A stretch of 64,000 bases of DNA from NCBI RefSeq assembly GCF_900103285.1, contig NZ_FNGS01000010.1, positions 124,001 through 188,000 on the forward strand, read 5' to 3'. Within the stretch, counting starts at the first letter, position 1. Each line of letters starts with the position of its first letter. This DNA is from Siphonobacter aquaeclarae (GTDB taxonomy: Bacteria > Bacteroidota > Bacteroidia > Cytophagales > Spirosomataceae). The position numbers and the translations under genes were made by a program. A model generated the notes under the pieces. That model had not been told where the DNA came from and ran no database searches. It was given only the letters and a program-made list of their open reading frames with translations. Shown here in pieces: positions 1 to 64,000 of this stretch.

Positions 1-719
1 ACCAGAAAAAGATCGGTGTAGGAGCTATGGAGCTGATAGGCGCCGAGGTCGATGACGGCTTTCGCCGCGTCGCGGGCTTCTGCCCATTTGCCAAGATACA
101 GGGCGGTGCGTGCCTTGAGGGCCAGCGCGGCGCCCTTCGTCAGGCGTTTCAGCTCTCCGGCGCCATAGCTGACCGGCAATTGCGCGGCGGCCCAGTCAAA
201 TTCGGCGAATAAAAACGTTAGAATTTCCTCGCGGGAAGTACGCGTCATTTTGTACGATTCTTCCAGCGAAACAGGCGTTTTCAACAGAGGTACATCCCCG
301 AAATGCGTAATAAGCCGGGAATACTGGTAAGCACGGATAAGCCGGGCCTCGGCCTCCAGGCGGAGCAGCACACTTTCGGCTGTATTGTTTTTCGCGCGGT
401 CCTTGTTGGCCAGAAAGGTATTGGCGCGGGCAATGGGCTTGTAGCAGTTGACCCAGAGGGTACTGGCAATGCCGCTGCCGGCGTCCATTGTGCCGTAGGT
501 GATTTCATTGCCGCCGACGCTGCGCTGCCAATGGTTGTCGGAATAGGCTTCGTCGTCATTTCCCCAGAAAACAAGGCGGTAGAGGTCGTTGACGGCCATC
601 TCCAGCTCCGCCTGGTTCGAGTAGAAATTCTCCGAAGAACTCTCGGACAATGGGTTAAGATCCAGTTTGTTACAGGAGATCAGCAGCAGGGAAAGGAAAA
701 ATAGGGAAAGGCGTTTCAT
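1..719 (-). CDS. SusD/RagB-type nutrient-binding outer-membrane lipoprotein (C-terminal part outside window)
   Basis: The minus strand reads from an ATG at 719 through the window edge, giving about 239 residues of what is normally a 450-600 residue protein. The N-terminus is a lipoprotein signal (MKRLSLFFLSLLLISC) with Cys16 as the lipidated residue, followed by the usual SusD start NKLDLNPLSESS. The visible part contains TPR-like helices (for example LRLEAEARLIRAYQYSRLI), typical of SusD_RagB proteins. Members sit as a lid on a SusC-type transporter at the cell surface and bind glycans or other ligands. It follows the SusC gene by 10 bp, so the two are surely co-transcribed. The ligand cannot be told, because no degrading enzyme is visible beside it and the C-terminal half is missing. 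Confidence 0.9.
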   Translation of the reverse strand, partial: MKRLSLFFLSLLLISCNKLDLNPLSESSSENFYSNQAELEMAVNDLYRLVFWGNDDEAYSDNHWQRSVGGNEITYGTMDAGSGIASTLWVNCYKPIARANTFLANKDRAKNNTAESVLLRLEAEARLIRAYQYSRLITHFGDVPLLKTPVSLEESYKMTRTSREEILTFLFAEFDWAAAQLPVSYGAGELKRLTKGAALALKARTALYLGKWAEARDAAKAVIDLGAYQLHSSYTDLFL

Positions 720-729
720 GTCCGTGCAG

Positions 730-3700
730 TTAGAATTTGAGGTTGATACCAGCCATCAGGGTTTTCACGACGGGATAGGTTGTCGCGTCGACTTCCGGAT
801 CCCAGCCTTTGGGGAAGCGGTTGAGCGTAAAGAGGTCATTTCCGGCCACGTATACGCGCAATCCCTGCATGCTCAGCCGCTTCGCGACAGCCTGTGGCAG
901 GTTGTAGCCGATGGTCAGGTTTTTCATCCGGAAATAGGCGCCGTTGATGAGCCAGAAGTCCGACATCTGGTAGTTGTTTCCGGCGGAAATCTGGGAAAGG
1001 CGCGGATAGCGCACCAGCAGGTTGCGCTCGGCGGTATTGGAGGTACTCCAGTAGTTGCCGTCGATCTCCGCCGGGGCATTGCCGAAGCTTTCACCAAAAG
1101 GCATGACCTGTGTATCGGCCAGGCGGCGGTTGATCTTACCGACTCCCTGGAAGACCAGCCCGAGGTCAAATCCCTTGTATTCCAGCCGGATATTACCACC
1201 GAATACGTAGCGGGGCAGGGAGCCGCCGAGGAGTACCTTGTCGCCCTCAGGCGTAATCTTGCCGTCGCCGTTGAGGTCGAGGTATTTGATATCGCCGGGC
1301 TTGACGTTGGCATTCAGCACGGGAGCGTTTTTGACTTCTTCCGCCGTCTGGAATAATCCGGAGCTGCGGTACCCGAACCACTCGTCAAACTCGCCGCCTT
1401 CGAGCTTGGCGTTATCGCCGCGTAATTGTGTTCCCTTCAGGCTGACGATGGTCGTCCGGGTATCCGACAGGTTGACGCCGATGGAATAGTTCAGCTTCCC
1501 GACGTGGTCTTTCCAGCCGGCCTCGAGTTCCCATCCTTTGGCTTCGACGACGCCGGCGTTCTGGCTGGGGTTTTCGTAGCCGAGGTACTTCGGAATATCA
1601 AGACTCAGGAGAATATCACGGGTACGCTTGCGGAAGTAGTCGGCGGTCAGGCTCAGGCGCTGGTGGAAGAAACTGAGGTCGAGGCCGGCGTCGATCGACT
1701 CCGTCGTTTCCCACGTAATATCTTTCACGGCATAGGTTACCTGTGCGCCGGCCGATTGCGCCGTCAGCTGATTCCCCTGGTAAAACAGAGCGTTATTATT
1801 GAATTCGATGGATGCCTGATAGGGATAATCGCCAATGCGTTCATTCCCGATCTGCCCCCATGAACCGCGGACTTTCAGGTACGAAATCGCGGGAAGGGAT
1901 TTGAGAAAAGGTTCTTCGGAAATCGTCCATCCCGCTGATACCGATGGAAATACGCCCCACCGGTAGTCTCTGTAAAAGCGGGAGGAGCCGTCGAGCCGGA
2001 CATTGGCCTGGAGGTAGTACTTGTTTTTGTAATTGTACTTCACCCGGCTGAAGCCCGAGCGCAGTGCCGACTCCGTCGCCGACCCGCTGTTGGCCCGCAG
2101 AGTCAGGGAACCGAGGTTCAGGTACGGGAAGTCGGTGATGGTGAAACCCTCCCGCGAGGCTCCGAGCGACTCACTGAATGCATAGTTTTCTTCGTACCCA
2201 AGCAAGGCGTCAAACTGGTGATGTTCCCGGAAGAGTTTGGAATAGTTGGCGAGCAGCTGCCCGTTGAACGTCATCATCTCTGTCCGGCCTTCGTTCAGAA
2301 TGGTATTTGCCTGGTTTTTGTAGATGACCTGCGCGGGATTGTTCAGTGCCGTATACTGGATGACTTTCGCAAAGTTCTTGCTCTTGTTGAAATCGAGGGT
2401 GGGGGAGATAATCGCCGTCAGCGAAAGTCCTTCCACCGGCCGGACGTCAAACACCAGCCGACCGCCCAGCTGGTTGTACGTTCCGCGGTTTGTACCGCCG
2501 TCGTGAATCTGGGCCAGGGGGTTGCGGCCTTCCTTGCCAGGCGCCCAGCGTCCGTCTTCGTACCGGTCGTCGTAAATGCCCGGGAATATCCGGCTGGCAT
2601 ACACGGGATTTTCGCCGGCAGGGCTTACTTCCGCCGTCCGTTTGTAGAAGATATCGAAGTTGGCCGATACCATCTTGTTGATACGCATGTCATTATTGAC
2701 CCGAACGGTGTAGCGGTCATACTGGCGGTTGACGTACAGCCCGTCTACTTTGGAATAGCTCAGGGAGGCCTTTGTTTTCAGCTTGCCGGTCCCGATGGCA
2801 AACGACAGGTCGTGGCGGTGGCGCGGCGCCGTCCGTCCGATGATGAGGCGCTGCCAGTCGGTAGCAGGGTATTTATCCGGCTCCGCTTTATGACGGGCGT
2901 CGAAATTGTCGATGAGATCTTTGGCGTACAGACCGGTACCGCCGTCGTTGACCTGCATTTCATTGAACATCGACATATACCGGGGAACATTGACATAAGA
3001 CGGCAGTTGCGTGGGCGACTGCATCCCGAACTCATAATTATAGTCGAAGCTGGCCTGCCCGTCCTTCGCCCGCTTGGTTGTGACGAGGATTACTCCCGCC
3101 GCCGCCCGCGAGCCATAGATGGAGGCAGACGCCCCGTCTTTCAGTACAGTGATGTTTTCGATATCGTTGGGGTTGAGGTTGTTGATATTGCCGTTGGGTA
3201 CGCCGTCGACGATCACCAGCGGATCGTTGTTCCCGATCGTCGTAATACCCCGGATACGAATGGTAGAGGTAGCGCCCGGCGCTCCGGAATTACGGGTGAC
3301 GGTCACCCCCGCCAGCGCGCCCTGCAGCGCTTCCGATACCTGCATGGTCTGGCGCTCGGCGATATTCTTACCGCTCAGCGATGCGACAGAGCCTGTGAGG
3401 TCTTTTTTCTGCTCGGAGCCATAGCCGACAACCACGACTTCGTCGAGCGACTTCGTATCCGGCCTGAGCGTGATGTCCAGATTGGTTGTCTGCGTGCCAA
3501 AGGGAAGCTCCTGGGTAATGTATCCGACCGACGAAACAACCAGCAGGCCTTTCTCCTCGGTTGCATTGAGGGCGAAGCGGCCGTCGTTGTTGGTGACCGT
3601 CCCGGTTGCTGTTCCCTTTACCCGGACGGAGGCGCCTGGAACGCCCGCTCCAACTTCATCGGTCACCCGGCCGGTCAGTAATGCCTGGATATCAGGGACT

Positions 3701-4110
3701 TCTTCTCCGGGGAAAACATCCACCAGGGCGGCAGCGTCCTCTGTCCGCGGGCTCCGTTTCAGCAGAATCCGGGAGCCGACAACCTCGTAGCTGATCCGGA
3801 GCGGGCGAAAGAGCTGGCGCAGAATGTCGTCAAGGCGCTCTTCCCGCGCGCGGATCGTCACGCTGCGCCGTGACTGAATGATCTCCGGGCTATACATGAA
3901 CGATACCTGCGCCGACCTCCCGAGCTTGTCGAGGACCTCTCCGACAGGCTGGTTGCTCAGAAAGAGGGTGACTTTCCGGTCCAGCAGTTCCTGCGCCAGA
4001 CCGGTCCGGGCCTGGCACAGCGTAATCAGTGTGAGGGAAAAGAAAAAATGTAACAGGCTGATTCTCATAACTTTTCTCCAGAAAAGGGCAGAGGGTACCT
4101 TTTTTTTCAT
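730..4110 (-). CDS. SusC/RagA-family TonB-dependent transporter with N-terminal STN domain
   Basis: This 1126-residue outer-membrane transporter pairs with the SusD protein downstream. In order it shows a signal peptide (about 1-40), an STN/secretin-like domain (about 46-115), a carboxypeptidase-regulatory-like domain (about 140-215), a TonB-box/plug start with DEVVVVGYGSQ-type sequence (about 225-245), a plug and a long beta-barrel ending in NLKF with a terminal Phe. The STN domain is the part that, in FecA-type systems, touches the anti-sigma factor, so this transporter probably both imports and signals through the FecR/sigma pair upstream. An open frame extends upstream to 4335, but that would overlap fecR and precede the signal peptide, so the ATG at 4110 is preferred; another ATG 14 codons later is possible. 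Confidence 0.93.
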   Translation of the reverse strand: MKKKVPSALFWRKVMRISLLHFFFSLTLITLCQARTGLAQELLDRKVTLFLSNQPVGEVLDKLGRSAQVSFMYSPEIIQSRRSVTIRAREERLDDILRQLFRPLRISYEVVGSRILLKRSPRTEDAAALVDVFPGEEVPDIQALLTGRVTDEVGAGVPGASVRVKGTATGTVTNNDGRFALNATEEKGLLVVSSVGYITQELPFGTQTTNLDITLRPDTKSLDEVVVVGYGSEQKKDLTGSVASLSGKNIAERQTMQVSEALQGALAGVTVTRNSGAPGATSTIRIRGITTIGNNDPLVIVDGVPNGNINNLNPNDIENITVLKDGASASIYGSRAAAGVILVTTKRAKDGQASFDYNYEFGMQSPTQLPSYVNVPRYMSMFNEMQVNDGGTGLYAKDLIDNFDARHKAEPDKYPATDWQRLIIGRTAPRHRHDLSFAIGTGKLKTKASLSYSKVDGLYVNRQYDRYTVRVNNDMRINKMVSANFDIFYKRTAEVSPAGENPVYASRIFPGIYDDRYEDGRWAPGKEGRNPLAQIHDGGTNRGTYNQLGGRLVFDVRPVEGLSLTAIISPTLDFNKSKNFAKVIQYTALNNPAQVIYKNQANTILNEGRTEMMTFNGQLLANYSKLFREHHQFDALLGYEENYAFSESLGASREGFTITDFPYLNLGSLTLRANSGSATESALRSGFSRVKYNYKNKYYLQANVRLDGSSRFYRDYRWGVFPSVSAGWTISEEPFLKSLPAISYLKVRGSWGQIGNERIGDYPYQASIEFNNNALFYQGNQLTAQSAGAQVTYAVKDITWETTESIDAGLDLSFFHQRLSLTADYFRKRTRDILLSLDIPKYLGYENPSQNAGVVEAKGWELEAGWKDHVGKLNYSIGVNLSDTRTTIVSLKGTQLRGDNAKLEGGEFDEWFGYRSSGLFQTAEEVKNAPVLNANVKPGDIKYLDLNGDGKITPEGDKVLLGGSLPRYVFGGNIRLEYKGFDLGLVFQGVGKINRRLADTQVMPFGESFGNAPAEIDGNYWSTSNTAERNLLVRYPRLSQISAGNNYQMSDFWLINGAYFRMKNLTIGYNLPQAVAKRLSMQGLRVYVAGNDLFTLNRFPKGWDPEVDATTYPVVKTLMAGINLKF

Positions 4111-4160
4111 AGTTTTGACTGTTTTGCTGGTGTCAAGAATTGGCAAAAACGATCCCCGGC

Positions 4161-4243
4161 GTCCCTTTCGGGACACTCCTTCGTGGCTGAAGCAGTGGGG
4201 ATTAACTCGGGTGAATGATGTGTCCGCATCATTCACCTTTTTT
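4161..4243. promoter_or_regulatory. Two hairpins in the fecR-susC gap
   Basis: The 160-bp gap between the anti-sigma gene and susC holds a perfect 11-bp stem with a 6-nt loop (GGTGAATGATG / CATCATTCACC, 4210-4237) followed by six T on the plus strand, and a smaller stem GTCCC-tttc-GGGAC at 4161-4174. The T tract faces away from the operon, and no plus-strand gene lies upstream of it. For the minus-strand transcript these would be RNA structures separating the regulator and transporter parts of the message. A role in uncoupling their expression is inference. Confidence 0.45.
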
Positions 4244-4270
4244 ACTTCATAGGTGTTCGGGTTTAGAGGT

Positions 4271-5287
4271 TCAGGGGATGTCGCAGGGCTTTCCGGTAAA
4301 CACGATGCGGTCTTTCTGTACTTCGAAACGGGCATCGGTCACCGAGCAGATCCAGGTAAGCTTGTCCATCAGCGGCTCATCGCCCAGCGCTGCCGTGACC
4401 GAGCAATGCGCGATGTGGCCGGCGTCATAGACGATGTTCACGCCGTACGCCTTCGAAAGCGTGGCCAGTACTTCCGGCAGAGGCGTAGCGGTAAACGTGA
4501 ACGTGAGCCGCTCGATGGAACGAACGGGTTGGAAAGAGGCTTGTGGCAGGGAAAAGCGGAGGCTGGACGCATCCAGGGAGATTTCCTGGTTGGGAGACAG
4601 GACCGGCCCCTGAAGACCGGCGGTCGAAACCGAAACCCGCCCGGTCTTGACCCGGACCAGCAGGCGGCGGTCGCCGGCATAGGCACGAACCCGGAAACTG
4701 GTTCCCACCACCCGCGTAATCAGCTTTCCGGCATACACCAGGAAGGGATGCAGGGAGTCTTTCCGTACTTCGAAAAAACCTTCTCCCGAAAGAAAAACTT
4801 CCCTCTTTTCTCCTGAAAAAGAGGAGGGATACCGGAGTTCGCTGCCCGGTTGAAGCACAACAGAACTTCCGTCAGGCAGGGCGACGTGGCGGACCGACCG
4901 CCCCGAGGCAAAACGTTCTTCCCGCGGTGTTTCGGCGACGGGGTGGCTCTCCGGCGCCGGACGAAAGACGAGAAACGCGCCGATCAACACGGCAACCGAT
5001 GCTGCAACAGCCCAGGGCCAGTACCTCGGCTTCCGGACAACGGGGCGGGATTCCCGCAGGACCTGGCGGATGCGGGTATCGACCTGTTCGTCGGAAAGCG
5101 GGTACTCGTTCCCGCGGATGGCGAGCAGCATGCGCCGGGCACGGCCGAGTTGTTCCTGCCGCAGCGGGTCTTCGCCTGCCCAGTTCTGCCAGTAGGCGTT
5201 GTCCTGCGGTGCTTCTCCGTAAACCCAGGCCCGGAACCGGTCATTCTCCAGAAGGTGGTGTAATTCTGATTGCATAAGCGACAGCAT
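4271..5287 (-). CDS. FecR-family anti-sigma factor
   Basis: This is a membrane-spanning anti-sigma factor of about 338 residues. A cytoplasmic N-terminal part (about 1-85) should hold the ECF sigma factor. A single transmembrane segment follows (WPWAVAASVAVLIGAFLVF, about 89-107), then a periplasmic FecR domain (about 125-225) with the recognisable DGSSVVLQPGSELRYP stretch. The C-terminal DUF4974/STN-like part (about 265-335) contains TPLPEVLATLSKAYGVNIVY. It lies between the sigma gene and susC, the standard trans-envelope signalling order. A second ATG at 5275 (MQSELHH) is an equally good start. Confidence 0.9.
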   Translation of the reverse strand: MLSLMQSELHHLLENDRFRAWVYGEAPQDNAYWQNWAGEDPLRQEQLGRARRMLLAIRGNEYPLSDEQVDTRIRQVLRESRPVVRKPRYWPWAVAASVAVLIGAFLVFRPAPESHPVAETPREERFASGRSVRHVALPDGSSVVLQPGSELRYPSSFSGEKREVFLSGEGFFEVRKDSLHPFLVYAGKLITRVVGTSFRVRAYAGDRRLLVRVKTGRVSVSTAGLQGPVLSPNQEISLDASSLRFSLPQASFQPVRSIERLTFTFTATPLPEVLATLSKAYGVNIVYDAGHIAHCSVTAALGDEPLMDKLTWICSVTDARFEVQKDRIVFTGKPCDIP

Positions 5288-5363
5288 TCCCTTTGAAAGC
5301 TATTAGGACGCTTTTCCGGCTGTCTACTCAGGCAAATGATACTTTTTGTAGAAATAATGAAAA

Positions 5364-5957
5364 TCAGTGAAAGATCAGGTTCAGCAGAACAGAGAGCGCT
5401 GCCGGCCAGTTTTCCCGCAGGGTGGAAAGAGAACGGTAGAGACTATTGCTGACCGACTGAGGTTTCATGTCGAGAAGCTGGGCGATTTCTTCCGGTCCGA
5501 GGTCCTGGTAATACCGGAGATAGAGAATTTCCCGCTGCCGCGTCGGGAGCTGCCCGAGCAGCGCTGAAAGACGGGTTACCGCTTCTGACTCTTCTTCCGA
5601 CAAAATCAACAGATCTTCTTCTGAACCCTGCATATGGAGATGGTCCCATTGCTCGGTCCACTCGACGGTCGGATTACGCTTGTTGAGCGCGCGCAGCAGT
5701 TCGTGCCGGAACGATTTAAGCAGGTAATGCCGCACGGAATTAGCCGAACCGAGGCGGTCCCGGTGTGTCCACAGATAGATGAGAACTTCCTGGATACTGT
5801 CTTCGATCAGCGCCTGATCCGGGCAGAATTTCCGCCCGTAATGGGCAAGCTTTCGGTAATGCCGCCGCGACAGCTCGGTAAAAGCCGCTTCATCTCCCCC
5901 GCGGAACAGGTCCCAGAGAAGCGAATCGTCGGTGTCGGGTGTGTATAGGTGTGCCAT
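5364..5957 (-). CDS. ECF RNA polymerase sigma factor
   Basis: A sigma-70 family protein of 197 residues when started at MAHLYTPDTDD; a longer frame begins at 5981. Region 2 lies at about 25-70 (AFTELSRRHYRKLAHYGRKF, then IEDSIQEVLIYLWTHR). Region 4 lies at about 125-185, with a helix-turn-helix in LGPEEIAQLLDMKPQSVSNS. Region 3 is absent, as in ECF factors. It is followed by its likely cognate FecR anti-sigma and a SusC with an STN domain, so it should turn on this uptake locus when substrate binds the transporter. Confidence 0.93.
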   Translation of the reverse strand: MAHLYTPDTDDSLLWDLFRGGDEAAFTELSRRHYRKLAHYGRKFCPDQALIEDSIQEVLIYLWTHRDRLGSANSVRHYLLKSFRHELLRALNKRNPTVEWTEQWDHLHMQGSEEDLLILSEEESEAVTRLSALLGQLPTRQREILYLRYYQDLGPEEIAQLLDMKPQSVSNSLYRSLSTLRENWPAALSVLLNLIFH

Positions 5958-6376
5958 GCGCGCTGCCGAAAGCAGCTGCAAAGATGTCGGTCAACTGGTT
6001 GGATTTCAAGAAAGAATTGGGCTTTTCTTGGGAAAAGCCAGGATATCCGGTACAACGGATGTAATTGGAACAGGATATCTGTCGGTGTATACTGGAATAG
6101 CGGTGTAGCAATCCGCTTATTTACTCATACCGTATTTTTAAAAAAACGCGTGAAAAGACTTATCTTTTCCTATGACAGGCTCCCTGCTAATCGGGATTCC
6201 CGCGGAAACGAATAGGCATTGCAGCAAGTGAAAAGGAATTAATAACCAGCTACTTGAGAAAGGATGAACCCGTAATTTATTCTGCCCGGGTTAATGGTGA
6301 ATTGGTTTCCGCAGAGTCTTAAGAGAAAGAAACAACGTTCAATACTTAGCCGGTAATAAGGATAATAAAGTAACGT
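5958..6376. other. Divergent intergenic region, 419 bp
   Basis: This stretch separates the minus-strand sigma factor from a plus-strand secreted protein and must hold both promoters. It is visibly richer in A/T than the flanking genes. I found no exact TAnnTTTG box for either gene, no clear hairpin and no convincing small ORF. The sigma gene may use a promoter of its own type. Confidence 0.5.
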
Positions 6377-7018
6377 ATGAAAAGACAGGGATATCAGTTA
6401 CGACGGATAGCAGCTGGCATAGCGGCGCTGGGTTTCAGCCTGCAGGCAGTACAGGCTCAATCGTCAGAGGTAATCATAGAACAGTTCAGGAAGGCAGTAG
6501 GGGGCGGGAAAGCGCTGAATGCCTATTCAACCGTCTTGCGTCCCGTCGGAGAGACCGGTCCGGCCGCAACACTCTACCGGACCATAGCAGGACAGTACCG
6601 CCTTGAAACGGCCGTATCCTGCCAATGTTTTGACGGAAAAATATACCGCTCGCGTGAAACCGGCGCACCGCATCCGGCAAAGCCGGCGGATGTGCTGACC
6701 GGGGTCAGTTATCCTTCCGCCTTCACGGAAGCCGGTGCGAAAGCCGGCGTTGTGGATGACGACGGAAAACCCTGTTACCGGGTGTCGTTGGGTAAGGACG
6801 AATACTTCCTGAATCCGAAGACCTACCTTCCCTACAAGGTGGTACGGAAAACGGCGGGAGGAAAGGATAAGAAAGAAGAGTATGCAGACTACCGTGTAGA
6901 AAGCGGATACATGGTTCCCCACTATGTACGCAGCGGAGGAAAGGAATATATACTGTCGGATTTCCGGGTTAATCCCGATCTGCCGGCCGACTGGTTTGCC
7001 TGCGGTAAGGCCAGATAA
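6377..7018 (+). CDS. Predicted secreted protein, unknown function
   Basis: A 213-residue protein with a signal peptide (about 1-27, ending AVQAQ). The mature part contains FDGKIYRS-type and EYFLNPKTYLPYKVVRK-type segments that recall the one-sided beta-sheet of outer-membrane lipoprotein-sorting (LolA-like) folds, where a substrate is followed through a conversion from one strand to the next. That resemblance is loose and I do not assign a function. The gene stands alone, divergent from the sigma factor, and ends in a strong bidirectional terminator. Confidence 0.75.
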   Translation: MKRQGYQLRRIAAGIAALGFSLQAVQAQSSEVIIEQFRKAVGGGKALNAYSTVLRPVGETGPAATLYRTIAGQYRLETAVSCQCFDGKIYRSRETGAPHPAKPADVLTGVSYPSAFTEAGAKAGVVDDDGKPCYRVSLGKDEYFLNPKTYLPYKVVRKTAGGKDKKEEYADYRVESGYMVPHYVRSGGKEYILSDFRVNPDLPADWFACGKAR

Positions 7019-7059
7019 AAAGCGAAAGCCCGGTTCCATGAACCGGGCTTTCGCTTTTT
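7017..7059. terminator. Strong bidirectional terminator
   Basis: Perfect 20-bp inverted repeat with a 3-nt loop (arms 7017-7036 and 7040-7059; core AAGCCCGGTTC / GAACCGGGCTT), with A runs on the left and T runs on the right. It lies between the end of the secreted protein gene and the convergent rng gene and can serve both. Confidence 0.9.
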
Positions 7060-7069
7060 CGGGGAAACC

Positions 7070-8626
7070 TTATCCGTGAATCTCGATGGGTTCTCCGGAT
7101 TTATTGTAAAAATGGAATTCGGTAATCCCCAGGGAGCTATCCTGAATCAGGTTGACCCAGGTCTTGTATTTAAACCACCACCGTATCCGTTTCGACGGGA
7201 ACCCGTTCATGAAATACGAGTACAGGTAAGGGTGGAGGGTGATACGCAGTCCCTTTTCGTTTTGTTTGGAGAGGATGTAGTCGACATTCTGCTCCACAAT
7301 GTCTGACACGGCGATGCTGGCCGTGATTTTACCCGTGCCTCCGCAGGTCGGACACACTTCATGGGTCTGAATATTCAACTCCGGACGTACCCGCTGGCGG
7401 GTGATCTGCATCAGGCCGAACTTGGTCAGCGGAAGAATGGTGAACTTGGACCGGTCCAGTTTCATCTCTTCCCGCATCACGTCGTAAATCTGCTTCTTGT
7501 TTTCGGGCTTCTTCATGTCAATGAAATCAATGACGATGATGCCACCCATGTCGCGAAGGCGCAGCTGACGGGCAATTTCCTTGGCTGCTTCGATGTTGAC
7601 GTTGATTGCGGTATCTTCCTGGCTTTCCTCCTGGTTCGATTTGTTCCCGGAGTTGACATCGATCACGTGGAGTGCTTCCGTGTGTTCGATGATGAGGTAG
7701 CCGCCTCCCGGCAGGCTGACAGAACGGCCGAAGAGCATTTTCAGCTGCTTCTCGATTCCGAACTGTTCGAATACCTTGTTTTTCCCCTGGTGGAAGCGGA
7801 CAATATTCTGCTTCTCGGGGGCAATCTGCTGGACGTATGACCTGACTTCTTCATACATCTCCTTGTTATCAAGCGTAATGCTGTCGAAGTTATCGTTCAG
7901 CATGTCCCGCATGATCGACGTCGCCCGGCTCATTTCACCGATTATCTTATCGCGGGGCCGGGCGTCTCTCAGGGCCTTCGTTCCGGCATCCCACTTGGCG
8001 AGCAGGCTGCGGAGATCGAGTTCGATTTCTTCCGACTCTTTGCCTTCTGCGACGGTCCGGATGATCACGCCGAAGTTCGGGGGTTTGATACCCTGTACGA
8101 GGCGGTGAAGGCGCTGGCGCTCCTGCTTGCTGGTGATCTTCTTCGAAATATTGATGGAATGCCCGAAGGGGACCAGAACGAGGAAGCGGCCGGCGATGGA
8201 AATGTCGCACGAGAGGCGGGGACCTTTGGTTGAGATAGGCTCTTTTACGACCTGAACCAGGATCGGGGCATTTTTGGCCAAAACCTTATCGATTTTGCCA
8301 TGCTTATCGATTTCAGGCTCCATTTCGAAGCCGTTCAGCATGCCGTCGGAGGTCCGTTTGGCGATGACATCTTTCGTGAATTTGTTCAGCGAGTTGATGT
8401 TATGGCCGAGGTCCAGGTAATGCAGGAAGGCATCCTTCTCGTAGCCGATGTCTATAAAGGCGGCATTGAGCCCCGTGACCAGTTTCTTAACGGTCCCGAG
8501 GTAAATATCGCCCACCGAGAAGTGCTCTTCGGACTCTTCAAAGTGATATTCAACGATTCTTTTGTCCTGCAAAAGAGCGATTCTATCACCTTTGGGAGTC
8601 GAATTGATGACTAATTCATTGCTCAC
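7070..8626 (-). CDS. rng: Ribonuclease G/E family endoribonuclease
   Basis: A 518-residue Rne/Rng-family enzyme that cuts single-stranded RNA during rRNA maturation and mRNA decay. An S1 domain lies at about 38-120 (VGDIYLGTVKKLVTGLNAAF). The catalytic DNase I-like part contains the metal-binding IIVIDFIDMKKPENKK around residue 360. The zinc-link motif CPTCGGTGK, used for dimerisation, follows near residue 430. The length matches RNase G rather than RNase E, and the long C-terminal scaffold is absent. The neighbourhood rng-HU-mutY-ssb-gldE resembles gene order I know from other Bacteroidota. Confidence 0.95.
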   Translation of the reverse strand: MSNELVINSTPKGDRIALLQDKRIVEYHFEESEEHFSVGDIYLGTVKKLVTGLNAAFIDIGYEKDAFLHYLDLGHNINSLNKFTKDVIAKRTSDGMLNGFEMEPEIDKHGKIDKVLAKNAPILVQVVKEPISTKGPRLSCDISIAGRFLVLVPFGHSINISKKITSKQERQRLHRLVQGIKPPNFGVIIRTVAEGKESEEIELDLRSLLAKWDAGTKALRDARPRDKIIGEMSRATSIMRDMLNDNFDSITLDNKEMYEEVRSYVQQIAPEKQNIVRFHQGKNKVFEQFGIEKQLKMLFGRSVSLPGGGYLIIEHTEALHVIDVNSGNKSNQEESQEDTAINVNIEAAKEIARQLRLRDMGGIIVIDFIDMKKPENKKQIYDVMREEMKLDRSKFTILPLTKFGLMQITRQRVRPELNIQTHEVCPTCGGTGKITASIAVSDIVEQNVDYILSKQNEKGLRITLHPYLYSYFMNGFPSKRIRWWFKYKTWVNLIQDSSLGITEFHFYNKSGEPIEIHG

Positions 8627-8796
8627 AGGTGATGCTCAGAGGGTTTATGAGCAAAGGCCGGGCATGCGAAACCTCACCGTATCCGCGATACGGAAAAGAC
8701 GGCGATAAAACCGGCAATTCGGGGCATTTGCTCAGGTAGAACAGGATTGGCTGGATACACAAAAAGGCTGAAACCCGGCAGGGCCAGCCAAACGGA

Positions 8797-8866
8797 GTGA
8801 AAAATGAAAAGCTAAAAGTGAAAAGTGAAACAGCGCTGTTCTCACTTTTCACTTTTCACCTTTCAC
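8797..8866. repeat. Intergenic palindrome, family C (AAAAGTGA words)
   Basis: The arms are built from repeated AAAAGTGA units: a perfect 15-bp stem (8814-8828 with 8842-8856) flanked by further imperfect GTGAAA words. The 13-nt loop contains its own 12-bp palindrome AACAGCGCTGTT. The element ends 6 bp from the stop codon of the 29-residue ORF on the minus strand and lies ahead of rng. No coding sequence is plausible here. Confidence 0.75.
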
Positions 8867-8872
8867 CCGGCG

Positions 8873-8962
8873 TTATTTCTTCTTGTGTCTGTTCTTTCTG
8901 AGACGCTTTTTGCGCTTGTGAGTAGCAATCTTGTGGCGTTTACGTTTCTTTCCGCAAGGCAT
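8873..8962 (-). CDS. 29-residue highly basic protein, COX24/AURKAIP1 (mS38-like) type
   Basis: A complete 29-codon ORF runs ATG to TAA. It begins MPCGKKRKRHK, ends RKNRHKKK, and is almost entirely Lys, Arg and His. This matches the short basic proteins that genome pipelines label AURKAIP1/COX24 domain proteins, related to the C-terminus of mitochondrial ribosomal protein mS38. A ribosome-associated role follows from that family relation and from the composition. It is transcribed towards rng. It is easily missed by gene callers because of its size. Confidence 0.8.
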   Translation of the reverse strand: MPCGKKRKRHKIATHKRKKRLRKNRHKKK

Positions 8963-9014
8963 GATGTGAATGCGTTTAGGGGTCTTGGCCGACCGGCCGT
9001 AACCAGTGAAAAAA

Positions 9015-9836
9015 TTACTTTAACTGTTCCAGGTACTCCCGGACACCCGCCTGGATAGACGGATCGGTTTCTTTTTTCCGGACCTCTTCCAAAAGAGTTC
9101 TGGCTTTGTCTTTTTGCCCCGTTTCAGCATAGCAGATGCCCAGGTAGAACATCGTCCGGGTGCTGTTGGGGTGAGTTTTCAGGATTCGTTCGAAACGGCC
9201 GACCGCTTTTTCATACTGGTTGGACCGCATCGATAAAATTCCGAGGTTAAAAAGGGCAGGTTCGAAATCCGGCTCCTGCTCGACAATTTCCCGCAGCATC
9301 GCAATACCCTGCATCGGCGTAGGCGTAGACACATAGGTCATCGCCAGGTTGGCCTTTGCCTGGAGCAGATTGGGGTTCTGGTCGAGCGCCTTCTGGTACC
9401 AGTTCCGGGTTTCTTCGCCCAGGGATGCCGCCTTTTCGGAATTGACGGCGAATGTGAAGGCTTCGTAATAGCGGTCGCCGGCTTTCAGGAAATGCTCTAC
9501 CGTCGGTTTCAGACGGGCAATTTCCCCGGCATAGTATGCCGCACTGTCAAACCGCGTCACACCGGCGAATAATTCGGCAAGCGTTTCCGCCGCCTGGATC
9601 CGCTGATCCGGGTTGCCTGTTTCAAAGGACTGGCGGGCCTTGTCAATCTGCGCCCGCTGCGCAGCCGGAACCGGCTGCTGATGCGTGGTTTCCGACGCCT
9701 TGGCAGCAGATTGTTCCTGTTTAGGAGCCGCTTCCGAAGGTCGCTTGTCATCTTTCACCACTACCTTCGGAAGGCTGTACAGCCCGCCGATCGAGGCAAC
9801 TGCAACCACAATCAGGATGACGAATGACTTTTTCAC
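9015..9836 (-). CDS. Membrane-anchored tetratricopeptide-repeat protein
   Basis: A protein of about 273 residues with an N-terminal membrane anchor (SFVILIVVAVASIGGLYSL), a low-complexity linker rich in Ala, Gln and Glu, then at least four TPR-like helix pairs (for example ALFNLGILSMRSNQYEKAVG and MFYLGICYAETGQKDKARTL). I placed the start at the GTG at 9836, because upstream codons are charged and Pro-rich and do not fit ahead of the anchor. TPR proteins of this type act as assembly scaffolds. Its position between the mS38-like ORF and HU does not identify a partner. Confidence 0.85.
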   Translation of the reverse strand: MKKSFVILIVVAVASIGGLYSLPKVVVKDDKRPSEAAPKQEQSAAKASETTHQQPVPAAQRAQIDKARQSFETGNPDQRIQAAETLAELFAGVTRFDSAAYYAGEIARLKPTVEHFLKAGDRYYEAFTFAVNSEKAASLGEETRNWYQKALDQNPNLLQAKANLAMTYVSTPTPMQGIAMLREIVEQEPDFEPALFNLGILSMRSNQYEKAVGRFERILKTHPNSTRTMFYLGICYAETGQKDKARTLLEEVRKKETDPSIQAGVREYLEQLK

Positions 9837-10030
9837 GGAAGTTATGATTGGCGGCTGCGGACCCCGCCTTCCCGGAGCAAAAACTCCCGGAAAACGCTGC
9901 CCGGAACTCGTTTCTAAACAAGATGAGGGTGGAAGCCACAAACCGTTTCCGGAGGGAAGGGTAGAAAGAAGAAAGGCTTGCCACTTCTTCCTACCCCGGT
10001 TCCTTTATGTGTCTTCCGGGGAAAACCAGA

Positions 10031-10330
10031 CTAAACCGCGCTGGCGGCTTTCTCAGACTTCTTCACAGACTCCGTGAATTCCTTGGCAGGCTTGAAGCTC
10101 GGAATGTAGTGCTCAGGAATTTCCATGGTGGTGTTCTTGGAGATATTCCGGGCAACTTTCTTCGCCCGCTTTTTGTTCACGAAGCTACCGAAGCCGCGAA
10201 CGTAAACCGGCTCGCCGTCTACGAGAGCCTCTTTCACCACGCCGAAGAAGGTCTCCAGGCTCTGTGCTACGTCAGCTTTGTCAATGCCGGTCTTTTCGGC
10301 GATTTTTGCGATCACGTCTGCTTTCGTCAC
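10031..10330 (-). CDS. HU/IHF-family nucleoid DNA-binding protein
   Basis: A 99-residue protein with the whole bacterial histone-like fold: N-terminal helices (MTKADVIAKIAEKTGIDKAD), the beta-sheet region with VYVRGFGSFVNKKRAKKVARN, the DNA-bending arm, and the terminal IPSFKPAKEF motif, followed by a short charged/Ala tail. It bends and compacts DNA as a dimer. It has a good promoter about 75 bp upstream and is divergent from mutY. Confidence 0.95.
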   Translation of the reverse strand: MTKADVIAKIAEKTGIDKADVAQSLETFFGVVKEALVDGEPVYVRGFGSFVNKKRAKKVARNISKNTTMEIPEHYIPSFKPAKEFTESVKKSEKAASAV

Positions 10331-10403
10331 TTTGATAAACTTTAAAAGGTTATATGATGATTTTTAATTGCGAAAGTGCCTAAGGCTCAAAATTTTAGAG
10401 GCA

Positions 10404-10434
10404 CAAAAGTAGAGGTTTGATTTCATTTCCAAAA
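10404..10434 (-). promoter_or_regulatory. Promoter of the HU gene
   Basis: Read on the minus strand, TTTTG (10430-10434) is followed after 18 bp by TACTTTTG (10404-10411), an exact match to the Bacteroidota housekeeping -7 consensus TAnnTTTG. The start of transcription would be near 10398, leaving a 5' leader of about 70 nt ahead of the HU gene. Confidence 0.75.
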
Positions 10435-10499
10435 CAATTCCTCCGAAATGTGATCAATATTTTTTTTGTAACAGGCTAATTTTAAGGTCTTTAACCTGA

Positions 10500-10626
10500 T
10501 TTACATTTTGCCGGTGACCCCGGTAACCGCTCCCGGAGACGGCCCCGGAACGCCCTTCTGACAACTTCCCGGTACCCCGGACAGAACCACCGGAACAGCC
10601 CTCCGTACCCCTCCGAACTGCATCGA
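10500..10626. other. C-rich strand-asymmetric spacer upstream of mutY
   Basis: The rest of the HU-mutY gap is made of recurring CCGGTnAC / CCGGAnC / CCCTCCG words with many C and few G on the plus strand. I see no ORF, no exact promoter box and no simple hairpin. It must contain or adjoin the mutY promoter. Confidence 0.4.
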
Positions 10627-11661
10627 ATGAGACTTGAATCCTTTGCCCCCCGCCTCCTCCACTGGTATGACGAGCACCGGCGGGACCTTCCCTGGCGCTC
10701 TACTACTGATCCGTACCGTATCTGGCTTTCGGAGATTATTCTTCAGCAGACGCGTGTTGCACAGGGGATGCCTTATTACCTGAAATTCACCGAAACCTTT
10801 CCGACCGTAACCGACCTGGCAGCGGCGGACGAACGGGATGTACTCCGCCTCTGGCAGGGGCTTGGGTATTACTCACGGGCACGGAACCTGCACGCCACTG
10901 CGCGCATCGTCGCCGATGAATACGGAGGAGCCTTCCCCGATTCCTATGCGAAACTAGTGCAATTGAAAGGAATCGGCCCTTACACGGCGGCCGCTATCGC
11001 TTCTTTCGCCTGGAAAGAGAAGGTCGCCGTGGTCGATGGAAACGTTTTCCGCGTACTCTCCCGGATCTTCGGTATCGCCACAGACATCGCAACGCCGGCT
11101 GCAAAGAAGGAGTTCACCGAGCTGGCCAACCGCCTGATTCCCGCCGACCACCCCGATCTCTTCAATCATGCCATCATGGATTTCGGGGCGACGCAGTGTG
11201 TACCTGTTTCCCCGGTTTGCCTGTTCTGCCCCTTTGCCGGCGATTGTGAAGCCCAGGCTACCGGGCGACAGGCCGAGCTTCCCGTGAAAGAGAAGAAGAC
11301 GAAGGTGCGGGACCGGTTTTTTCACTACACAGTCCTGCAATCAGGTACCCGTCTGGCCCTGAAAGAGCGGACCGGCCGCGATATCTGGTCAGGTATGTAC
11401 GATTTCTGGCTGACGGAGACCGATACGCCGGGTGGTAAGCCTGCCGGATTGCCGGCTGACCTGGCAGCCCGGGCGGAAGTATCGCCCGTATTTACCCATA
11501 TCCTGTCTCATCAGAAGATACAGGCGGTCTTTCATACGGTAGAAGTTCCGGTGGATTTTCTTCTTCCCGAACAGTTGAAATGGTATACGTTTGAGGAGCT
11601 CGAAGACCTGCCAAAACCCGTCCTGATTCTTAAATATCTGAAGGGAAGGTATCAATTTTAG
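10627..11661 (+). CDS. mutY: A/G-specific adenine DNA glycosylase
   Basis: MutY removes adenine mispaired with 8-oxoguanine. The 344-residue protein has every landmark: catalytic Glu36 in SEIILQQTRV, the helix-hairpin-helix LKGIGPYTAAAIASFA (113-128), catalytic Asp137 in VVDGNVFRV, and the iron-sulfur loop Cys191-x6-Cys198-x2-Cys201-x5-Cys207. A C-terminal NUDIX-like domain (about 235-340) should read 8-oxoG. It heads the plus-strand group mutY-ssb-gldE, an order that I recognise from other Bacteroidota. Confidence 0.96.
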   Translation: MRLESFAPRLLHWYDEHRRDLPWRSTTDPYRIWLSEIILQQTRVAQGMPYYLKFTETFPTVTDLAAADERDVLRLWQGLGYYSRARNLHATARIVADEYGGAFPDSYAKLVQLKGIGPYTAAAIASFAWKEKVAVVDGNVFRVLSRIFGIATDIATPAAKKEFTELANRLIPADHPDLFNHAIMDFGATQCVPVSPVCLFCPFAGDCEAQATGRQAELPVKEKKTKVRDRFFHYTVLQSGTRLALKERTGRDIWSGMYDFWLTETDTPGGKPAGLPADLAARAEVSPVFTHILSHQKIQAVFHTVEVPVDFLLPEQLKWYTFEELEDLPKPVLILKYLKGRYQF

Positions 11662-11711
11662 TATATATATTGACAATTATCAATCGGTAGGAAGGGTGCC
11701 GGAAATTTCCG

Positions 11712-11743
11712 TTTGATTTGCCTGGAAATAAGCCGTACCTTCA
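11712..11743 (+). promoter_or_regulatory. Probable ssb promoter
   Basis: TTTG at 11712-11715 is followed after 20 bp by TACCTTCA (11736-11743), which matches TAnnTTTG at six of the eight positions including the two free ones. The ssb start codon is 19 bp downstream, implying a very short leader. Confidence 0.45.
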
Positions 11744-11761
11744 CACTAATCATTCTTTTCT

Positions 11762-12232
11762 ATGGCACGTACATTCAACAAAGTGATCCTGATCGGCAAT
11801 CTGGGCCGGGATCCCGAATCGAGAACCCTTCCCAGCGGCGCGAAAGTGACCGAGTTCAGTGTAGCCACTTCAGAGTCCTACAATACCCGCGGCGGAGAAA
11901 AGGTGGAACAGACTACCTGGTTCCGCGCCGAAGCCTGGGAGCGGCTGAGTGATATCGCGTCCCAGTACCTCAAAAAAGGAGATCAGGTATACCTCGAAGG
12001 TCGCCTGCGGATGGAAGAGTATACCGATCGGGATGGCAACACCCGAACGGCGCTTCGCCTCCGGGTGACGGATATGAACCTGATGGGCGGCCGCCCGGAA
12101 GAAGGCGGCTACTCCCAGGGGTCTCAGGCAGCGCCGGCTGCTGCGCCCGCAGAAGCCCGCCGCCCGTCGGCACCCGCTCAGGCTCCGTCTTCGTTTGCCT
12201 CCAATAACGACGACGACGATCTGCCTTTTTAA
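11762..12232 (+). CDS. ssb: Single-stranded DNA-binding protein
   Basis: A 156-residue SSB. The OB-fold is at about 1-110 (FNKVILIGNLGRDPESRT near the N-terminus). A disordered Ala/Pro/Gln-rich linker follows, then the acidic tip DDDDLPF that docks partner proteins of replication and repair. It is full length. It sits between mutY and gldE with palindrome D directly after it. Confidence 0.97.
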   Translation: MARTFNKVILIGNLGRDPESRTLPSGAKVTEFSVATSESYNTRGGEKVEQTTWFRAEAWERLSDIASQYLKKGDQVYLEGRLRMEEYTDRDGNTRTALRLRVTDMNLMGGRPEEGGYSQGSQAAPAAAPAEARRPSAPAQAPSSFASNNDDDDLPF

Positions 12233-12256
12233 TCGAAAAGGCCGGACAGAATTAGC

Positions 12257-12310
12257 AGTTATCCGTTAATCGTGATTGTTTTGTAGACAGGAGCCGGTTA
12301 ACGGATAACT
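12257..12310. repeat. Intergenic palindrome, family D
   Basis: Perfect 13-bp inverted repeat AGTTATCCGTTAA (12257-12269) / TTAACGGATAACT (12298-12310) around a 28-nt spacer. It starts 24 bp after the ssb stop and ends 2 bp before the presumed TTG start of gldE. It lacks a T tract and so does not look like a simple terminator. Confidence 0.6.
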
Positions 12311-12312
12311 TA

Positions 12313-13731
12313 TTGTTTCGCCGGCATACGTTCCACCAAACGCTTCCCGACTTGGAGCCACTCCCTGCCACGCTCTTTGAAACGGCCCTGACCGACATAC
12401 TGGACCCGTTCCCTCGATGGGCACCTCTCGCTGACGCGTTGGGTGCCGGATTCTACATCTCGAACGGCCTTATTCTCATCCTCCTCCTGGCCGCATCGGC
12501 GCTCGTTGCCGGATCTGAAGTAGGTTTTTTCTCCCTTTCCCTCGATGCCCGGAACGAAATCCGGGATAGTGACCACGCCTCCGAACGCCGGATTGCCCGG
12601 ATGCTCGACCAGCCGCAACTGCTGCTTGCTACACTCCTGATTTTCAAGAATCTGCTGGATATTACCCTGGTTACACTGACGTCCATCGCGACGAAAGAGG
12701 CACTGGGTGACGGAGTGGAAGCCTGGGTGGGCGTTGTCATACAGACCGTTGGCGTTACCTTTCTCATTGTCTTTTTCGGGGAACTGATCCCCAAAGTATG
12801 GGCGAATCAGAACCCGATCCGTTTTCTTAAAATCACGGCCCCGATTATTGACGCGGCCCAACTGCTTTTCCGGCCGATTTCAGTACCGCTGATGGGTATC
12901 TCGAATCTGATCGAAAAACGTGTACAGCGGAAGGGCTATACCATTACGGCGGAAGAGCTTAGCCACGCCCTCGAAATCACGACAGGAAAAGATACTTCTC
13001 TCGAACAAAAGGAGATTCTCCGGGGTATCGTCAATTTCAGCAGTATCTCCGTCAAGCAGATTATGCGGTCCCGCATGGATATTACCGGCTTCGATATCGA
13101 ACTGGATTTCCATGAGCTGATGGATAAAATCAATAAATCAGGCTACTCCCGTGTGCCTGTCTACCGGCATACGATTGACCGGATAGAAGGCATCCTGTAT
13201 ATCAAAGACCTGCTGCCGCATATTGATCAGGATGAGCATTTTGCCTGGCAGGAGACGCTCCGGCAGGTATACTTTATCCCGGAAAGCAAGAAAATTGACG
13301 ACCTGCTTCACGATTTTCAGGAAAAGCGGGTACACATGGCGGTCGTCGTCAACGAATACGGCGAAACCGAAGGATTGATCACGCTGGAAGATATCATCGA
13401 GGAAATCGTCGGAGATATCCGTGATGAATACGACGAAGAAGAAATCCAGTATACCAAAATCGACGACCATACCTACGTCTTCGAAGGAAAAACGCCGCTC
13501 AATGACGTTGTCAAGGTTATGAACCTGAACCTCGACGTATTTGAGGATGCGCGTGGAGACAGCGAGTCGATCGGCGGACTGCTACTGGAGCTTTTCGGCC
13601 GGTTGCCGAAGGTAAATGAGGAAGTAGCGCTGGATCGCTATACATTCCGCGTACTGGCCGCAGACCAGAAGAAAATCAAAAAGGTGCGGATTTCCGTCCA
13701 GCGGGAGGCTGTGGCGGAAGGAGACGATTAA
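12313..13731 (+). CDS. gldE: GldE-like CNNM/CBS/CorC-domain membrane protein
   Basis: A protein of about 472 residues with the HlyC/CorC architecture: a CNNM (DUF21) membrane part (about 48-190), a CBS pair (about 205-335, ending VVVNEYGETEGLITLEDIIEEIVGDI), and a C-terminal CorC/HlyC transport-associated domain (about 375-460). The position after mutY-ssb is the classic place of gldE, linked to gliding and T9SS function in Bacteroidota. No ATG is available upstream of the membrane part, so translation probably starts at the TTG at 12313. The usual next gene, gldD, is not here: an esterase follows instead. Confidence 0.85.
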   Translation: MFRRHTFHQTLPDLEPLPATLFETALTDILDPFPRWAPLADALGAGFYISNGLILILLLAASALVAGSEVGFFSLSLDARNEIRDSDHASERRIARMLDQPQLLLATLLIFKNLLDITLVTLTSIATKEALGDGVEAWVGVVIQTVGVTFLIVFFGELIPKVWANQNPIRFLKITAPIIDAAQLLFRPISVPLMGISNLIEKRVQRKGYTITAEELSHALEITTGKDTSLEQKEILRGIVNFSSISVKQIMRSRMDITGFDIELDFHELMDKINKSGYSRVPVYRHTIDRIEGILYIKDLLPHIDQDEHFAWQETLRQVYFIPESKKIDDLLHDFQEKRVHMAVVVNEYGETEGLITLEDIIEEIVGDIRDEYDEEEIQYTKIDDHTYVFEGKTPLNDVVKVMNLNLDVFEDARGDSESIGGLLLELFGRLPKVNEEVALDRYTFRVLAADQKKIKKVRISVQREAVAEGDD

Positions 13732-13809
13732 ACGCTCCAAACGGGGCAGAGAAGGGCAGCGGATCGGAAAAATCGTCTTACTATTGCAGGATCATACCTC
13801 TGAACTACA

Positions 13810-15111
13810 ATGAAAAACGTTTATTCGGCCTGCCTGAGGCCGGTGTTCCTTCTCTGCCTGCTGACTACCGTTGCGGTAGCGCAGCCTTCCGAACGTATCA
13901 TCAAAGTCAACGTGGCTCCCGAAAAAGCCGGATGGACCTATAAAACGGGTGAAAATATCCGGTTTGCTGTTTCTGTTACCCAGTGGGGACAGGCGTTGAA
14001 AGGAGTAAAGGTCCGCTACCAGGTCGGACCGGAAAAAATGACGCCTACGCGCCAGGAAACGACGACCCTGTCCAACGGAACCCTGACGGTAGACGGCGGC
14101 TCTCTCAAAACCGGCGGGTTTGTTCAGTGTCTCGTTTTCGCGGAAGTCGACGGCAAGGAGTACAAAGGCATCGGCAGTGCGGGTGTTGATCCTGAATCCA
14201 TTCAGCCGACGGTTGAGAATCCGTCTGATTTTGATGCCTTCTGGGACGGCGCAAAAGCCGAACTTGCCAAGATTCCGCTCGACGCCCGCTCGACTCTCCT
14301 GCCCGAGCGCTGTACGGAAAAAGTCAACGTCTATCACGTCAACATTCAGAACATCGGCGGTTCCCGCCTGTATGGAATTCTCTGTGTTCCGAAGGCCCCG
14401 GGCAAATACCCGGCACTGCTTCGTGTACCGGGAGCGGGAGTACGGCCCTACAACGGGGATGTCGCTACGGCTGAAAAAGGCATTATTACCCTCGAAATCG
14501 GTATCCACGGCGTTCCGGTCAATCTCGACCCCGCGGTATATACCAGCCTCGGCGCAGGTGCGCTGCAGGGGTACTATCAGTTGAATCTGGATAGCCGCGA
14601 CCGGTATTACTACAAGCGGGTTTACCTCGGATGCATCCGGGCAAACGACTTTCTGGTCAGCCTGCCGCAGTACGATGGTCAGCACCTGGCCGTTACAGGC
14701 GGTAGTCAGGGTGGCGCCCTGTCGCTCGTAACGGCGGGACTGGATCCGCGGGTAAAATCACTGGGAGCGTTTTATCCCGCCTTGTGCGACGTAACCGGTT
14801 ACCTGAAAGGCCGTGCAGGCGGATGGCCGCACCTCTTTGCCGGCAGTTCGCTGGAATTCAATAACAAGCCGGATAAGGTCAAAACCTGCGGGTATTACGA
14901 CGTAGTTAATTTCGCCCGCCGGGTAAAGGTACCGGGGTACTATTCGTGGGGGTATAATGATGAAACCTGCCCACCGACTTCCATGTACGCTGCATACAAT
15001 GTTATTTCCGCGCCCAAAACGCTTTATCTCGCCTATGAAACCGGGCACTGGACGTATCCGGAACAGGGCGAAAAAGTAATGGGCTGGCTTCTCGAACAGT
15101 TACAACGTTAA
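13810..15111 (+). CDS. Secreted acetyl-xylan esterase-like alpha/beta hydrolase
   Basis: A 433-residue protein with a signal peptide (about 1-25), an N-terminal beta-rich domain (about 26-130) and an AXE1/cephalosporin-C deacetylase type alpha/beta hydrolase domain. The nucleophile motif GGSQGG lies near residue 298, the catalytic His is likely in ETGHWTYPEQG, and the acid is in the SWGYNDETCPP region. Family members remove acetyl groups from xylan and other sugars, usually outside the cytoplasm. The Dabb-domain gene begins 8 bp later, so the two form an operon. Confidence 0.88.
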   Translation: MKNVYSACLRPVFLLCLLTTVAVAQPSERIIKVNVAPEKAGWTYKTGENIRFAVSVTQWGQALKGVKVRYQVGPEKMTPTRQETTTLSNGTLTVDGGSLKTGGFVQCLVFAEVDGKEYKGIGSAGVDPESIQPTVENPSDFDAFWDGAKAELAKIPLDARSTLLPERCTEKVNVYHVNIQNIGGSRLYGILCVPKAPGKYPALLRVPGAGVRPYNGDVATAEKGIITLEIGIHGVPVNLDPAVYTSLGAGALQGYYQLNLDSRDRYYYKRVYLGCIRANDFLVSLPQYDGQHLAVTGGSQGGALSLVTAGLDPRVKSLGAFYPALCDVTGYLKGRAGGWPHLFAGSSLEFNNKPDKVKTCGYYDVVNFARRVKVPGYYSWGYNDETCPPTSMYAAYNVISAPKTLYLAYETGHWTYPEQGEKVMGWLLEQLQR

Positions 15112-15119
15112 CCTAAACT

Positions 15120-15509
15120 ATGGATCGCAGATCATTCGTCAAGAACGCAGCAGCCGCGTCTGTTGTCGCTACCCCGCTTATGGAACAGGAGACTAAATTC
15201 CAGTTTGTACACCACGTCTTTTTCTGGCTGAAAAACCCGGATAACAAGGCTGAACACGATCAGTTGCTCCAGGCGCTGAGAGATCTTCGTAAAATCCCCG
15301 TTATCAAACACGCACACATCGGAAAGCCGGTAGTGACTGAGTTTGACAAGGCCGTAACCGAAGGCAGCTATTCCTTCTCTGTCATGCTCGTATTTGACTC
15401 AGCGAAAGACGAAGAGGCATACCTGGTGCATCCCCTGCACAAGGAATTTGGAAAGAATAACCACCACCTCTGGAAAAAGGTAGTGGTATACGACTCTTCG
15501 CTGATCTGA
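15120..15509 (+). CDS. Dabb (stress-responsive A/B barrel) domain protein with Tat-like leader
   Basis: A 129-residue protein. The N-terminus MDRRSFVKNAAAASVVA looks like a twin-arginine type export leader, though it is short. The rest is a single Dabb ferredoxin-like domain starting FVHHVFFWLKNPDN and including a second His-rich stretch near the C-terminus. The domain forms small dimeric barrels in enzymes and stress proteins, and its substrate cannot be told from sequence. It is translated right after the esterase, and family-A palindrome A1 begins 7 bp after its stop. Confidence 0.85.
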   Translation: MDRRSFVKNAAAASVVATPLMEQETKFQFVHHVFFWLKNPDNKAEHDQLLQALRDLRKIPVIKHAHIGKPVVTEFDKAVTEGSYSFSVMLVFDSAKDEEAYLVHPLHKEFGKNNHHLWKKVVVYDSSLI

Positions 15510-15515
15510 TCAGCC

Positions 15516-15586
15516 TTTCTGTGAAGTCTGTGCAGTCTGTGAGCTAAAGCAATATCTCTCACAGACTACACGGACTTCACAGAAAA
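15516..15586. repeat. Family A palindrome, copy A1
   Basis: The left arm (15517-15543) contains three TCTGTGnnG-type units, and the right arm (from 15558) is its complement with two mismatches out of 27. Each mismatch is a G-U wobble on one of the two RNA strands. The element fills the whole gap between the convergent Dabb and SDR genes, 6 bp from one stop and 4 bp from the other. It probably serves as a two-way transcription end. Confidence 0.85.
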
Positions 15587-15590
15587 TGAA

Positions 15591-16385
15591 CTACCCATTA
15601 TCTGCGAATTCAGGGTACAGCATCATACCTCCATCGATATAGAGGGTTTCTCCCGTAACATAATCTGATTCATCCGATGCGAGCCAGACAGCGGCTTTCG
15701 CGACGTCTTCCGGCTTACCGATACGCTTGTAGGGAATCAGATTGAGCAGGGCCGGCATCTTCGCCGGATCTGACCAGACGCTCCGGTTGATCGGCGTTTG
15801 AATGGCGCCGGGACTGATCGCGTTGACACGTATCTTCAGTGGTGCAAGTTCCTGCGCAATGGATTTCATGAACATGAGTACGCCACCTTTCGACGCGGCA
15901 TAGTTCACATGCCCGGCCCAGGGAATCATGTCGTGCACCGAACTCATGCAGATGATCGCTCCAATCGCTTTTTCCGGCTCTCCTCCCTGTTTGACGAATT
16001 GCCGCGCAGCTTCCCGCGCACAGAGAAACTGGCCCGTCAGGTTGGTGGAAATGACGGCGTTCCATTGATCAAGACTCATGTCGAGAAAGGCCGAGTCGAC
16101 CTGACGTCCGGTATTATTGACCAGGATATCGAGCCGTCCGAAAGCCTGAATAGCCTCAGCAAAGAGTGCAAGCACGTCTTCTTCCCGGCTGACATCCGCT
16201 TTGACGATGATTCCTTTTCCGCCGGCGTCTTCGATGACACGAAGGGTCTCTTCTGCGCCATCGCGACTGCTATGGTAGTTGATGACGACGGAAGCACCTT
16301 CCTTCGCCATTTCAATGGCAATGGCCTGTCCGATTCCGGAACTGGAACCGGTTACAATGGCAACTTTTTGATCCAGACGAAGCAT
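15591..16385 (-). CDS. Short-chain dehydrogenase/reductase, glucose 1-dehydrogenase-like
   Basis: A 264-residue classical SDR. The cofactor motif TGSSSGIG is at 12-19, the NNTG-type segment near 90, the catalytic Ser in CMSSVHD and the Tyr/Lys pair in YAASKGG (about 160-165). The C-terminus has the usual VTGETLYIDGGM. Its closest general type is the glucose/ribitol dehydrogenase group, but the substrate is not certain. The open frame continues to 16415, and I prefer the ATG at 16385 (MLRLDQKVAIVTG) because family proteins start just before the first beta strand. Confidence 0.9.
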   Translation of the reverse strand: MLRLDQKVAIVTGSSSGIGQAIAIEMAKEGASVVINYHSSRDGAEETLRVIEDAGGKGIIVKADVSREEDVLALFAEAIQAFGRLDILVNNTGRQVDSAFLDMSLDQWNAVISTNLTGQFLCAREAARQFVKQGGEPEKAIGAIICMSSVHDMIPWAGHVNYAASKGGVLMFMKSIAQELAPLKIRVNAISPGAIQTPINRSVWSDPAKMPALLNLIPYKRIGKPEDVAKAAVWLASDESDYVTGETLYIDGGMMLYPEFADNG

Positions 16386-16437
16386 GTGGAAGCAAGACGT
16401 TGATGAGGGGCTCAAAATAGCCCTTTTCAGGTGGTTT

Positions 16438-16620
16438 TCACCCTTCTACCCACGAAAGCTTGCTGGCTTTGCGGAGCGCCCAGCGGCGGGCAAGTTCGAC
16501 TGCCGCGCGAAGCGCTTCTTCCTGAGTGCGGAGGCCTTCACGCATGAGCCGGCTGGCAATGAGCAGGGCCCGTTCGCGTGTGGTAGGGGTAAGTTGCTGG
16601 AGAAGGGAATCTGTTTTCAT
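16438..16620 (-). CDS. Small 60-residue protein, unknown function
   Basis: The ORF encodes a short helical protein (MKTDSLLQQLTPTTRERALL, then two amphipathic helices and a basic WALRKASKLSWVEG tail). It lacks a signal peptide and transmembrane segment. The helix pattern and size resemble small DNA- or protein-binding regulators, but I recognise no family. It ends 52 bp upstream of the SDR gene on the same strand and could be read with it. It is one of five small unrecognised genes in this stretch. Confidence 0.6.
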   Translation of the reverse strand: MKTDSLLQQLTPTTRERALLIASRLMREGLRTQEEALRAAVELARRWALRKASKLSWVEG

Positions 16621-16746
16621 GGCTGTGCTTTTTTGAAGGAAGAAAAAAGGATATGCCAGAGCGGCTCCCCGTTGACCGGGTACTGACAGAAATACGGAGA
16701 TTTTGCCGGGAGCGATTTCGCATTGGGGCCACCGGGTAATTTTCTC

Positions 16747-16769
16747 CCCGTATTTTACGGGCTTTTTTT
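16747..16769 (+). terminator. Terminator-like hairpin without an annotated upstream gene
   Basis: A 6-bp stem CCCGTA-TTT-TACGGG followed by C and seven T on the plus strand has the shape of an intrinsic terminator. The only plus-strand ORF before it is a 28-codon frame at 16653-16739 (MPERLPVDRVLTEIRRF at its start) that stops 7 bp ahead of the stem. Either that mini-ORF or a short non-coding RNA could use it. It may equally be a chance hairpin in the leader of the minus-strand 60-residue gene. Confidence 0.4.
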
Positions 16770-16870
16770 GTTGGATGTTTAAGATAATTTGTTGATAGTC
16801 AATTGATTATGGTAAATCAATGGCTGGTATGCCAATTTTACCGATGCCGGTGTGCCAATCGAACAATGCC

Positions 16871-17086
16871 ATGGACTTTGAACATCCCAATTCACCGGAA
16901 AAGATCAACCTGAAGATCAGAACCCTGTTTATTGCGATCGGGGTGATAGTGACCGTATTCGCCCTCTGGGCCATTTTCGGAAGCCTGCTGACGGGAAATA
17001 AACCGGATACGCCCAAAGGTACCGGCGCCGTGACCGCTCAGGACACGGCCATCGTTCAGGAAAGCGATACCCTCAAAACCCAATAA
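16871..17086 (+). CDS. Small single-pass membrane protein, unknown function
   Basis: A 71-residue protein when started at MDFEHPNSPEK. A short charged N-terminus is followed by one transmembrane helix (TLFIAIGVIVTVFALWAIFGSLL, about 17-39) and a Thr/Asp-rich soluble tail of about 30 residues. An upstream in-frame ATG at 16820 would add a hydrophobic, Pro-rich stretch that does not fit. It is a standalone gene whose stop codon lies inside the following terminator. No family recognised. Confidence 0.65.
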   Translation: MDFEHPNSPEKINLKIRTLFIAIGVIVTVFALWAIFGSLLTGNKPDTPKGTGAVTAQDTAIVQESDTLKTQ

Positions 17087-17114
17087 AAAAGGAGCCGACC
17101 GGCTCCTTTTTTAT
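17083..17114. terminator. Bidirectional terminator
   Basis: Perfect 15-bp arms (ATAAAAAAGGAGCCG / CGGCTCCTTTTTTAT) with only AC between them, so the innermost pairs must open. It lies between two convergent genes and includes the TAA stop of the plus-strand gene. Confidence 0.88.
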
Positions 17115-17115
17115 T

Positions 17116-17550
17116 TCAGGCACGAAGCAGCCAGCGGCCGGATGGCAACGGCTCAAACTCGGCCAATTGGGAGACAAATATCCGTAATAGCTGGCGCTGG
17201 CTTTCGAGGAGTCGGCGCAGGCTGTCTGGAAGCTCGTCGTCGAGCGCCTCAGCATACAGCCGGAGCAGGTGCTGGTCGGTCCGGAAGCGGACATCCCGCT
17301 GGTAGTCGGCCGTCGCCGGCGCAGAAAGCCATTCACTGTCAGGCAGAAAATCCGGGGAGAAGGTTCCCCCGAAATTCCACAACTGATTAAGCAGCTGACT
17401 TTTATAGAGGCGGCTGCAGGTAATGCCCCGCATCAACAGCGGTTGGATCACCAGGCAGTCGGTGCGGCAAAGGAGCGATTGATAGACCCTGATACGGCCT
17501 TCATGGGCGTAGATCAGGACGGGTAACCGATGATTGAGGGACTGGATCAT
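17116..17550 (-). CDS. Hypothetical 144-residue protein
   Basis: A soluble alpha/beta-looking protein without signal peptide. The N-terminal half alternates strands and helices (LPVLIYAHEGRIRVYQSLL). The C-terminal half is two long amphipathic helices (HLLRLYAEALDDELPDSLRR and LESQRQLLRIFVSQLAEFE) of the kind seen in four-helix ferritin-like domains, but without a complete metal-binding set. It follows the Pro-rich gene by 19 bp on the same strand. No family recognised. Confidence 0.6.
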   Translation of the reverse strand: MIQSLNHRLPVLIYAHEGRIRVYQSLLCRTDCLVIQPLLMRGITCSRLYKSQLLNQLWNFGGTFSPDFLPDSEWLSAPATADYQRDVRFRTDQHLLRLYAEALDDELPDSLRRLLESQRQLLRIFVSQLAEFEPLPSGRWLLRA

Positions 17551-17569
17551 GGCGTGGTGGATTTATGTA

Positions 17570-17989
17570 CTACAAAGAGGCGGGATGGACGCGGTTATGC
17601 TGATCGTCTTCCGACAGGTTATTGGGAATCGTATCCTCATCTGCTCCTTCGAGCGGGCCGATTTCATCGGGTTTTACCGGCGGCTGTGCCGGGGTATCGG
17701 GCATAGGTGGCGTTTCCTCCGGCTGCGGAAGAGGCGGGGTTTCGTCGGGTTGCCGGGGAGGCTCGATGATGTCCGGATCGGTTGGCTTGACGCCGGGCTC
17801 TCCGGGCAGAGGGGGCGCTTCCGGCGGCGTTTTCGGCCCGACGGCATAATCTTCGTTTTTACGTGTTTCTTTCGGGTAGGAAGACTCGTCTCCCAGACCC
17901 AGCGGGCCTTCGTTTTCCCGCATGGATTTTTCGAGTTCGCGTTCCGATTGGTTCGCTTGCTTCCGGGTCGGAGTTGGATTCGTATTCAT
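17570..17989 (-). CDS. Proline/glutamate-rich, probably disordered protein
   Basis: Starting at MNTNPTPTRKQANQSERELE, this 139-residue frame has no predictable core. The first 45 residues are charged, and the rest is dominated by repeated short P-P-x-P and E-T-P-P segments (for example PDETPPLPQPEETPPMP). Such sequences are typical of linkers or surface-exposed stalks, but there is no signal peptide or anchor. The composition raises the chance that the frame is a compositional artefact. The defined start and the 19-bp distance to the next gene argue for a real gene. An upstream frame to 18082 exists. Confidence 0.5.
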   Translation of the reverse strand: MNTNPTPTRKQANQSERELEKSMRENEGPLGLGDESSYPKETRKNEDYAVGPKTPPEAPPLPGEPGVKPTDPDIIEPPRQPDETPPLPQPEETPPMPDTPAQPPVKPDEIGPLEGADEDTIPNNLSEDDQHNRVHPASL

Positions 17990-18150
17990 GGCATTCCGGG
18001 TAAATTGTATGCCTGAAAAGGGGAAAAGGACGTGCCACCATGAATGCGCCCCCGGTTCACCCGGATTGGGGAAAAAGAACATCAGAAAGCGCTCGGTTAT
18101 TCGGGCATTCTTTTTTAACTTTTCCTGACCGAACCAATCGTCGTATCACC

Positions 18151-18333
18151 ATGGAAGCGAAAAAGACCGTCGGGCATTTTCTGAAAGAAGTGGAACGAAA
18201 AAGTCAGGAACATCCGGTAGCGGAGGAGCGGGAGGAACTGGAACGCAAGCGAAAGGAAGACCCCGAATTCCGGAAACTGGCCGTCCAGGAAGAGCAGAAA
18301 GCACTGGAAGCGCAAAAGTTCGTAGGCAGTTGA
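18151..18333 (+). CDS. Small 60-residue charged helical protein
   Basis: The ORF MEAKKTVGHFLKEVERKSQE... is more than 40 percent Glu, Lys and Arg and should form one or two long charged helices (AEEREELERKRKEDPEF). It lacks a signal peptide and has no cysteines. It is divergent from the Pro-rich gene (161 bp between starts) and is closed by a good terminator, which supports expression. Function unknown. Confidence 0.6.
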   Translation: MEAKKTVGHFLKEVERKSQEHPVAEEREELERKRKEDPEFRKLAVQEEQKALEAQKFVGS

Positions 18334-18360
18334 CGAAGGCTCTTTTGGAACAGAACAAAC

Positions 18361-18395
18361 AAAACGCATCTAATCGATAGATTAGGTGCGTTTTT
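18361..18395. terminator. Intrinsic terminator
   Basis: The stem AAAACGCATCTAATC (18361-18375) pairs with GATTAGGTGCGTTTT (18380-18394) with one G-T pair and a short loop, followed by T. It ends the 60-residue charged protein gene. Confidence 0.85.
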
Positions 18396-18738
18396 ATTCT
18401 TGAAAAAATATAACAGGCTTCTTTCCCTGAAAAAACGGGGTGAAAGAGCGGGCATTTCAGTGAAAGAAGGTAGTGGAAAGCTGCCGGAATGGGATAACGG
18501 TCGAAGTGAAATGCTGTTTAATGTATTGATTATTAATCAGTTATTGTATTGAATTCCAACGCCAGCCAACAAAGTCTATCGCTCGTATTTTCAATTTCTA
18601 CGCCTCCGGAAAATGCCAGCGGCGAGAACTCTCCTCTGATAAAATCCGTTAACCATTCTATCTAATTTATAGACATTATCTAATTTTGCAGTCCCGTTCA
18701 TTCTGAATGGGTTAAAGTCTGGATTTTGGACGGATGCT
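18396..18738 (+). promoter_or_regulatory. Upstream region of the cys operon with -7 box
   Basis: The region is 343 bp long, with an exact TAnnTTTG match (TAATTTTG, 18681-18688) 50 bp before the cysH start. No good TTG element sits 19-21 bp further up, so an activator may be needed. A short A/T palindrome TGATTATTAATCA lies at 18527-18539. I looked for a SAM-type riboswitch ahead of the sulfur genes and did not see conserved elements. No ORF is supported. Confidence 0.5.
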
Positions 18739-19443
18739 ATGGACAACGAAGCACTAGTAGAGGAGTTAACGTCTTCCCTGGAAAAACTTTCCCCTGCCGA
18801 CGCGATCCGGCTGCTGACTCAACAGTTTCCCGGTCAGGTCGTTTTCTCCACTTCCCTCGGACAGGAAGACCAGGTCATCACGGATCTGATTTTCCGCAAT
18901 GAATTGCCGGTCCGGGTATTTACCCTGGACACGGGCCGTCTCTTTCAGGAAACCTATGACCTGATTGACGCGACAAGAGCCCGGTACAACCAATCCATCG
19001 AAACCTACTTCCCCGATACCGCTAAGGTCGAAGCCCTGGTGCGTGAGAAGGGAACCAACAGTTTCTACTATTCGGTGGAAAACCGGAAAGAGTGTTGCTT
19101 CATCCGCAAGATCGAACCTCTCCGCCGGGCCCTGCAGGGAGCGGCGATCTGGATCACCGGTCTGCGTGCCGAGCAGTCTGAAAACCGCTCGGATATGCCC
19201 ATGTTTGAGTGGGACAAAGGCAACGGGCTGATCAAATTTAATCCCCTGATTCACTGGACCTATGATGAGGTCCTTGCGTATCTTTCCGAAAACCGTGTAC
19301 CGGATAATCCGCTGCACCGGAAGGGTTTTGTGAGCATTGGATGTGCGCCCTGTACCCGGGCCATTGAACCCGGCGAGCACCCGCGCGCCGGCCGCTGGTG
19401 GTGGGAAGAGTCCAAGAAGGAATGCGGTCTGCACTCCGCCTAG
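18739..19443 (+). CDS. cysH: Assimilatory APS reductase (iron-sulfur type CysH)
   Basis: A 234-residue PP-loop-type reductase (STSLGQEDQVI at 37-47) that makes sulfite from activated sulfate. The two Cys pairs Cys119-Cys120 and Cys202-x2-Cys205 are the ligands of the [4Fe-4S] cluster that marks enzymes using APS directly. Cys229 in KKECGLH is the catalytic cysteine. This fits the operon, which encodes ATP sulfurylase (cysDN) but no APS kinase. It is the first gene of cysH-cysD-cysN. Confidence 0.92.
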   Translation: MDNEALVEELTSSLEKLSPADAIRLLTQQFPGQVVFSTSLGQEDQVITDLIFRNELPVRVFTLDTGRLFQETYDLIDATRARYNQSIETYFPDTAKVEALVREKGTNSFYYSVENRKECCFIRKIEPLRRALQGAAIWITGLRAEQSENRSDMPMFEWDKGNGLIKFNPLIHWTYDEVLAYLSENRVPDNPLHRKGFVSIGCAPCTRAIEPGEHPRAGRWWWEESKKECGLHSA

Positions 19444-19489
19444 TTGTTTTTACCGTCCGGCAGTATTGCCTGCCACTTACTTATTGAAT

Positions 19490-20431
19490 ATGAGTTCGTT
19501 TGGAGATAAATCCCTGATTCCTGCTTCTGCTCTGGAAAACCCTGTTTTCCCCCGTGAGCTTGAAGACGAAGCGATTTACATTATGCGCGAGGTGGCGGCT
19601 CAGTTTGAGCGTCCTGCCATCCTTTTTTCCGGTGGAAAAGATTCCATTACCCTGGTCCGCCTGGCCCAGAAGGCATTTTACCCCGGCAAGATTCCGTTCC
19701 CGTTGCTGCACGTTGATACCGGCCACAACTTCCCTGAGACGATCGACTACCGCGATTGGCTCGTCAACGAAGTAGGCGCTGATCTGATCGTCCGAACAGT
19801 ACAGGACTCCATCGATCAGGGAAAGGTAAAGGAGGAAACCGGCAAGTACGCTTCCCGGAATGCCCTCCAGACGGTTACCCTGCTCGACGCCATCGAAGAA
19901 TTCAAGTTTGACGCCTGTATCGGCGGCGGTCGCCGCGACGAAGAAAAAGCCCGCGCGAAAGAGCGGATTTTCAGCGTTCGGGACGACTTCGGTCAATGGG
20001 ATGCCAAACGCCAGCGCCCTGAACTGTTTGATATGCTCAACGGCCGTATTGCCGTCGGCGAAAACGTCCGGGTATTCCCCATCTCCAACTGGACGGAGCT
20101 GGATGTCTGGAATTACATCAAGGAAGAAGGAATTCCCCTGCCGTCGATCTACTTCTCGCACCGCCGGCCGGTGTTTGAGCGGGATGGTATGCTCTGGGCT
20201 GATTCCGTGTACATCAACAAGGACGAAGACGAGGTGCCCTACGAGGCAACGGTTCGTTTCCGTACTGTCGGCGATATGACCTGTACGGCGGCAGTGCTTT
20301 CGGAAGCGACCGAGCTCGACGACATCATCGGCGAAATCCTTTCAGCGGAAATTTCCGAGCGCGGCGCCCGTATGGACGACAAGCGTTCCGAAGCCGCCAT
20401 GGAAAAACGGAAGCAGCAGGGGTATTTTTAA
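19490..20431 (+). CDS. cysD: Sulfate adenylyltransferase subunit 2
   Basis: A 313-residue CysD, the catalytic subunit that forms APS from ATP and sulfate. The PP-loop FSGGKDS is at 46-52, HVDTGHNFPETIDYRD follows near residue 77, and the family's C-terminal arrangement (SERGARMDDKRSEAAMEKRK, then QQGYF) is intact. The open frame extends upstream into cysH, but the ATG at 19490 matches the family start, 46 bp after the cysH stop. Works as a complex with CysN. Confidence 0.95.
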   Translation: MSSFGDKSLIPASALENPVFPRELEDEAIYIMREVAAQFERPAILFSGGKDSITLVRLAQKAFYPGKIPFPLLHVDTGHNFPETIDYRDWLVNEVGADLIVRTVQDSIDQGKVKEETGKYASRNALQTVTLLDAIEEFKFDACIGGGRRDEEKARAKERIFSVRDDFGQWDAKRQRPELFDMLNGRIAVGENVRVFPISNWTELDVWNYIKEEGIPLPSIYFSHRRPVFERDGMLWADSVYINKDEDEVPYEATVRFRTVGDMTCTAAVLSEATELDDIIGEILSAEISERGARMDDKRSEAAMEKRKQQGYF

Positions 20432-20485
20432 ACGACAGCGGAAGGGTTTCCCTGAAACTGTCTTCCTGGAACGCAAACAAGCATT

Positions 20486-21739
20486 ATGGATATTTTACGA
20501 ATTGCAACGGCCGGGTCGGTTGACGACGGAAAAAGTACCCTGATCGGTCGCTTGCTGTACGAAACCCAATCGATTACCCGCGATAAACTGGAAGCGCTCG
20601 ACGCCGCCAGCAAGCGGAAAGGACTTGACTTCCTCGATCTGTCTCTCCTGACCGACGGCCTTATCGCCGAGCGGGAGCAGGGAATTACGATCGACGTAGC
20701 CCATATTTACTTCAGCACGCCCAAGCGGAAATACATCATTGCCGATACCCCGGGACACTTTGAGTATACCCGGAACATGGTTACGGGTTCATCCAATGCG
20801 AAGGTATCCCTGATCCTGGTCGACGCACGCCACGGCGTCGTTGAGCAAACCTTCCGGCACTTCTTCATCTCGGCGATGCTCCGCATTCCGAAGGTGATTG
20901 TCTGCGTCAACAAAATGGACCTCGTCGGATACAGCGAAGAACGCTTTAACCAGATCCGCGACGAGTTTCAGCGTATTGCCGATCAGATCCATTCAGACGG
21001 TCAGACGATCGACTTTATTCCGGTATCGTCGCTCTTCGGCGTGAATATTACGTCGAAGTCGGACGAGATGTCCTGGTATCCGGGAGACTCCCTCCTGCAT
21101 GCGCTGGAAAGCATCGAAACGCATACGTTGTGGGAAACATCCCGCCCGGCGCGCTTCCCGGTGCAGTACGTAATCCGCCCGAAAACCGAAGAATACCACG
21201 ATTACCGCGGGTATGCGGGTGTGGTGGCGAGCGGGTCGTTTTCGGTTGGGGATGAGGTGGTTGTCCTTCCCACAGGCCAGCGATCCAAAATTTCGACCAT
21301 CGAAAAATTTGATGAGCAGTTACAGAAAGTAAATGCCAGAGAATCCGTAGTATTGACACTGGAAAACGACGTTGACGTTTCCAGAGGTAACATGCTGGTG
21401 AAGCCAGGCGAGGAGCCGGTGCAGCGGAAAGAGATAACAGCCCAGGTATGCTGGCTGGACTATCAGGCGCTCCAGGCCGGCAAGACGTTGATCCTGCAAC
21501 ACGGAATCAACGACACCAAAGCGAAAGTGATCAGTGTCGATGAAATTGTGAATGTCCAGAGCCTCGAGCGGATTGCATCACCCGGGCAACTGAAATTAAA
21601 CGAAATAGGCTCGATCCGACTCAAAGTGGCAAAGCCGGTTTTCGCAGACATCTATGAGGAAAACCCGGCCAACGGTGCGTTCATCCTGGTGGATGAGTTT
21701 ACGCATGCAACCGTAGGCGTTGGGTTTGTAAATCACTGA
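20486..21739 (+). CDS. cysN: Sulfate adenylyltransferase subunit 1 (GTPase)
   Basis: A 417-residue translation-factor-like GTPase that drives APS synthesis by GTP hydrolysis. Motifs are the P-loop GSVDDGKS (10-17), switch II DTPGHFEYTRN, NKMD near residue 145, then EF-Tu-like beta-barrel domains. The C-terminus stops after the barrels, so there is no fused APS kinase (CysC), unlike the CysNC form of many bacteria. It is the last gene of the operon, with a terminator about 90 bp on. Confidence 0.95.
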   Translation: MDILRIATAGSVDDGKSTLIGRLLYETQSITRDKLEALDAASKRKGLDFLDLSLLTDGLIAEREQGITIDVAHIYFSTPKRKYIIADTPGHFEYTRNMVTGSSNAKVSLILVDARHGVVEQTFRHFFISAMLRIPKVIVCVNKMDLVGYSEERFNQIRDEFQRIADQIHSDGQTIDFIPVSSLFGVNITSKSDEMSWYPGDSLLHALESIETHTLWETSRPARFPVQYVIRPKTEEYHDYRGYAGVVASGSFSVGDEVVVLPTGQRSKISTIEKFDEQLQKVNARESVVLTLENDVDVSRGNMLVKPGEEPVQRKEITAQVCWLDYQALQAGKTLILQHGINDTKAKVISVDEIVNVQSLERIASPGQLKLNEIGSIRLKVAKPVFADIYEENPANGAFILVDEFTHATVGVGFVNH

Positions 21740-21830
21740 AATGGCACGAAAATCACTTTTGACCAAATGAACCTATGCAAGTCTAAGTACATAGATTTTA
21801 CATAGTGGTTAGGTGTTTAGTGTACATTAT

Positions 21831-21864
21831 AAAAAGCCCGTGATCCTTGATTCCGGGCTTTTTC
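21831..21864 (+). terminator. Terminator of the cys operon
   Basis: AAAAAGCCCG and CGGGCTTTTT form a stem around a 13-nt loop, followed by a T run. The 90 bp between the cysN stop and the stem hold nothing recognised. Confidence 0.85.
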
Positions 21865-21886
21865 ATTTGGGCAGTCGGTTGTCAGC

Positions 21887-22039
21887 GGTCGGCTATCGGC
21901 GATAAGCTTTAGGCAATAGGCGGGGTGGTGAGATATGCGGATTGACTATTGTTGTTTTGAAGAGCATACTGCCAATATCCTGAACCTGCTTCCAACTGCC
22001 TATAGCCTATTGCTTACGGCCTAAAGCCGATAGCCGACC
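21887..22039. repeat. Family B palindrome, copy B1
   Basis: Outer arms of 14 bp pair perfectly (GGTCGGCTATCGGC, 21887-21900, with 22026-22039). Inside them the words AAGCTTTAGGC and GCAATAGGC on the left meet GCCTATTGC and GGCCTAAA on the right, giving a second, imperfect pairing. About 85 nt of ordinary-looking sequence lies in the middle. It occupies the gap between the cys terminator and the VOC gene. Confidence 0.7.
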
Positions 22040-22153
22040 ACCGAAAGCCGCCGTCCCCGTGGTTTCGACAAGGCAATCCGTGATTCCGCCATTTCTCCGG
22101 CGCCTTCTTCCCTGCACCTTTGTACCATCAAATCACGAAAACAACACGACACC

Positions 22154-23092
22154 ATGGATACCAAGGTTTTAGGTCTGCACCACGTAACTGCCATCGCCGG
22201 AGATGCGAAACGCAACTACGATTTTTATACCAATGTACTGGGTATGCGGTTTGTGAAGAAGACGGTCAACTTCGACGATCCCCAGACATATCACTTTTAT
22301 TACGGAAACTATGACGCCGAACCGGGCACTATCTGGACCTTTTTCCCCTGGGGCAGCGCAATTCCGCAAGGCCGGAGAGGAACAGGCCAGGCAACGGAAG
22401 TAGGTTTTTCGGTACCGGAAGGCAGCCTCGATTTCTGGCTCAAACGCCTCGACCAGTACGGGGTTATCTACAACAAGCCGGCTACCAAATTCGGCGAAGA
22501 ATACCTGACCCTGCTCGACCCGGACGGCCTCAAACTTGAGCTGACCGTCGCCGGAACAAAAGACGAACGCAAAGGCAATCCTACTGAGGCCATTGGCGAC
22601 GATGCTGCGATCAAAGGATTTTCCGGTGTGACGCTGACGCTGAACAATATCCAGGCAACGGCCGAGATCCTGACCGATCTCCTCGATTACAAACTGGAAA
22701 TGGAGCATGTCAACCGGTACCGATTTGTCAACCCGAACAGCGCCACGGCCAATGTCATCGACCTCGTCGAAGTACCGGGCGAAAAAAGAGGACATGTAGC
22801 CGGCGGCAGCGTTCACCACGTCGCCTTCCGGGTGAAAGACGACGCCACTCAGCTGGCCTTGCGTGACAAACTGCTGTCGAAAGGCCTGAATGTCACCGAG
22901 CAGATTGACCGGAACTACTTCCACAGCCTGTATTTCCGGGAACCGGCAGGCGTTCTCTTCGAAATCGCAACGGACAACCCGGGCTTTACGGTAGACGAAA
23001 CCCTCGACGAGCTCGGCCATAACCTGAAACTGCCGCGGCAGTATGAAGGACACCGTGCCGAAATCGAAGCGGTACTTCCGAAGTTGTCTTAA
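22154..23092 (+). CDS. VOC-family ring-cleaving dioxygenase (MhqO/MhqA-like)
   Basis: A 312-residue protein of two duplicated glyoxalase/VOC modules (about 5-140 and 150-300). Likely metal ligands are a His in LGLHHVTAI near residue 9, a His in SVHHVAFRV near 220 and the Glu in GVLFEIATD near 270. This is the 2-His-1-carboxylate set of extradiol-type dioxygenases. Close relatives are annotated as hydroquinone- or catechol-type dioxygenases that detoxify quinones, so that role is inferred. It is a single gene with a strong terminator. Confidence 0.85.
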   Translation: MDTKVLGLHHVTAIAGDAKRNYDFYTNVLGMRFVKKTVNFDDPQTYHFYYGNYDAEPGTIWTFFPWGSAIPQGRRGTGQATEVGFSVPEGSLDFWLKRLDQYGVIYNKPATKFGEEYLTLLDPDGLKLELTVAGTKDERKGNPTEAIGDDAAIKGFSGVTLTLNNIQATAEILTDLLDYKLEMEHVNRYRFVNPNSATANVIDLVEVPGEKRGHVAGGSVHHVAFRVKDDATQLALRDKLLSKGLNVTEQIDRNYFHSLYFREPAGVLFEIATDNPGFTVDETLDELGHNLKLPRQYEGHRAEIEAVLPKLS

Positions 23093-23104
23093 CGGAAAGA
23101 AGAA

Positions 23105-23143
23105 AAATGGGGCAGCCTCCTGCAACGGGAGGCTGCCCCATTT
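23105..23143. terminator. Strong terminator after the dioxygenase gene
   Basis: Perfect 16-bp stem AAATGGGGCAGCCTCC / GGAGGCTGCCCCATTT with a 7-nt loop, followed by a weak T run. It is symmetrical enough to work from either side. Confidence 0.85.
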
Positions 23144-23165
23144 CGTATTGGTTTGCGGAGGAGTG

Positions 23166-23238
23166 TTTTTGTCTGTGAAGTCTGTGTCGTCTGTGAGCTG
23201 ACTTTTCACACAGACGACACAGACTTCACAGACAAAAA
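23166..23238. repeat. Family A palindrome, copy A2
   Basis: The best-formed copy: a 30-bp perfect inverted repeat (23166-23195 with 23209-23238) around a 13-nt loop. The arm runs TTTTT, then three TCTGTGnnG units. Relative to copy A3 the arm carries C instead of A in the second unit and G instead of T at its outer end, and the opposite arm carries the matching G and C. It lies after a separate terminator and 11 bp from the stop of the convergent cytochrome b5-like gene. Confidence 0.9.
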
Positions 23239-23249
23239 TTTCGGAAAGA

Positions 23250-23483
23250 TCAGGGGGCGAGTTTTCCGACGGGTTTGAAGCGCTCAAAAACACCTTCGGT
23301 ATGCGGGGCGTCGGCGAGTTCGTCGGTCAGATCCTGACCGGCCCAGTGCTCGTAGTGTTTGCCATTGCGCCAGAGGCGGGAGGCGGTAACATCGTAAATA
23401 ATGCCTTTGTAGGCGACCCAGATTTCGTCCCGGTCCTGTCCGTTGCGCAGAGCCAGTTGGGCTCTGGTGAAAAATTTATCCAT
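23250..23483 (-). CDS. Small stand-alone cytochrome b5-like heme-binding protein
   Basis: A 77-residue single domain of cytochrome b5 type: strand YKGIIYDVTASRLWRNG, then HYEHWAGQDLTDELADAPH with candidate heme ligands His46 (or His43) and His61. It lacks a signal peptide and membrane anchor, so it is probably a soluble cytoplasmic electron carrier or heme/steroid-binding-type domain. Partners are not visible. The plus-strand lipoprotein is divergent, 107 bp away. Confidence 0.82.
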   Translation of the reverse strand: MDKFFTRAQLALRNGQDRDEIWVAYKGIIYDVTASRLWRNGKHYEHWAGQDLTDELADAPHTEGVFERFKPVGKLAP

Positions 23484-23590
23484 GTATCGGTCGGCCCTTT
23501 TGCCAATGAAGCCGGAATTTTTTCGTTTTCCTTTTCGGTTGACGCAGCATTTGTTATTTCTGCTATTTTAGTGCAAAAAAGTGAACCCAT

Positions 23591-24043
23591 ATGAAGAAAC
23601 GTTTCCTGTATCATGGCTTTCTGGTCCTGCTGGTGCTGGTCTCGGGCTGCGGTAAGTCCAAAACGAAGCCGGTCTCTGAGATCATCCGGAAGGTCTGGAG
23701 CGTCAACATTGCGAAAGAAAACGGAACCACCGTTTACACCAAGGGTAGTTCCAGCAACATAAAATCCTACTATTCGAAATTCATTCTGGATCTCAGCAAT
23801 TCGGCCCAGCAAACGGTACGTCTGACCACGGTAGACGGTACACAGTTTGTCGGAAACTGGACGCTGACGAATGATAACAAACTGACGCTCAGTAACCTGA
23901 CGCCGGTGCCGAGTGGTACGACCGGAACCATCGAATACAACATTACGTCGACACCGACCGAAACGCAGCTGAACCTGACCAAGGTAACACCCGACCCGAA
24001 AACCGGCAATACAACGAACGATTACCAGCTCGTCAGTCCCTGA
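23591..24043 (+). CDS. Predicted lipoprotein, lipocalin-like size, unknown function
   Basis: A 150-residue protein with a lipoprotein signal (LVLVSGC, lipidated Cys near residue 20). The mature part is Thr/Ser/Asn-rich and beta-rich, with IIRKVWSVNIAKENG and TVDGTQFVGNWTLTNDNKLTL segments. These resemble the small lipocalin-type lipoproteins common in Bacteroidota (strand with a W, then a G-x-W pattern). Export beyond the periplasm is unclear. It is a single gene ending in the terminator that overlaps the thiL promoter. Confidence 0.75.
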   Translation: MKKRFLYHGFLVLLVLVSGCGKSKTKPVSEIIRKVWSVNIAKENGTTVYTKGSSSNIKSYYSKFILDLSNSAQQTVRLTTVDGTQFVGNWTLTNDNKLTLSNLTPVPSGTTGTIEYNITSTPTETQLNLTKVTPDPKTGNTTNDYQLVSP

Positions 24044-24050
24044 CCGGTCA

Positions 24051-24082
24051 TTGGGATTCAACGAATTAAGCCTCTACCTTTG
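24051..24082 (+). promoter_or_regulatory. thiL promoter inside the upstream terminator
   Basis: TTG (24051-24053) and TACCTTTG (24075-24082), spaced 21 bp, form an exact Bacteroidota-type promoter. The -7 box covers the terminator loop. Transcription would begin near 24088, inside the right arm of the hairpin, giving a leader of about 50 nt before the thiL ATG. Confidence 0.7.
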
Positions 24083-24097
24083 CAGAGGCTTTTTTTG
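24068..24097 (+). terminator. Terminator of the lipoprotein gene
   Basis: Stem AAGCCTCT (24068-24075) / AGAGGCTT (24084-24091) with an 8-nt loop, then TTTTTT. The loop and last stem base carry the -7 promoter box of thiL. Confidence 0.8.
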
Positions 24098-24136
24098 TGG
24101 CCGAAACTAACCGGCAGCACGCCGGGTTTTCAGGAA

Positions 24137-25174
24137 ATGGAAGATCGTACAGAACTCAATACGCTGGGAGAATTCGGACTTATCGAACGGATTGCTTCCC
24201 AGCAATCGTTTACCCATCCGCTGACCGTGCAGGGCATCGGAGACGACGCAGCCGTGATCGACGGTGGGAAAGAATACCTCCTCGTCTCGACCGAGCTCCT
24301 CGCTGAAGGCGTACATTTTGACCTGAGTTATGTTCCGCTGAAGCACCTTGGTTACAAGGCGGTCGTCGCCGGAATCTCCGATATTCTTGCGATGAATGGT
24401 ACGCCGCGGCAACTGACCGTCGGTATTGCCGTGAGTAACCGGTTTTCAATAGAAGCCATTGATACCTTGTATGCTGGTATTTACGCCGCCTGCAAGGAGT
24501 ACGAAGTGGAGCTTGTCGGCGGGGATACTACCAGCAGCCGCGCCGGCCTGGTACTGTCGGTGACAGCAATAGGAGGGGTTGAAAAGAGCAAAATCGTATA
24601 CCGGAAAGGTGCCTCGGCGCACGATATTATCTGCGTTTCCGGCGATCTCGGCGGCGCTTACCTTGGCCTGCAGGTACTGGAGCGGGAAAAAAGGGTATTC
24701 CTCGATGATCCTGAAAATCAGCCTGTTCTCGCTGGCCACGAATATGTACTCGAGCGCCAGCTGAAGCCGGAAGCACGGGTCGATATCATCCGGCAGCTGC
24801 GGGATCTTGGTATTGTTCCAACATCCATGATCGACATTTCGGATGGCCTGGCTTCCGATCTCCGGCAGTTGGCAAAGGCATCAGGGCTGGGTGTACGGGT
24901 TTTCGAAGAGCAGATTCCTATCCACCAGAAAAGCTACCTGACTGCCACCGAACTGAAACTCGGACCTTTTACAGCGGCGCTGAACGGCGGTGAGGATTAC
25001 GAATTGCTGTTTACAATCAAGCAGGAAGACTACCAGAAGATCCTCGATCATACGACGGATATCAGTTTCATCGGATTTGTTTCGCCGGATCCGGAAGAAG
25101 CGCTCTTCATTACGAAACAAAATGAAGCGATTCCGCTGGCGGCTCAGGGATGGGAACGGACTGATACGGAATAA
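24137..25174 (+). CDS. thiL: Thiamine-monophosphate kinase
   Basis: A 345-residue ThiL that phosphorylates thiamine monophosphate to the active cofactor. Typical parts are GIGDDAAVI near residue 34, the HFDLSYVPLKHLGYKAV segment, GDTTSSRAG near 135, SVTAIGG, and the C-terminal NGGEDYELLFT. The start at MEDRTELNTLGEFGLIERI fits the family, and an upstream frame from 24080 overlaps the promoter. It stands apart from other thiamine genes. Confidence 0.95.
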   Translation: MEDRTELNTLGEFGLIERIASQQSFTHPLTVQGIGDDAAVIDGGKEYLLVSTELLAEGVHFDLSYVPLKHLGYKAVVAGISDILAMNGTPRQLTVGIAVSNRFSIEAIDTLYAGIYAACKEYEVELVGGDTTSSRAGLVLSVTAIGGVEKSKIVYRKGASAHDIICVSGDLGGAYLGLQVLEREKRVFLDDPENQPVLAGHEYVLERQLKPEARVDIIRQLRDLGIVPTSMIDISDGLASDLRQLAKASGLGVRVFEEQIPIHQKSYLTATELKLGPFTAALNGGEDYELLFTIKQEDYQKILDHTTDISFIGFVSPDPEEALFITKQNEAIPLAAQGWERTDTE

Positions 25175-25206
25175 AAAAAGCCGCAACAGCGGCCATATTT
25201 TATACT

Positions 25207-25273
25207 TTCTGTGAAGTCTGTGTAGTCTGTGAGCCCGTTTTATTTTCACACAGACTACACAGACTTCACAGAA
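25207..25273. repeat. Family A palindrome, copy A3
   Basis: Perfect 25-bp inverted repeat (25207-25231 with 25249-25273) around a 17-nt loop, built from three TCTGTGnnG units. It lies between convergent thiL and manC and ends directly against the manC stop codon at 25274. A weaker stem GCCGC-aaca-GCGGC at 25180-25193 precedes it. Confidence 0.9.
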
Positions 25274-26344
25274 TCAGACAAATTCACTTCCCCGCTTTCC
25301 GGCGTCGCTCACGAACTCCTTCACTTTCTGTTCCTGGTCTTTCGGGCAGACAAGCAGTACATTGTCAAACTCGGCGACGATGTAGTTTTCCAGTCCCTTG
25401 ATGACAACCAGCCGCTCTTTTGGTGTTTTGATGATACACCCGCGGGTATCCTGCAGCATGGTATGCCCGTCGATGACGTTGCCGTTTTCATCCTGACTGG
25501 AAACCTCATACAAAGACTTCCAGGTACCCAGGTCTGACCAGCCGATATCACTCAGAACAACGTAGACGTTCTGGGCTTTTTCCATGATACCGTTATCGAT
25601 CGAAATACTCCGGCACTGCGGATAGGCGCGCAGGAGAGAGGGACTTTCGTCGTTGGAGTAAAAAGTCAGATCCCGGAAAGCCTCGTCCATTTCAGGAAGG
25701 TGCAGTTCAAATGCCTGGCGGATTGCCCGGGCATTCCACACGAAAATACCAGCGTTCCAGACGTAGTCGCCGCTTTCGAGGAAAGCCTGAGCCAGTTCCA
25801 GGTGCGGTTTTTCGGTGAAGGTTTTCACCCGTTTCACGTCGGAGGTCGATGAATAGTCGAACTGAATGTACCCGTAGCCGGTATCCGGCCGGGTTGGCGT
25901 AATGCCAAGTGTGACGAGGATATCGCTCTTTTCAGTCGCTTCAAGCGCTACTTTCAACCGGTCGAGGAATACCTGTTCCTTGAGAATAAGGTGGTCTGCC
26001 GGCGTCACGATAATATTCGCTTCCGGGTCTTTCGAAGCGATCTTATAGCTGGCGTAGGCAATGCACGGGGCTGTATTGCGCCGGGAAGGTTCGAGCAGAA
26101 TCTGGTGATCGGAAAGCTCCGGCAATTGCTGCCGTGTCAGGTCCCTGTATTCAAGGCTGGTGACTACATAGACGTTTTCCGGAAGACAAATACCCGCAAG
26201 GCGGTCATAGGTCATCTGGAGCATGGTGCGTCCCGTTCCGAGAACGTCATGAAACTGTTTCGGGTAGGATTGACGGCTGAAAGGCCAGAACCGGGTTCCG
26301 ACGCCTCCTGCCATAATGACTACATAAGTGTGTTGGATGTTCAT
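25274..26344 (-). CDS. manC: Mannose-1-phosphate guanylyltransferase
   Basis: A 356-residue nucleotidyltransferase making GDP-mannose for glycan synthesis. The signature AGGVGTRFWPFSRQSYPKQF is near the N-terminus (about 12-31), followed by TPADHLI, GYGYIQ, EKP and the GIFVWNA motif. It lacks the phosphomannose isomerase C-terminal domain of fused enzymes. The start at 26344 (MNIQHTYVV) is chosen over the ATG two codons upstream, and either is possible. A single gene. Confidence 0.95.
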   Translation of the reverse strand: MNIQHTYVVIMAGGVGTRFWPFSRQSYPKQFHDVLGTGRTMLQMTYDRLAGICLPENVYVVTSLEYRDLTRQQLPELSDHQILLEPSRRNTAPCIAYASYKIASKDPEANIIVTPADHLILKEQVFLDRLKVALEATEKSDILVTLGITPTRPDTGYGYIQFDYSSTSDVKRVKTFTEKPHLELAQAFLESGDYVWNAGIFVWNARAIRQAFELHLPEMDEAFRDLTFYSNDESPSLLRAYPQCRSISIDNGIMEKAQNVYVVLSDIGWSDLGTWKSLYEVSSQDENGNVIDGHTMLQDTRGCIIKTPKERLVVIKGLENYIVAEFDNVLLVCPKDQEQKVKEFVSDAGKRGSEFV

Positions 26345-26399
26345 CGACAAAAAGTAAAATATTCCTTTTCTGAAAGGCAGAGGGAGAATATTTGCTTCG

Positions 26400-27440
26400 C
26401 TACCTGGCGGATGACAGACTGAAATAGTTTTCCACCTGCAAAGCTACATTTTCCCTTAGATTTCCATAGAACATATTGATGTCGGCGACGTGCCAGTTTT
26501 TTAAACGGAGCAGAAAAGCCCCGGGAATATGCGGTTTACTGATCCAGAGAATACCTTGGTGGTTTTCGGCGTCGGTCACTGCCGGATAGTATTTCAGGTG
26601 CCTGCCCACGCCTCCTTTGTGCAGCGACCGGGGTGCATAGGTCTCCGAGGAGTTCCAAAGCAGCGGATTCGTTGAAATAACCTCCGGCCCTTCCCGGAAA
26701 AAGCCTGCCTGCGGGTGGTATTCCTTCGAAAAGGTACACCAGGAAGCAAAGGTTCCCGGTTGGCCGGGTTGTTCGATCGGGGGAATATGCCGGAACGTGG
26801 TCCGTGTCACCGGGCGTCCGATCAGGTATGCGGCCACGAGCTGTTTCTGCAGGGGTTTTCCATCTACTTCTTCCTGCAAGAGGCGGATGGCGTGAATGGT
26901 TCCCTGACTATGCGAAGCAATGACAAAAGGCCGTCCGCTGTTCCAGTGCGCGAGGTACCAGGCAAAAGCTTTCCGGACATCGGCATAGGCCAGGTCGAGG
27001 GCTTTGCGCGCTGCGACCGAGTCGGCGGTGAGAAACACCGAGTAATGCGCCTGCCGGTACCGCGGCGCATAAATCTTGCCGGCGCCGTTGAAGACGGAAG
27101 CCTGGTTTCCGACCGAATTACTGTCTACCCGGTGGTTCAGCCGCCCGTCGGTCAGCGAGGCGTTCCAACCGGCCTCACCTTCCGGTTTGGCGGAATAGAG
27201 TGTCGGGTGGATGAAAAAAACATCGATCCGGGCGCTGTCCTGCCGGTCCCGGTAACCTGCTCCGACCGGTAGCCAGTCGGCCGGATCTTTTTTCCACGGC
27301 AACGCCGACCAGTTGGCCGGCTTACTATAGTCGGGAGGCGCGGGCAGTACCCGGTCGTCGTATTCGGTCGTGATGAAATACCGGCGGTGGCAGCCCGTAA
27401 ATAGGGTCAGGAGCAGCAGGAAAGAAACAAGGCGCTTCAT
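26400..27440 (-). CDS. DUF3089 family lipoprotein, alpha/beta hydrolase-like
   Basis: A 346-residue protein with a lipoprotein signal (LLLTLFTGC, lipidated Cys17). The mature part belongs to DUF3089, an alpha/beta hydrolase-like family: DVFFIHPTLY strand, YAPRYRQAHY, and the nucleophile-type SHSQG near residue 180 (SHSQGTIHAIRLL). A hydrolase role on the cell surface or periplasm is family inference. It is divergent from the TonB receptor gene. Confidence 0.85.
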   Translation of the reverse strand: MKRLVSFLLLLTLFTGCHRRYFITTEYDDRVLPAPPDYSKPANWSALPWKKDPADWLPVGAGYRDRQDSARIDVFFIHPTLYSAKPEGEAGWNASLTDGRLNHRVDSNSVGNQASVFNGAGKIYAPRYRQAHYSVFLTADSVAARKALDLAYADVRKAFAWYLAHWNSGRPFVIASHSQGTIHAIRLLQEEVDGKPLQKQLVAAYLIGRPVTRTTFRHIPPIEQPGQPGTFASWCTFSKEYHPQAGFFREGPEVISTNPLLWNSSETYAPRSLHKGGVGRHLKYYPAVTDAENHQGILWISKPHIPGAFLLRLKNWHVADINMFYGNLRENVALQVENYFSLSSAR

Positions 27441-27607
27441 TCAACGAAAATACCCATAATCCCGGCGCTCCCGTTGCGGGAATCCCTACTTCGAAATAAT
27501 TAACCACTGACTTGCATTCATCTTATAAAAAATTGTGATATTGTTATGCAATCATACTAGTTTGCACCAAGGCATCAACCACAAAGCTAAAAACCTATTA
27601 AAACACC

Positions 27608-30600
27608 ATGAGACGTATTTCTACTTGCGGCAGGGCGATGCAAACCGTCTTCCTGCTTCTCTTCTTCGGCACATATGCGCTGGCCCAGACGCAGTTATCC
27701 GGGAAGGTGACGGACGCGGCTTCGAAAGAAGGATTGGCGGGCGTCAGCCTCTCGGTCGTCGGCACGGTGGCGGGTACTATTACGGACAGCAAGGGAGCTT
27801 TTACGCTTTCCACGTCGGCTGTTACGCCTTTCCGGCTTCGTATTTCCAGTGTCGGCTATGCGACGCAGATTGTTGAAATCAGCGGCAGCCGGACGGATTT
27901 GTCCATCGAACTCAAAGAGCAGGCTGTATTGGGTGAGGAAGTCGTCGTATCGGCTTCCCGGGTCGAAGAAAATGTCCTTAAATCACCCGTATCCATCGAA
28001 AAAATGGACCTCCGGGCGATCCAGTCCACACCGGCCGCCAGCTTCTATGACGCCCTTCGAAACCTGAAGGGAGTAGATGTCAGCACGCAATCACTGACCT
28101 TCAATTCAGTTAATACCCGCGGTTTTGCCGGAAACGGAAATACCCGCGTGGTGCAGATGGTCGACGGGATGGACAACCAGGCGCCGGGATTGAGCTTTCC
28201 GGTAGGTAACATCGTCGGGATATCCGAACTGGATCTGGAAAGTGTTGAACTGCTCCCAGGCGCAGCTTCTGCCCTCTACGGCCCGAACGCGCTGAACGGT
28301 TTGCTGCTGATGAACAGCAAGAGCCCGTTTCTGTATCAGGGCCTGAGTGCCTACGTGAAGGGTGGCGTCATGAACGCCAGCAACCGCTCGACGCAGACCA
28401 CCCCGTTCTATGATTTTTCGGTCCGCTACGCGAAAGCGTTCAACAACAAGCTGGCCTTCAAACTGAACGCGAGTTTTCTGACGGCGAAAGACTGGCAGGC
28501 TACGGATACCCGCGATCAGAGCTTTGGTCTTACGCCTGACAACGCGCGCTATCCGGGTTTCGATCGGACGTTTGCCAATAACCCGAACTACAACGGGGTT
28601 AACGTATACGGAGATGAGAACTCGTCGAACGTAAGCCTGGCCAACTTCCGGAGTACGTTCGGGCAGTTTATGCAGATGTCTGACGCTCAGCTCGGCGCTA
28701 TTTCCCCGGATCTGGTGAAGATTGTGAATGGCGTGAAGCAGCTGTCGGCCGCGACGGGTCAGCCGGCGACGAATATTATCAATACCATTCTGCTTCCGAA
28801 TCAGCTGGTATCCCGGACGGGCTATGCTGAACGGGACCTCGTCAGCTACGATACCAAAAGCCTGAAGCTGAGCGGCGCCCTGCATTACCGTTTCAACGAC
28901 AAGGTTGAAGCTATTCTGCAAGCCAACTGGGGGATGGGTACTACGGTTTATACCTCTTCTGACCGGTATTACATCAAGGATTTCTCCCTCGGCCAGTATA
29001 AGCTGGAATTGAAGGGCAGCAACTTCTTTCTCCGCGGATATACTACCCAGGAACGCTCCGGAGATGCCTATGCGGCGGGTATTCTGGCCAGCCTCGTCAA
29101 CGAAGCCTGGAAGCCGAGTCTGAACACGGCCAACCTGGCCGGCTCGTGGTATCCGCAGTATGCCTTTACTTATGGAGGAGGCGCGCTGCAGGTGTTCTCA
29201 ACGGCGCTGCAGGGAGCGCTTGCCGCCGGGCAGTCTCCGACGGCCGCCTATACTACTGCCATGAATGCCCTCAGTCAGGCGTCGGGTACGCTGAATGGCT
29301 TGGCTCGTACGACTGCCGATAAAGGTATGCTGATGCCCGGCACGCCTGAATTTGAAGCGGCGGCGGCGAAAATCAAGGATACGGCTATTCCGAACGGAGC
29401 GAAGTTCCTCGACAAAACCAACCTGTATCACTTCGAGGGGATGTACAATTTCAACCAGTTGCTTTCTCCGAAAATACTGGAAGTACTCGTCGGCGCGAAC
29501 TACCGGATGTATGACCTTAACTCTGGCGGTACCCTCTTTCTCCAGAAAAGCGGAGGCGGCGAATACAACATCAAGGAGTATGGCGGTTATGTGCAGGCGA
29601 CGAAGAATATCATGGACGTCCTGAAGCTGACGGGATCGGTCCGTTATGACAAGAACGAAAACTTCAAGGGCCAGTGGAGCCCGCGGATTTCCGGCGTACT
29701 GACGGTCGCGAAGAGCCACAACATCCGCGCCAGCTATCAAACCGGTTTCCGGATTCCGTCGACCCAAAACCAGTATATCGCGCTGGCAACGCCGGTATCC
29801 ATCCTCATCGGCGGCCTGCAGGCGGTACGGGATAAGTTCAACCTGGGTCAATATCCCCTGTATTCTTATGAATCGTTCCTGGCCAACCCGTCCGATCCGA
29901 CGAAGTGGGCGGCTGTCCAGCTGACCGAATTCAAGCCGGAGCGGGTACTAACCTTTGAAGTAGGGTATAAGGGGCTTATCGCTGAAAAGCTGATGCTCGA
30001 TGTTTCGTACTACAACAGCAAAATGCGCAACTACATCGGCGGAATGGTTTTCATCAGTCCTACGAACCCGACTACCGGAACCCGGGCTGTATCCATGCCG
30101 TCGAACTACGACAAGGATATCAACTACGAAGGGTTCGGTATTGGCCTGGAATACCTGCTGCCGAAGGGCTACTCCATCAGCGGAAACATGTCGAACAATA
30201 CGCTCAAGGCGGGTGGTGTGACGATGTTCAACAGCGACAAGAACCGGAATGTACTGGACGATGGCTTCCAGGTGGGCTTTAATACGCCGAAAAACCGCTA
30301 CAACGCGTCGATTGCCAAGCGGATCTCCGGTAGTTCGATGTGGGGCTTTAACGTGACGTACCGGTACCAGGATTCTTTCTACTGGAACGACCTGATCATG
30401 CCGCCGCAGGCGCGTACGTCGATCAATAACCAACAGATCCTGATTCCCTCATTCGGAACACTGGATGCCCAGGTGAGTGTGAAAGCGCGGTCGATCAAAT
30501 CGATCGTCAAAGTGGGCGGGAGCAATATCCTCAACAAGGCCTATACCACGGCCTGGGGGAACCCGCAGATCGGGGCGATGTATTATGTCAGCCTGAATTT

Positions 30601-30619
30601 CGATCAGTTGCTCAACTGA
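27608..30619 (+). CDS. TonB-dependent outer-membrane receptor with carboxypeptidase-like N-terminal domain
   Basis: A 1003-residue receptor. The signal peptide is about 1-26 (ending ALAQT), the carboxypeptidase-regulatory-like domain 27-110 (LSGKVTDAASKEGLAGVSL), the TonB box/plug from about 115 (GEEVVVSASRVEENVLKSPV) and the barrel to the C-terminal NFDQLLN. It has no STN domain and no SusD partner, so it resembles a siderophore-, vitamin- or metal-type receptor more than a glycan SusC. The substrate is not visible. The 167-bp upstream gap is A/T-rich but lacks an exact TAnnTTTG box. Confidence 0.9.
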   Translation: MRRISTCGRAMQTVFLLLFFGTYALAQTQLSGKVTDAASKEGLAGVSLSVVGTVAGTITDSKGAFTLSTSAVTPFRLRISSVGYATQIVEISGSRTDLSIELKEQAVLGEEVVVSASRVEENVLKSPVSIEKMDLRAIQSTPAASFYDALRNLKGVDVSTQSLTFNSVNTRGFAGNGNTRVVQMVDGMDNQAPGLSFPVGNIVGISELDLESVELLPGAASALYGPNALNGLLLMNSKSPFLYQGLSAYVKGGVMNASNRSTQTTPFYDFSVRYAKAFNNKLAFKLNASFLTAKDWQATDTRDQSFGLTPDNARYPGFDRTFANNPNYNGVNVYGDENSSNVSLANFRSTFGQFMQMSDAQLGAISPDLVKIVNGVKQLSAATGQPATNIINTILLPNQLVSRTGYAERDLVSYDTKSLKLSGALHYRFNDKVEAILQANWGMGTTVYTSSDRYYIKDFSLGQYKLELKGSNFFLRGYTTQERSGDAYAAGILASLVNEAWKPSLNTANLAGSWYPQYAFTYGGGALQVFSTALQGALAAGQSPTAAYTTAMNALSQASGTLNGLARTTADKGMLMPGTPEFEAAAAKIKDTAIPNGAKFLDKTNLYHFEGMYNFNQLLSPKILEVLVGANYRMYDLNSGGTLFLQKSGGGEYNIKEYGGYVQATKNIMDVLKLTGSVRYDKNENFKGQWSPRISGVLTVAKSHNIRASYQTGFRIPSTQNQYIALATPVSILIGGLQAVRDKFNLGQYPLYSYESFLANPSDPTKWAAVQLTEFKPERVLTFEVGYKGLIAEKLMLDVSYYNSKMRNYIGGMVFISPTNPTTGTRAVSMPSNYDKDINYEGFGIGLEYLLPKGYSISGNMSNNTLKAGGVTMFNSDKNRNVLDDGFQVGFNTPKNRYNASIAKRISGSSMWGFNVTYRYQDSFYWNDLIMPPQARTSINNQQILIPSFGTLDAQVSVKARSIKSIVKVGGSNILNKAYTTAWGNPQIGAMYYVSLNFDQLLN

Positions 30620-30654
30620 CCCAAGATCGTTCAACTTAAACCCCTTATCCGATC

Positions 30655-30683
30655 AAGGGTGTCCGCAAAGGGCACCCTTTTTT
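30655..30683 (+). terminator. Terminator of the TonB receptor gene
   Basis: Stem AAGGGTGTCC / GGGCACCCTT (one G-T pair) with a 5-nt loop and a T run. It lies 35 bp after the receptor stop and just before the end of the convergent membrane-protein gene. Confidence 0.85.
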
Positions 30684-30687
30684 GCTT

Positions 30688-31371
30688 TCAGGAAAGAAAC
30701 ATGGCTAGCCGGTGGGCCAGAAAAAACAGAACCTGCAGGAGGAAGATATCCGCGCCGAGCGGATTCTTTTTCGGGAAAGAAAGGGTTTGATACAGGTAAC
30801 TGAAGAGCCAGGCCAGCGCATACCAGGAAAGGAAATTCCGGGACGGAATGGCGTTATCCTGCCAATACCAGAAGCCGAAACGAACTGCAACCGGCTCAAG
30901 AATTACATCGAGCGAGGTCATCAGCAATGCCGCCAGGCTAACCCGTATCCACCGGGGTACCCTCTTTTTCAACAGGGAAGGGACGAAACAGTTGACGCTG
31001 AGCGTCAGTACCAGCCAGTTCAGCCCGATGGTCAGCGGTACGCCGAAGAGTTTCCAGCCGAGGGTATCTCCGTAGGCATACGAGCCGAAGATGACGCCCG
31101 TCCGCACGCCGAGTACTTCCACGGCATATCCCGTCAGGGAGACAAAACCGCAAAACAGCCAGAACCGATACGTCGGCTGCTCCTGGAAAAGCAGTAGCAG
31201 GACCGTCGTCAACGCCAGGTGAAACGGTACCAGGAGGCGAAAAAGCGGTTCTTCTGCCTGAAGGCCGACAAAGCCCGTCAGGTACATCAGCCGAAGCATC
31301 AGCCGGACAGCGGTGGCTTGTCCGCGCCGGAAGGCCGGAAGCTTTTCCCGAAAGATGGAAGACATCGTCAA
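30688..31371 (-). CDS. Carotenoid biosynthesis-type membrane protein (CruF-like)
   Basis: A 227-residue integral membrane protein with about six or seven hydrophobic helices, including conserved-looking GYAVEVLGVRTGVIFGSYAY and MTSLDVILEPVAVRFGFWYW. The polar residues in membrane helices (E in AVEVLG, D/E in LDVILEP) and the length match the carotenoid biosynthesis protein family (PF04240), whose CruF members hydrate carotene ends. No other carotenoid gene is adjacent. The gene starts 47 bp downstream of tRNA-His on the same strand. Confidence 0.82.
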   Translation of the reverse strand: MTMSSIFREKLPAFRRGQATAVRLMLRLMYLTGFVGLQAEEPLFRLLVPFHLALTTVLLLLFQEQPTYRFWLFCGFVSLTGYAVEVLGVRTGVIFGSYAYGDTLGWKLFGVPLTIGLNWLVLTLSVNCFVPSLLKKRVPRWIRVSLAALLMTSLDVILEPVAVRFGFWYWQDNAIPSRNFLSWYALAWLFSYLYQTLSFPKKNPLGADIFLLQVLFFLAHRLAMFLS

Positions 31372-31380
31372 CAGGGCATA

Positions 31381-31413
31381 AAAAAACCTGACGAGTGTTA
31401 CCTGTCAGGTTTT
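31381..31413 (-). terminator. Terminator of tRNA-His
   Basis: On the minus strand AAAACCTGAC (31404-31413) pairs with GTCAGGTTTT (31383-31392) and is followed by further T. It lies just after the tRNA 3' end and separates it from the carotenoid-type gene. Confidence 0.75.
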
Positions 31414-31418
31414 CGGAG

Positions 31419-31493
31419 GGAGAAAGACGGGGTTCGAACCCGCGACCCCCAGAACCACAATCTGGTGCTCTAACCAGCTGAGCTACATCCTCC
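31419..31493 (-). tRNA. tRNA-His (anticodon GTG)
   Basis: A complete cloverleaf: D stem GCTC/GAGC, anticodon stem CCAGA/TCTGG with loop TTGTGGT (anticodon GTG), T stem GCGGG/CCCGT with TTCGAAC loop. The extra 5' G at 31493 faces C73, the G-1:C73 pair that identifies tRNA-His. The acceptor stem has a T-T opposition at 6:67 and a G-T at 4:69. The CCA end is not encoded. Confidence 0.93.
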
Positions 31494-31504
31494 GTTTGGA
31501 GGCC

Positions 31505-31536
31505 CAAAGATAGAACATGGAACCCCTTAAAAGCAA
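31505..31536 (-). promoter_or_regulatory. Promoter of tRNA-His
   Basis: On the minus strand TTG (31534-31536) is followed after 21 bp by TATCTTTG (31505-31512), an exact TAnnTTTG. Transcription would begin near 31499, leaving a 5' leader of only about six nucleotides for RNase P. Confidence 0.65.
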
Positions 31537-31600
31537 GAAAAACCCGTCAGGAAGCATAAAAAAGTTTTAAATGCTTGGTGACGGGTTTTTCCGGAGCGGG

Positions 31601-32209
31601 TTATTTCGCTGATTGATAGTTGGTTTCAGCGACATCCCAGCTAACGACATTCCAGAACGCATCTACGTAATCGGGACGCTTGTTTTGGAACTTGAGGTAG
31701 TAGGCATGTTCCCAAACGTCGAGTCCGAGGATGACTTTGCCTTTCTTTTCGGCTATGTCCATCAGCGGGTTGTCCTGGTTGGGAGTGGAAGTAACGGCCA
31801 GTTGTCCGTCTTCGCCGACGATGAGCCATGCCCATCCGGAGCCGAAGCGGGCCAGGGCGGCCTTTTTGAATTCTTCCTTGAGGGCGTCAAACGAGCCGAA
31901 TTTGGCATCGATGGCTGCCGCCAGGTCTCCTTTGGGGCTTCCGCCGCCGCTCGGAGAGAGTATGTTCCAGAAGAAGGTGTGGTTCCAGTGACCGCCACCG
32001 TTGTTGCGAACGGCGGGAGACAGCTGGCTGACGTTCTTCAGCAGGTCTTCCAGTGATTTTCCTTCGAGCTCAGTACCGGCAACGGCATTGTTCAGGTTGG
32101 TGACATACGTCTGGTGGTGACGGTCGTGGTGGATCGTCATCGTTTGTGCGTCGAAATGAGGCTCGAGGGCGTCGGCCGCGTAGGGCAGTGGTGCAAGTTC
32201 AAAAGCCAT
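31601..32209 (-). CDS. Superoxide dismutase (Fe/Mn family)
   Basis: A 202-residue enzyme that turns superoxide into oxygen and peroxide. The metal ligands are His27 ([13 protein letters not shown]), His77 ([10 protein letters not shown]), Asp164 and His168 (DVWEHAYYL). No signal peptide, so cytoplasmic. Fe or Mn preference cannot be decided by eye. It is a single gene between tRNA-His and tadA. Confidence 0.96.
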
Positions 32210-32315
32210 AGCTTTGAAATTTAGGAATTAGAAGGATAGATGAATAGCGTCTCGCTTTCAATCAAAAAGGCGTTCCAAGATAAAAAGAGTTCCTTCCGGC
32301 TGCCAAATTTTCCGC

Positions 32316-32750
32316 CTATTCCCGAAGTCTCCGGAAAAAACGAAGCAGCTGATCTCCTGCTTCGTCTTCGAGTACGCCGGCAGTTACTTTGGTTTTGGGA
32401 TGGAGAAGGGGACCGGCTTTGGAATAGCCGCGTTTTTCATCAGCCGCCGCATAGACCAGCCGGCCCAATTGCGCCCAGTAGAGCGCGCCGGCGCACATGA
32501 CGCAGGGCTCCAGGGTGACGTACAGCGTACAATCCCGGAGGAATTTGGAGCCCAGGTGCTGGCTGGCGGCGGTAATCGCCAGAATTTCGGCATGGGCGGT
32601 GACGTCCCGCAGGGTTTCCGTCTGGTTTTTTCCCTTTCCGATAATGGTCTGGCGGCAGACGACGATCGCGCCGACGGGAATCTCTCCGGCTTCGGCAGCC
32701 TCGTCGGCCAGGCGGAGCGCCGCCGCCATGAAGTACTCGTCAGAAAACAT
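32316..32750 (-). CDS. tadA: tRNA-specific adenosine deaminase
   Basis: A 144-residue zinc deaminase. The motif HAE (53-55) carries the zinc-binding His and the proton-shuttling Glu, and PCVMC (82-86) supplies the other two ligands. GEIPVGAIVV and the C-terminal segment fit TadA, which converts A34 of tRNA-Arg to inosine; a related nucleoside deaminase is less likely. The ATG overlaps the stop of the upstream lipoprotein gene by one base (TAATG), so translation is coupled. Confidence 0.9.
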   Translation of the reverse strand: MFSDEYFMAAALRLADEAAEAGEIPVGAIVVCRQTIIGKGKNQTETLRDVTAHAEILAITAASQHLGSKFLRDCTLYVTLEPCVMCAGALYWAQLGRLVYAAADEKRGYSKAGPLLHPKTKVTAGVLEDEAGDQLLRFFRRLRE

Positions 32751-33637
32751 TACTTGCGGGTATAGAAATAGAGGTGCGAACGGATGCCGTTCCGGTCTTC
32801 GCTAAGGGTGAAATAGCCTTTATTATCGGTCGAAAAAGCAATAGCCTCTCCCTGAGGTTCGGGGAAGTACGACTGGACTTTCGGGGAGCGTACCATCGCG
32901 GCGGCAACGGTTTCGCCGCTTTTCCGCTTCCAGTAATAGACCGTGAGGTAATTTTTGAGGAGGATTTCCTGCCCGTCGGGCGAAATATCAGCCGCGGTAA
33001 CCGTAGTCTGCGGTAATTCGGCCACGGATTCGGCAGTATTGACTTCCGTCGTTGACTGCGGGTACGGTAATTTGTACAGGTGCGTACCGGAACCGACTTT
33101 GGAGACGATGTAGAGGTCCTGCGTCTGATGGTCGACCATGAGCGCTTCCGCGTCCCATTTGCCGTCCGGGTAGCGAAAAGTAATGCGCTCGACGTTGCCG
33201 ACGGAGGTTGTTCCCGACAGCGTTGCCGGATTGGGCTCGGGCAGCCGGTAGATCGCGTGCGTTTCGATCTGGTTGTTGTTGTCGCCGATATCGCCGACAT
33301 ACAACGTGGGCACCCCGTTGCGGACGGAGGCAGCCATGTCTTCCCAGTCGACATTGGTGGCGCCGTTCAGCATGACCGTCGCTTTCCATTTCGCGTTTGT
33401 CGCGTCCAGCAAAAAAATCCGGTTCTGATCGCCCGAATCGTTATGGGTCCAGATAAAATTGGGGTCGAACCGGCTTGAAGCCAATCCCGACGCCTCGGTA
33501 ATATCCGGATTATCAAGCTCGCCGCGACTGACGCCGGAACTGAACGACGCGAGCGTCGACGTGACCGGAAATAACTGGTCACAGGCCGTCAGTGAGAGCA
33601 GCAGGAGGATTCCGCTATACAATCGATAAGAAGTCAT
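32750..33637 (-). CDS. Predicted lipoprotein with beta-propeller-like repeats
   Basis: A 295-residue protein started at MTSYRLYSGILLLLSLTAC, with lipidated Cys19. Repeated strand-turn segments such as SGLASSRFDPNFIWTHNDSG, VDWEDMAASVRNGVPTLYVG and AADISPDGQEILLKNY suggest a propeller fold. Related proteins in databases are uncharacterised. It is translationally coupled to tadA. The frame runs further up to 33733, but that would put a basic extension in front of the signal. Confidence 0.8.
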   Translation of the reverse strand: MTSYRLYSGILLLLSLTACDQLFPVTSTLASFSSGVSRGELDNPDITEASGLASSRFDPNFIWTHNDSGDQNRIFLLDATNAKWKATVMLNGATNVDWEDMAASVRNGVPTLYVGDIGDNNNQIETHAIYRLPEPNPATLSGTTSVGNVERITFRYPDGKWDAEALMVDHQTQDLYIVSKVGSGTHLYKLPYPQSTTEVNTAESVAELPQTTVTAADISPDGQEILLKNYLTVYYWKRKSGETVAAAMVRSPKVQSYFPEPQGEAIAFSTDNKGYFTLSEDRNGIRSHLYFYTRK

Positions 33638-33780
33638 CGAAACCTGTTTGTTTTTCAAAAACTTTAACCATCTTTTGGAAGTCTTTCTTATACCCTGCTT
33701 CGAATATTTATCTCCCGTGATCTTCTGTTCCACTTAATCCATTCCATCAATTTTTTCTCAGCCTCAACATTTTCAGTAGT

Positions 33781-35274
33781 ATGTTTTCACCAAAAGACCT
33801 TGAACAAATTGCGTCAAAGGGTATTGACATTCAGACGGTTAACGATCAGATTCAATACTTTGTTGACGGTTTCCCCTGGATGAATCTTACGCGGGCCGCC
33901 ACCCCGGGAGACGGAATCCTGCAGCTGACGGATCAACAGATCGAGGAAGCCCTCGATGTGTATGAAACGCATGTGCCAACACTCAGGATTGTCAAATTTG
34001 TTCCTGCATCGGGCGCCGCCACCCGGATGTTTAAGTCCTTGTTTTCGTTTCTGGAATCAGGTAAGTCGGATAAGTCGGTCGAACAGTTTTTTGAGCGTCT
34101 GACCGAATTTGCCTTTTACGACGACCTCAAAAACGTACTTTCCCGGGATGGCCATGACATCGCCTCAGCTGATCGCGGGATCATCGCCGAGTATTTTCTG
34201 ACCGACAAAGGTCTCGGCTACGGCGCGCTCCCCAAAGGGCTGCTCAAGTTTCACCGTTACCCGGAAGAGTCCCGGACGCCGGTGGAAGAGCATCTCGTCG
34301 AAGGCGCTACCTATGCCCGTTCGAAGGGGGAGGTGAGCCTTCACTTCACGGTTTCTCCTGAACACAAGGCCAAATTTGCAGAATTGATTTCAGAAAAAGC
34401 GCCGGAATATGCCGAACGGCACAACCTGGGCTTCGGAATTGATTTTTCGGAACAGAAAGCGTCGACCGATACCATTGCGGTGGACCTGGAAAACAACCCC
34501 TTCCGGGAGAAAAACGGAGACCTGCTCTTCCGCCCCGCCGGTCACGGCGCCCTGCTGGCTAACCTCAACGAAGTGGCTGCCGATCTGGTCTTCATCAAGA
34601 ATATCGACAATGTTGTACCAGACCGGCTCAAGAATACCACTACAATTTTCAAACGTGCCATCGCCGGAACGCTGCTGCAAACCCGCGAGCGGATTTTTGC
34701 TTACCTGGCCCGCCTCGACGCCGGTGAGACCAGCCCGGTTCTCATGGCCGAAATCGACGAATTCCTCCGCCGCGTGCTTTGCGTAGAGCCTGTTGATGGT
34801 TTTTACGAAAAATCGGTAGAAGAAGTCGTGGCGTATTACCGGAGCAAACTGGATCGCCCCATCCGTGTTTGCGGAATGGTGAAAAACGTCGGCGAGCCTG
34901 GCGGCGGCCCGTTCTGGGCACAAAGCCCCGATGGTACCAGCCAATTGCAGGTAGTCGAATCAGCTCAGGTAGATATGGATGATGAAGTGCAGAAGGACAA
35001 GTTCCTCAAGGCGACGCACTTCAACCCGGTTGATCTTGTATGCTCGTGGACCGACCGCAACGGTAAGTCATTCGACCTTCTGAAATTCCGCGATCCGCAG
35101 ACGGGCTTTATCACCCAGAAATCAAAAGACGGAAAAGACCTCAAAGCCCAGGAGCTTCCCGGCCTCTGGAACGGCTCGATGTCTGACTGGAATACACTCC
35201 TTGTGGAAGTACCGCTGATTACGTTCAACCCGGTGAAGACGGTCAATGACTTGTTGCGGGATGAGCATCAATAG
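33781..35274 (+). CDS. DUF4301 family protein
   Basis: A 497-residue cytoplasmic protein of DUF4301, a family found mostly in Bacteroidota. The striking part is VPASGAATRMFKSLFSFLES near residue 77, a glycine-rich loop like those of nucleotidyltransferases. Later sections include DLVFIKNIDNVVPDRLK, similar to sugar-nucleotide pyrophosphorylases. A nucleotidyltransferase-like fold is inferred, and the substrate is unknown. It is a single gene, followed 1 bp later by a family B palindrome. Confidence 0.88.
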   Translation: MFSPKDLEQIASKGIDIQTVNDQIQYFVDGFPWMNLTRAATPGDGILQLTDQQIEEALDVYETHVPTLRIVKFVPASGAATRMFKSLFSFLESGKSDKSVEQFFERLTEFAFYDDLKNVLSRDGHDIASADRGIIAEYFLTDKGLGYGALPKGLLKFHRYPEESRTPVEEHLVEGATYARSKGEVSLHFTVSPEHKAKFAELISEKAPEYAERHNLGFGIDFSEQKASTDTIAVDLENNPFREKNGDLLFRPAGHGALLANLNEVAADLVFIKNIDNVVPDRLKNTTTIFKRAIAGTLLQTRERIFAYLARLDAGETSPVLMAEIDEFLRRVLCVEPVDGFYEKSVEEVVAYYRSKLDRPIRVCGMVKNVGEPGGGPFWAQSPDGTSQLQVVESAQVDMDDEVQKDKFLKATHFNPVDLVCSWTDRNGKSFDLLKFRDPQTGFITQKSKDGKDLKAQELPGLWNGSMSDWNTLLVEVPLITFNPVKTVNDLLRDEHQ

Positions 35275-35440
35275 CGCTATAGGCAATAAGCTTTAGGCTG
35301 TAAGCCCGGTAGGCAGCCTCGCCTATTGCCTATAGCTTAAAGCCTATAGCCAAAAAGGAACCGCTCCCATCCGGAGCGGTTCCTTTTTTCAGCTAATCAA
35401 TAAGCGGGCCCCGCTTATCGCTTACAGCCTAAAGCTTATA
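35275..35440. repeat. Family B palindromes, copies B2 and B3
   Basis: B2 (35275-35351) is a self-complementary run of the words GCTATAGGC, AAGCTTTAGGC and TAAGC. B3 (35400-35440) starts with the palindrome ATAAGCGGG-c-CCCGCTTAT. A perfect 20-bp inverted repeat links the two (35286-35305 with 35420-35439). The linking repeat encloses a normal strong terminator. B3 includes the TAA stop and last Leu codon of ridA. The whole convergent gap between DUF4301 and ridA is thus palindromic. Confidence 0.8.
35352..35389. terminator. Strong bidirectional terminator
   Basis: Stem AAAAAGGAACCGCTCC / GGAGCGGTTCCTTTTT with a 5-nt loop. It is centred in the convergent DUF4301-ridA gap, within the larger family B palindrome. 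Confidence 0.92.
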
Positions 35441-35828
35441 ACTCTCCAACTACCGCCGTAAACTCGATTTCAATCAGGTAATCCGGGGATACCAGGCGGC
35501 TGATTTCGTAAATCGCCGTTACCGGCTTGATGTCTTTGAAAAACTCGCCATGCGCTCGGCCGATTTCGTCGAAACGGTTGATATCAGTCGTGAACATACG
35601 GGTACGGACCACGTCGCTGAGGCTGGCGCCGGCATCTTCCAGTACCTTTCCGATACGTTCGATGATGTTTTTGGTTTGTGCATAAGCATCGTCCGCCTTG
35701 ACGGTTTCGCCATCAACGATAGCGACGGTACCGGCAACTTCGATCAGGTTGCCGATGCGGACGGCGCGGCAGTAGCCGACTTTGTCTTCCCAGGGAGAAC
35801 CCGTGAGAATATTTTGACGAGAGGACAT
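35436..35828 (-). CDS. RidA/YjgF-family protein
   Basis: A 130-residue Rid-family protein: TVAIVDGETVKADDAYAQTKNIIERI in the N-terminal half and the family C-terminal SPDYLIEIEFTAVV. Typical members hydrolyse reactive enamine/imine intermediates, but subgroups differ. The catalytic Arg of RidA normally sits near residue 105, and here the corresponding site (EISRLVSPDY) does contain an Arg. The final Leu codon and stop lie in the family B repeat. Confidence 0.88.
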   Translation of the reverse strand: MSSRQNILTGSPWEDKVGYCRAVRIGNLIEVAGTVAIVDGETVKADDAYAQTKNIIERIGKVLEDAGASLSDVVRTRMFTTDINRFDEIGRAHGEFFKDIKPVTAIYEISRLVSPDYLIEIEFTAVVGEL

Positions 35829-35863
35829 GAGAGATAAGAGGTAAAATGAATGGAAATGTATGG

Positions 35864-35947
35864 CTGCAGGCAGTAAGCTATAGGCTATATGCTTTATGCG
35901 GGAAGCCTTGCTTATAGCTTACGGCATAGAGCTTATAGCCTCGCCTG
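35864..35947. repeat. Family B palindrome, copy B4
   Basis: An imperfect palindrome made of the same words (TAAGCTATAGGC, GCTTATAGC, GCTTACGGC). Its outer arms CAGGC and GCCTG pair perfectly, and inner words pair with bulges. It ends directly at the stop codon of the SCO gene (35948) and begins 35 bp before the ridA start codon. Confidence 0.65.
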
Positions 35948-36586
35948 TTACTTCTTTTCTTTCCGCAACAAAGCGATGGCTTCAGATACTTCAGCCACTA
36001 CTTCGTCTTTGGTACCGTCGTAGATACCGCGGATATGCATTTCGGGGTCGATCAGGACGAAAGCGCCGCTGTGAAGGATGCCTCCCGGTTCGGCAGAATC
36101 TTCTTTCGCGGTCACGAAGTAGGCATTCTGTCCGATATCGAAGATGGCCTTGCGGTCGCCCGTAATAAACCGCCACTGCTTCTGACCGGCTACGCCGAGA
36201 TCCGTCGCATATTCGTTGAGGCGGCCGACGCTGTCGCGCTTCGGGTCGATGGAATGGGAAAGAAACAGTACGTCCGGGTTACCCTTGAATTTTTCGTACA
36301 GTTTCTTCATTTCACCGGTCATCTTGGGACAGATGGTCGGGCAGGTCGTGAAAAAGAAATCGGCTACATAAATCTTGCCGCGGAAGTCGGCTGAGCGGAC
36401 GGTATCGCCGTCCTGGTCAACAAAGGCGAAATCCGGAATTTCGTGGTACACACTGTCGGTGACCATTTTTCCGTCAATGACCCGGGTCTTGATGCCGCCC
36501 CGTGGGCCGAGGATCGGCAGCCGGCCCTGTTCCTGCTGGCAGGCAGCGAGAAGGAGCAGAAGAGCGGCAAAGGAAAACCATTTCAT
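35948..36586 (-). CDS. SCO1/SenC family copper-binding lipoprotein
   Basis: A 212-residue thioredoxin-like protein with a lipoprotein signal (LLLLAAC, Cys16). Copper ligands are Cys82 and Cys86 (TTCPTICP) and a His near 173 (GGILHSGAF). Family members deliver copper to the CuA site of cytochrome c oxidase or act as thiol-disulfide partners at the membrane. It follows another lipoprotein gene by 32 bp and lies downstream of recN on the same strand. Confidence 0.92.
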   Translation of the reverse strand: MKWFSFAALLLLLAACQQEQGRLPILGPRGGIKTRVIDGKMVTDSVYHEIPDFAFVDQDGDTVRSADFRGKIYVADFFFTTCPTICPKMTGEMKKLYEKFKGNPDVLFLSHSIDPKRDSVGRLNEYATDLGVAGQKQWRFITGDRKAIFDIGQNAYFVTAKEDSAEPGGILHSGAFVLIDPEMHIRGIYDGTKDEVVAEVSEAIALLRKEKK

Positions 36587-36618
36587 GCGTGCGGAATTTG
36601 CGGCGGAAAGGTCCGTCG

Positions 36619-37017
36619 TTATTTTTTCAGGAAGCGTTTGGCTGCGGCGACACTTTCGTTGGTCAGGGCTTCCACGTGATTGACTTTGTCTTTTTCCTGA
36701 AGAAGGTATTTGTGGCCTTCTTCGGGAGAAATAGCAAGAAGCGTATCTCCGTTGTAGTTGGACATCCAATCATCCATGCCCTTTTCTGCCAACGTAAGCG
36801 CCGTAATGAGGCTATCACCGCTGGCTTTCCGGGTAGAGTCTTTGGCAACCTGCTGCCGGATTTCTTCCCGGAGATCTTCAATCTGCATGTACGGAGCCAT
36901 AATCTTATCGTGCATGCCCTCTACTTCCTTCTGGAGCGTTTCGAGTTCGGCTGATTTGGGGTTTTGGCAGGCAGTGAATGCGCCGGCGGCAAGCAGCGCG
37001 AGTACGTATTTCTTCAT
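36619..37017 (-). CDS. Small helical lipoprotein of the SCO locus
   Basis: A 132-residue protein with lipoprotein signal LLAAGAFTAC (Cys17) and a mature part that is almost all helix, with heptad-like spacing (ELETLQKEVEGMHDKIMAPY, then EDLREEIRQQVAKDS) and a WMSNYNGD turn before the last helices. No family recognised with certainty. The tight spacing to the SCO gene suggests a joint role at the inner or outer membrane, possibly in copper or oxidase assembly. Confidence 0.78.
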   Translation of the reverse strand: MKKYVLALLAAGAFTACQNPKSAELETLQKEVEGMHDKIMAPYMQIEDLREEIRQQVAKDSTRKASGDSLITALTLAEKGMDDWMSNYNGDTLLAISPEEGHKYLLQEKDKVNHVEALTNESVAAAKRFLKK

Positions 37018-37034
37018 GACGTTTACGGTGTGAC

Positions 37035-38723
37035 CTACAGGTCGAGCTTGTAATTGGTTTGTTGGGTCAGATGGTGAGACAACATTTCCCGGGCGTTGTC
37101 AATAATCGACGGGGCCGGCTTGGCGCCGCCGATCATCTGCGCGATTTCCAGGACGCGCTCTTCGGTCGAGAGCTGACGTATCCGGGAAACGGTCCGGTCC
37201 GCGGAGTGATCCTTGTAGACGAAGTAATGGGCATCGCCCTTGGCTGCAATCTGGTGCAGGTGAGTAATGGCTATCAGCTGGTGACCACGGGCCATATCGC
37301 GCATCATGTTGCCGACCTTGATGGCGATTTCCCCCGAAATACCCGTATCAATTTCGTCGAATACAATCGTCGGAAGCGAGCGTTTGTTGGCAAGAATGTA
37401 CTTCACCGCCAGCATGAGGCGGCTGAATTCCCCGCCGGAGGCCACTTCCCGCAATTGGCGGGGCTGGATGCCCTTGTTGGCGGAAAAGAGAAAATTGACG
37501 GTATCAACACCCTGCAAGGTCGGTTTTCCGGTATGATAGTCCACCACGAGGCGCCCGTTTGGGATGCCCAGGTCAGACAACAGGCCGGTCACCAGGTCCT
37601 GAATCTCGCCCAGTACCACTTTACGGGATTCAGAAAGTTTGATACCTGACTGCTGAAGCGTCTCCCAGGCCTGTTTCGCGTCCTTTTCCGCCTGCGCGAG
37701 GTCATCGTCGATGTTAAGTACCTTCGCTACTTTCAGTTCCAGATCAGCCTGTATGGCCAGCAGTTCCGGTACAGAAGCCACATTGTGTTTTTTCTCCAGG
37801 TGGTACAGCAGACTGAGCCGCTCCTGAATACGGGCGATTTTTTCGTCGTCGAGCTCTACCCGGTCGTTTTCCGACTCCAGTTCAGCGGTGATGTCTTTCA
37901 GCTCGATCAGGCAACTCTGCACACGGTCGCGCAGTGCTGCAAAGGCATCGCCAAACTGGCTGATACTGTTGAGATTACTGTTGACGCTTTGGAGCCAGTT
38001 GAGAATACTCTGCTCGGGATCGTTGAGATAGCCAACGGCGGCGTTGATCCGCTGCTTGATTTCCTCGGCGTTTTCAAGCGTAGATAGGTCCCGCTCGAGC
38101 TCCTGCTGTTCGTCGGGCTGAAAACGGGCTTTGTCCAGCTCATCGAGCAGGAACGAATGATAGTCAAATTCTTTCCGGATTTCCCGTGCTTCGGTCTGAA
38201 GACGGTCGTAGGCTTCCTGCTTTTTACGAAAATCCCGGAAATGGTCCTTGTAGTTCTCCAGCAGCGCGTTGTTCTGGGCATAGGTATCGACGAGCTGAAG
38301 CTGGTATTCCTGTGACCCGAGCAGGATGGAGTCGTGCTGGGAATGCACGTCCATCAGTTCCGAGCCGATTTTCCGCAGGGTATCGAGGTTAACGGGCGTA
38401 TCGTTGATAAATGCCCGCGTCTTACCCGAAGGACTGATTTCCCGGCGGATAATGCACGTCGTATCGTAATCGATTTCTTCTTCCCCGAAAAGCGCCTGGA
38501 TGTAGTAGCCTGAAATATCGAAATGGCCTTCGATGATGCATTTCTTCTCCGGATCCCAGAGCACTTTGGTATCGGCCCGGTTGCCGCGCAACAGCCCGAT
38601 GGCTCCGAGAAGGATGGACTTTCCGGCTCCGGTTTCACCGGTAATGATATTCAGGCCACGGCTGGGCGAGAGTTCAAGAGACTCGATCAGTGCGTAGTTC
38701 TGGACAAGCAGTGTCGACAGCAT
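37035..38723 (-). CDS. recN: DNA repair protein RecN
   Basis: A 562-residue SMC-like ATPase for double-strand break repair. Walker A GETGAGKS is at 29-36. A long coiled-coil middle follows (about 150-370), then the C-terminal ABC signature region (LREVASGGEFSRLMLAVKYI) and Walker B with TIVFDEIDTGISG. It is full length. Recurrent gene order coaBC-DUF4835-recN is kept here, apart from two inserted small genes. Confidence 0.96.
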   Translation of the reverse strand: MLSTLLVQNYALIESLELSPSRGLNIITGETGAGKSILLGAIGLLRGNRADTKVLWDPEKKCIIEGHFDISGYYIQALFGEEEIDYDTTCIIRREISPSGKTRAFINDTPVNLDTLRKIGSELMDVHSQHDSILLGSQEYQLQLVDTYAQNNALLENYKDHFRDFRKKQEAYDRLQTEAREIRKEFDYHSFLLDELDKARFQPDEQQELERDLSTLENAEEIKQRINAAVGYLNDPEQSILNWLQSVNSNLNSISQFGDAFAALRDRVQSCLIELKDITAELESENDRVELDDEKIARIQERLSLLYHLEKKHNVASVPELLAIQADLELKVAKVLNIDDDLAQAEKDAKQAWETLQQSGIKLSESRKVVLGEIQDLVTGLLSDLGIPNGRLVVDYHTGKPTLQGVDTVNFLFSANKGIQPRQLREVASGGEFSRLMLAVKYILANKRSLPTIVFDEIDTGISGEIAIKVGNMMRDMARGHQLIAITHLHQIAAKGDAHYFVYKDHSADRTVSRIRQLSTEERVLEIAQMIGGAKPAPSIIDNAREMLSHHLTQQTNYKLDL

Positions 38724-38745
38724 CGGCAGAAGAATACAAGGCGTT

Positions 38746-38781
38746 CAAAGGTACAAAGGTATGACTCCCTTTCGGTCAAAA
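38746..38781 (-). promoter_or_regulatory. Tandem -7 boxes upstream of recN
   Basis: On the minus strand TACCTTTG occurs twice back to back (38754-38761 and 38746-38753), both exact TAnnTTTG, with TTTTG upstream at 38777-38781 (spacings 15 and 23 bp, neither ideal). This suggests that recN is also transcribed from its own promoter inside the array, just before and overlapping the small Sm-like gene's end. Confidence 0.5.
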
Positions 38782-38997
38782 GGAACTGCCTTTGTCACAG
38801 ATAATTTCCCCGATCAGAGCGAGTGGGTGGCGGCGCTTCCGGTGAAGACCGTCCTCGAGAATAAGCTCCTGCCGGTCGGCCGAGACAAAGGTCCCCTGGT
38901 ACGTCGCGCCGGATGCCAGTACAATACTGACCGGCATTCCGGTAAGGCTTTGGAGGTCGCCCGTTGCCGGGTCGATCCGGATGAGTCGTTTACCCAT
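38776..38997 (-). CDS. Small protein with Sm/LSm-like sequence pattern
   Basis: A 73-residue protein. After an N-terminal stretch (MGKRLIRIDPATGDLQSL), the part GMPVSIVLASGATYQGTF is followed by VSADRQELILEDG. It matches the Sm1 pattern V-x-V-x-L-x2-G-x4-G-T-x4-D-x3-L-x-L-E-D. A final strand LALIGEIICDKG takes the place of Sm2. It has many positive residues between strands 3 and 4 (LHRKRRH). The fold assignment is by eye only. It starts 8 bp inside the end of the GNAT gene (translational coupling) and lies upstream of recN. Confidence 0.7.
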   Translation of the reverse strand: MGKRLIRIDPATGDLQSLTGMPVSIVLASGATYQGTFVSADRQELILEDGLHRKRRHPLALIGEIICDKGSSF

Positions 38998-39427
38998 GGT
39001 ATGTCATCACGAAATGGTTTTCAATTTCGGCCGAACAGACCAGTCCGTGCCGTTCGTAGAAGCGCCGCGCCGGCTCGTTGACCTGCAACACGGTCAGTTT
39101 CAGAGGAATACCACGGCTATGTGCTTCAGTTTTCAACGATTCCAGCAGTTGCGAGCCAATGCCGAGGTTCTGGAAAAGCGGCAGCAGGTACAGTTCTGAC
39201 AAAAAGATTTCATCCTTTTTGCGCTCTACGCGAAGGAGGCCTGCTGGCTCGTTGGCCCAGCAGATCACCTGGCTGTCGAGCTCCCGGAATGTTTCCGTAA
39301 AAAAGGTATGCTGGATTTTTTCGTACCACGCTCCCCACGTCATCACGACATACTCGCCGAGTGCCTGCTTCTTGACCTGATAGGCCCATTCCAAATCAGT
39401 AGCAGTGGCCGGGCGGAGCGAAATCAT
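38990..39427 (-). CDS. GNAT-family N-acetyltransferase
   Basis: A 145-residue acyltransferase starting MISLRPATATDLEWAYQVKK. The acetyl-CoA loop is LPLFQNLGIGSQLLESLK (Q-x-x-G-I-G type, about 88-105), with the usual NEPARRFYERHGL before the C-terminal strand. The acceptor is unknown. It lies 7 bp after the DUF4835 gene and overlaps the Sm-like gene. It looks like an extra gene within the coaBC-recN array. Confidence 0.9.
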   Translation of the reverse strand: MISLRPATATDLEWAYQVKKQALGEYVVMTWGAWYEKIQHTFFTETFRELDSQVICWANEPAGLLRVERKKDEIFLSELYLLPLFQNLGIGSQLLESLKTEAHSRGIPLKLTVLQVNEPARRFYERHGLVCSAEIENHFVMTYHG

Positions 39428-39434
39428 AGCATTG

Positions 39435-40346
39435 CTAGCGGACAAGCCTCCGGTACAGGTCGGCCTTGGTCGGGTCGAGCTGGGAAAGAAGCTGGTATGC
39501 CTGGCTCTTGTCGGCCGGCATGCCTTTGGAGAAAATCTGGTATAGCTCTTCCGACTTGGCATCGAAAAAACTATTGAGCAATAATGTAGCAGGCTTCTGC
39601 TGGTTGACACCGCGCAGGTCGTTCAGGACGGCCAGTATCTGCTTCCGGGACTGATCCGGCTGATCCAGCATGGTATCCAGCGCGAGGCGGTGATAGGTAT
39701 ACAGCCCTTCGCGGAACGGAACCATCTGCTGGTTCTGAAGATCATCGATGAGCCAGTACCGGCTGCGCTGATCCGCACGCGAATCCCAGCCTGCCGATCC
39801 GCCGGAGGACGCCAGATTGGCTACGTTATACGCCCGCTGAATCCAGACGTCGCCTCCCCGGCGACCGAAGGAATCATAGTCGAGCGCCAGCGCCAGATAG
39901 CTGTAGTAGGCGAGGAGCGACGTCAGGTTATTCGTAAACGTGTTTTCGTTGAAATTCAACGGGTTATTGGGCTGATACTGGAAGGAAAACGAGCGGTCGA
40001 CAAACTTCAGCAATACCGTTTCATAGTTCGTACCGAAGACAGGCCGGTTGATCTGAATCATGGCCTGCCCGTCGTAATTGCCGTCGGCTGTAGCTTTCTG
40101 AAGGTTAATGGAGATATCCAGACGGATTTTTTCCTCCTGCCGGAACTGGTCGTTGGTCCACCGCCGGCCGTTGACAAAATCGGCCATTGCCCGTTGCAGT
40201 TCCGAATAGATCTGCTGGGCGTTGTTGCTTTGCTGGTTAACCTTGATCTGATCGGTGCGCAGGCTGATCGTGCAGTTCAGTTCCTGCGCCAGCGCCGCCG
40301 CACCGGGTATCAGCGTCAGGATCAGAAGGAAGAAGAATCGTTTCAT
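39435..40346 (-). CDS. DUF4835 family exported protein (PorD-type)
   Basis: A 303-residue protein with a signal peptide (about 1-20, ending AALAQ). The mature start ELNCTISLRTDQIK and the IYSELQRAMADFVNGRRWTND stretch are typical of DUF4835. Members of the family are annotated as type IX secretion protein PorD in some databases, which fits the other T9SS genes in this window. I cannot confirm the role from sequence. Its ATG overlaps the coaBC stop (ATGA), so the two are translationally coupled. Confidence 0.85.
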   Translation of the reverse strand: MKRFFFLLILTLIPGAAALAQELNCTISLRTDQIKVNQQSNNAQQIYSELQRAMADFVNGRRWTNDQFRQEEKIRLDISINLQKATADGNYDGQAMIQINRPVFGTNYETVLLKFVDRSFSFQYQPNNPLNFNENTFTNNLTSLLAYYSYLALALDYDSFGRRGGDVWIQRAYNVANLASSGGSAGWDSRADQRSRYWLIDDLQNQQMVPFREGLYTYHRLALDTMLDQPDQSRKQILAVLNDLRGVNQQKPATLLLNSFFDAKSEELYQIFSKGMPADKSQAYQLLSQLDPTKADLYRRLVR

Positions 40347-41551
40347 TTGGGTGGAAAAGCGAGCCGGCTGATGGCCTGAAGGATATCGGCGGCTGCTTCT
40401 TTTTTGGATTTTAAAGGAAAATCGGCGTGACCATCCGGGCCAATGATCGTGATCTTGTTCGTATCGTATCCGAAGCCGGCCCCGGCATCGTTGAGTGAAT
40501 TGAGGACGATCAGGTCGAGGTTTTTCCGGAGCCGCTTCTGGATGGCGTTGTCGAGTTCGTCGTTGGTTTCAAGGGCGAAGCCGACCAGCCACTGGCCAGG
40601 CTTCTTCCGCTGTCCGAGAGTCGCTGCAATATCAACGGTTTTGGTCAATTCAATATTGAAGACGTCTTCCTTCTTCTTGATTTTCTGCGTTGCGACCACC
40701 AGCGGAGTATAGTCGGCAACGGCGGCGGCGAGGATAACAACCTCCTGTTCATCGAAAAGACGGTCACAGGCCTCAAACATCTCCTTCGCAGAGCGGACAT
40801 CCAGCCGCCGGACAGACGGATGCGGTACGGACAGGGCCGTCGGGCCACTCACCAGGGTAACCACGGCGCCTGCGCGGGCCAGCTCAGCCGCAAGCGCATA
40901 GCCCATTTTCCCCGTTGAATGATTGGAAATAAAACGGACAGGATCGATGGCCTCCTGCGTCGGTCCGGCCGTAAGCAGGACTTTTTTTCCGGCCCAGTCC
41001 GACGACTGGCTGAAATACGCCCCGATCTGGGCTACCAGCTCTTCGGGTTCTGCCATGCGGCCTTCTCCCACGAGCCCCGACGCCAGTTCTCCAAAACCGG
41101 GCTGAATAAACCGGTTGCCATAGCTTTCCAGCTTGCGGATATTTTCCCGCGTGCTGCCGTGCTTGTACATATCCAGGTCCATCGCCGGCGCCCAGAATAC
41201 CGGGCAGCGGGCTGAAAGATACACGGCTGTCAGGAAGTCGTCGCAAATCCCGTTGGCCGCTTTGGCCAGGGTATGTGCCGTGGCGGGGGCGATCACGATA
41301 ATATCGGCCCAGAGCGCTGTATCGACATGGTTCGTCCATGTTCCGGAGGCTGCGTCTGATACAAACTCGCCGGCTACCGGTCGTTTCGATAAGGTTCCGA
41401 GCGTCAGCGGCGTGATAAATTCCCGGGCGGCGGCGGTCATGACCACCTGTACCTCCGCACCGGCTTTTACAAGCAGCCGGATCAGCAAAGCTGTTTTGTA
41501 GGCGGCAATGCTGCCGGTGACGCCAACGATGATTCGTTTTCCCTGTAGCAT
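40343..41551 (-). CDS. coaBC: Bifunctional phosphopantothenoylcysteine decarboxylase / phosphopantothenate-cysteine ligase
   Basis: A 402-residue fusion making 4'-phosphopantetheine for coenzyme A. The N-terminal flavoprotein CoaC part (about 1-180) has VTGSIAAYK, the catalytic His in NHVDTALWAD, APATAHTLAK and PAMDLDMYKH. The C-terminal CoaB part begins KKVLLTAGPTQEAIDPVRFI, with NHSTGKMGYALA. The frame upstream of 41551 overlaps the terminator and rpoZ and is excluded. Confidence 0.95.
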   Translation of the reverse strand: MLQGKRIIVGVTGSIAAYKTALLIRLLVKAGAEVQVVMTAAAREFITPLTLGTLSKRPVAGEFVSDAASGTWTNHVDTALWADIIVIAPATAHTLAKAANGICDDFLTAVYLSARCPVFWAPAMDLDMYKHGSTRENIRKLESYGNRFIQPGFGELASGLVGEGRMAEPEELVAQIGAYFSQSSDWAGKKVLLTAGPTQEAIDPVRFISNHSTGKMGYALAAELARAGAVVTLVSGPTALSVPHPSVRRLDVRSAKEMFEACDRLFDEQEVVILAAAVADYTPLVVATQKIKKKEDVFNIELTKTVDIAATLGQRKKPGQWLVGFALETNDELDNAIQKRLRKNLDLIVLNSLNDAGAGFGYDTNKITIIGPDGHADFPLKSKKEAAADILQAISRLAFPPK

Positions 41552-41598
41552 GATGCAAAAATTCCCCCGCAAAGAAAGCAGATACGGGGAGATAGAAA

Positions 41599-41631
41599 AC
41601 AAAAAACCGCTGCCCCAAAGGAGCAGCGGTC
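41599..41631 (-). terminator. Terminator between rpoZ and coaBC
   Basis: On the minus strand ACCGCTGC / GCAGCGGT pair around a 9-nt loop and are followed by a run of T. It can uncouple rpoZ/bamD from coaBC and the genes beyond, although all are in one direction. Confidence 0.78.
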
Positions 41632-41651
41632 TGGTTGGAGAGCTATGCGGA

Positions 41652-41972
41652 CTATTCTTCGCCCGGCAGTTCGCTCCGGTAACGCCACTGTACCTTGTCT
41701 TCGATGTACTCTTCAATCGAGAGAGTCGAAGGCTTCGGCTGGCGCTCGTAGTGCTTGGAAATTTCGATTTGCTCCCGGTTTTCGAAGATTTCTTCGAGGT
41801 TATCAACCGTAGAGGCAAATTCGGACAACTTCTGGTTCAGCTCTTCTTTCTGCTTCACGGAAAGTTGCTTGGCGCGGGCGGCCATGACGGCTACCGCTTC
41901 GTAAATATTACCGCCGGTTTTGGCAGCCAGCTTGTCCGTGTCACGGGTGACAATGGAAGGATTGGCAGGCAT
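41652..41972 (-). CDS. rpoZ: RNA polymerase omega subunit-like protein
   Basis: A 106-residue protein with the omega-type N-terminal part: TRDTDKLAAKTGGNIYEAVAVMAARAKQL (about 9-37), in which the conserved helix-forming YEAVAVMAARA stands for the family's FELV-A-RARQL. A Bacteroidota-type C-terminal extension (about 60-106) is rich in Glu. It lies between bamD and coaBC, the expected place in this phylum. Confidence 0.88.
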   Translation of the reverse strand: MPANPSIVTRDTDKLAAKTGGNIYEAVAVMAARAKQLSVKQKEELNQKLSEFASTVDNLEEIFENREQIEISKHYERQPKPSTLSIEEYIEDKVQWRYRSELPGEE

Positions 41973-42004
41973 ATGTTTGCGATTTATAGTGTTCGAAATG
42001 AATA

Positions 42005-42904
42005 TCAGTTGGCTCCTCCGAGACGACCCGCTGCGTTGGGCTGCGACTCTTTTTCCTTCTCAGCCGCGGCTTTGGCCAGGCGCTCCGCCTCTTCCAGTTT
42101 GGCCGTCTTGCTGACCGATTCCTCGTAGAAACGCTCTGCTTTTTTCAGGTATTTGCTTTTCGGAAAACCGTCGACAAATTCCTGGTAGTATTTGAGGGCA
42201 TCTGCGTACCGCTCTTTCTGCTTGGTATACAAACTGTTTTCAGCAAAGTCGAACTGAGCCTGTACCCGAAGGAAAGCCAGTTCTTCGTTGTAATCTGAAT
42301 CCGGGAATTCGCGCTGAAAGTTATTAACTGCATAAACGGCAGCGCGGAAGTTCTGAAGATTGGTCGGACTCGTTTTGTAATACAACTTCGCCCGTTCGTA
42401 AGCCTTGCGCTCCAGCTTCCGGCGGGATTCTTTGATGATCTTGGAAGCTTCTTCGACAAACTTGCTCTGCGGATAGCTGTTGATAAAGCTCTGAAGCGCG
42501 TCCATCGACGTCAGGGTACTCGCCTGATCGAGGTAGAACGGCATCGACGCCCGGTGAGAGGCATACGCACTCATATACAGCGCCTCTTCGGCATAATCAC
42601 TACGTCCGAAGGTTTCGTAGAATCGCTTGAACTGGAAGGAGGCGACTTCGTACTGCTGCAGGTTGTAATTGCAGTAAGCTTCATAAAAGTTCGCCATTTC
42701 CTGCTGATCAGAGCCCTTCAGGATCGGTTTCAGCTCTTCGAAAAGGAGCACGGCTTTATCCCAGGAACCTTTTTTGTAATAGGCCAGGGCAGCCTGGTAC
42801 TTCTCCTCGTCAGTCCCCTTTTTACGGAGTTTCTCAAACTTTCCGCACGAAGTCAGGATCGCCGTAATACCCAGAAATAGAACGAAATACCGGAGTGTCT
42901 GCAT
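42005..42904 (-). CDS. bamD: Outer membrane protein assembly factor BamD-like lipoprotein
   Basis: A 299-residue lipoprotein (LGITAILTSC, Cys20) with TPR-like repeats (YQAALAYYKKGSWDKAVLLF, ANFYEAYCNYNLQQYEVASF, ALYMSAYASHRASM). BamD holds the BAM complex at the inner face of the outer membrane. A charged Ala/Glu tail is added at the C-terminus. The start at 42904 gives a proper lipoprotein signal; the longer frame to 43036 does not. It heads bamD-rpoZ. Confidence 0.92.
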   Translation of the reverse strand: MQTLRYFVLFLGITAILTSCGKFEKLRKKGTDEEKYQAALAYYKKGSWDKAVLLFEELKPILKGSDQQEMANFYEAYCNYNLQQYEVASFQFKRFYETFGRSDYAEEALYMSAYASHRASMPFYLDQASTLTSMDALQSFINSYPQSKFVEEASKIIKESRRKLERKAYERAKLYYKTSPTNLQNFRAAVYAVNNFQREFPDSDYNEELAFLRVQAQFDFAENSLYTKQKERYADALKYYQEFVDGFPKSKYLKKAERFYEESVSKTAKLEEAERLAKAAAEKEKESQPNAAGRLGGAN

Positions 42905-42911
42905 AAGGCCG

Positions 42912-42942
42912 CAAAGATACGTCTTTCCTGTCAGAGTTAACA
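42912..42942 (-). promoter_or_regulatory. Probable bamD promoter
   Basis: On the minus strand TATCTTTG (42912-42919) is an exact -7 box 7 bp from the bamD ATG, with TGTT (42939-42942) as a weak upstream element at 19 bp. If correct, the leader is very short, about 2-3 nt. Confidence 0.5.
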
Positions 42943-43013
42943 CGTTGTGAAAAAGGATTTTATTCGGACAGGATAACGAACAAACCGGAGTCTGTATTGA
43001 ACCGGCAGCTGAA

Positions 43014-43949
43014 TCAATACCCTTTTTTCGGTTCAATGATGTGATCCGGCGTGCCGGTCGCCCGGAATTTCTTCAGATTCCGGAGAAAGGCGTCCGTCAA
43101 CCCCATGAACTCATCCGAAAAACCGCCGCCCGTATGCTGAGACAGAATGACATTAGGGCAGTCCCACAGCGGGTGCCCGGCCGGAATCGGTTCATGCTCG
43201 GTGACATCGAGCGCGGCGCCGGCCAGTGTACCGTTCCGGAGCGCCTCAACAAGCGCGGCTTCGTCTACCGTAGAGCCCCGCCCGACGTTGGCAAAAATCG
43301 CGGTCGGCTTCAGCGAAGCCAGCAGCTCCCGGGAAACGAAGTGACGGGTCTGGTCGGTTCCGGGCAGGCAGTTGATAATCACATCAAATTCAGAAACGGC
43401 GGCGATGAGTTCTTCCCGGCTGCGGAACCGGGCCTCCGGGCTCGTCCGTCCGAAAAAGGAAATCTCACAGTCAAAACCGGTCAGTATCTTCCGGCAGGCC
43501 TGGGCGATAGAACCTGTCCCAAGAATCAGTACATTTTTTCCCAGCAGCAAACCCAATTCCGAACGGAGGGGCTGCCCGACCCATTCCTGACGCGTCCGGA
43601 GAATGCCGAACCAGTCCATTTTCCGGTACAACGCGAGTATCCCGGCAATGGCTGTTTCAGCACAGGGCTGCGCATAAAAACCCTTCATATTGGAAATCGG
43701 CGCCGGGATAGAGAGGTGCTGGTACTTGTCAAACCCGACGGAATGCAGCTGCACCCAGCGGAGGTTCGGCGCCTTTTCCAGCCATTCGGCAGGCGGGTTG
43801 CCGAAAACGAGATCGGCGCCCGTTACCTGCGCTTCCCGCTCTTCTGCCGGAAGTTCCGATTCAAATACCGGTTCAATATCAGCGGGAAGAAGCTGGCGGA
43901 GGTGGGCTTTTTCTTTTTCACCGAGAGAAGCCTGAACATAAAGTCGCAT
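43014..43949 (-). CDS. D-isomer-specific 2-hydroxyacid dehydrogenase family protein
   Basis: A 311-residue NAD(P)-dependent dehydrogenase. The cofactor motif is ILGTGSIAQACRK (about 144-156). Catalytic positions are Arg in NVGRGSTVDEAAL, Glu in TEHEPIPAGHPLW and His in LSQHTGGGF. The compact length is like glyoxylate/hydroxypyruvate reductase GhrA-type enzymes. The substrate is not certain. It lies between galM and bamD on the same strand. Confidence 0.9.
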   Translation of the reverse strand: MRLYVQASLGEKEKAHLRQLLPADIEPVFESELPAEEREAQVTGADLVFGNPPAEWLEKAPNLRWVQLHSVGFDKYQHLSIPAPISNMKGFYAQPCAETAIAGILALYRKMDWFGILRTRQEWVGQPLRSELGLLLGKNVLILGTGSIAQACRKILTGFDCEISFFGRTSPEARFRSREELIAAVSEFDVIINCLPGTDQTRHFVSRELLASLKPTAIFANVGRGSTVDEAALVEALRNGTLAGAALDVTEHEPIPAGHPLWDCPNVILSQHTGGGFSDEFMGLTDAFLRNLKKFRATGTPDHIIEPKKGY

Positions 43950-44002
43950 AGTCGTCAGGAGGAAAAAGAAACATCCGCCGGTTCGGGCGGATGTTCCGGG
44001 TG

Positions 44003-45172
44003 CTATTTCGTAACAGAGAAACGGTAGACAGTCGAGCTTTTGTACGTCTGTCCGGGGCGAAGCTCCGTCGTCGGGAACGACGGCTGGTTTGGTGAGTCCG
44101 GATAATGCTCGGTTTCAAGGCAGAAGCCGAAGCGCTTCGCATAGGGCTTGCCGGTTTTTCCGGTCAGGTTGCCGTCGAGGAAGTTACCGGTGTAGAACTG
44201 CGTCGCCGGTTCGGTGGTCTCCATTTCGAGGACACGGCCGGTGGTCGGTTCGGTTACCTTCGCGACAGCCTTGAGCTGGTTGCCGGCATCGTCAAATACA
44301 AAGCAGTGATCGTAGCCGCCGCCGCTGCGGATCTGCTCGTCGGTCGTATCGTTAATGGCTGTGCCGATGGCTTTGGGTTCGAGGAAATCGAAGGCGCCGC
44401 CTTTTACGTCGAGGTATTTACCGGTAGGAATGAGCGTTGCGTCTATCGGCAAAATCCGGCCTGCCTTCAATTGCACGACGTGATCGAGGACGTCGCGCTC
44501 ACCGCCTGCCAGGTTGAAATACGTATGGTTGGTAAGGTTGACAACCGTAGGCTTGTCGGTTGTCGCCTCGTAATCAAGACGAAGAGCGTTGTCAGCTGAA
44601 AGGGTATAAGTGACCGTGACGTTCAGGGTACCGGGATATCCTTCGTCTCCGTCCGGACTGGTGAAGTGCAGTTTAAGGGCAACGGTCGAGTCCGTTTTCA
44701 CTTCTTCCGCTTTCCAGACTTTCTTATCGAAACCCTTCAGTCCGCCATGAAGCGCATTGGGGCCGTTATTGATCGGCAGATGATACTGCTTGCCGTCAAG
44801 CGTAAAAGTACCTTTCGCGATGCGGTTGCCATAGCGGCCGACCAGCGCTCCGAAGTAGGGAACTTTCGGCTGGAGATAGCCCGAGAGGGAATCGAAACCG
44901 AGTACCACATCTCCTGACTTTCCATCTTTGTCGGGAACGTTCAGGTGGGTGATAATGCCGCCGTAGTTGGTGATTTTGACGGTCATCCCGGAGCTGTTGC
45001 TCAGGGTGTAAAGGTCGACTGGCTGGCCGTCGACGGTGCCGAAAGGCGAATGGGTAATGGTCATGGTTGTTTCAGAGGTTTTGCCGGGCGACTGGCAGGA
45101 AACGACAGCGAGACCTGTGCAGAGTGCAGCGGCCACCGCCCCGTACCGGAGAAAGCTGAGAGGCATGATCAT
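44003..45172 (-). CDS. galM: Aldose 1-epimerase (galactose mutarotase), lipoprotein form
   Basis: A 389-residue mutarotase that interconverts alpha and beta sugars. Motifs are GRYGNRIAKGTF, NALHGGLKGFDK, LTNHTYFNLAG (catalytic His) and CLETEHYPDSPN (catalytic Glu). Unlike E. coli GalM it has an N-terminal lipoprotein signal (LCTGLAVVSC), so it works on the periplasmic side of a membrane. The first ATG giving that signal is 45172; 45166 is also possible. Confidence 0.92.
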   Translation of the reverse strand: MIMPLSFLRYGAVAAALCTGLAVVSCQSPGKTSETTMTITHSPFGTVDGQPVDLYTLSNSSGMTVKITNYGGIITHLNVPDKDGKSGDVVLGFDSLSGYLQPKVPYFGALVGRYGNRIAKGTFTLDGKQYHLPINNGPNALHGGLKGFDKKVWKAEEVKTDSTVALKLHFTSPDGDEGYPGTLNVTVTYTLSADNALRLDYEATTDKPTVVNLTNHTYFNLAGGERDVLDHVVQLKAGRILPIDATLIPTGKYLDVKGGAFDFLEPKAIGTAINDTTDEQIRSGGGYDHCFVFDDAGNQLKAVAKVTEPTTGRVLEMETTEPATQFYTGNFLDGNLTGKTGKPYAKRFGFCLETEHYPDSPNQPSFPTTELRPGQTYKSSTVYRFSVTK

Positions 45173-45213
45173 TCGGTTTAGTGGTACAAAAAAGAAAGGC
45201 AATGTCGGGCCCG

Positions 45214-46542
45214 TTATGACAAGGACGATTCCTTCTGACAAGTGACCCGTATTATACCCTTTGTGTTTTCTGTGATTTTGAATCGTTCGTCTGCCCGTCT
45301 TCCTACAATCCAGGCAATTTCGTGGTTCGATTCCAAAACATAGACACCGTTTTTCTCATTTCGGGGAATTTTCTGATCCACGAGGTAATCGCTGACTTTT
45401 TGAGCCTTTCCGCCGAGACCCAGCGGGCAAAAGCGATCGCCTGCCTGCCAGGGCCGTAAAACGAGCGGAAATGGAAGGCATTCGGCATCGAGCCAGGCGA
45501 CGGATGGGTCATTGCCCGGCAAAAACGACGTATGGGATAGCTTTTCGAACGTCAGCGTAAAACCAGGCGCCGAAATAAGGGGCATATTTTCCTCAATGTG
45601 GAAAGAAGGATACACATTGTCTGCCCTGTCGAGCATCCACACGCCCCGATCCCACAACAGCCGGTGTGTGCCGGAAAAATAGTAGCGGCCCGTTTGCTGC
45701 GCCGGATTCTCGTAAATATTGACGGCCTGCCGGTAGCTGAAGCCATACGGGCGGAGCAATTCGGAGAACAGCAGGAGGGGTTCCGGTTGTGCTGCAAGCC
45801 AGGCCGCATCGATGCGGCCACTTTCAGCTACCTGCCGGTGCAGAGGTATCAGCAACGCCTGAAACCACCGGTCGGCGGCGCTTAGCCGGTCGAGCGACCC
45901 GCGAAAGGTCTTTTCCAGGCCCGGATTCAGCTCCCTGAGTACCGGAAGGACGTCGTGCCGGATGCGGTTGCGCGAATAGTCGGTAGTCGCATTACTGGAA
46001 TCTTCCACCCATTCAAGCTCATTGTTTCGGGCAAAATCAAGCAGTTCCTCCCGCGAAAAACAAAGAAGCGGGCGGCAAACCCGGCCATTCTGTACCGGAA
46101 TACCGTGTAGTCCGGCCAGGCCGGTTCCCCGAACCAGGTTCAGCAAAACCGTCTCAAGGGAGTCAGTAAGATGGTGCGCGGTAACAATCCAGTCATAGCC
46201 TTTTTGTTCCCGGATTTCGGCAAACCAATCGTATCGCAGGTTTCGCGCAGCAAGTTGGGTAGACCAGCCGTTTTCGGCTGCAACGGAATGGGTATCGACT
46301 TGCGTATAGTGGAATGGAACACCGAGGTTTCCGGCCAGTGCACGAACAAAAGCAGCATCCCGGTCGGATTCCGCACCCCGGAGTGAGAAATTAACATGTG
46401 CGAGGCCGAACGGAAAGCCTGACTGCCGGATAAGCTCCGTCAGCACGACCGAATCTATCCCGCCGCTGACGGCCAGCAGCAGGCGCTGGCCGGGCCGGAT
46501 AGACGTCCGTTGGTTAATGAATGCTAAAAATTCAGGTAGCAC
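45214..46542 (-). CDS. tilS: tRNA(Ile)-lysidine synthase
   Basis: A 442-residue TilS that puts lysidine on C34 of tRNA-Ile(CAU), allowing AUA decoding. PP-loop SGGIDS is at 26-31, then AHVNFSLRG, VTAHHLTDSLETVLLNLVRGTGL and DSSNATTDYSRNRIRH. The C-terminal TilS domain (about 360-440) includes RPWQAGDRFCPLGLGGKAQK. Full length. It is divergent from the OstA-like gene with only 30 bp between start codons. Confidence 0.96.
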   Translation of the reverse strand: MLPEFLAFINQRTSIRPGQRLLLAVSGGIDSVVLTELIRQSGFPFGLAHVNFSLRGAESDRDAAFVRALAGNLGVPFHYTQVDTHSVAAENGWSTQLAARNLRYDWFAEIREQKGYDWIVTAHHLTDSLETVLLNLVRGTGLAGLHGIPVQNGRVCRPLLCFSREELLDFARNNELEWVEDSSNATTDYSRNRIRHDVLPVLRELNPGLEKTFRGSLDRLSAADRWFQALLIPLHRQVAESGRIDAAWLAAQPEPLLLFSELLRPYGFSYRQAVNIYENPAQQTGRYYFSGTHRLLWDRGVWMLDRADNVYPSFHIEENMPLISAPGFTLTFEKLSHTSFLPGNDPSVAWLDAECLPFPLVLRPWQAGDRFCPLGLGGKAQKVSDYLVDQKIPRNEKNGVYVLESNHEIAWIVGRRADERFKITENTKGIIRVTCQKESSLS

Positions 46543-46555
46543 AGCCGGGATTGGT

Positions 46556-46563
46556 TAATTTTG
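46556..46563 (+). promoter_or_regulatory. -7 box for the OstA-like gene
   Basis: TAATTTTG is an exact TAnnTTTG 9 bp ahead of the ATG at 46573. Transcription would start about 46568-46570, giving an almost leaderless message. The upstream element would have to lie inside the first codons of tilS, and no clear TTG is seen there. Confidence 0.5.
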
Positions 46564-46572
46564 CCTGTTGAA

Positions 46573-48177
46573 ATGAACTACTGGCAAAGATATATCCTCG
46601 GTTTGCTACTCTGTCTTCCGCTTTGGGGGATTGCGCAGACGCCTGCACCCGGCGGAACCGCAAAGATTGTGGACGTGGATTACTCGGATTCGCTCTGGGT
46701 AGACAAGGAAATGGGAGCAACTTTTCTGAAGGGAAACGTACGGCTCCGGCAGGGGAATGTGGTGTTGTTATGCCACCTGGCCAAAAAGAACGACCTGATT
46801 AACGTCGTAGAAGCGTATGGAAACGTCAAAATCCTGCAGGGCGACAGCCTGACGATTACTGGAGACACGGCCATGTATTTCGGCAATACCCGTCTGGCGA
46901 AAATGACAGGAAGGGTAGTAACGCTCAATGACCGTACCTCGACCCTGAAAACGCGTAAGCTGGATTATGACATGAATACCCGCATCGCCAGCTACAATAC
47001 AGGGGGTACCCTGGTAGACAAGACCAGTACCCTCGTGAGTAAGGAAGGGTATTACAACACGAATACGAAGATTTTCAACTTCTATAAAAACGTAAAGGTC
47101 AATAGTCCGGAAACGGATTTAGTAGCTGATTCCCTGCGGTATAGTACCCTGTCGAAAGACGTCTTTTTCATTGCTCCGAGTAAGATTGTCTCGAAAAGCA
47201 AAAAAAAGTCGGTTCCGGGCGATACCCTGCTGACCAATTCCGGGTCCTATAACCTGAACAGCCGGATTTCGAATTTCCTGGGGCGTTCGACGGTACGGAC
47301 GCAGAACTATAACCTCACGGGAGATTCCCTGTTTTACGACCCGGTTACCCAGATCGGCATCGCCCGGGGAAATGTCGAGATTATCGCCAAGAAAGACAGT
47401 GCATTCCTGACCGGCCAAATCGGCAGGTATTTCGGTAAAACAGGCGTTTCGCGGGTATATGGAGAAGCGCTGATGCGCCGGTTTTTTGTGAAGGATACGC
47501 TGTATGTGTCCGGGGATACGCTGACATCCCTCGAAATCCGGGGTACGAAGGATACGACCCGGAGGATGATTGCCGACGGGCACGTGCTGATTTTCAAAAG
47601 CGATCTTCAGGGAAAATGCGATTCGCTTGTCTATAGTGTAGCGGACTCGCTGATGAGTTTTTACAAAAAGCCCATACTCTGGAGCCAGCGGAACCAGTCG
47701 GAAGCGGATACCATATTCGTCCGCCTGGTGAATAACCAACTGAAAACGATGTACCTGAAACGAAGGGCGTTCATCATCGCCCGGGATACGCTGGAGCAGT
47801 TTAACCAGGTGAAAGGCAGGTACATAACAGCCAGTTTCAACGGAGACTCCAAGCTGGACAATACCCTGGTAGAAGGAAACGGAGAGAGTATTTACTTCGC
47901 CCGGAACGACAAGAATAAACCTATCGGGATGAATTATGTCCAAGCTTCGCGTATGCGGATTCATTTCCGGGAAAACGAAGTAAAACGAATCGCCTTTCTC
48001 GGTACGCCGGACGGGGTATTAAGGCCCCCGAAAGACGTGAGTTCCGATAACCGGGAGCTGGACGGATTTGTCTGGAAAGAAAAGGAAAAACCAACCCGCG
48101 AAAAGGTCATGCGCCTGCCGGAACGAAAGCCTGCGGTGGCTCCGAAAGTTATACCGACGGCCTCAACGAAAAAGTAG
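46573..48177 (+). CDS. OstA/LptA-like beta-jellyroll exported protein
   Basis: A 534-residue protein with a signal peptide (about 1-22, ending WGIAQT). The mature part repeats the OstA/LptA strand pattern: GATFLKGNVRLRQGNVVLLC, INVVEAYGNVKILQGDSL, GDSLFYDPVTQIGIARGNVE, TRRMIADGHVLIFKSDLQGK. Such proteins carry lipopolysaccharide across the periplasm or form bridge segments. It is longer than LptA and shorter than LptD and lacks the barrel, a type common in Bacteroidota. A basic/Pro-rich tail ends the protein. A TTG start at 46561 is less likely. Confidence 0.85.
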   Translation: MNYWQRYILGLLLCLPLWGIAQTPAPGGTAKIVDVDYSDSLWVDKEMGATFLKGNVRLRQGNVVLLCHLAKKNDLINVVEAYGNVKILQGDSLTITGDTAMYFGNTRLAKMTGRVVTLNDRTSTLKTRKLDYDMNTRIASYNTGGTLVDKTSTLVSKEGYYNTNTKIFNFYKNVKVNSPETDLVADSLRYSTLSKDVFFIAPSKIVSKSKKKSVPGDTLLTNSGSYNLNSRISNFLGRSTVRTQNYNLTGDSLFYDPVTQIGIARGNVEIIAKKDSAFLTGQIGRYFGKTGVSRVYGEALMRRFFVKDTLYVSGDTLTSLEIRGTKDTTRRMIADGHVLIFKSDLQGKCDSLVYSVADSLMSFYKKPILWSQRNQSEADTIFVRLVNNQLKTMYLKRRAFIIARDTLEQFNQVKGRYITASFNGDSKLDNTLVEGNGESIYFARNDKNKPIGMNYVQASRMRIHFRENEVKRIAFLGTPDGVLRPPKDVSSDNRELDGFVWKEKEKPTREKVMRLPERKPAVAPKVIPTASTKK

Positions 48178-48284
48178 GGGGAAAAATATAGTCCGTCAGT
48201 CTTTTTTTTGGCATAACTTTTTGACCTTTCGTCCCGGAAGTGAGACCGTTGAGTCGAAAAGTCCTGTTAAAACTTGTTAAAAAC

Positions 48285-48314
48285 TTGGTAATCAAACGCG
48301 TATGCATACTTTTG
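48285..48314 (+). promoter_or_regulatory. Promoter of the T9SS cargo gene
   Basis: TTG (48285-48287), 19 bp, TACTTTTG (48307-48314): a textbook Bacteroidota promoter. The transcript would start near 48320 with a leader of about 37 nt. Confidence 0.8.
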
Positions 48315-48356
48315 CTCCTGTGAAGGCAGCTGTATGCGTTCCGCACCTTAGAAGTC

Positions 48357-48962
48357 ATGAAACACCTTTTACTCTTTCTGTCCGGTTTACTTCTCCTCCT
48401 CGCTACTGTGGGGGCCGAGAAGACGCTGGCCCAGGGAGAGCCCAAAAGGAGCCGATTGGACATTAAGCCGAAAGCCAAGTCGTCCAGCCATGTGAATTCG
48501 TTTGAGTACCCGAAGACAGTTATGTCCCGGGAAGTAAAGCTCAACCGGTCGACGGCCGTCAACGAATATTACCGGAATCTGCTCCGGAACCGTCCGAAAA
48601 CGGGTCGGGCAGATCAGCCGATCGCACCTGCGGCGCTGGTATCCTCGGATTCCGGTCGTGAGCCTGAAGAATTGAATATCGACAAGCTGTACAACGGCGA
48701 AAAGGTAGTGGTGTCCAACCTCTATCCAAACCCGGCCAACGACTATGTATACGTAGACTATAACCTGGCTCCGAATGCCGGGGAAGCAAAAATTACGTTT
48801 TATAGTCCGCTGGGTATGCAGGTCGGAGAATTTGTGCTCGACCGCACGGAAAAACGGCAGAGATTTTCTACCGCGGGCCTCCCGAACAACATATACTTTT
48901 ACCAGCTTTCGCTGGAAGGCAAGACTCTGATCACCAAAAAACTCCTGGTGCGTCACCAATAG
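48357..48962 (+). CDS. Small exported protein with type IX secretion sorting domain
   Basis: A 201-residue protein. It has a signal peptide (about 1-25), a basic Ser/Lys/Asn-rich middle without recognised domain (26-115), and a C-terminal type A sorting domain (about 118-201). The sorting domain has the hallmark VSNLYPNPANDYVYVDYNL, then the sheet GMQVGEFVLD, and LITKKLLVRHQ at the end. Such domains direct secretion by the T9SS and are cut off or anchored at the surface. With only about 90 residues of cargo, it might be a structural or surface component rather than an enzyme. Confidence 0.88.
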   Translation: MKHLLLFLSGLLLLLATVGAEKTLAQGEPKRSRLDIKPKAKSSSHVNSFEYPKTVMSREVKLNRSTAVNEYYRNLLRNRPKTGRADQPIAPAALVSSDSGREPEELNIDKLYNGEKVVVSNLYPNPANDYVYVDYNLAPNAGEAKITFYSPLGMQVGEFVLDRTEKRQRFSTAGLPNNIYFYQLSLEGKTLITKKLLVRHQ

Positions 48963-48982
48963 TGAACTTTGGGTAAATTGTC

Positions 48983-49019
48983 AAACCTCCCGTCTGCCTC
49001 GGCACGGGAGGTTTTTTTT
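48983..49019 (+). terminator. Terminator of the T9SS cargo gene
   Basis: Stem AAACCTCCCGT / ACGGGAGGTTT with a 10-nt loop and eight T. Confidence 0.9.
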
Positions 49020-49150
49020 GTGCTATGCCCCGCTTTCGGAGCTTGTCTGTGTAACTTTCGGGACGCTTGGTCCCGGGTACCCAGTCCCGCGGCAAACGCA
49101 TTCGTCCCGGGCCTCAGCCCGTTTGTTCTTCACATCAAACGATTACGACG

Positions 49151-50845
49151 TTGTTTAGAATCGGCATTTTTTTCGGCGGACCGGCCCGCGAGCGGGAGAT
49201 TTCCTTTTTGGGAGGAAAAACGACCTTTACCTGCCTCGACCGCTCGTTGTTTACACCGGTCCCGGTCTTTATCGACGGGAGAGGTAATTTCATCCTGCTG
49301 AAACCGGAATTCATGGAAGCGCAGTCGATCCGTGATTTTTACCCGCCGCCTGCCTTTACCGCGACTGAAGGATATCCTTTCCGGGTATACGAAGAATCGC
49401 TCGACCTTGATCCGGAATCGGAAAGAGCCATGATCCAGGCTGTGGGAACGCAGGTAGAACCGAAGGATTTTGCGGCTCATTTCGACTTTGCATTCCTGGC
49501 TGTACACGGCCCGCAGCTCGAAGACGGCGCAATTCAGGGACTGCTGGAATGGTACGGTATTCCCTACTACGGGTCCGGCCTGATGGGGTCTGGTATCGGC
49601 ATTGACAAGATTGCACAGAACATCCTGATTCAACGGACCGTCGGACTTAATAAACGTCTTTATTCCATCACAAAAGAACAGTGGGACCACACCGACAAGT
49701 CAATTCTGTTTGAGCTGGTAAAAGAACACGTAGGGCTGCCTTTTGTTTGCAAGGCGCCGCATCAGGGTTCTTCCATCGGCGTTTCCTTTGTCCGGAAAGA
49801 TGAACTGGATGAATTTGTCAAGGGCGTACTTCAGAGTTTTTTCCTGCAACGAATCACACGGGAAGAATGGGTATCCCTTACAGATAACGAAAAAGGGGAG
49901 AAGCTCCAGCGGATCGCCAACCTCGACGAAGGCATCGCCTTTCCGCTGGTACTGGATGAAAAAGAGATCATTACCCACCCTGCGGTTCTTTGGAAGGCGC
50001 TCGATGCGACGTTTACTGCCGGCGCTGAATTTGCGCTGCTTTCCTCCGTCCATGCCGAAGATGCTGTACTCTTCGAAAGCTTTGTCAACGGGCAGGAGTT
50101 CAGTTGCGGGGTGATTCAGGATTTCGATGGATCTCCCCTGGCTTTGCCTCCGTCGGAAGTGATTAAGCTGGACGACAATACAGTTTTCGATTTCAAAACG
50201 AAGTACCTGACAAGTACCACCCGCAAGGCCATTCCTATTCGCACATCGCTGGAAAATAACCGGAAGGTGCATGCTATCGTAAAAGAGACGTTCGATCTGT
50301 TCAAGTTCGGCGCCTGTGTCCGGATAGACGGTTTTCTGACGCCTGAAGGCGAAGTATTGCTGCACGATCCGAATACGCTGCCGGGTATGTCGCCGTCGTC
50401 GTTTATCTTCAAGCAAATGGCCGAAATCGGTCTGAATGTGACGGATTCACTGACCTACTTTATTCGGTTTTCGCTGCGGGAGCGCATCCGTACCGGAAAA
50501 CTCACCTCGATGCTGCGGATGGAATTGAAGAAGCTCGATGACGCGATCCGCGTCCGGGTAGCCGGGTTGGCCTCCCGGACGAAAACGGAAATCCGGTTTC
50601 CAGCTACCGACGAAGCGTTTGAAGAAGCAAAAAAGACTTATAACCGGGTAGCGGCATCGGCCGATCAGGTTCCGGTTCCGGTGCTTTTGCATCCTGAGAA
50701 AGGAGCCGTAATCCTGAATGCCGCGCTGATGGCGAGACCGTCGGTTGCCGAGCTCATCGAGAGCCTGGATCAGCCTGTTCATCCGCTGATCGAAGAATGC
50801 CGGGCTTATTCCCGGGCCGTCAGGGAATTTCTGACGGCCTCCTAA
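49151..50845 (+). CDS. D-alanine-D-alanine ligase-like ATP-grasp protein, unusually long
   Basis: A protein of about 564 residues that starts like Ddl (LFRIGIFFGGPAREREISF). It keeps VHGPQLEDGAIQGLLEWYGI, the ATP-grasp KAPHQGSSIGVSF loop and HDPNTLPGMSPSS (metal-binding, with Asp where Ddl has Glu). Usual Ddl enzymes are about 310-370 residues. The extra length is an insertion of roughly 75 residues in the ATP-grasp domain (about 230-305) and a helical C-terminal extension of about 120 residues (from SLTYFIRFSLRERIRTGK). No ATG lies near the family start, so the TTG at 49151 is proposed. The product may be D-Ala-D-Ala or another dipeptide-like ligation. Confidence 0.82.
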   Translation: MFRIGIFFGGPAREREISFLGGKTTFTCLDRSLFTPVPVFIDGRGNFILLKPEFMEAQSIRDFYPPPAFTATEGYPFRVYEESLDLDPESERAMIQAVGTQVEPKDFAAHFDFAFLAVHGPQLEDGAIQGLLEWYGIPYYGSGLMGSGIGIDKIAQNILIQRTVGLNKRLYSITKEQWDHTDKSILFELVKEHVGLPFVCKAPHQGSSIGVSFVRKDELDEFVKGVLQSFFLQRITREEWVSLTDNEKGEKLQRIANLDEGIAFPLVLDEKEIITHPAVLWKALDATFTAGAEFALLSSVHAEDAVLFESFVNGQEFSCGVIQDFDGSPLALPPSEVIKLDDNTVFDFKTKYLTSTTRKAIPIRTSLENNRKVHAIVKETFDLFKFGACVRIDGFLTPEGEVLLHDPNTLPGMSPSSFIFKQMAEIGLNVTDSLTYFIRFSLRERIRTGKLTSMLRMELKKLDDAIRVRVAGLASRTKTEIRFPATDEAFEEAKKTYNRVAASADQVPVPVLLHPEKGAVILNAALMARPSVAELIESLDQPVHPLIEECRAYSRAVREFLTAS

Positions 50846-50848
50846 CAG

Positions 50849-50878
50849 AAAAGCCGCCCCGATGAGGGGCGGCTTTTT
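50849..50878. terminator. Bidirectional terminator
   Basis: Perfect 12-bp stem AAAAGCCGCCCC / GGGGCGGCTTTT with a 5-nt loop, between the Ddl-like gene and the convergent coiled-coil gene. Confidence 0.9.
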
Positions 50879-50907
50879 CCGTAATTCTAACAGCTATTTG
50901 ATAAGAA

Positions 50908-51867
50908 TTAACGTACTACGAAATTTCCTTCGCCGATTTTAAATCCTTCGGCATAGAGTTCGATGTTGTATTTACCCTTCTTGTAGTCCTGACCGCGGGT
51001 GTAGAGCATTTCTACGATCGGGCGGTTCGTAGAATAACGAACAGACTGCTTGTAGGTATACTGCATGTCTTTGCCCTGGAAGGAGAATACGCCTGAGCCG
51101 GTTTCGGTGTCGGAGAGAACAGCGCCTTCCGGATCAACCACGCGGAGGAGGATATCTTTGGGTTCTTCTTTCGTCAGCGGGTTCGGAGCGAGGGTAAAGG
51201 CTACCTTGATTTTTTCAGTCTTGCGGCCTTTATACTCGTTTTCGTCGTTCGAACGTTCCTTGCCACGCTTGTTCACTGCCAGTACACGTACATTTTCAGC
51301 GCGAAGGGCAGAGCCGATGGTCACTTTGTCTTCCAGCTCTTTGTTGTTGGTTCTCAGCGTGCTGACAGAGTCAGAGTAGCTGCGGCGGGTATTGTCCAGA
51401 TCGGTTTTGATCGTGGTGTTTTCCTGCGAGAGCTGCTGGTTCTGGTTGGTCAGCTGACCGTTTTCTTCCTGCAGACGGGCGATATCCTCGTCCTTTTGCG
51501 TCAGAATCGCTTCATATTCCTTGATTTTCTTCTCGTACTTGGCAACAGATACGTTTTTGTTCTTCAGAACGGCCGCCTTATCAGCCTCAAGTTGTACTTT
51601 CAGTTTCTGAAGCTCTTCGATGTTACCGCCGAGCTGCTGAACCTGCGCGATTTTAGCGTCAAGCTCACGGGAGATGGAATCAAGCTTGCTGTGCGTAATA
51701 GCCAGGTCCCGGGCTTTGATACTGATTTCAGTCGACTGTTTGTCTGTCTCCTGTTTTTCCTGGAAAAGAAGAAATCCCAGTACTCCTGAAATTGCGAGCA
51801 TCACGGCAAAAGCTGCACCCCAGATCCCGCTGGATGATTTGTTTTGATTATGGTTTGTAGCGTCCAT
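50908..51867 (-). CDS. Inner-membrane coiled-coil protein, unknown function
   Basis: A 319-residue protein: a short N-terminal cytoplasmic tail, one transmembrane helix (IWGAAFAVMLAISGVLGFLLF, about 15-35), a long coiled coil (about 40-190; for example KIKEYEAILTQKDEDIARLQ), and a C-terminal beta-rich domain (about 215-319, with KIKVAFTLAPNPLTKEEP and YNIELYAEGFKIGEGNF). The layout suggests a rod that holds a globular domain away from the membrane. I do not recognise the family; automatic names such as chromosome segregation protein are probably based on the coiled coil alone. Confidence 0.8.
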   Translation of the reverse strand: MDATNHNQNKSSSGIWGAAFAVMLAISGVLGFLLFQEKQETDKQSTEISIKARDLAITHSKLDSISRELDAKIAQVQQLGGNIEELQKLKVQLEADKAAVLKNKNVSVAKYEKKIKEYEAILTQKDEDIARLQEENGQLTNQNQQLSQENTTIKTDLDNTRRSYSDSVSTLRTNNKELEDKVTIGSALRAENVRVLAVNKRGKERSNDENEYKGRKTEKIKVAFTLAPNPLTKEEPKDILLRVVDPEGAVLSDTETGSGVFSFQGKDMQYTYKQSVRYSTNRPIVEMLYTRGQDYKKGKYNIELYAEGFKIGEGNFVVR

Positions 51868-52230
51868 GGTATGAAAAAAAGCGATGGATTAATAGTGAAA
51901 CAAGCGATTGATGAATAATAAGGGAAATAAGTAGAAGGCTTAACTCGATAGCGGACTTTTGTTGGTTATAAGAACTGTACCGGACATAGGTTAAAATATC
52001 GAACCACCTGATTTCTAGCGGCTTTTCTACACATATTAACGGGAGGGTCGGGAGGTTTGGATTTCCGGAGACGAAAAATTTTCCGTGAAAAGACTAAATG
52101 CTTGCGTCGAAAGAGAGAATCAATGTAAGATTGCGTGTTCGTCTTTGCGGTACTGCCGCAGTCAGAACAAAGGAGAAGAGATTCTCGTATAAGTACCTAT
52201 CATTCTATCTACACATAACCTAAACGGAAC
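51868..52230. other. Divergent intergenic region, 363 bp
   Basis: This region separates the coiled-coil gene and the phosphosugar mutase gene. It is A/T-rich near the coiled-coil side. I find no exact TAnnTTTG box on either strand, no terminator-like hairpin and no supported small ORF. Confidence 0.45.
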
Positions 52231-53988
52231 ATGTCAACCGGACTCGACGCAATCATTCGCCAGAAAGTACATACCTGGATTTCCGGCAACTACGATGAAC
52301 AAACCAAGTCCATCATTCAGAAGCTGATTGACGAAAACAACGACACCGAACTTACGGACGCCTTCTACAAGGAGCTTGAATTCGGTACCGGCGGACTCCG
52401 GGGGTTGATCGGTGTAGGTTCCAACCGCATGAACCGGTATACAGTCGGGGCCGCCACCCAGGGACTGGCAAATTATCTGAAGAAAAATTTCCCGAATCAA
52501 CAGATCAAGGTGGCCGTTGCGCACGATAGCCGCAACATGTCACCCGAATTTGCCCAGGTGGCAGCCGATGTATTTTCGGCCAATGGGATCAAGGTGTACC
52601 TCTTCAAAGAGCTGCGCCCTACACCGGAACTGTCGTTCACCATCCGCCTCCTCGGCTGCCAGAGCGGCGTTGTCATTACGGCTTCTCACAACCCGAAGGA
52701 ATACAACGGGTATAAGGCCTACTGGACCGACGGCGCACAGGTTGTCGCGCCGCATGACAAAAACATCATCGGCGAAGTCAACCAGATTCAATCCGTGGAA
52801 GACATCAACTTCCAGGGCAATCCGGACCTGATCGAACGTATCGGTGAAGAAGTCGACGCACAATACCTGGAGCAGGTGATTGTGAAAAACGTTGTTAATC
52901 CCGACGTTATCGCCCGGCAGAAAGACCTGAAAATTGTCTTCACCCCGATCCACGGTACGGGCATTACCCTCGTTCCAAAGGCACTGGCCAAAATCGGTTT
53001 CACCAATGTTTCAGTGGTGGAAGCACAGGCGACGCCGAATGGCAACTTCCCGACCGTGGTTTATCCCAACCCCGAAGAAGTGGAGGCCATGACTCTTGCC
53101 ATGAATCAGGCCAAAGAGCAGGACGCTGATCTGGTAATGGCGACCGATCCAGACGCCGACCGCGTAGGTTCTGCCGTCAAGAATTCGGACGGCGAATGGC
53201 AGTTGCTGAACGGCAACCAGATGGCGAGCCTTATCATTTTCTACCTCCTCCGGGCGTGGAAAGACGCGGGGAAACTGACGGGCAAAGAATTTGTCGCAAA
53301 GACAATCGTTACGACCGACCTCATCGACAAGATGTGCGCCCGATACGACGTCAAATGCTACAATACGCTGACAGGCTTCAAGTACATCGCCGGGGTGATC
53401 CGCGACCTGGAAGGCAAAGAGCAGTTTATCGGCGGGGGTGAAGAAAGCTACGGCTACCTCGTCGGTGATGCCGTGCGCGACAAGGATGCGATTGCCTCCT
53501 GCGCCATGATCGCCGAGCTGACTGCATATGCCAAAGACAAAGGCCTCAGCCTCTTCGACCTGCTGACGGAAATGTACATGGAGAACGGCTTCTATTACGA
53601 AGGCCTTATCTCCCTGACAAAGAAAGGCAAGGAAGGAGCTGAAGAAATCCAGCGGATGATGCGCGACCTCCGCAGCAACCCGCCGGCTGAAGTAGCAGGC
53701 TCCCGCCCGGTGACAATCCTCGACTATGAAAACCTCGTTTCGAAGGATGTCGCGACCGGTGTAGAAACGCCGATTCCGGTGGGCATGGGTATCGAAAAAT
53801 CCAACGTGATTCAGCTGGTACTCGCCGACGGTTCGAAAGTGTCTGCCCGCCCGTCCGGTACCGAGCCGAAAATCAAATTCTACGTCTCGGTCAACGCGCC
53901 ACTGACGCAGCCCGGAGACTTCAACGCAACGTACGATGCGCTTAAAAAGAAGGTCAGCCAGATTCAGGAAGATCTCGGCCTGAAATAA
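52231..53988 (+). CDS. Phosphoglucomutase/phosphomannomutase family enzyme
   Basis: A 585-residue alpha-D-phosphohexomutase. It shows the four standard sites: catalytic serine loop TASHNPKEYNGYK (about 150-162), metal loop DPDADR, sugar-binding GGGEESYGYL and phosphate-binding RPSGTEPKIKF near the C-terminus. The length and N-terminal KIIQ-FGTGGLRG part match the phospho-sugar mutases related to human PGM2. It could supply glucose-1-phosphate or mannose-1-phosphate, the latter being the substrate for ManC. A single gene with its own terminator. Confidence 0.94.
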   Translation: MSTGLDAIIRQKVHTWISGNYDEQTKSIIQKLIDENNDTELTDAFYKELEFGTGGLRGLIGVGSNRMNRYTVGAATQGLANYLKKNFPNQQIKVAVAHDSRNMSPEFAQVAADVFSANGIKVYLFKELRPTPELSFTIRLLGCQSGVVITASHNPKEYNGYKAYWTDGAQVVAPHDKNIIGEVNQIQSVEDINFQGNPDLIERIGEEVDAQYLEQVIVKNVVNPDVIARQKDLKIVFTPIHGTGITLVPKALAKIGFTNVSVVEAQATPNGNFPTVVYPNPEEVEAMTLAMNQAKEQDADLVMATDPDADRVGSAVKNSDGEWQLLNGNQMASLIIFYLLRAWKDAGKLTGKEFVAKTIVTTDLIDKMCARYDVKCYNTLTGFKYIAGVIRDLEGKEQFIGGGEESYGYLVGDAVRDKDAIASCAMIAELTAYAKDKGLSLFDLLTEMYMENGFYYEGLISLTKKGKEGAEEIQRMMRDLRSNPPAEVAGSRPVTILDYENLVSKDVATGVETPIPVGMGIEKSNVIQLVLADGSKVSARPSGTEPKIKFYVSVNAPLTQPGDFNATYDALKKKVSQIQEDLGLK

Positions 53989-54003
53989 GTTTTGATACCC
54001 ATC

Positions 54004-54046
54004 TGCCGGAGGCTGGTGAGGCAACTCACCGGCCTCCGGCTTTTTC
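54004..54046 (+). terminator. Terminator of the phosphosugar mutase gene
   Basis: Stem GCCGGAGGCTGGTGAG / CTCACCGGCCTCCGGC (one T-G pair) with a GCAA tetraloop and a T run. The Gre-like gene starts 7 bp later. Confidence 0.9.
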
Positions 54047-54052
54047 AGCATT

Positions 54053-54499
54053 ATGGAAAAAGCATCGTTACTGGCGCACCTGAGGACCCTGTTGGATGAG
54101 CGCGTCGAAATGGCCAGAAGCGCCATGCAGGCGGCACAGGAGTCGGCCAATGCGGAAAGCAAGAGTTCTGCCGGAGACAAGTATGAAACCGCCCGAGCCA
54201 TGGCGCAGAACGAGCGCGACCAGCACGCCCGGCAGTATGAAACCGCGCGACTGGACCGGCTGCAACTCGAACGCCCCGAACTGGCCGGCGAAAGCGCCAG
54301 TATCGCATTCGGATCACTCGTCCGGACGGCAGGAGAGTGGTTCTTTCTGGCGGTGAGTGTCGGGGTCGTGCGATGGGAAGGCGATACAGTACTGGTTATC
54401 TCGCCGGGATCGCCGGTAGCGGGTCAGCTGCTCGGCAAAAAAGCCGGAGATACCTTTCTTTTCAAGGGAAAACAGACCGCTATCCTCGGAATATATTGA
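54053..54499 (+). CDS. GreA/GreB-like transcription elongation factor
   Basis: A 148-residue protein with the Gre plan: an N-terminal helical hairpin (about 5-75, with AESKSSAGDKYETARAMAQ at the region that projects into the polymerase channel) and a C-terminal FKBP-like domain (about 80-148, VRTAGEWFFLAVSVGVVRW and GDTFLFKGKQTAILGI). The acidic tip residues are fewer than in E. coli GreA, so activity on stalled polymerase is likely but not sure. Similar proteins in this phylum are often mislabelled 3-oxoacyl-ACP synthase. Confidence 0.82.
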   Translation: MEKASLLAHLRTLLDERVEMARSAMQAAQESANAESKSSAGDKYETARAMAQNERDQHARQYETARLDRLQLERPELAGESASIAFGSLVRTAGEWFFLAVSVGVVRWEGDTVLVISPGSPVAGQLLGKKAGDTFLFKGKQTAILGIY

Positions 54500-54557
54500 A
54501 ACTGCCTGATCGGAACGCCGTTGGCTGAATACTTCCGGCGCGCCGATCAGGCAGTTT
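54499..54557. terminator. Long bidirectional terminator
   Basis: Perfect 15-bp stem AAACTGCCTGATCGG / CCGATCAGGCAGTTT with a smaller inner stem CGCCG / CGGCG. It lies between the Gre-like gene and the convergent DinB gene. Confidence 0.88.
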
Positions 54558-54579
54558 ATTTTTTGTAAGAATCGGTGAA

Positions 54580-55107
54580 TCAGAAGAGCTTTTCTCCCGG
54601 AGGTACTACTCCCTTCAAGCGGAGATAGATAGTCGTCTGACCCCGGTGGTGCGTCTGGTGTTCGAAGGCCTTGTCGATCAGAATGCCCTTCGGAATCATG
54701 TTATCCCGCATTTTCACGGTTTCGGCAAGCTGGGCGTCTGTCATGCCTTTGAGGGCTGCGATGACGTAATCATAGCTTTCCATGACAACGTTCGTCAGGT
54801 TCGCTTTTGACTTGGTATACTCGTCCAGCTTCTCCAGATTCTTGCCCTGGTAGGGACTTGTTTTGCCTGAGGCCATCGAGGCAAACATGAAGTTGGCATT
54901 GGCCAGGTGCGCCATCTGCTCGGCGAAACTGCGGATTTCGGGAGTAGGTTTGAAGCCGAGCCCGTCTTCCGGCATGGCGTCGAGGTACTCTTTGGTGTAG
55001 GCTTTGGCGCGTTCCCAGTCGGCGATCATTGTAGCCTGGTTGCTGGGGGCGAAGCTGGTCAATACGGTCATGACCAGGGCGGAAAGAGTAAATAAAACAG
55101 TCTTCAT
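54580..55107 (-). CDS. Exported DinB-family protein
   Basis: A 175-residue four-helix DinB/YfiT-type protein with an N-terminal signal peptide (about 1-20). Metal-binding histidines are in MAHLANANF and FEHQTHHRGQTTIYLRL (the H-x3-H pattern at the end of the last helix). Most DinB proteins are metal-dependent thiol-transferase-like enzymes or stress proteins, and the exported version suggests an envelope role. It is a single gene. Confidence 0.88.
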   Translation of the reverse strand: MKTVLFTLSALVMTVLTSFAPSNQATMIADWERAKAYTKEYLDAMPEDGLGFKPTPEIRSFAEQMAHLANANFMFASMASGKTSPYQGKNLEKLDEYTKSKANLTNVVMESYDYVIAALKGMTDAQLAETVKMRDNMIPKGILIDKAFEHQTHHRGQTTIYLRLKGVVPPGEKLF

Positions 55108-55290
55108 GTGTATGCAGCAGTTACGGTTGAAAATCAGCCGAATGTAGAGAAACTGCCGAGATATCGGAAATTAATTTTTTGCGAAGAAGGGCCTGTTGAG
55201 CAGGACAGTGCGTACTACCGGGATTAGAGGGAATCCATAGCTTCCTGTCGTCTTTCGATCCGAAGAAACGTTCCATATCGCCTCAACGCC

Positions 55291-56451
55291 ATGCGCCATT
55301 TTCTTGTCAGCGGACTGCTTCTGTGCAGCCTGGCCGCTACCGCCCAGACAGAGCTTCGTCAGGGTAAATTTTATACGGAGGAAGAAGGGAGGGAGAAACT
55401 GCTTCAATGCGGACGCCAGTACCAGGACCGCGCTTCGTGGGAAAAACGCGCGTCAAAGATTCGGCAGGGAATACTGGACGGCCTGGAACTGAGTCATTTC
55501 AACCGTAGCTCCTTTGCTCCGCTGAAACCGATTGTGCATAGTCGCCGTGAACTCGACGGCTATGCCGTCTCCAATGTCGCTTTTGAAAGCCTGCCGGGTA
55601 TTTATGTGACGGGCAACCTATACGAGCCGCTGGGGCTCAAGGGTAAAACCGCCGGTATTCTGTGCCCGCACGGCCACGGGGAAAACCCTTCGGGCCGGTT
55701 CCGGGAGCAAACCCAGCAGCGATGCGCTACCCTGGCGCGTATGGGAGCCGTCGTATTTGTGTATGACATGAACGGCATGGGAGATGCCACCCAGACGCCT
55801 CACAAATTTCCCAAAGCCCTGAAATTGCAGACGCTCAACAGTATGCGGTCGCTGGACTACCTGCTGAGCCTGCCTTCGGTAGATCCGGGCCGGATCGGTA
55901 TGACGGGCGAATCCGGCGGAGGTACCCAGACGTTTCTCCTGACCGCCCTGGAGCCCCGGATCAAGGTATCGGTACCTGTTGTGATGGTATCCGCCCATTT
56001 CTTCGGCGGATGCGTGTGCGAAAGCGGTATGCCGATACACAAACGTCCTTCGCATGAAACAAACAATGTAGAGATAGCCGCGCTGTTTGCGCCGAAACCG
56101 ATGCTTCTGGTTTCAGACGGGGACGACTGGACCCGCAATACGCCCGATGTTGAATACCCCTTCATCCGGAATATATATTCCTTCTATGCAGCCCAAAAAG
56201 CAGTGGAAAACAAGCATTTGCCGGATGAAAAACACGACTACGGCCCGAGCAAGCGGGCGGCGATGTACCCGTTTATAGCGAAGTACCTGAAGCTGGATCT
56301 GGCGAAGGTAAGCAAGGATGGAAAGGTCGACGAGAGCAGCAACCGCCTGCTTTCCCGGGAAGAGCTGGCCGTCTTTGATACGACCCATCCGCGCCCCGCT
56401 ACGGCCCTCGACGGTGAAGAGGCCGTCATGAAAGCCCTGTCCTTTCGCTGA
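55291..56451 (+). CDS. Secreted alpha/beta hydrolase, acetyl-xylan esterase-like
   Basis: A 386-residue exported hydrolase with a signal peptide (about 1-18, ending AATAQT). The nucleophile is the Ser in GMTGESGGGTQTF (about 209-215). The catalytic acid is likely the Asp in LLVSDGDDW and the His in DEKHDYGPSKR. The LCPHGHGENPSGRF oxyanion-type loop precedes them. It resembles the dienelactone/acetyl-esterase like group of Bacteroidota; substrate unknown. It converges on the ATP synthase cluster. Confidence 0.87.
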   Translation: MRHFLVSGLLLCSLAATAQTELRQGKFYTEEEGREKLLQCGRQYQDRASWEKRASKIRQGILDGLELSHFNRSSFAPLKPIVHSRRELDGYAVSNVAFESLPGIYVTGNLYEPLGLKGKTAGILCPHGHGENPSGRFREQTQQRCATLARMGAVVFVYDMNGMGDATQTPHKFPKALKLQTLNSMRSLDYLLSLPSVDPGRIGMTGESGGGTQTFLLTALEPRIKVSVPVVMVSAHFFGGCVCESGMPIHKRPSHETNNVEIAALFAPKPMLLVSDGDDWTRNTPDVEYPFIRNIYSFYAAQKAVENKHLPDEKHDYGPSKRAAMYPFIAKYLKLDLAKVSKDGKVDESSNRLLSREELAVFDTTHPRPATALDGEEAVMKALSFR

Positions 56452-56455
56452 GCTA

Positions 56456-56490
56456 CAAGAAAAAACCCCGCCAAGTGACGGGGCTTTTTC
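56456..56490. terminator. Terminator between esterase and atpH
   Basis: CCCCG / CGGGG stem with flanking A and T runs. It can end both the esterase transcript and the minus-strand ATP synthase transcript. Confidence 0.8.
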
Positions 56491-56545
56491 CAACTGTATG
56501 CAAACAGGTAAAAAATCAGAAAATCAACTAAAAAGGTACTCGAAA

Positions 56546-57085
56546 CTAGTTTTGTGAGAACTGGATCTTCAGGTCGTTCAACCGGCTCTTGATCGAGTTG
56601 TCAATCTGGTTATCCCCTACACGCAGGAGGTATCCGCCAATGAGGGTCGGATCTACCTTTTCTGCCAGCTCAACGGTCTTGCCGGTTTGCGTGGCTACTA
56701 CCGACCGTACTTCGGCACGCTGGGCGTCCGTAAGCGGCGAGGCGGAAGTAATATGAGCGGTGAGGATCCCCTTGAGCAGCTGGTATTGGCGGCTGAATTC
56801 AGTCGCTACGGCCGGCAGGATCGCTTCCCGGTTCTTCTTTGTAATGATCTCGAAAATCGAAAACGTTACAGGACTTACCTTATCCTGAAAAACGGCTTTC
56901 AGGATTTCGAGTTTCTTCCAGTGTTTGACAATCGGGCTTTTCAGCGTGAGGGAAAACGAGCGGTTTTCCGTACACACCTGTGAGAACAGCTGCATGTCCT
57001 GGTAAACCGTGTCGAGAACACCTTTTTCCTGTGCCAGCCCGATCAACGATTTGGCATATCGAAACGCTACGCTTTGGTCAGACAT
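56546..57085 (-). CDS. atpH: ATP synthase delta subunit (OSCP)
   Basis: A 179-residue peripheral-stalk subunit: VAFRYAKSLIGLAQEKGVLD at the N-terminus, FEIITKKNREAILPAVATEF in the middle, and the family C-terminal DPTLIGGYLLRVGDNQIDNSIKSRL. It is the last Fo-side gene here. In most Bacteroidota, atpA and atpG follow at once; here the operon stops at a terminator. Confidence 0.95.
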   Translation of the reverse strand: MSDQSVAFRYAKSLIGLAQEKGVLDTVYQDMQLFSQVCTENRSFSLTLKSPIVKHWKKLEILKAVFQDKVSPVTFSIFEIITKKNREAILPAVATEFSRQYQLLKGILTAHITSASPLTDAQRAEVRSVVATQTGKTVELAEKVDPTLIGGYLLRVGDNQIDNSIKSRLNDLKIQFSQN

Positions 57086-57134
57086 AGTGGAATCAGATTC
57101 CGTGAGGCGCCGGGCGCGTCACATGATGCTAAAG

Positions 57135-57629
57135 TTAGTTGAGTTTGGCGTCTTTCAGCCACTCGCTCACGAGAGTTTCCTGAGCAGCTTTGTCTGCCAG
57201 TTCGCGGCGCAGTACTTTCTCGGCGATTTCGATCGCGATTTTCGCGGTCTCGCCTTTCAGCTTGGCAACAGCGGCAGCCTGCTCATCGCGGAAAGACTTA
57301 CGTGCTTTCTCGATTTCAGCTTTTGCTTCCTGAGCGGCTTCGTTTTTCGCTGTAGCGATCATCTTTTCAGCCGTCTGGCGGGCCTGCTTCAGGATGGCGT
57401 CGCGCTCGATGATGGCTTCCGCCTTTGCCTTGTCGTTATCGGCCTTGAGTTGTGCCATTTCGGCACGGGTTTTCTTGGCCAGTTCGATGGCGTCCTCGAT
57501 CGACTGTTCCCGTTCAGCGAGGCTGGCGAGAATGGGTTTCCAGGCGAATTTACCCAGAACAATGACGAGCAGAAGGAAGAAAACCAACTGCCAGAAAATC
57601 AGACCAAAACTAGGGGTAATTAAGTCCAT
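57135..57629 (-). CDS. atpF: ATP synthase b subunit
   Basis: A 164-residue stator subunit with one N-terminal membrane helix (LIFWQLVFFLLLVIVLGKFAW) and a long charged helix rich in Ala, Lys and Glu (for example EAIIERDAILKQARQTAEKM). It links Fo to F1 through AtpH. It lies between atpE and atpH with the usual short gaps. Confidence 0.95.
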   Translation of the reverse strand: MDLITPSFGLIFWQLVFFLLLVIVLGKFAWKPILASLAEREQSIEDAIELAKKTRAEMAQLKADNDKAKAEAIIERDAILKQARQTAEKMIATAKNEAAQEAKAEIEKARKSFRDEQAAAVAKLKGETAKIAIEIAEKVLRRELADKAAQETLVSEWLKDAKLN

Positions 57630-57732
57630 GACGTTGGAAATATAAAATGATGCAAAAAGATCTTGTTTGTTTCACTGAGAACATCCGGCCCGGTCACCTA
57701 ATGCAAGCCGGGCCGGATGCAGATTTTGTGAA

Positions 57733-58002
<270 letters not shown>

Positions 58003-58043
58003 TTATATAGTGAAACAAAAACTCGTAAAAGCGAAACAGGTTA

Positions 58044-59108
58044 TCAGTGGTGATCGTCGTGGTGGTGTTCTTCCACGGCAGCACCGATGTAGCTGGCCGT
58101 CAGTACCGTAAAGATGTAGGCCTGAAGGATGGCTACCAGCAGCTCGATCAGTGTCATAAAGACGGTAAAAGGACCGACGACCACGCTGAGCGCTGCTGAT
58201 TTAAAGATAAAAATGAGGCTGAGAAGGCTCAGCAGAATGATGTGGCCTGCCGTGATGTTGGCGAAAAGCCGGACCATCAGGGAGAACGGACGCATCATCA
58301 TACCCACGATTTCCACCGGAGTCAGGATGACGAGCATCCAGGCCGGTACGCCGGGCATCGCGAAGATGTGCTGCCAGTAGGTCTTCTTTCCATTGATATT
58401 GACGATAATGAACGTCAGTATGGCGAGTACCATCGTGACGGCGATATTCCCCGTTACGTTGGCAGCGCCCGGAAGCAGACCCAGCAGGTTGTTGATCCAG
58501 ATGAAGAAGAACAACGTCAGCAGGTAGGGGAGGAAGCGCTTGTAGTGCTTTTCTCCGATGTAATTCTTGGCTACTTCGTCCCGGATGAAGAGAATGAACG
58601 GCTCCAGCGCAGACTGAAGGCCCTTCGGCGCTTTTCCGGTACGCTTGGCGTACGAATTCTTGATGGACGTGAAAATCAGCAGGAGAAGAACGACACTCAG
58701 GATAAGCGAGGCGACGTTTTTCGTAACGGAAAAATCATAGACCTTCGATCCGTCTTCGGCCGTGATGTGCTCATGGTGGAGCGTGAAACCGTCATGCGTT
58801 CCGTTGCCGTGGTAGAAATGGCTGGAGGAAAAGACCTTCAGACCCTTCGTCGGGCTGTACAGAATCACCGGCAGGGGAATCGAGATATGCGATTCTCCGA
58901 TCGTACCGAGGTGCCACTCGTGGGCATCGGAAACGTGGTGAAGAATAGTTTGTCCCGGATTAAATTCTTCCGTTTTCCCATGTTCATGGGCATGTTCTTC
59001 GGCAGCAGCGTGCTCGTGTTGAGCAAACACGGCCGGAGCGGCGAAAACAGAAAGAGCAAACGATAAAACGGTGAATGCTAGGGCTTTGAAAGTACGATTT
59101 CGGCTCAT
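58044..59108 (-). CDS. atpB: ATP synthase a subunit with His-rich ends
   Basis: A 354-residue a subunit. Residues 1-28 form a signal-like leader. A His/Glu-rich stretch follows (QHEHAAAEEHAHEHGK), then a periplasmic extension of about 100 residues and the membrane part, with the essential Arg expected in the SLMVRLFANITAGHI helix. The protein ends in EEHHHDDHH. The N-terminal extension is seen in other Bacteroidota, and the His-rich ends may bind metals. Confidence 0.95.
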   Translation of the reverse strand: MSRNRTFKALAFTVLSFALSVFAAPAVFAQHEHAAAEEHAHEHGKTEEFNPGQTILHHVSDAHEWHLGTIGESHISIPLPVILYSPTKGLKVFSSSHFYHGNGTHDGFTLHHEHITAEDGSKVYDFSVTKNVASLILSVVLLLLIFTSIKNSYAKRTGKAPKGLQSALEPFILFIRDEVAKNYIGEKHYKRFLPYLLTLFFFIWINNLLGLLPGAANVTGNIAVTMVLAILTFIIVNINGKKTYWQHIFAMPGVPAWMLVILTPVEIVGMMMRPFSLMVRLFANITAGHIILLSLLSLIFIFKSAALSVVVGPFTVFMTLIELLVAILQAYIFTVLTASYIGAAVEEHHHDDHH

Positions 59109-59120
59109 CGCGACGGGGTT

Positions 59121-59495
59121 TCAGGGCTTCTTCTCAGAAAAGTGCCGCAATTTACGATAGACTCCTGCAAATTCAAAACCTGCGAAAAATAAATAGAGTA
59201 CAAAAAACTCCAGAATGAAGTGCTTGAAATCAAGAGCTCCCAGCAAAAGGTAGACCAGCAGGAATGCAAAACTGAGAATCATGCGGAGGACCATACTACC
59301 CAGGTAAAACGTCACAAACTTCTCTTCCCGATCCGCAAAACCGCGTTCTATGAGCCGGTAGTTAAGAAATCCCAGACATCCGAAAAAGGCCAGCATGTCC
59401 CAGCTGTCGCGGTGTATCCACCCCCCGGAGCCTAAAACCGGAGCTAAAAAAAATACAATTCCGCTCAGTACGAGCGGCATCAGAATACGTAACAT
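59121..59495 (-). CDS. Small membrane protein at the AtpI position
   Basis: A 124-residue protein with four hydrophobic helices (starting MLRILMPLVLSGIVFFLAPV; last LEFFVLYLFFAGFEFAGVY) and an LRMILSFAFLLVYLLLG helix with a positive charge. The place just ahead of atpB and the four-helix layout fit ATP synthase protein I-like proteins, which help assemble the c ring, but the sequence identity is not obvious. The open frame goes on to 59591; the ATG at 59495 is a better fit. Confidence 0.75.
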   Translation of the reverse strand: MLRILMPLVLSGIVFFLAPVLGSGGWIHRDSWDMLAFFGCLGFLNYRLIERGFADREEKFVTFYLGSMVLRMILSFAFLLVYLLLGALDFKHFILEFFVLYLFFAGFEFAGVYRKLRHFSEKKP

Positions 59496-59596
59496 GCCGA
59501 CTGTCTTTCCGGCAAAAGTACGGAGGGGACCGGACAGTCCCGGCTTTCCCGTGAATCCGAAGCTGCGTATTTTGCTTCCCGATCTGAACAAATACC

Positions 59597-60160
59597 ATGC
59601 AACACTACCTCTCTGCCTACCTCCGCCAGCAAAAAGCAGCCCTCGATTCCATTTCCGTCGAACAGGTGGAAACCATCATCCGCAAATTCAAAAAATGCTG
59701 GGAAGAAGACCGGCAGGTATTTGTTTTCGGAAACGGCGGAAGCGCCTCCAACGCGTCCCATTTCGTTACCGACCTGGGAAAAAGTGCTTCCGACAGGATG
59801 GGCCGCCGGTTCCGGGTTTCTTCGCTCAATGAAAGTATCAGCTGGATTACGGCATTAGGAAACGACTATGCCTACGACGAAGTATACCGCATGCAGCTCC
59901 ACAACTATGCCCGACCCGGGGATCTGGTGATGATGCTCAGCGTCTCCGGCAGCTCGCCCAACCTCGTCAAAGCAGCAGAGTGGTCCCGGGAAAACGGAGT
60001 GGAGACCATCGCCCTCGTCGGCGGCAAAGGCGGAACGCTCGCCGAAATTAGTGATACGGTTGTCCGCATTGCCGACACGCACTACGGGCGGGCCGAAGAC
60101 GCCCAGATGGCGATTTGCCACCTGATTTGTTATGCGTTTATTGAAGGGGAGGTCGGCTGA
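59597..60160 (+). CDS. gmhA: SIS-domain sugar isomerase (sedoheptulose-7-phosphate isomerase type)
   Basis: A 187-residue SIS protein: FVFGNGGSASNASHFVTDLG (about 41-60), LNESISWITALGNDYAYDEV, LSVSGSSPNLVKAAEW and the C-terminal THYGRAEDAQMAICHLICYAF. GmhA starts heptose synthesis for lipopolysaccharide, and this is the best family guess. It is transcribed against the ATP synthase genes and splits that cluster. Its end overlaps the DUF1835 gene end by 23 bp. Confidence 0.88.
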   Translation: MQHYLSAYLRQQKAALDSISVEQVETIIRKFKKCWEEDRQVFVFGNGGSASNASHFVTDLGKSASDRMGRRFRVSSLNESISWITALGNDYAYDEVYRMQLHNYARPGDLVMMLSVSGSSPNLVKAAEWSRENGVETIALVGGKGGTLAEISDTVVRIADTHYGRAEDAQMAICHLICYAFIEGEVG

Positions 60161-61046
60161 TTGTGTTTTCTGCCGGATTCCACCGGGGAACAGGCTGACC
60201 AGACGCCAGCTCGCATCCTCCCAACCAGCGCGAGCCTGTCCACCGGGATACATAGTCTGAAGAACCTGCCCAAACGGCATGGCCATCGGGAGCGAGGGAA
60301 TAGTCACCTCCGTTATTAGCGAGCAGTCCGTACTGTACCAGGTCGTTCAGGGTTTCTTTCAGTTGGGTATCTCCGAAGCCGAATCCCGGATATGCCCGCC
60401 AGAATGCAGGCAGCAGTGTTGAAAGACCGGCGGGTTTCCGGAGCAGTTGTTCCAGAAAAAAGGTTTCAATACGGTTCAGGCCTGTCGTCACAGACGGAAA
60501 CCGCTGCAGGTGGAGGGAAATCGCCGCCGGAAAATGGACAAAAGGACCGGTATCCCTGACGGCAGCAAGCGCTTCCGGATTCGGCGAGGTATAGGCTTTC
60601 CAAAGCAAGCGGGCCGCCTGCCGGTCGGCCTCGGTTAAGTGAATTCGGGTGACATACAGCGCAGCCAGTTGCCGTGCATTGCATTCGCCCAGACCATGAA
60701 AGTTTGGAATTTCCGGGTGGTCTCCGGGACAAATCAGAAACACCGGATTTTCGTCCGGCAGGTAGCTGACCAGAAAAAGCAGGTTGATCTGGCAGAAAAG
60801 ATCGAATTCAAACCAGAGTACAACCGGCCCGCGATGCGCGGCGATGACTTCCCATTCAGCCAGTACCTGACGTTCGTAATCCGGAAAGAAACTGCTGCGT
60901 TCCCGGAGAACGGCGAGCGGATCGGCATGCCAGGCGACCCGGTCCTCGCAAAGGGCTTCCCGCCAGACGGCGCGCCTGCCCGGCAGACCGGTTCCACCGA
61001 AAGAAACGGCGGTAGAATCACCGTTGAGGACATGCAGATGTTCCAT
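60138..61046 (-). CDS. DUF1835 domain protein
   Basis: A 302-residue soluble protein. The N-terminal LHVLNGDSTAVSFGGTGLPG is typical of DUF1835; VVLWFEFDLFCQINLLFLVS follows. The C-terminal part is helical with a winged-helix-like LIQYG-type segment (LNDLVQYGLLANNGGDYSL). Function unknown. The start codon lies one base after the atpZ stop, so the two are probably translated together. Confidence 0.82.
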   Translation of the reverse strand: MEHLHVLNGDSTAVSFGGTGLPGRRAVWREALCEDRVAWHADPLAVLRERSSFFPDYERQVLAEWEVIAAHRGPVVLWFEFDLFCQINLLFLVSYLPDENPVFLICPGDHPEIPNFHGLGECNARQLAALYVTRIHLTEADRQAARLLWKAYTSPNPEALAAVRDTGPFVHFPAAISLHLQRFPSVTTGLNRIETFFLEQLLRKPAGLSTLLPAFWRAYPGFGFGDTQLKETLNDLVQYGLLANNGGDYSLAPDGHAVWAGSSDYVSRWTGSRWLGGCELASGQPVPRWNPAENTISRPPLQ

Positions 61047-61047
61047 A

Positions 61048-61257
61048 TCAGTTTTTCGGAAGGCTTCGTATGGCCGAAATCAGTGCCGCGGCGATGAAAA
61101 AAAGCGAGCACCCGATGGTGAACCACGGCGTACGGGTTTCGAGCCATTCATCCAGCTTCATTCCCAGAAAAACGCCTGCTCCGATCGTCACGAGCATCTG
61201 CATAGCCATCCCCGAATACCGGAGATAAGGATTGAATTTGGGAGGTTCGTCAGTCAT
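61048..61257 (-). CDS. atpZ: AtpZ/AtpI-family small membrane protein
   Basis: A 69-residue protein with two membrane helices (YSGMAMQMLVTIGAGVFLGM and FTIGCSLFFIAAALISAIR) joined by KLDEWLETRTPW, the AtpZ pattern. AtpZ, together with AtpI, is linked to magnesium and calcium supply or c-ring assembly of ATP synthase. It is divergent from porW, a pairing I know from other Bacteroidota. Confidence 0.9.
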   Translation of the reverse strand: MTDEPPKFNPYLRYSGMAMQMLVTIGAGVFLGMKLDEWLETRTPWFTIGCSLFFIAAALISAIRSLPKN

Positions 61258-61359
61258 AGCCGGAGAGAATGGGTAATTTTTGAGCGGAATTTACGTACTT
61301 GGCATAAAATCTACGCCTCTTTCCAACCGTTTGTAGAGGAGAATTGTTTTTCATTTCCG

Positions 61360-63519
61360 ATGCGATTGTCTTCCTGTTTCCGGAATCTCGTTTGCCTGTC
61401 GGGTCTCGGCTGGGTAGCTGCCTGTACGCAGCACTCCACGGCCCCGGCCAACGTCGCGTTCCACAATATTACGGCCCGGTATAATGCCCTTCTTCAGGCG
61501 AAAGAAAAGCTCGAAGAAGCCCGGGCGACGCTTTTCCGGGATCGGAAGGACAACTACGGGGCGCTGTTGCCCGTCGTGGTTCCGGTAGACTCGAATGCCG
61601 CGCTGGCCGTATCAACCGAGCTGGCGGCGGTTATCAAGAAGGCTTCCCTCGTAGCCGAGCGCCATCAGAATGCTATTTATGTAGACGATGCCTACCTGCT
61701 CATCGGGCAGGCACGTCTCGAGCAGGGAGATTTCCGGAATGCTGTCGAGACGTTCAAATACGTCAATACCAATTATCCCGATGAAAACTCCCGGTCGGCC
61801 GCGCTGATCGGCCTGATGCGGGCATATGTAGAGCAGCGGGAGTATGGTACTGCGCTTCGCGTGGCGGACGTCGTCCGGACCCTGCCGCTCAGCAAGGAGG
61901 AAACCCGGGAGTACTACCTCACCAAAGCCTATCTCCACCAGCAGCGGAAGGAATACGCCATTGCTGCGGCGATTCTCGAAGAAACCCTCCCGCTGATGAA
62001 AAAGGGAGAGCAGAGAGCGCGGGTTTATTATGCCCTCGGTCAATTGTATGAGCTGACCAACAAGCCGCAAAAGGCATTGGCGCAATACAGTAAGGTGCAG
62101 AAAAACCGCCCGGGGTATGACCTGTCGTTTTATGCCAAACTAAATTCCCTGCTCAACCAGCCGGGTCAGGATCCGAATGTGAGTTTCAGCCGGATGTTGA
62201 AAGACCGGAAAAACGACGATCTCAAGGACCGGATCTACTACGCGATGGGTTCGTATGAAGAGCGCCGGGGTAATATCAAACAGGCTATTCCCTATTACAA
62301 GACGGCTGCACAGTTTGCCAAAGCCACGCGTGACCAGCTTCCGGCGATCTACCTGCGTATTGCCGAGCTGAGCTATAACCCGTTGCAGGATTATGAGTCG
62401 GCGCAGGCCTACTACGACAGTACGGTTTCTTCCCAGCCCAAAAACATGCCGGACCTTTCCCGGATTATTGAAAAGAAGAAGGTACTGGATGAGTTTGTGC
62501 GCCACCTGCGGACGATCCGTACGGAAGATAGCCTGCAACACCTGGCAGGAATGAATCCGACCGAACTGGATAAGTACCTGGCGAAGGTGGTTTCGGATAA
62601 ACGCAAAAAAGAAGAAGATGCACGTCGGAAAGCCGAAGAAGCTGCTGCACGTGCCCGTCAGGAGCAGTTGCTGGCCCAGAATGGCGTTGCGACGGAGAAT
62701 ACTGCGTCGGCATGGTACTTCTATAATCCTTCGTCGGTGCAACGGGGTTCTCAGGAATTCCGCGAAAAATGGGGCCCACGGAAGCTGGAAGACAACTGGA
62801 GACGGTCTACGAAAGACATGAGCCTGTCGTCGGGCGATGCGCCGATGACGGCTGTACAAGGGAATAAAACGGTTGCCGGACAGGCCGCCGGTACCGGAGC
62901 CGCCCCCGCTGACCCCGAAATTCAGGACTTGAAAAAGACGATTCCGTTTGGACAGCAGGCCCTGGAGGTTTCCCGCAAGAAGCAGGAAACAGCGTATTTC
63001 GAACTGGGTAAACTCTATAAGCTGGGCCTCAGCGAACCTGCCAAATCAAAGGAAACGTTTGAAAAACTGCTGGCTCTGTTCCCGAATACCTCCTATGAGC
63101 CGGAAACGCTGTACCTGCTGTACCTGCTTGCTGAGGGAACCGGGCAACAGGCAGAGTATAAAAATCGCCTGGCTCAGAAATTCCCGGATTCATATTTCGT
63201 GAGGATGATCAACCGGAGCAGCCTGACGCCGCTGACCTCCGGCGCGGAGGCCGAAGCTCAGAACCTTTATGCCGATGCCTACGGCGCCTATACCCGCAGT
63301 GAGTATGCCAATGCGCTGGTGAAGGTAGAGCAGGGGTTGCAGAAATATGCCGGCAATGCGCTGGAAGACAAGTTTGCGCTCCTGCATGTCATGCTGGTGG
63401 CGAAAACCCAGAATGCGGAAGCATACCGGAAAGCCCTCGGCGATTTTCTCCGCAACTATCCGAACAGTACGTTGACGGGGATGGCAAAGGACATGCAGTC
63501 GGCGGCGAAAGGGAAGTAG
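61360..63519 (+). CDS. porW: T9SS/gliding TPR lipoprotein PorW/SprE
   Basis: A 719-residue lipoprotein (signal ending LGWVAAC, about residue 22) made mainly of TPR units (for example DAYLLIGQARLEQGDFRNAV, EYYLTKAYLHQQRKEYAIAA, RVYYALGQLYELTNKPQKAL). A Lys/Glu/Ala-rich region follows (about 410-440), then more repeats. It begins NVAFHNITARYNALLQAKEKL after the Cys, the signature start of PorW/SprE, which is needed for T9SS secretion and gliding. The open frame upstream to 61024 overlaps atpZ and is rejected. Confidence 0.9.
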   Translation: MRLSSCFRNLVCLSGLGWVAACTQHSTAPANVAFHNITARYNALLQAKEKLEEARATLFRDRKDNYGALLPVVVPVDSNAALAVSTELAAVIKKASLVAERHQNAIYVDDAYLLIGQARLEQGDFRNAVETFKYVNTNYPDENSRSAALIGLMRAYVEQREYGTALRVADVVRTLPLSKEETREYYLTKAYLHQQRKEYAIAAAILEETLPLMKKGEQRARVYYALGQLYELTNKPQKALAQYSKVQKNRPGYDLSFYAKLNSLLNQPGQDPNVSFSRMLKDRKNDDLKDRIYYAMGSYEERRGNIKQAIPYYKTAAQFAKATRDQLPAIYLRIAELSYNPLQDYESAQAYYDSTVSSQPKNMPDLSRIIEKKKVLDEFVRHLRTIRTEDSLQHLAGMNPTELDKYLAKVVSDKRKKEEDARRKAEEAAARARQEQLLAQNGVATENTASAWYFYNPSSVQRGSQEFREKWGPRKLEDNWRRSTKDMSLSSGDAPMTAVQGNKTVAGQAAGTGAAPADPEIQDLKKTIPFGQQALEVSRKKQETAYFELGKLYKLGLSEPAKSKETFEKLLALFPNTSYEPETLYLLYLLAEGTGQQAEYKNRLAQKFPDSYFVRMINRSSLTPLTSGAEAEAQNLYADAYGAYTRSEYANALVKVEQGLQKYAGNALEDKFALLHVMLVAKTQNAEAYRKALGDFLRNYPNSTLTGMAKDMQSAAKGK

Positions 63520-63524
63520 GCCCC

Positions 63525-64000
63525 ATGCAGTCTTTTTTTGAGTATATCGACAGGCTTACTCCGGCTCTTTCGAAAGAGGCGTTGGCGGCTATCGGGGAAA
63601 TAGCCGCCAGACGTACCGTTCCCAGGCGGACGTTGCTGCTTCGGGCAGGGGAAATATGTTCGAATTTCTATTTCATCGAGAAGGGACTGGGACGGGTATT
63701 TTACTACCGGAACGATCAGGAAGTGACGGCCTGGTTCGGATTTGAAGGGCAGGTTATCAGTGCTATTGATAGCTTTTTTACCGGCTTCCCGAGTGAATAC
63801 TGGATCGAAATATTGGAAGAATCGGAGGTGCGGGTAGTCGGGAATCAGGATATTGAGTGGTTGTTCAGGCATTATCCTGAGACGGAGCGACTCGGCCGGC
63901 TGATGATCACCGAAAACTACCTGCGCCTGGACGAACGCATGAAGTTATTTGCTTTCCATACCGCGGAGCAACGGTATCAGTTGGTCCTTAAACAGTTTCC
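63525..64000 (+). CDS. Crp/Fnr-family transcription regulator (3' end outside window)
   Basis: 158 residues visible. The cyclic-nucleotide-binding-type beta roll is clear (RRTLLLRAGEICSNFYFIEK, GLGRVFYYRNDQEVTAWFGF), then the long dimer helix (RHYPETERLGRLMITENYLR). The helix-turn-helix part lies beyond the window edge. The cAMP-binding Arg/Glu set is not present, so the ligand is likely different or absent, as in most Bacteroidota members. It starts 5 bp after porW. Confidence 0.85.
   Translation, partial: MQSFFEYIDRLTPALSKEALAAIGEIAARRTVPRRTLLLRAGEICSNFYFIEKGLGRVFYYRNDQEVTAWFGFEGQVISAIDSFFTGFPSEYWIEILEESEVRVVGNQDIEWLFRHYPETERLGRLMITENYLRLDERMKLFAFHTAEQRYQLVLKQF

Follow-up and report, generated by a model that had tools for sequence, protein, structure and literature searches.

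The open reading frame (ORF) under study lies at positions 38776-38997 on the minus strand of the window, i.e. the whole stretch of 64,000 nucleotides that was analysed. It starts with ATG and encodes a protein of 73 aa, MGKRLIRIDPATGDLQSLTGMPVSIVLASGATYQGTFVSADRQELILEDGLHRKRRHPLALIGEIICDKGSSF, which in the original prediction was a candidate Sm/LSm-fold protein whose gene overlaps a GNAT gene within a coaBC-DUF4835-recN array. Both aspects of this context were confirmed, as the overlap amounts to 8 nt at the GNAT end and the genes follow each other in the order coaBC-DUF4835-GNAT-Sm-recN:

40343-41551, minus strand: coaBC, start set at MLQGKRIIVG inside a longer ORF, named from its sequence and by the original prediction
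39435-40346, minus strand: gene for a DUF4835 protein (PF16119, E 1.5e-94), the conserved upstream neighbour
38990-39427, minus strand: GNAT acetyltransferase gene, with the 8-nt overlap with the Sm gene
38776-38997, minus strand: Sm-fold coding sequence, 73 aa, stop included, backed by orthologues and purifying selection
37035-38723, minus strand: recN, the conserved downstream neighbour

The protein had been described as ending in LIGEIICDKG; its true C-terminus, CDKGSSF, lies three residues further on. Among the loci examined, a GNAT gene at the DUF4835/Sm junction occurs in the window's genus only.

Computation shows the ORF to be a real conserved gene. Five orthologues from the same genus, 45-51% identical to the window protein over the full length and from end to end, make it more than a chance reading frame, and the pN/pS values between same-genus pairs (0.11-0.53, with the minimum of 0.11 for the closest pair) demonstrate purifying selection. 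A single-query search matched 16 of 150 Spirosomataceae genomes, and a 30-row profile detected a full-length orthologue with colinear ends in 55 of the 150, a hand count of full-length rows (the automatic tally of 62 takes in weak matches in long cytochrome ORFs). With the profile, about 83 of 291 genomes from the order matched at E<1e-7 (hand count) and 80 of 296 from the phylum at E<=1e-5, where E-values are per genome and the genome sets are drawn samples. Full-length members were also present in Chlorobiaceae and further deep-branching lineages within Bacteroidota/Chlorobiota. A restriction of the orthologues to one species, which would have counted against the original prediction, is therefore not observed. 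The loci named in the genome scan include Larkinella (Spirosomataceae, Cytophagales), the MAG KatS3mg041 and 50 loci from Chlorobium, Chlorobiaceae and other Chlorobiota, while the class and phylum samples held no full-length member from most other Bacteroidia families, which describes the sampling and does not prove absence. Family members mostly measure 72-81 aa and begin with M-[GS]-K-R, and the full-length matches are free of internal stops. Five Larkinella members (L106-L110, positions 5001-5243; 80 aa) have an N-terminal linker about 5 residues longer before the barrel. A divergent member from another deep family (L060, positions 3028-3255, starting MPSKQIRI) sits just upstream of a hisE-like gene and near rimP-like and nusA-like genes. 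A phage or plasmid origin was rejected, there being no plasmid match and no relative in viral contigs.

The gene has two conserved neighbourhoods: in Cytophagales the order is DUF4835-Sm-recN, and Chlorobiota have greA-Sm-tpiA. In the 12 Spirosomataceae loci examined, recN always follows the Sm gene directly and DUF4835 is upstream in nearly all, one locus carrying a 3-kb insertion; across the order scan, recN and/or DUF4835 adjoin the Sm gene in 22 of 23 loci (L083-L105). Of the 50 Chlorobiota loci (L113-L162), 46 have greA upstream, mostly 27-250 nt away and sometimes at a distance of about 1 kb or more. In 48 of them, tpiA comes immediately after the Sm gene, with 2-30 nt in between. Adjacency to greA recurs in the deeper families f16, f29 and f50 (L059, L061-L064, L068 and L069); in L061, the gene after the Sm gene looks phosphofructokinase-like by eye. 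Neighbours thus vary by lineage, and recN, DUF4835 and tpiA give no pointer to RNA. Ten relatives without the Sm gene were compared at the same site. In four of them (L193, L195, L198 and L199) DUF4835 and recN are adjacent, and the gaps of 78-145 bp contain no Sm-like ORF, which speaks for clean absence rather than divergence. In the remaining six, it is the gene surroundings that have changed. These clean empty sites indicate that the gene is dispensable in some lineages.

When the family profile was compared with the PDB, the best matches were the archaeal SmAP3 (1m5q, E 3.6e-5) and the eukaryotic SmD3 (0.002) and SmB (0.012), followed by LSm and Hfq proteins lower down. Pairwise alignment with hhalign gave 92% probability for Sm D3/B (score 35.4), 67% for a mixed Hfq alignment (27.5) and 36% for cyanobacterial Hfq alone (23.1; 45 columns without a gap), the E. 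coli and Synechocystis Hfq sequences having been confirmed against the PDB. None of these scores was reached in 200 column-shuffles each, for which the maxima were 17.6, 14.8 and 17.6, respectively. The Sm1 motif, with its hydrophobic alternation, G-x4-G and terminal acidic residue, is present, G35 being invariant; the spacing proposed earlier holds overall, except that the second V is actually I25 (V23-x-I25-x-L27-x2-G30-x4-G35-T36-x4-D41-x3-L45-x-L47-E-D49). The window protein remains under the cut-off of the Pfam LSM model PF01423 (16.5 versus 23.4 bits), and the same model gives weak matches to 8 of 15 family members, with E 3e-4 at best. Two groups of ORFs with weak profile matches were rejected as orthologues and left out of the counts: ORFs of 155-190 aa, which are RimP (three read), and Spirosomataceae ORFs of about 970 aa, which are PVC-type cytochromes with a TIGR02603 domain (one read). 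The latter, heme-binding CxxCH proteins (TIGR02604/TIGR02603; L183, positions 27-2234, and others), contain a stretch weakly matching the Sm profile, which suggests that the TIGR02603 cytochrome domain may hold a similar small barrel. Matches to NCBIfam MM0924 and to a Leptospira small domain were discarded as far under the cut-off, and for MM0924 the open-access literature offered no usable paper.

Structures were predicted with AlphaFold2 for the window protein (pLDDT 84.1, pTM 0.65) and for a Chlorobium ferrooxidans member only 26% identical to it (pLDDT 88.9, pTM 0.72), the two models being built on a mostly shared alignment and hence not fully independent. Both consist of a short N-terminal helix followed by a barrel of five strongly bent beta strands, with an additional strand at the N-terminus. 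In the window, the predicted elements and the conserved hairpin are encoded as follows:

38974-38991, minus strand: extra N-terminal strand, residues 3-8 (KRLIRI), within the M-[GS]-K-R motif (AlphaFold2; family frequency of K3 0.86, of R4 0.89)
38917-38934, minus strand: Sm strand beta1, residues 22-27 (AlphaFold2)
38878-38904, minus strand: Sm strand beta2, residues 32-40, with the invariant G35 (AlphaFold2 and conservation)
38854-38868, minus strand: Sm strand beta3, residues 44-48 (AlphaFold2)
38833-38856, minus strand: beta3-beta4 hairpin, residues 48-55, E-D-G-L-H-R-K-R in the window (conservation)
38824-38838, minus strand: Sm strand beta4, residues 54-58, KRRHP (AlphaFold2)
38788-38814, minus strand: long Sm strand beta5, residues 62-70, with the conserved acidic D68 (AlphaFold2; D/E 0.96)

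A Foldseek search of the PDB with the window model returned RimP first and then 49 Hfq chains among the best 50, with Synechocystis Hfq (3hfo) superposing at an rmsd of 0.8 A over 55 columns. The Chlorobium model gave a more mixed picture, comprising RimP, spliceosomal Sm and archaeal Hfq proteins at 0.8-1.3 A and further YgdR, MscS, Tudor and designed barrels. All Foldseek E-values exceeded 0.001, the domain being small, and in a viral structure library only unnamed small barrels matched. The Sm/LSm fold put forward in the original prediction is upheld by the Sm-dominated profile matches together with the five-strand Sm-type barrels modelled as monomers for two distant members. Since RimP, the TIGR02603 cytochrome domain, which has no role in RNA biology, and YgdR, MscS and Tudor barrels match as well, the fold does not fix the function, and the safe statement is that of a predicted small barrel of Sm topology with Sm and Hfq proteins as its nearest relatives by sequence.

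Hfq and Sm proteins grip RNA through the pore loops L3 and L5. In the present family, both loops (residues 41-43 and 59-61) are among the variable positions. The Hfq residues Y55-K56-H57, which line the proximal RNA pore, align with P58-L59-A60 of the window protein, and no conserved K-H is seen there in the family; the canonical Sm residues (I-R-G of Sm2 and D-x-M-N of L3) are likewise absent, positions 41-43 and 58-61 being variable. The comparison of aligned sequences thus shows computationally a family devoid of a recognisable Hfq or Sm RNA-pore motif, and on this basis the RNA binding and the small-RNA role raised in the original prediction are not supported so far. The conserved polar positions are instead K3, R4, (R7), R/K48, D49, R51, H55 and D/E68, and the N-terminal strand may pair with beta5 (K3/R4 with D68). 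Within the hairpin, the family consensus reads R/K-D-x-R-x-[HRK]-[RK]-H (D49 0.95, R51 0.75, H55 0.86), some conserved residues being swapped in the window's genus (E48, L51 and R55). Taking fold, family and non-canonical site together, we consider it quite probable that these proteins constitute a distinct, uncurated single-domain Sm/LSm-fold family of the Bacteroidota/Chlorobiota group and act through a surface other than the RNA pore.

Hfq itself was not recognised by PF17209 above the cut-off in the window genome, in any of 61 family genomes or in any of the 148 genomes from the phylum. The model did score in all five positive controls, namely E. coli, B. subtilis, C. vibrioides, T. maritima and M. 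jannaschii. The earlier statement that Bacteroidota generally have no recognisable Hfq therefore stands, in agreement with what has been described for Bacteroides and Porphyromonas; Bacteroides and relatives are said to be devoid of ProQ and CsrA as well (PMC12119571). On the PF17209 result and the missing Y-K-H motif, an identity of the Sm-fold protein with Hfq itself was rejected. In the open-access literature, no Sm-like protein in Chlorobium and no Sm fold in Bacteroidetes was found, and an earlier description elsewhere is possible.

Several explanations may be considered for these observations. A spurious ORF or a decaying gene might be suspected from the short length and from the many relatives lacking it, but this is refuted by colinear-ended orthologues across a wide phylogenetic span, purifying selection, full-length matches free of internal stops and the conserved gene context, and its probability is practically nil. 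A stand-alone protein that is related to the C-terminal barrel of RimP and aids ribosome assembly would fit the first place of RimP in both Foldseek searches, the weak matches of the family profile to RimP C-domains and the weak PF17384 and NF011231 matches in some members, and the RimP C-terminal domain (PF17384) is likewise a small Sm/SH3-like barrel. RimP, however, is a two-domain protein encoded separately in the genomes of this group, where full rimP genes coexist with the Sm gene; the window protein has no Pfam match to RimP_N, for which 73 aa leave no room, and the PDB profile matches are to Sm and Hfq rather than to RimP, which makes this origin improbable. It is also distinctly unlikely that the protein is the group's functional Hfq, a hexameric or heptameric ring pairing sRNAs with mRNAs and missed through a profile score under the cut-off. 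The shared fold, the absence of a detectable Hfq although controls score, the near-invariant basic N-terminus, the basic and histidine-containing hairpin and the adjacency to greA would all agree with such a role, but the position of Y55-K56-H57 is taken by P58-L59-A60, where the family conserves no K-H, and the Hfq model fails to recognise the protein. Moreover, cyanobacterial Hfq, which has similar losses and is the nearest analogue of known structure, is reported to have very low RNA affinity and not to function as an RNA binder (PMC10989914). Canonical Hfq and the present protein share a run of near-identical Sm1 residues (VPVSIYLVNG in Hfq, MPVSIVLASG here), and the C-terminal tail of Hfq is lacking here. 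Relative to the Sm/LSm proteins (PF01423; SmAP3, SmD3 and SmB), with which the short N-terminal helix and five strands are shared, the D-x-M-N and R-G residues of the RNA site are missing as well.

By analogy with cyanobacterial Hfq, whose docking partner is the type IV pilus ATPase PilB1 and which has no RNA-chaperone role (PMC4390875, PMC10989914), the protein could form a ring that acts as a protein adaptor without any RNA chaperoning. Synechocystis Hfq (Ssr3341) is close to the window protein not only in the superposition given above but also in 36% identity over the 45 gap-free columns, and both proteins have L-A where Hfq has K-H. On the other hand, the family differs in its extra M-[GS]-K-R strand (absent from the two cyanobacterial Hfq sequences compared), its conserved R-D-x-R...H hairpin, its longer beta5 and the lack of a known PilB1 link, and no conserved partner gene was found, the contexts differing between recN/DUF4835 and greA/tpiA; this possibility is accordingly doubtful, with a fair amount still in its favour. 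The reading that we prefer is that of a small adaptor docking onto a partner. By analogy with Sm and Hfq proteins, the protein would assemble into a ring, and binding would rely on the conserved basic strand at the N-terminus and on the beta3-beta4 hairpin instead of the canonical pore site. The partner would most likely belong to the gene-expression machinery (RNA, the ribosome or RNA polymerase), the main alternative being a protein-only partner as for cyanobacterial Hfq. The conserved basic face and the pairing with greA are the reasons for this leaning, and a role of the adaptor in gene expression is suggested only tentatively. A more specific version, in which an RNA-binding Sm ring with a non-canonical surface (the basic N-terminal strand and the R-D-x-R...H hairpin) would stand in for Hfq, be coupled through greA to transcription elongation in Chlorobiota and have been cleanly lost in many lineages, seems unlikely.

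The action of small RNAs in Bacteroides and relatives is largely an open question, and the Sm-fold family described here, which spans Bacteroidota/Chlorobiota (about 60 sampled Chlorobiaceae; common in Cytophagales), has so far no curated family entry. Since closely related genomes differ in whether this site carries the gene, they lend themselves to natural comparisons. If RNA binding holds true, the family would represent a new type of RNA chaperone; if the proteins do not bind RNA, they would provide the second case, after cyanobacterial Hfq, of an Sm barrel put to another use.
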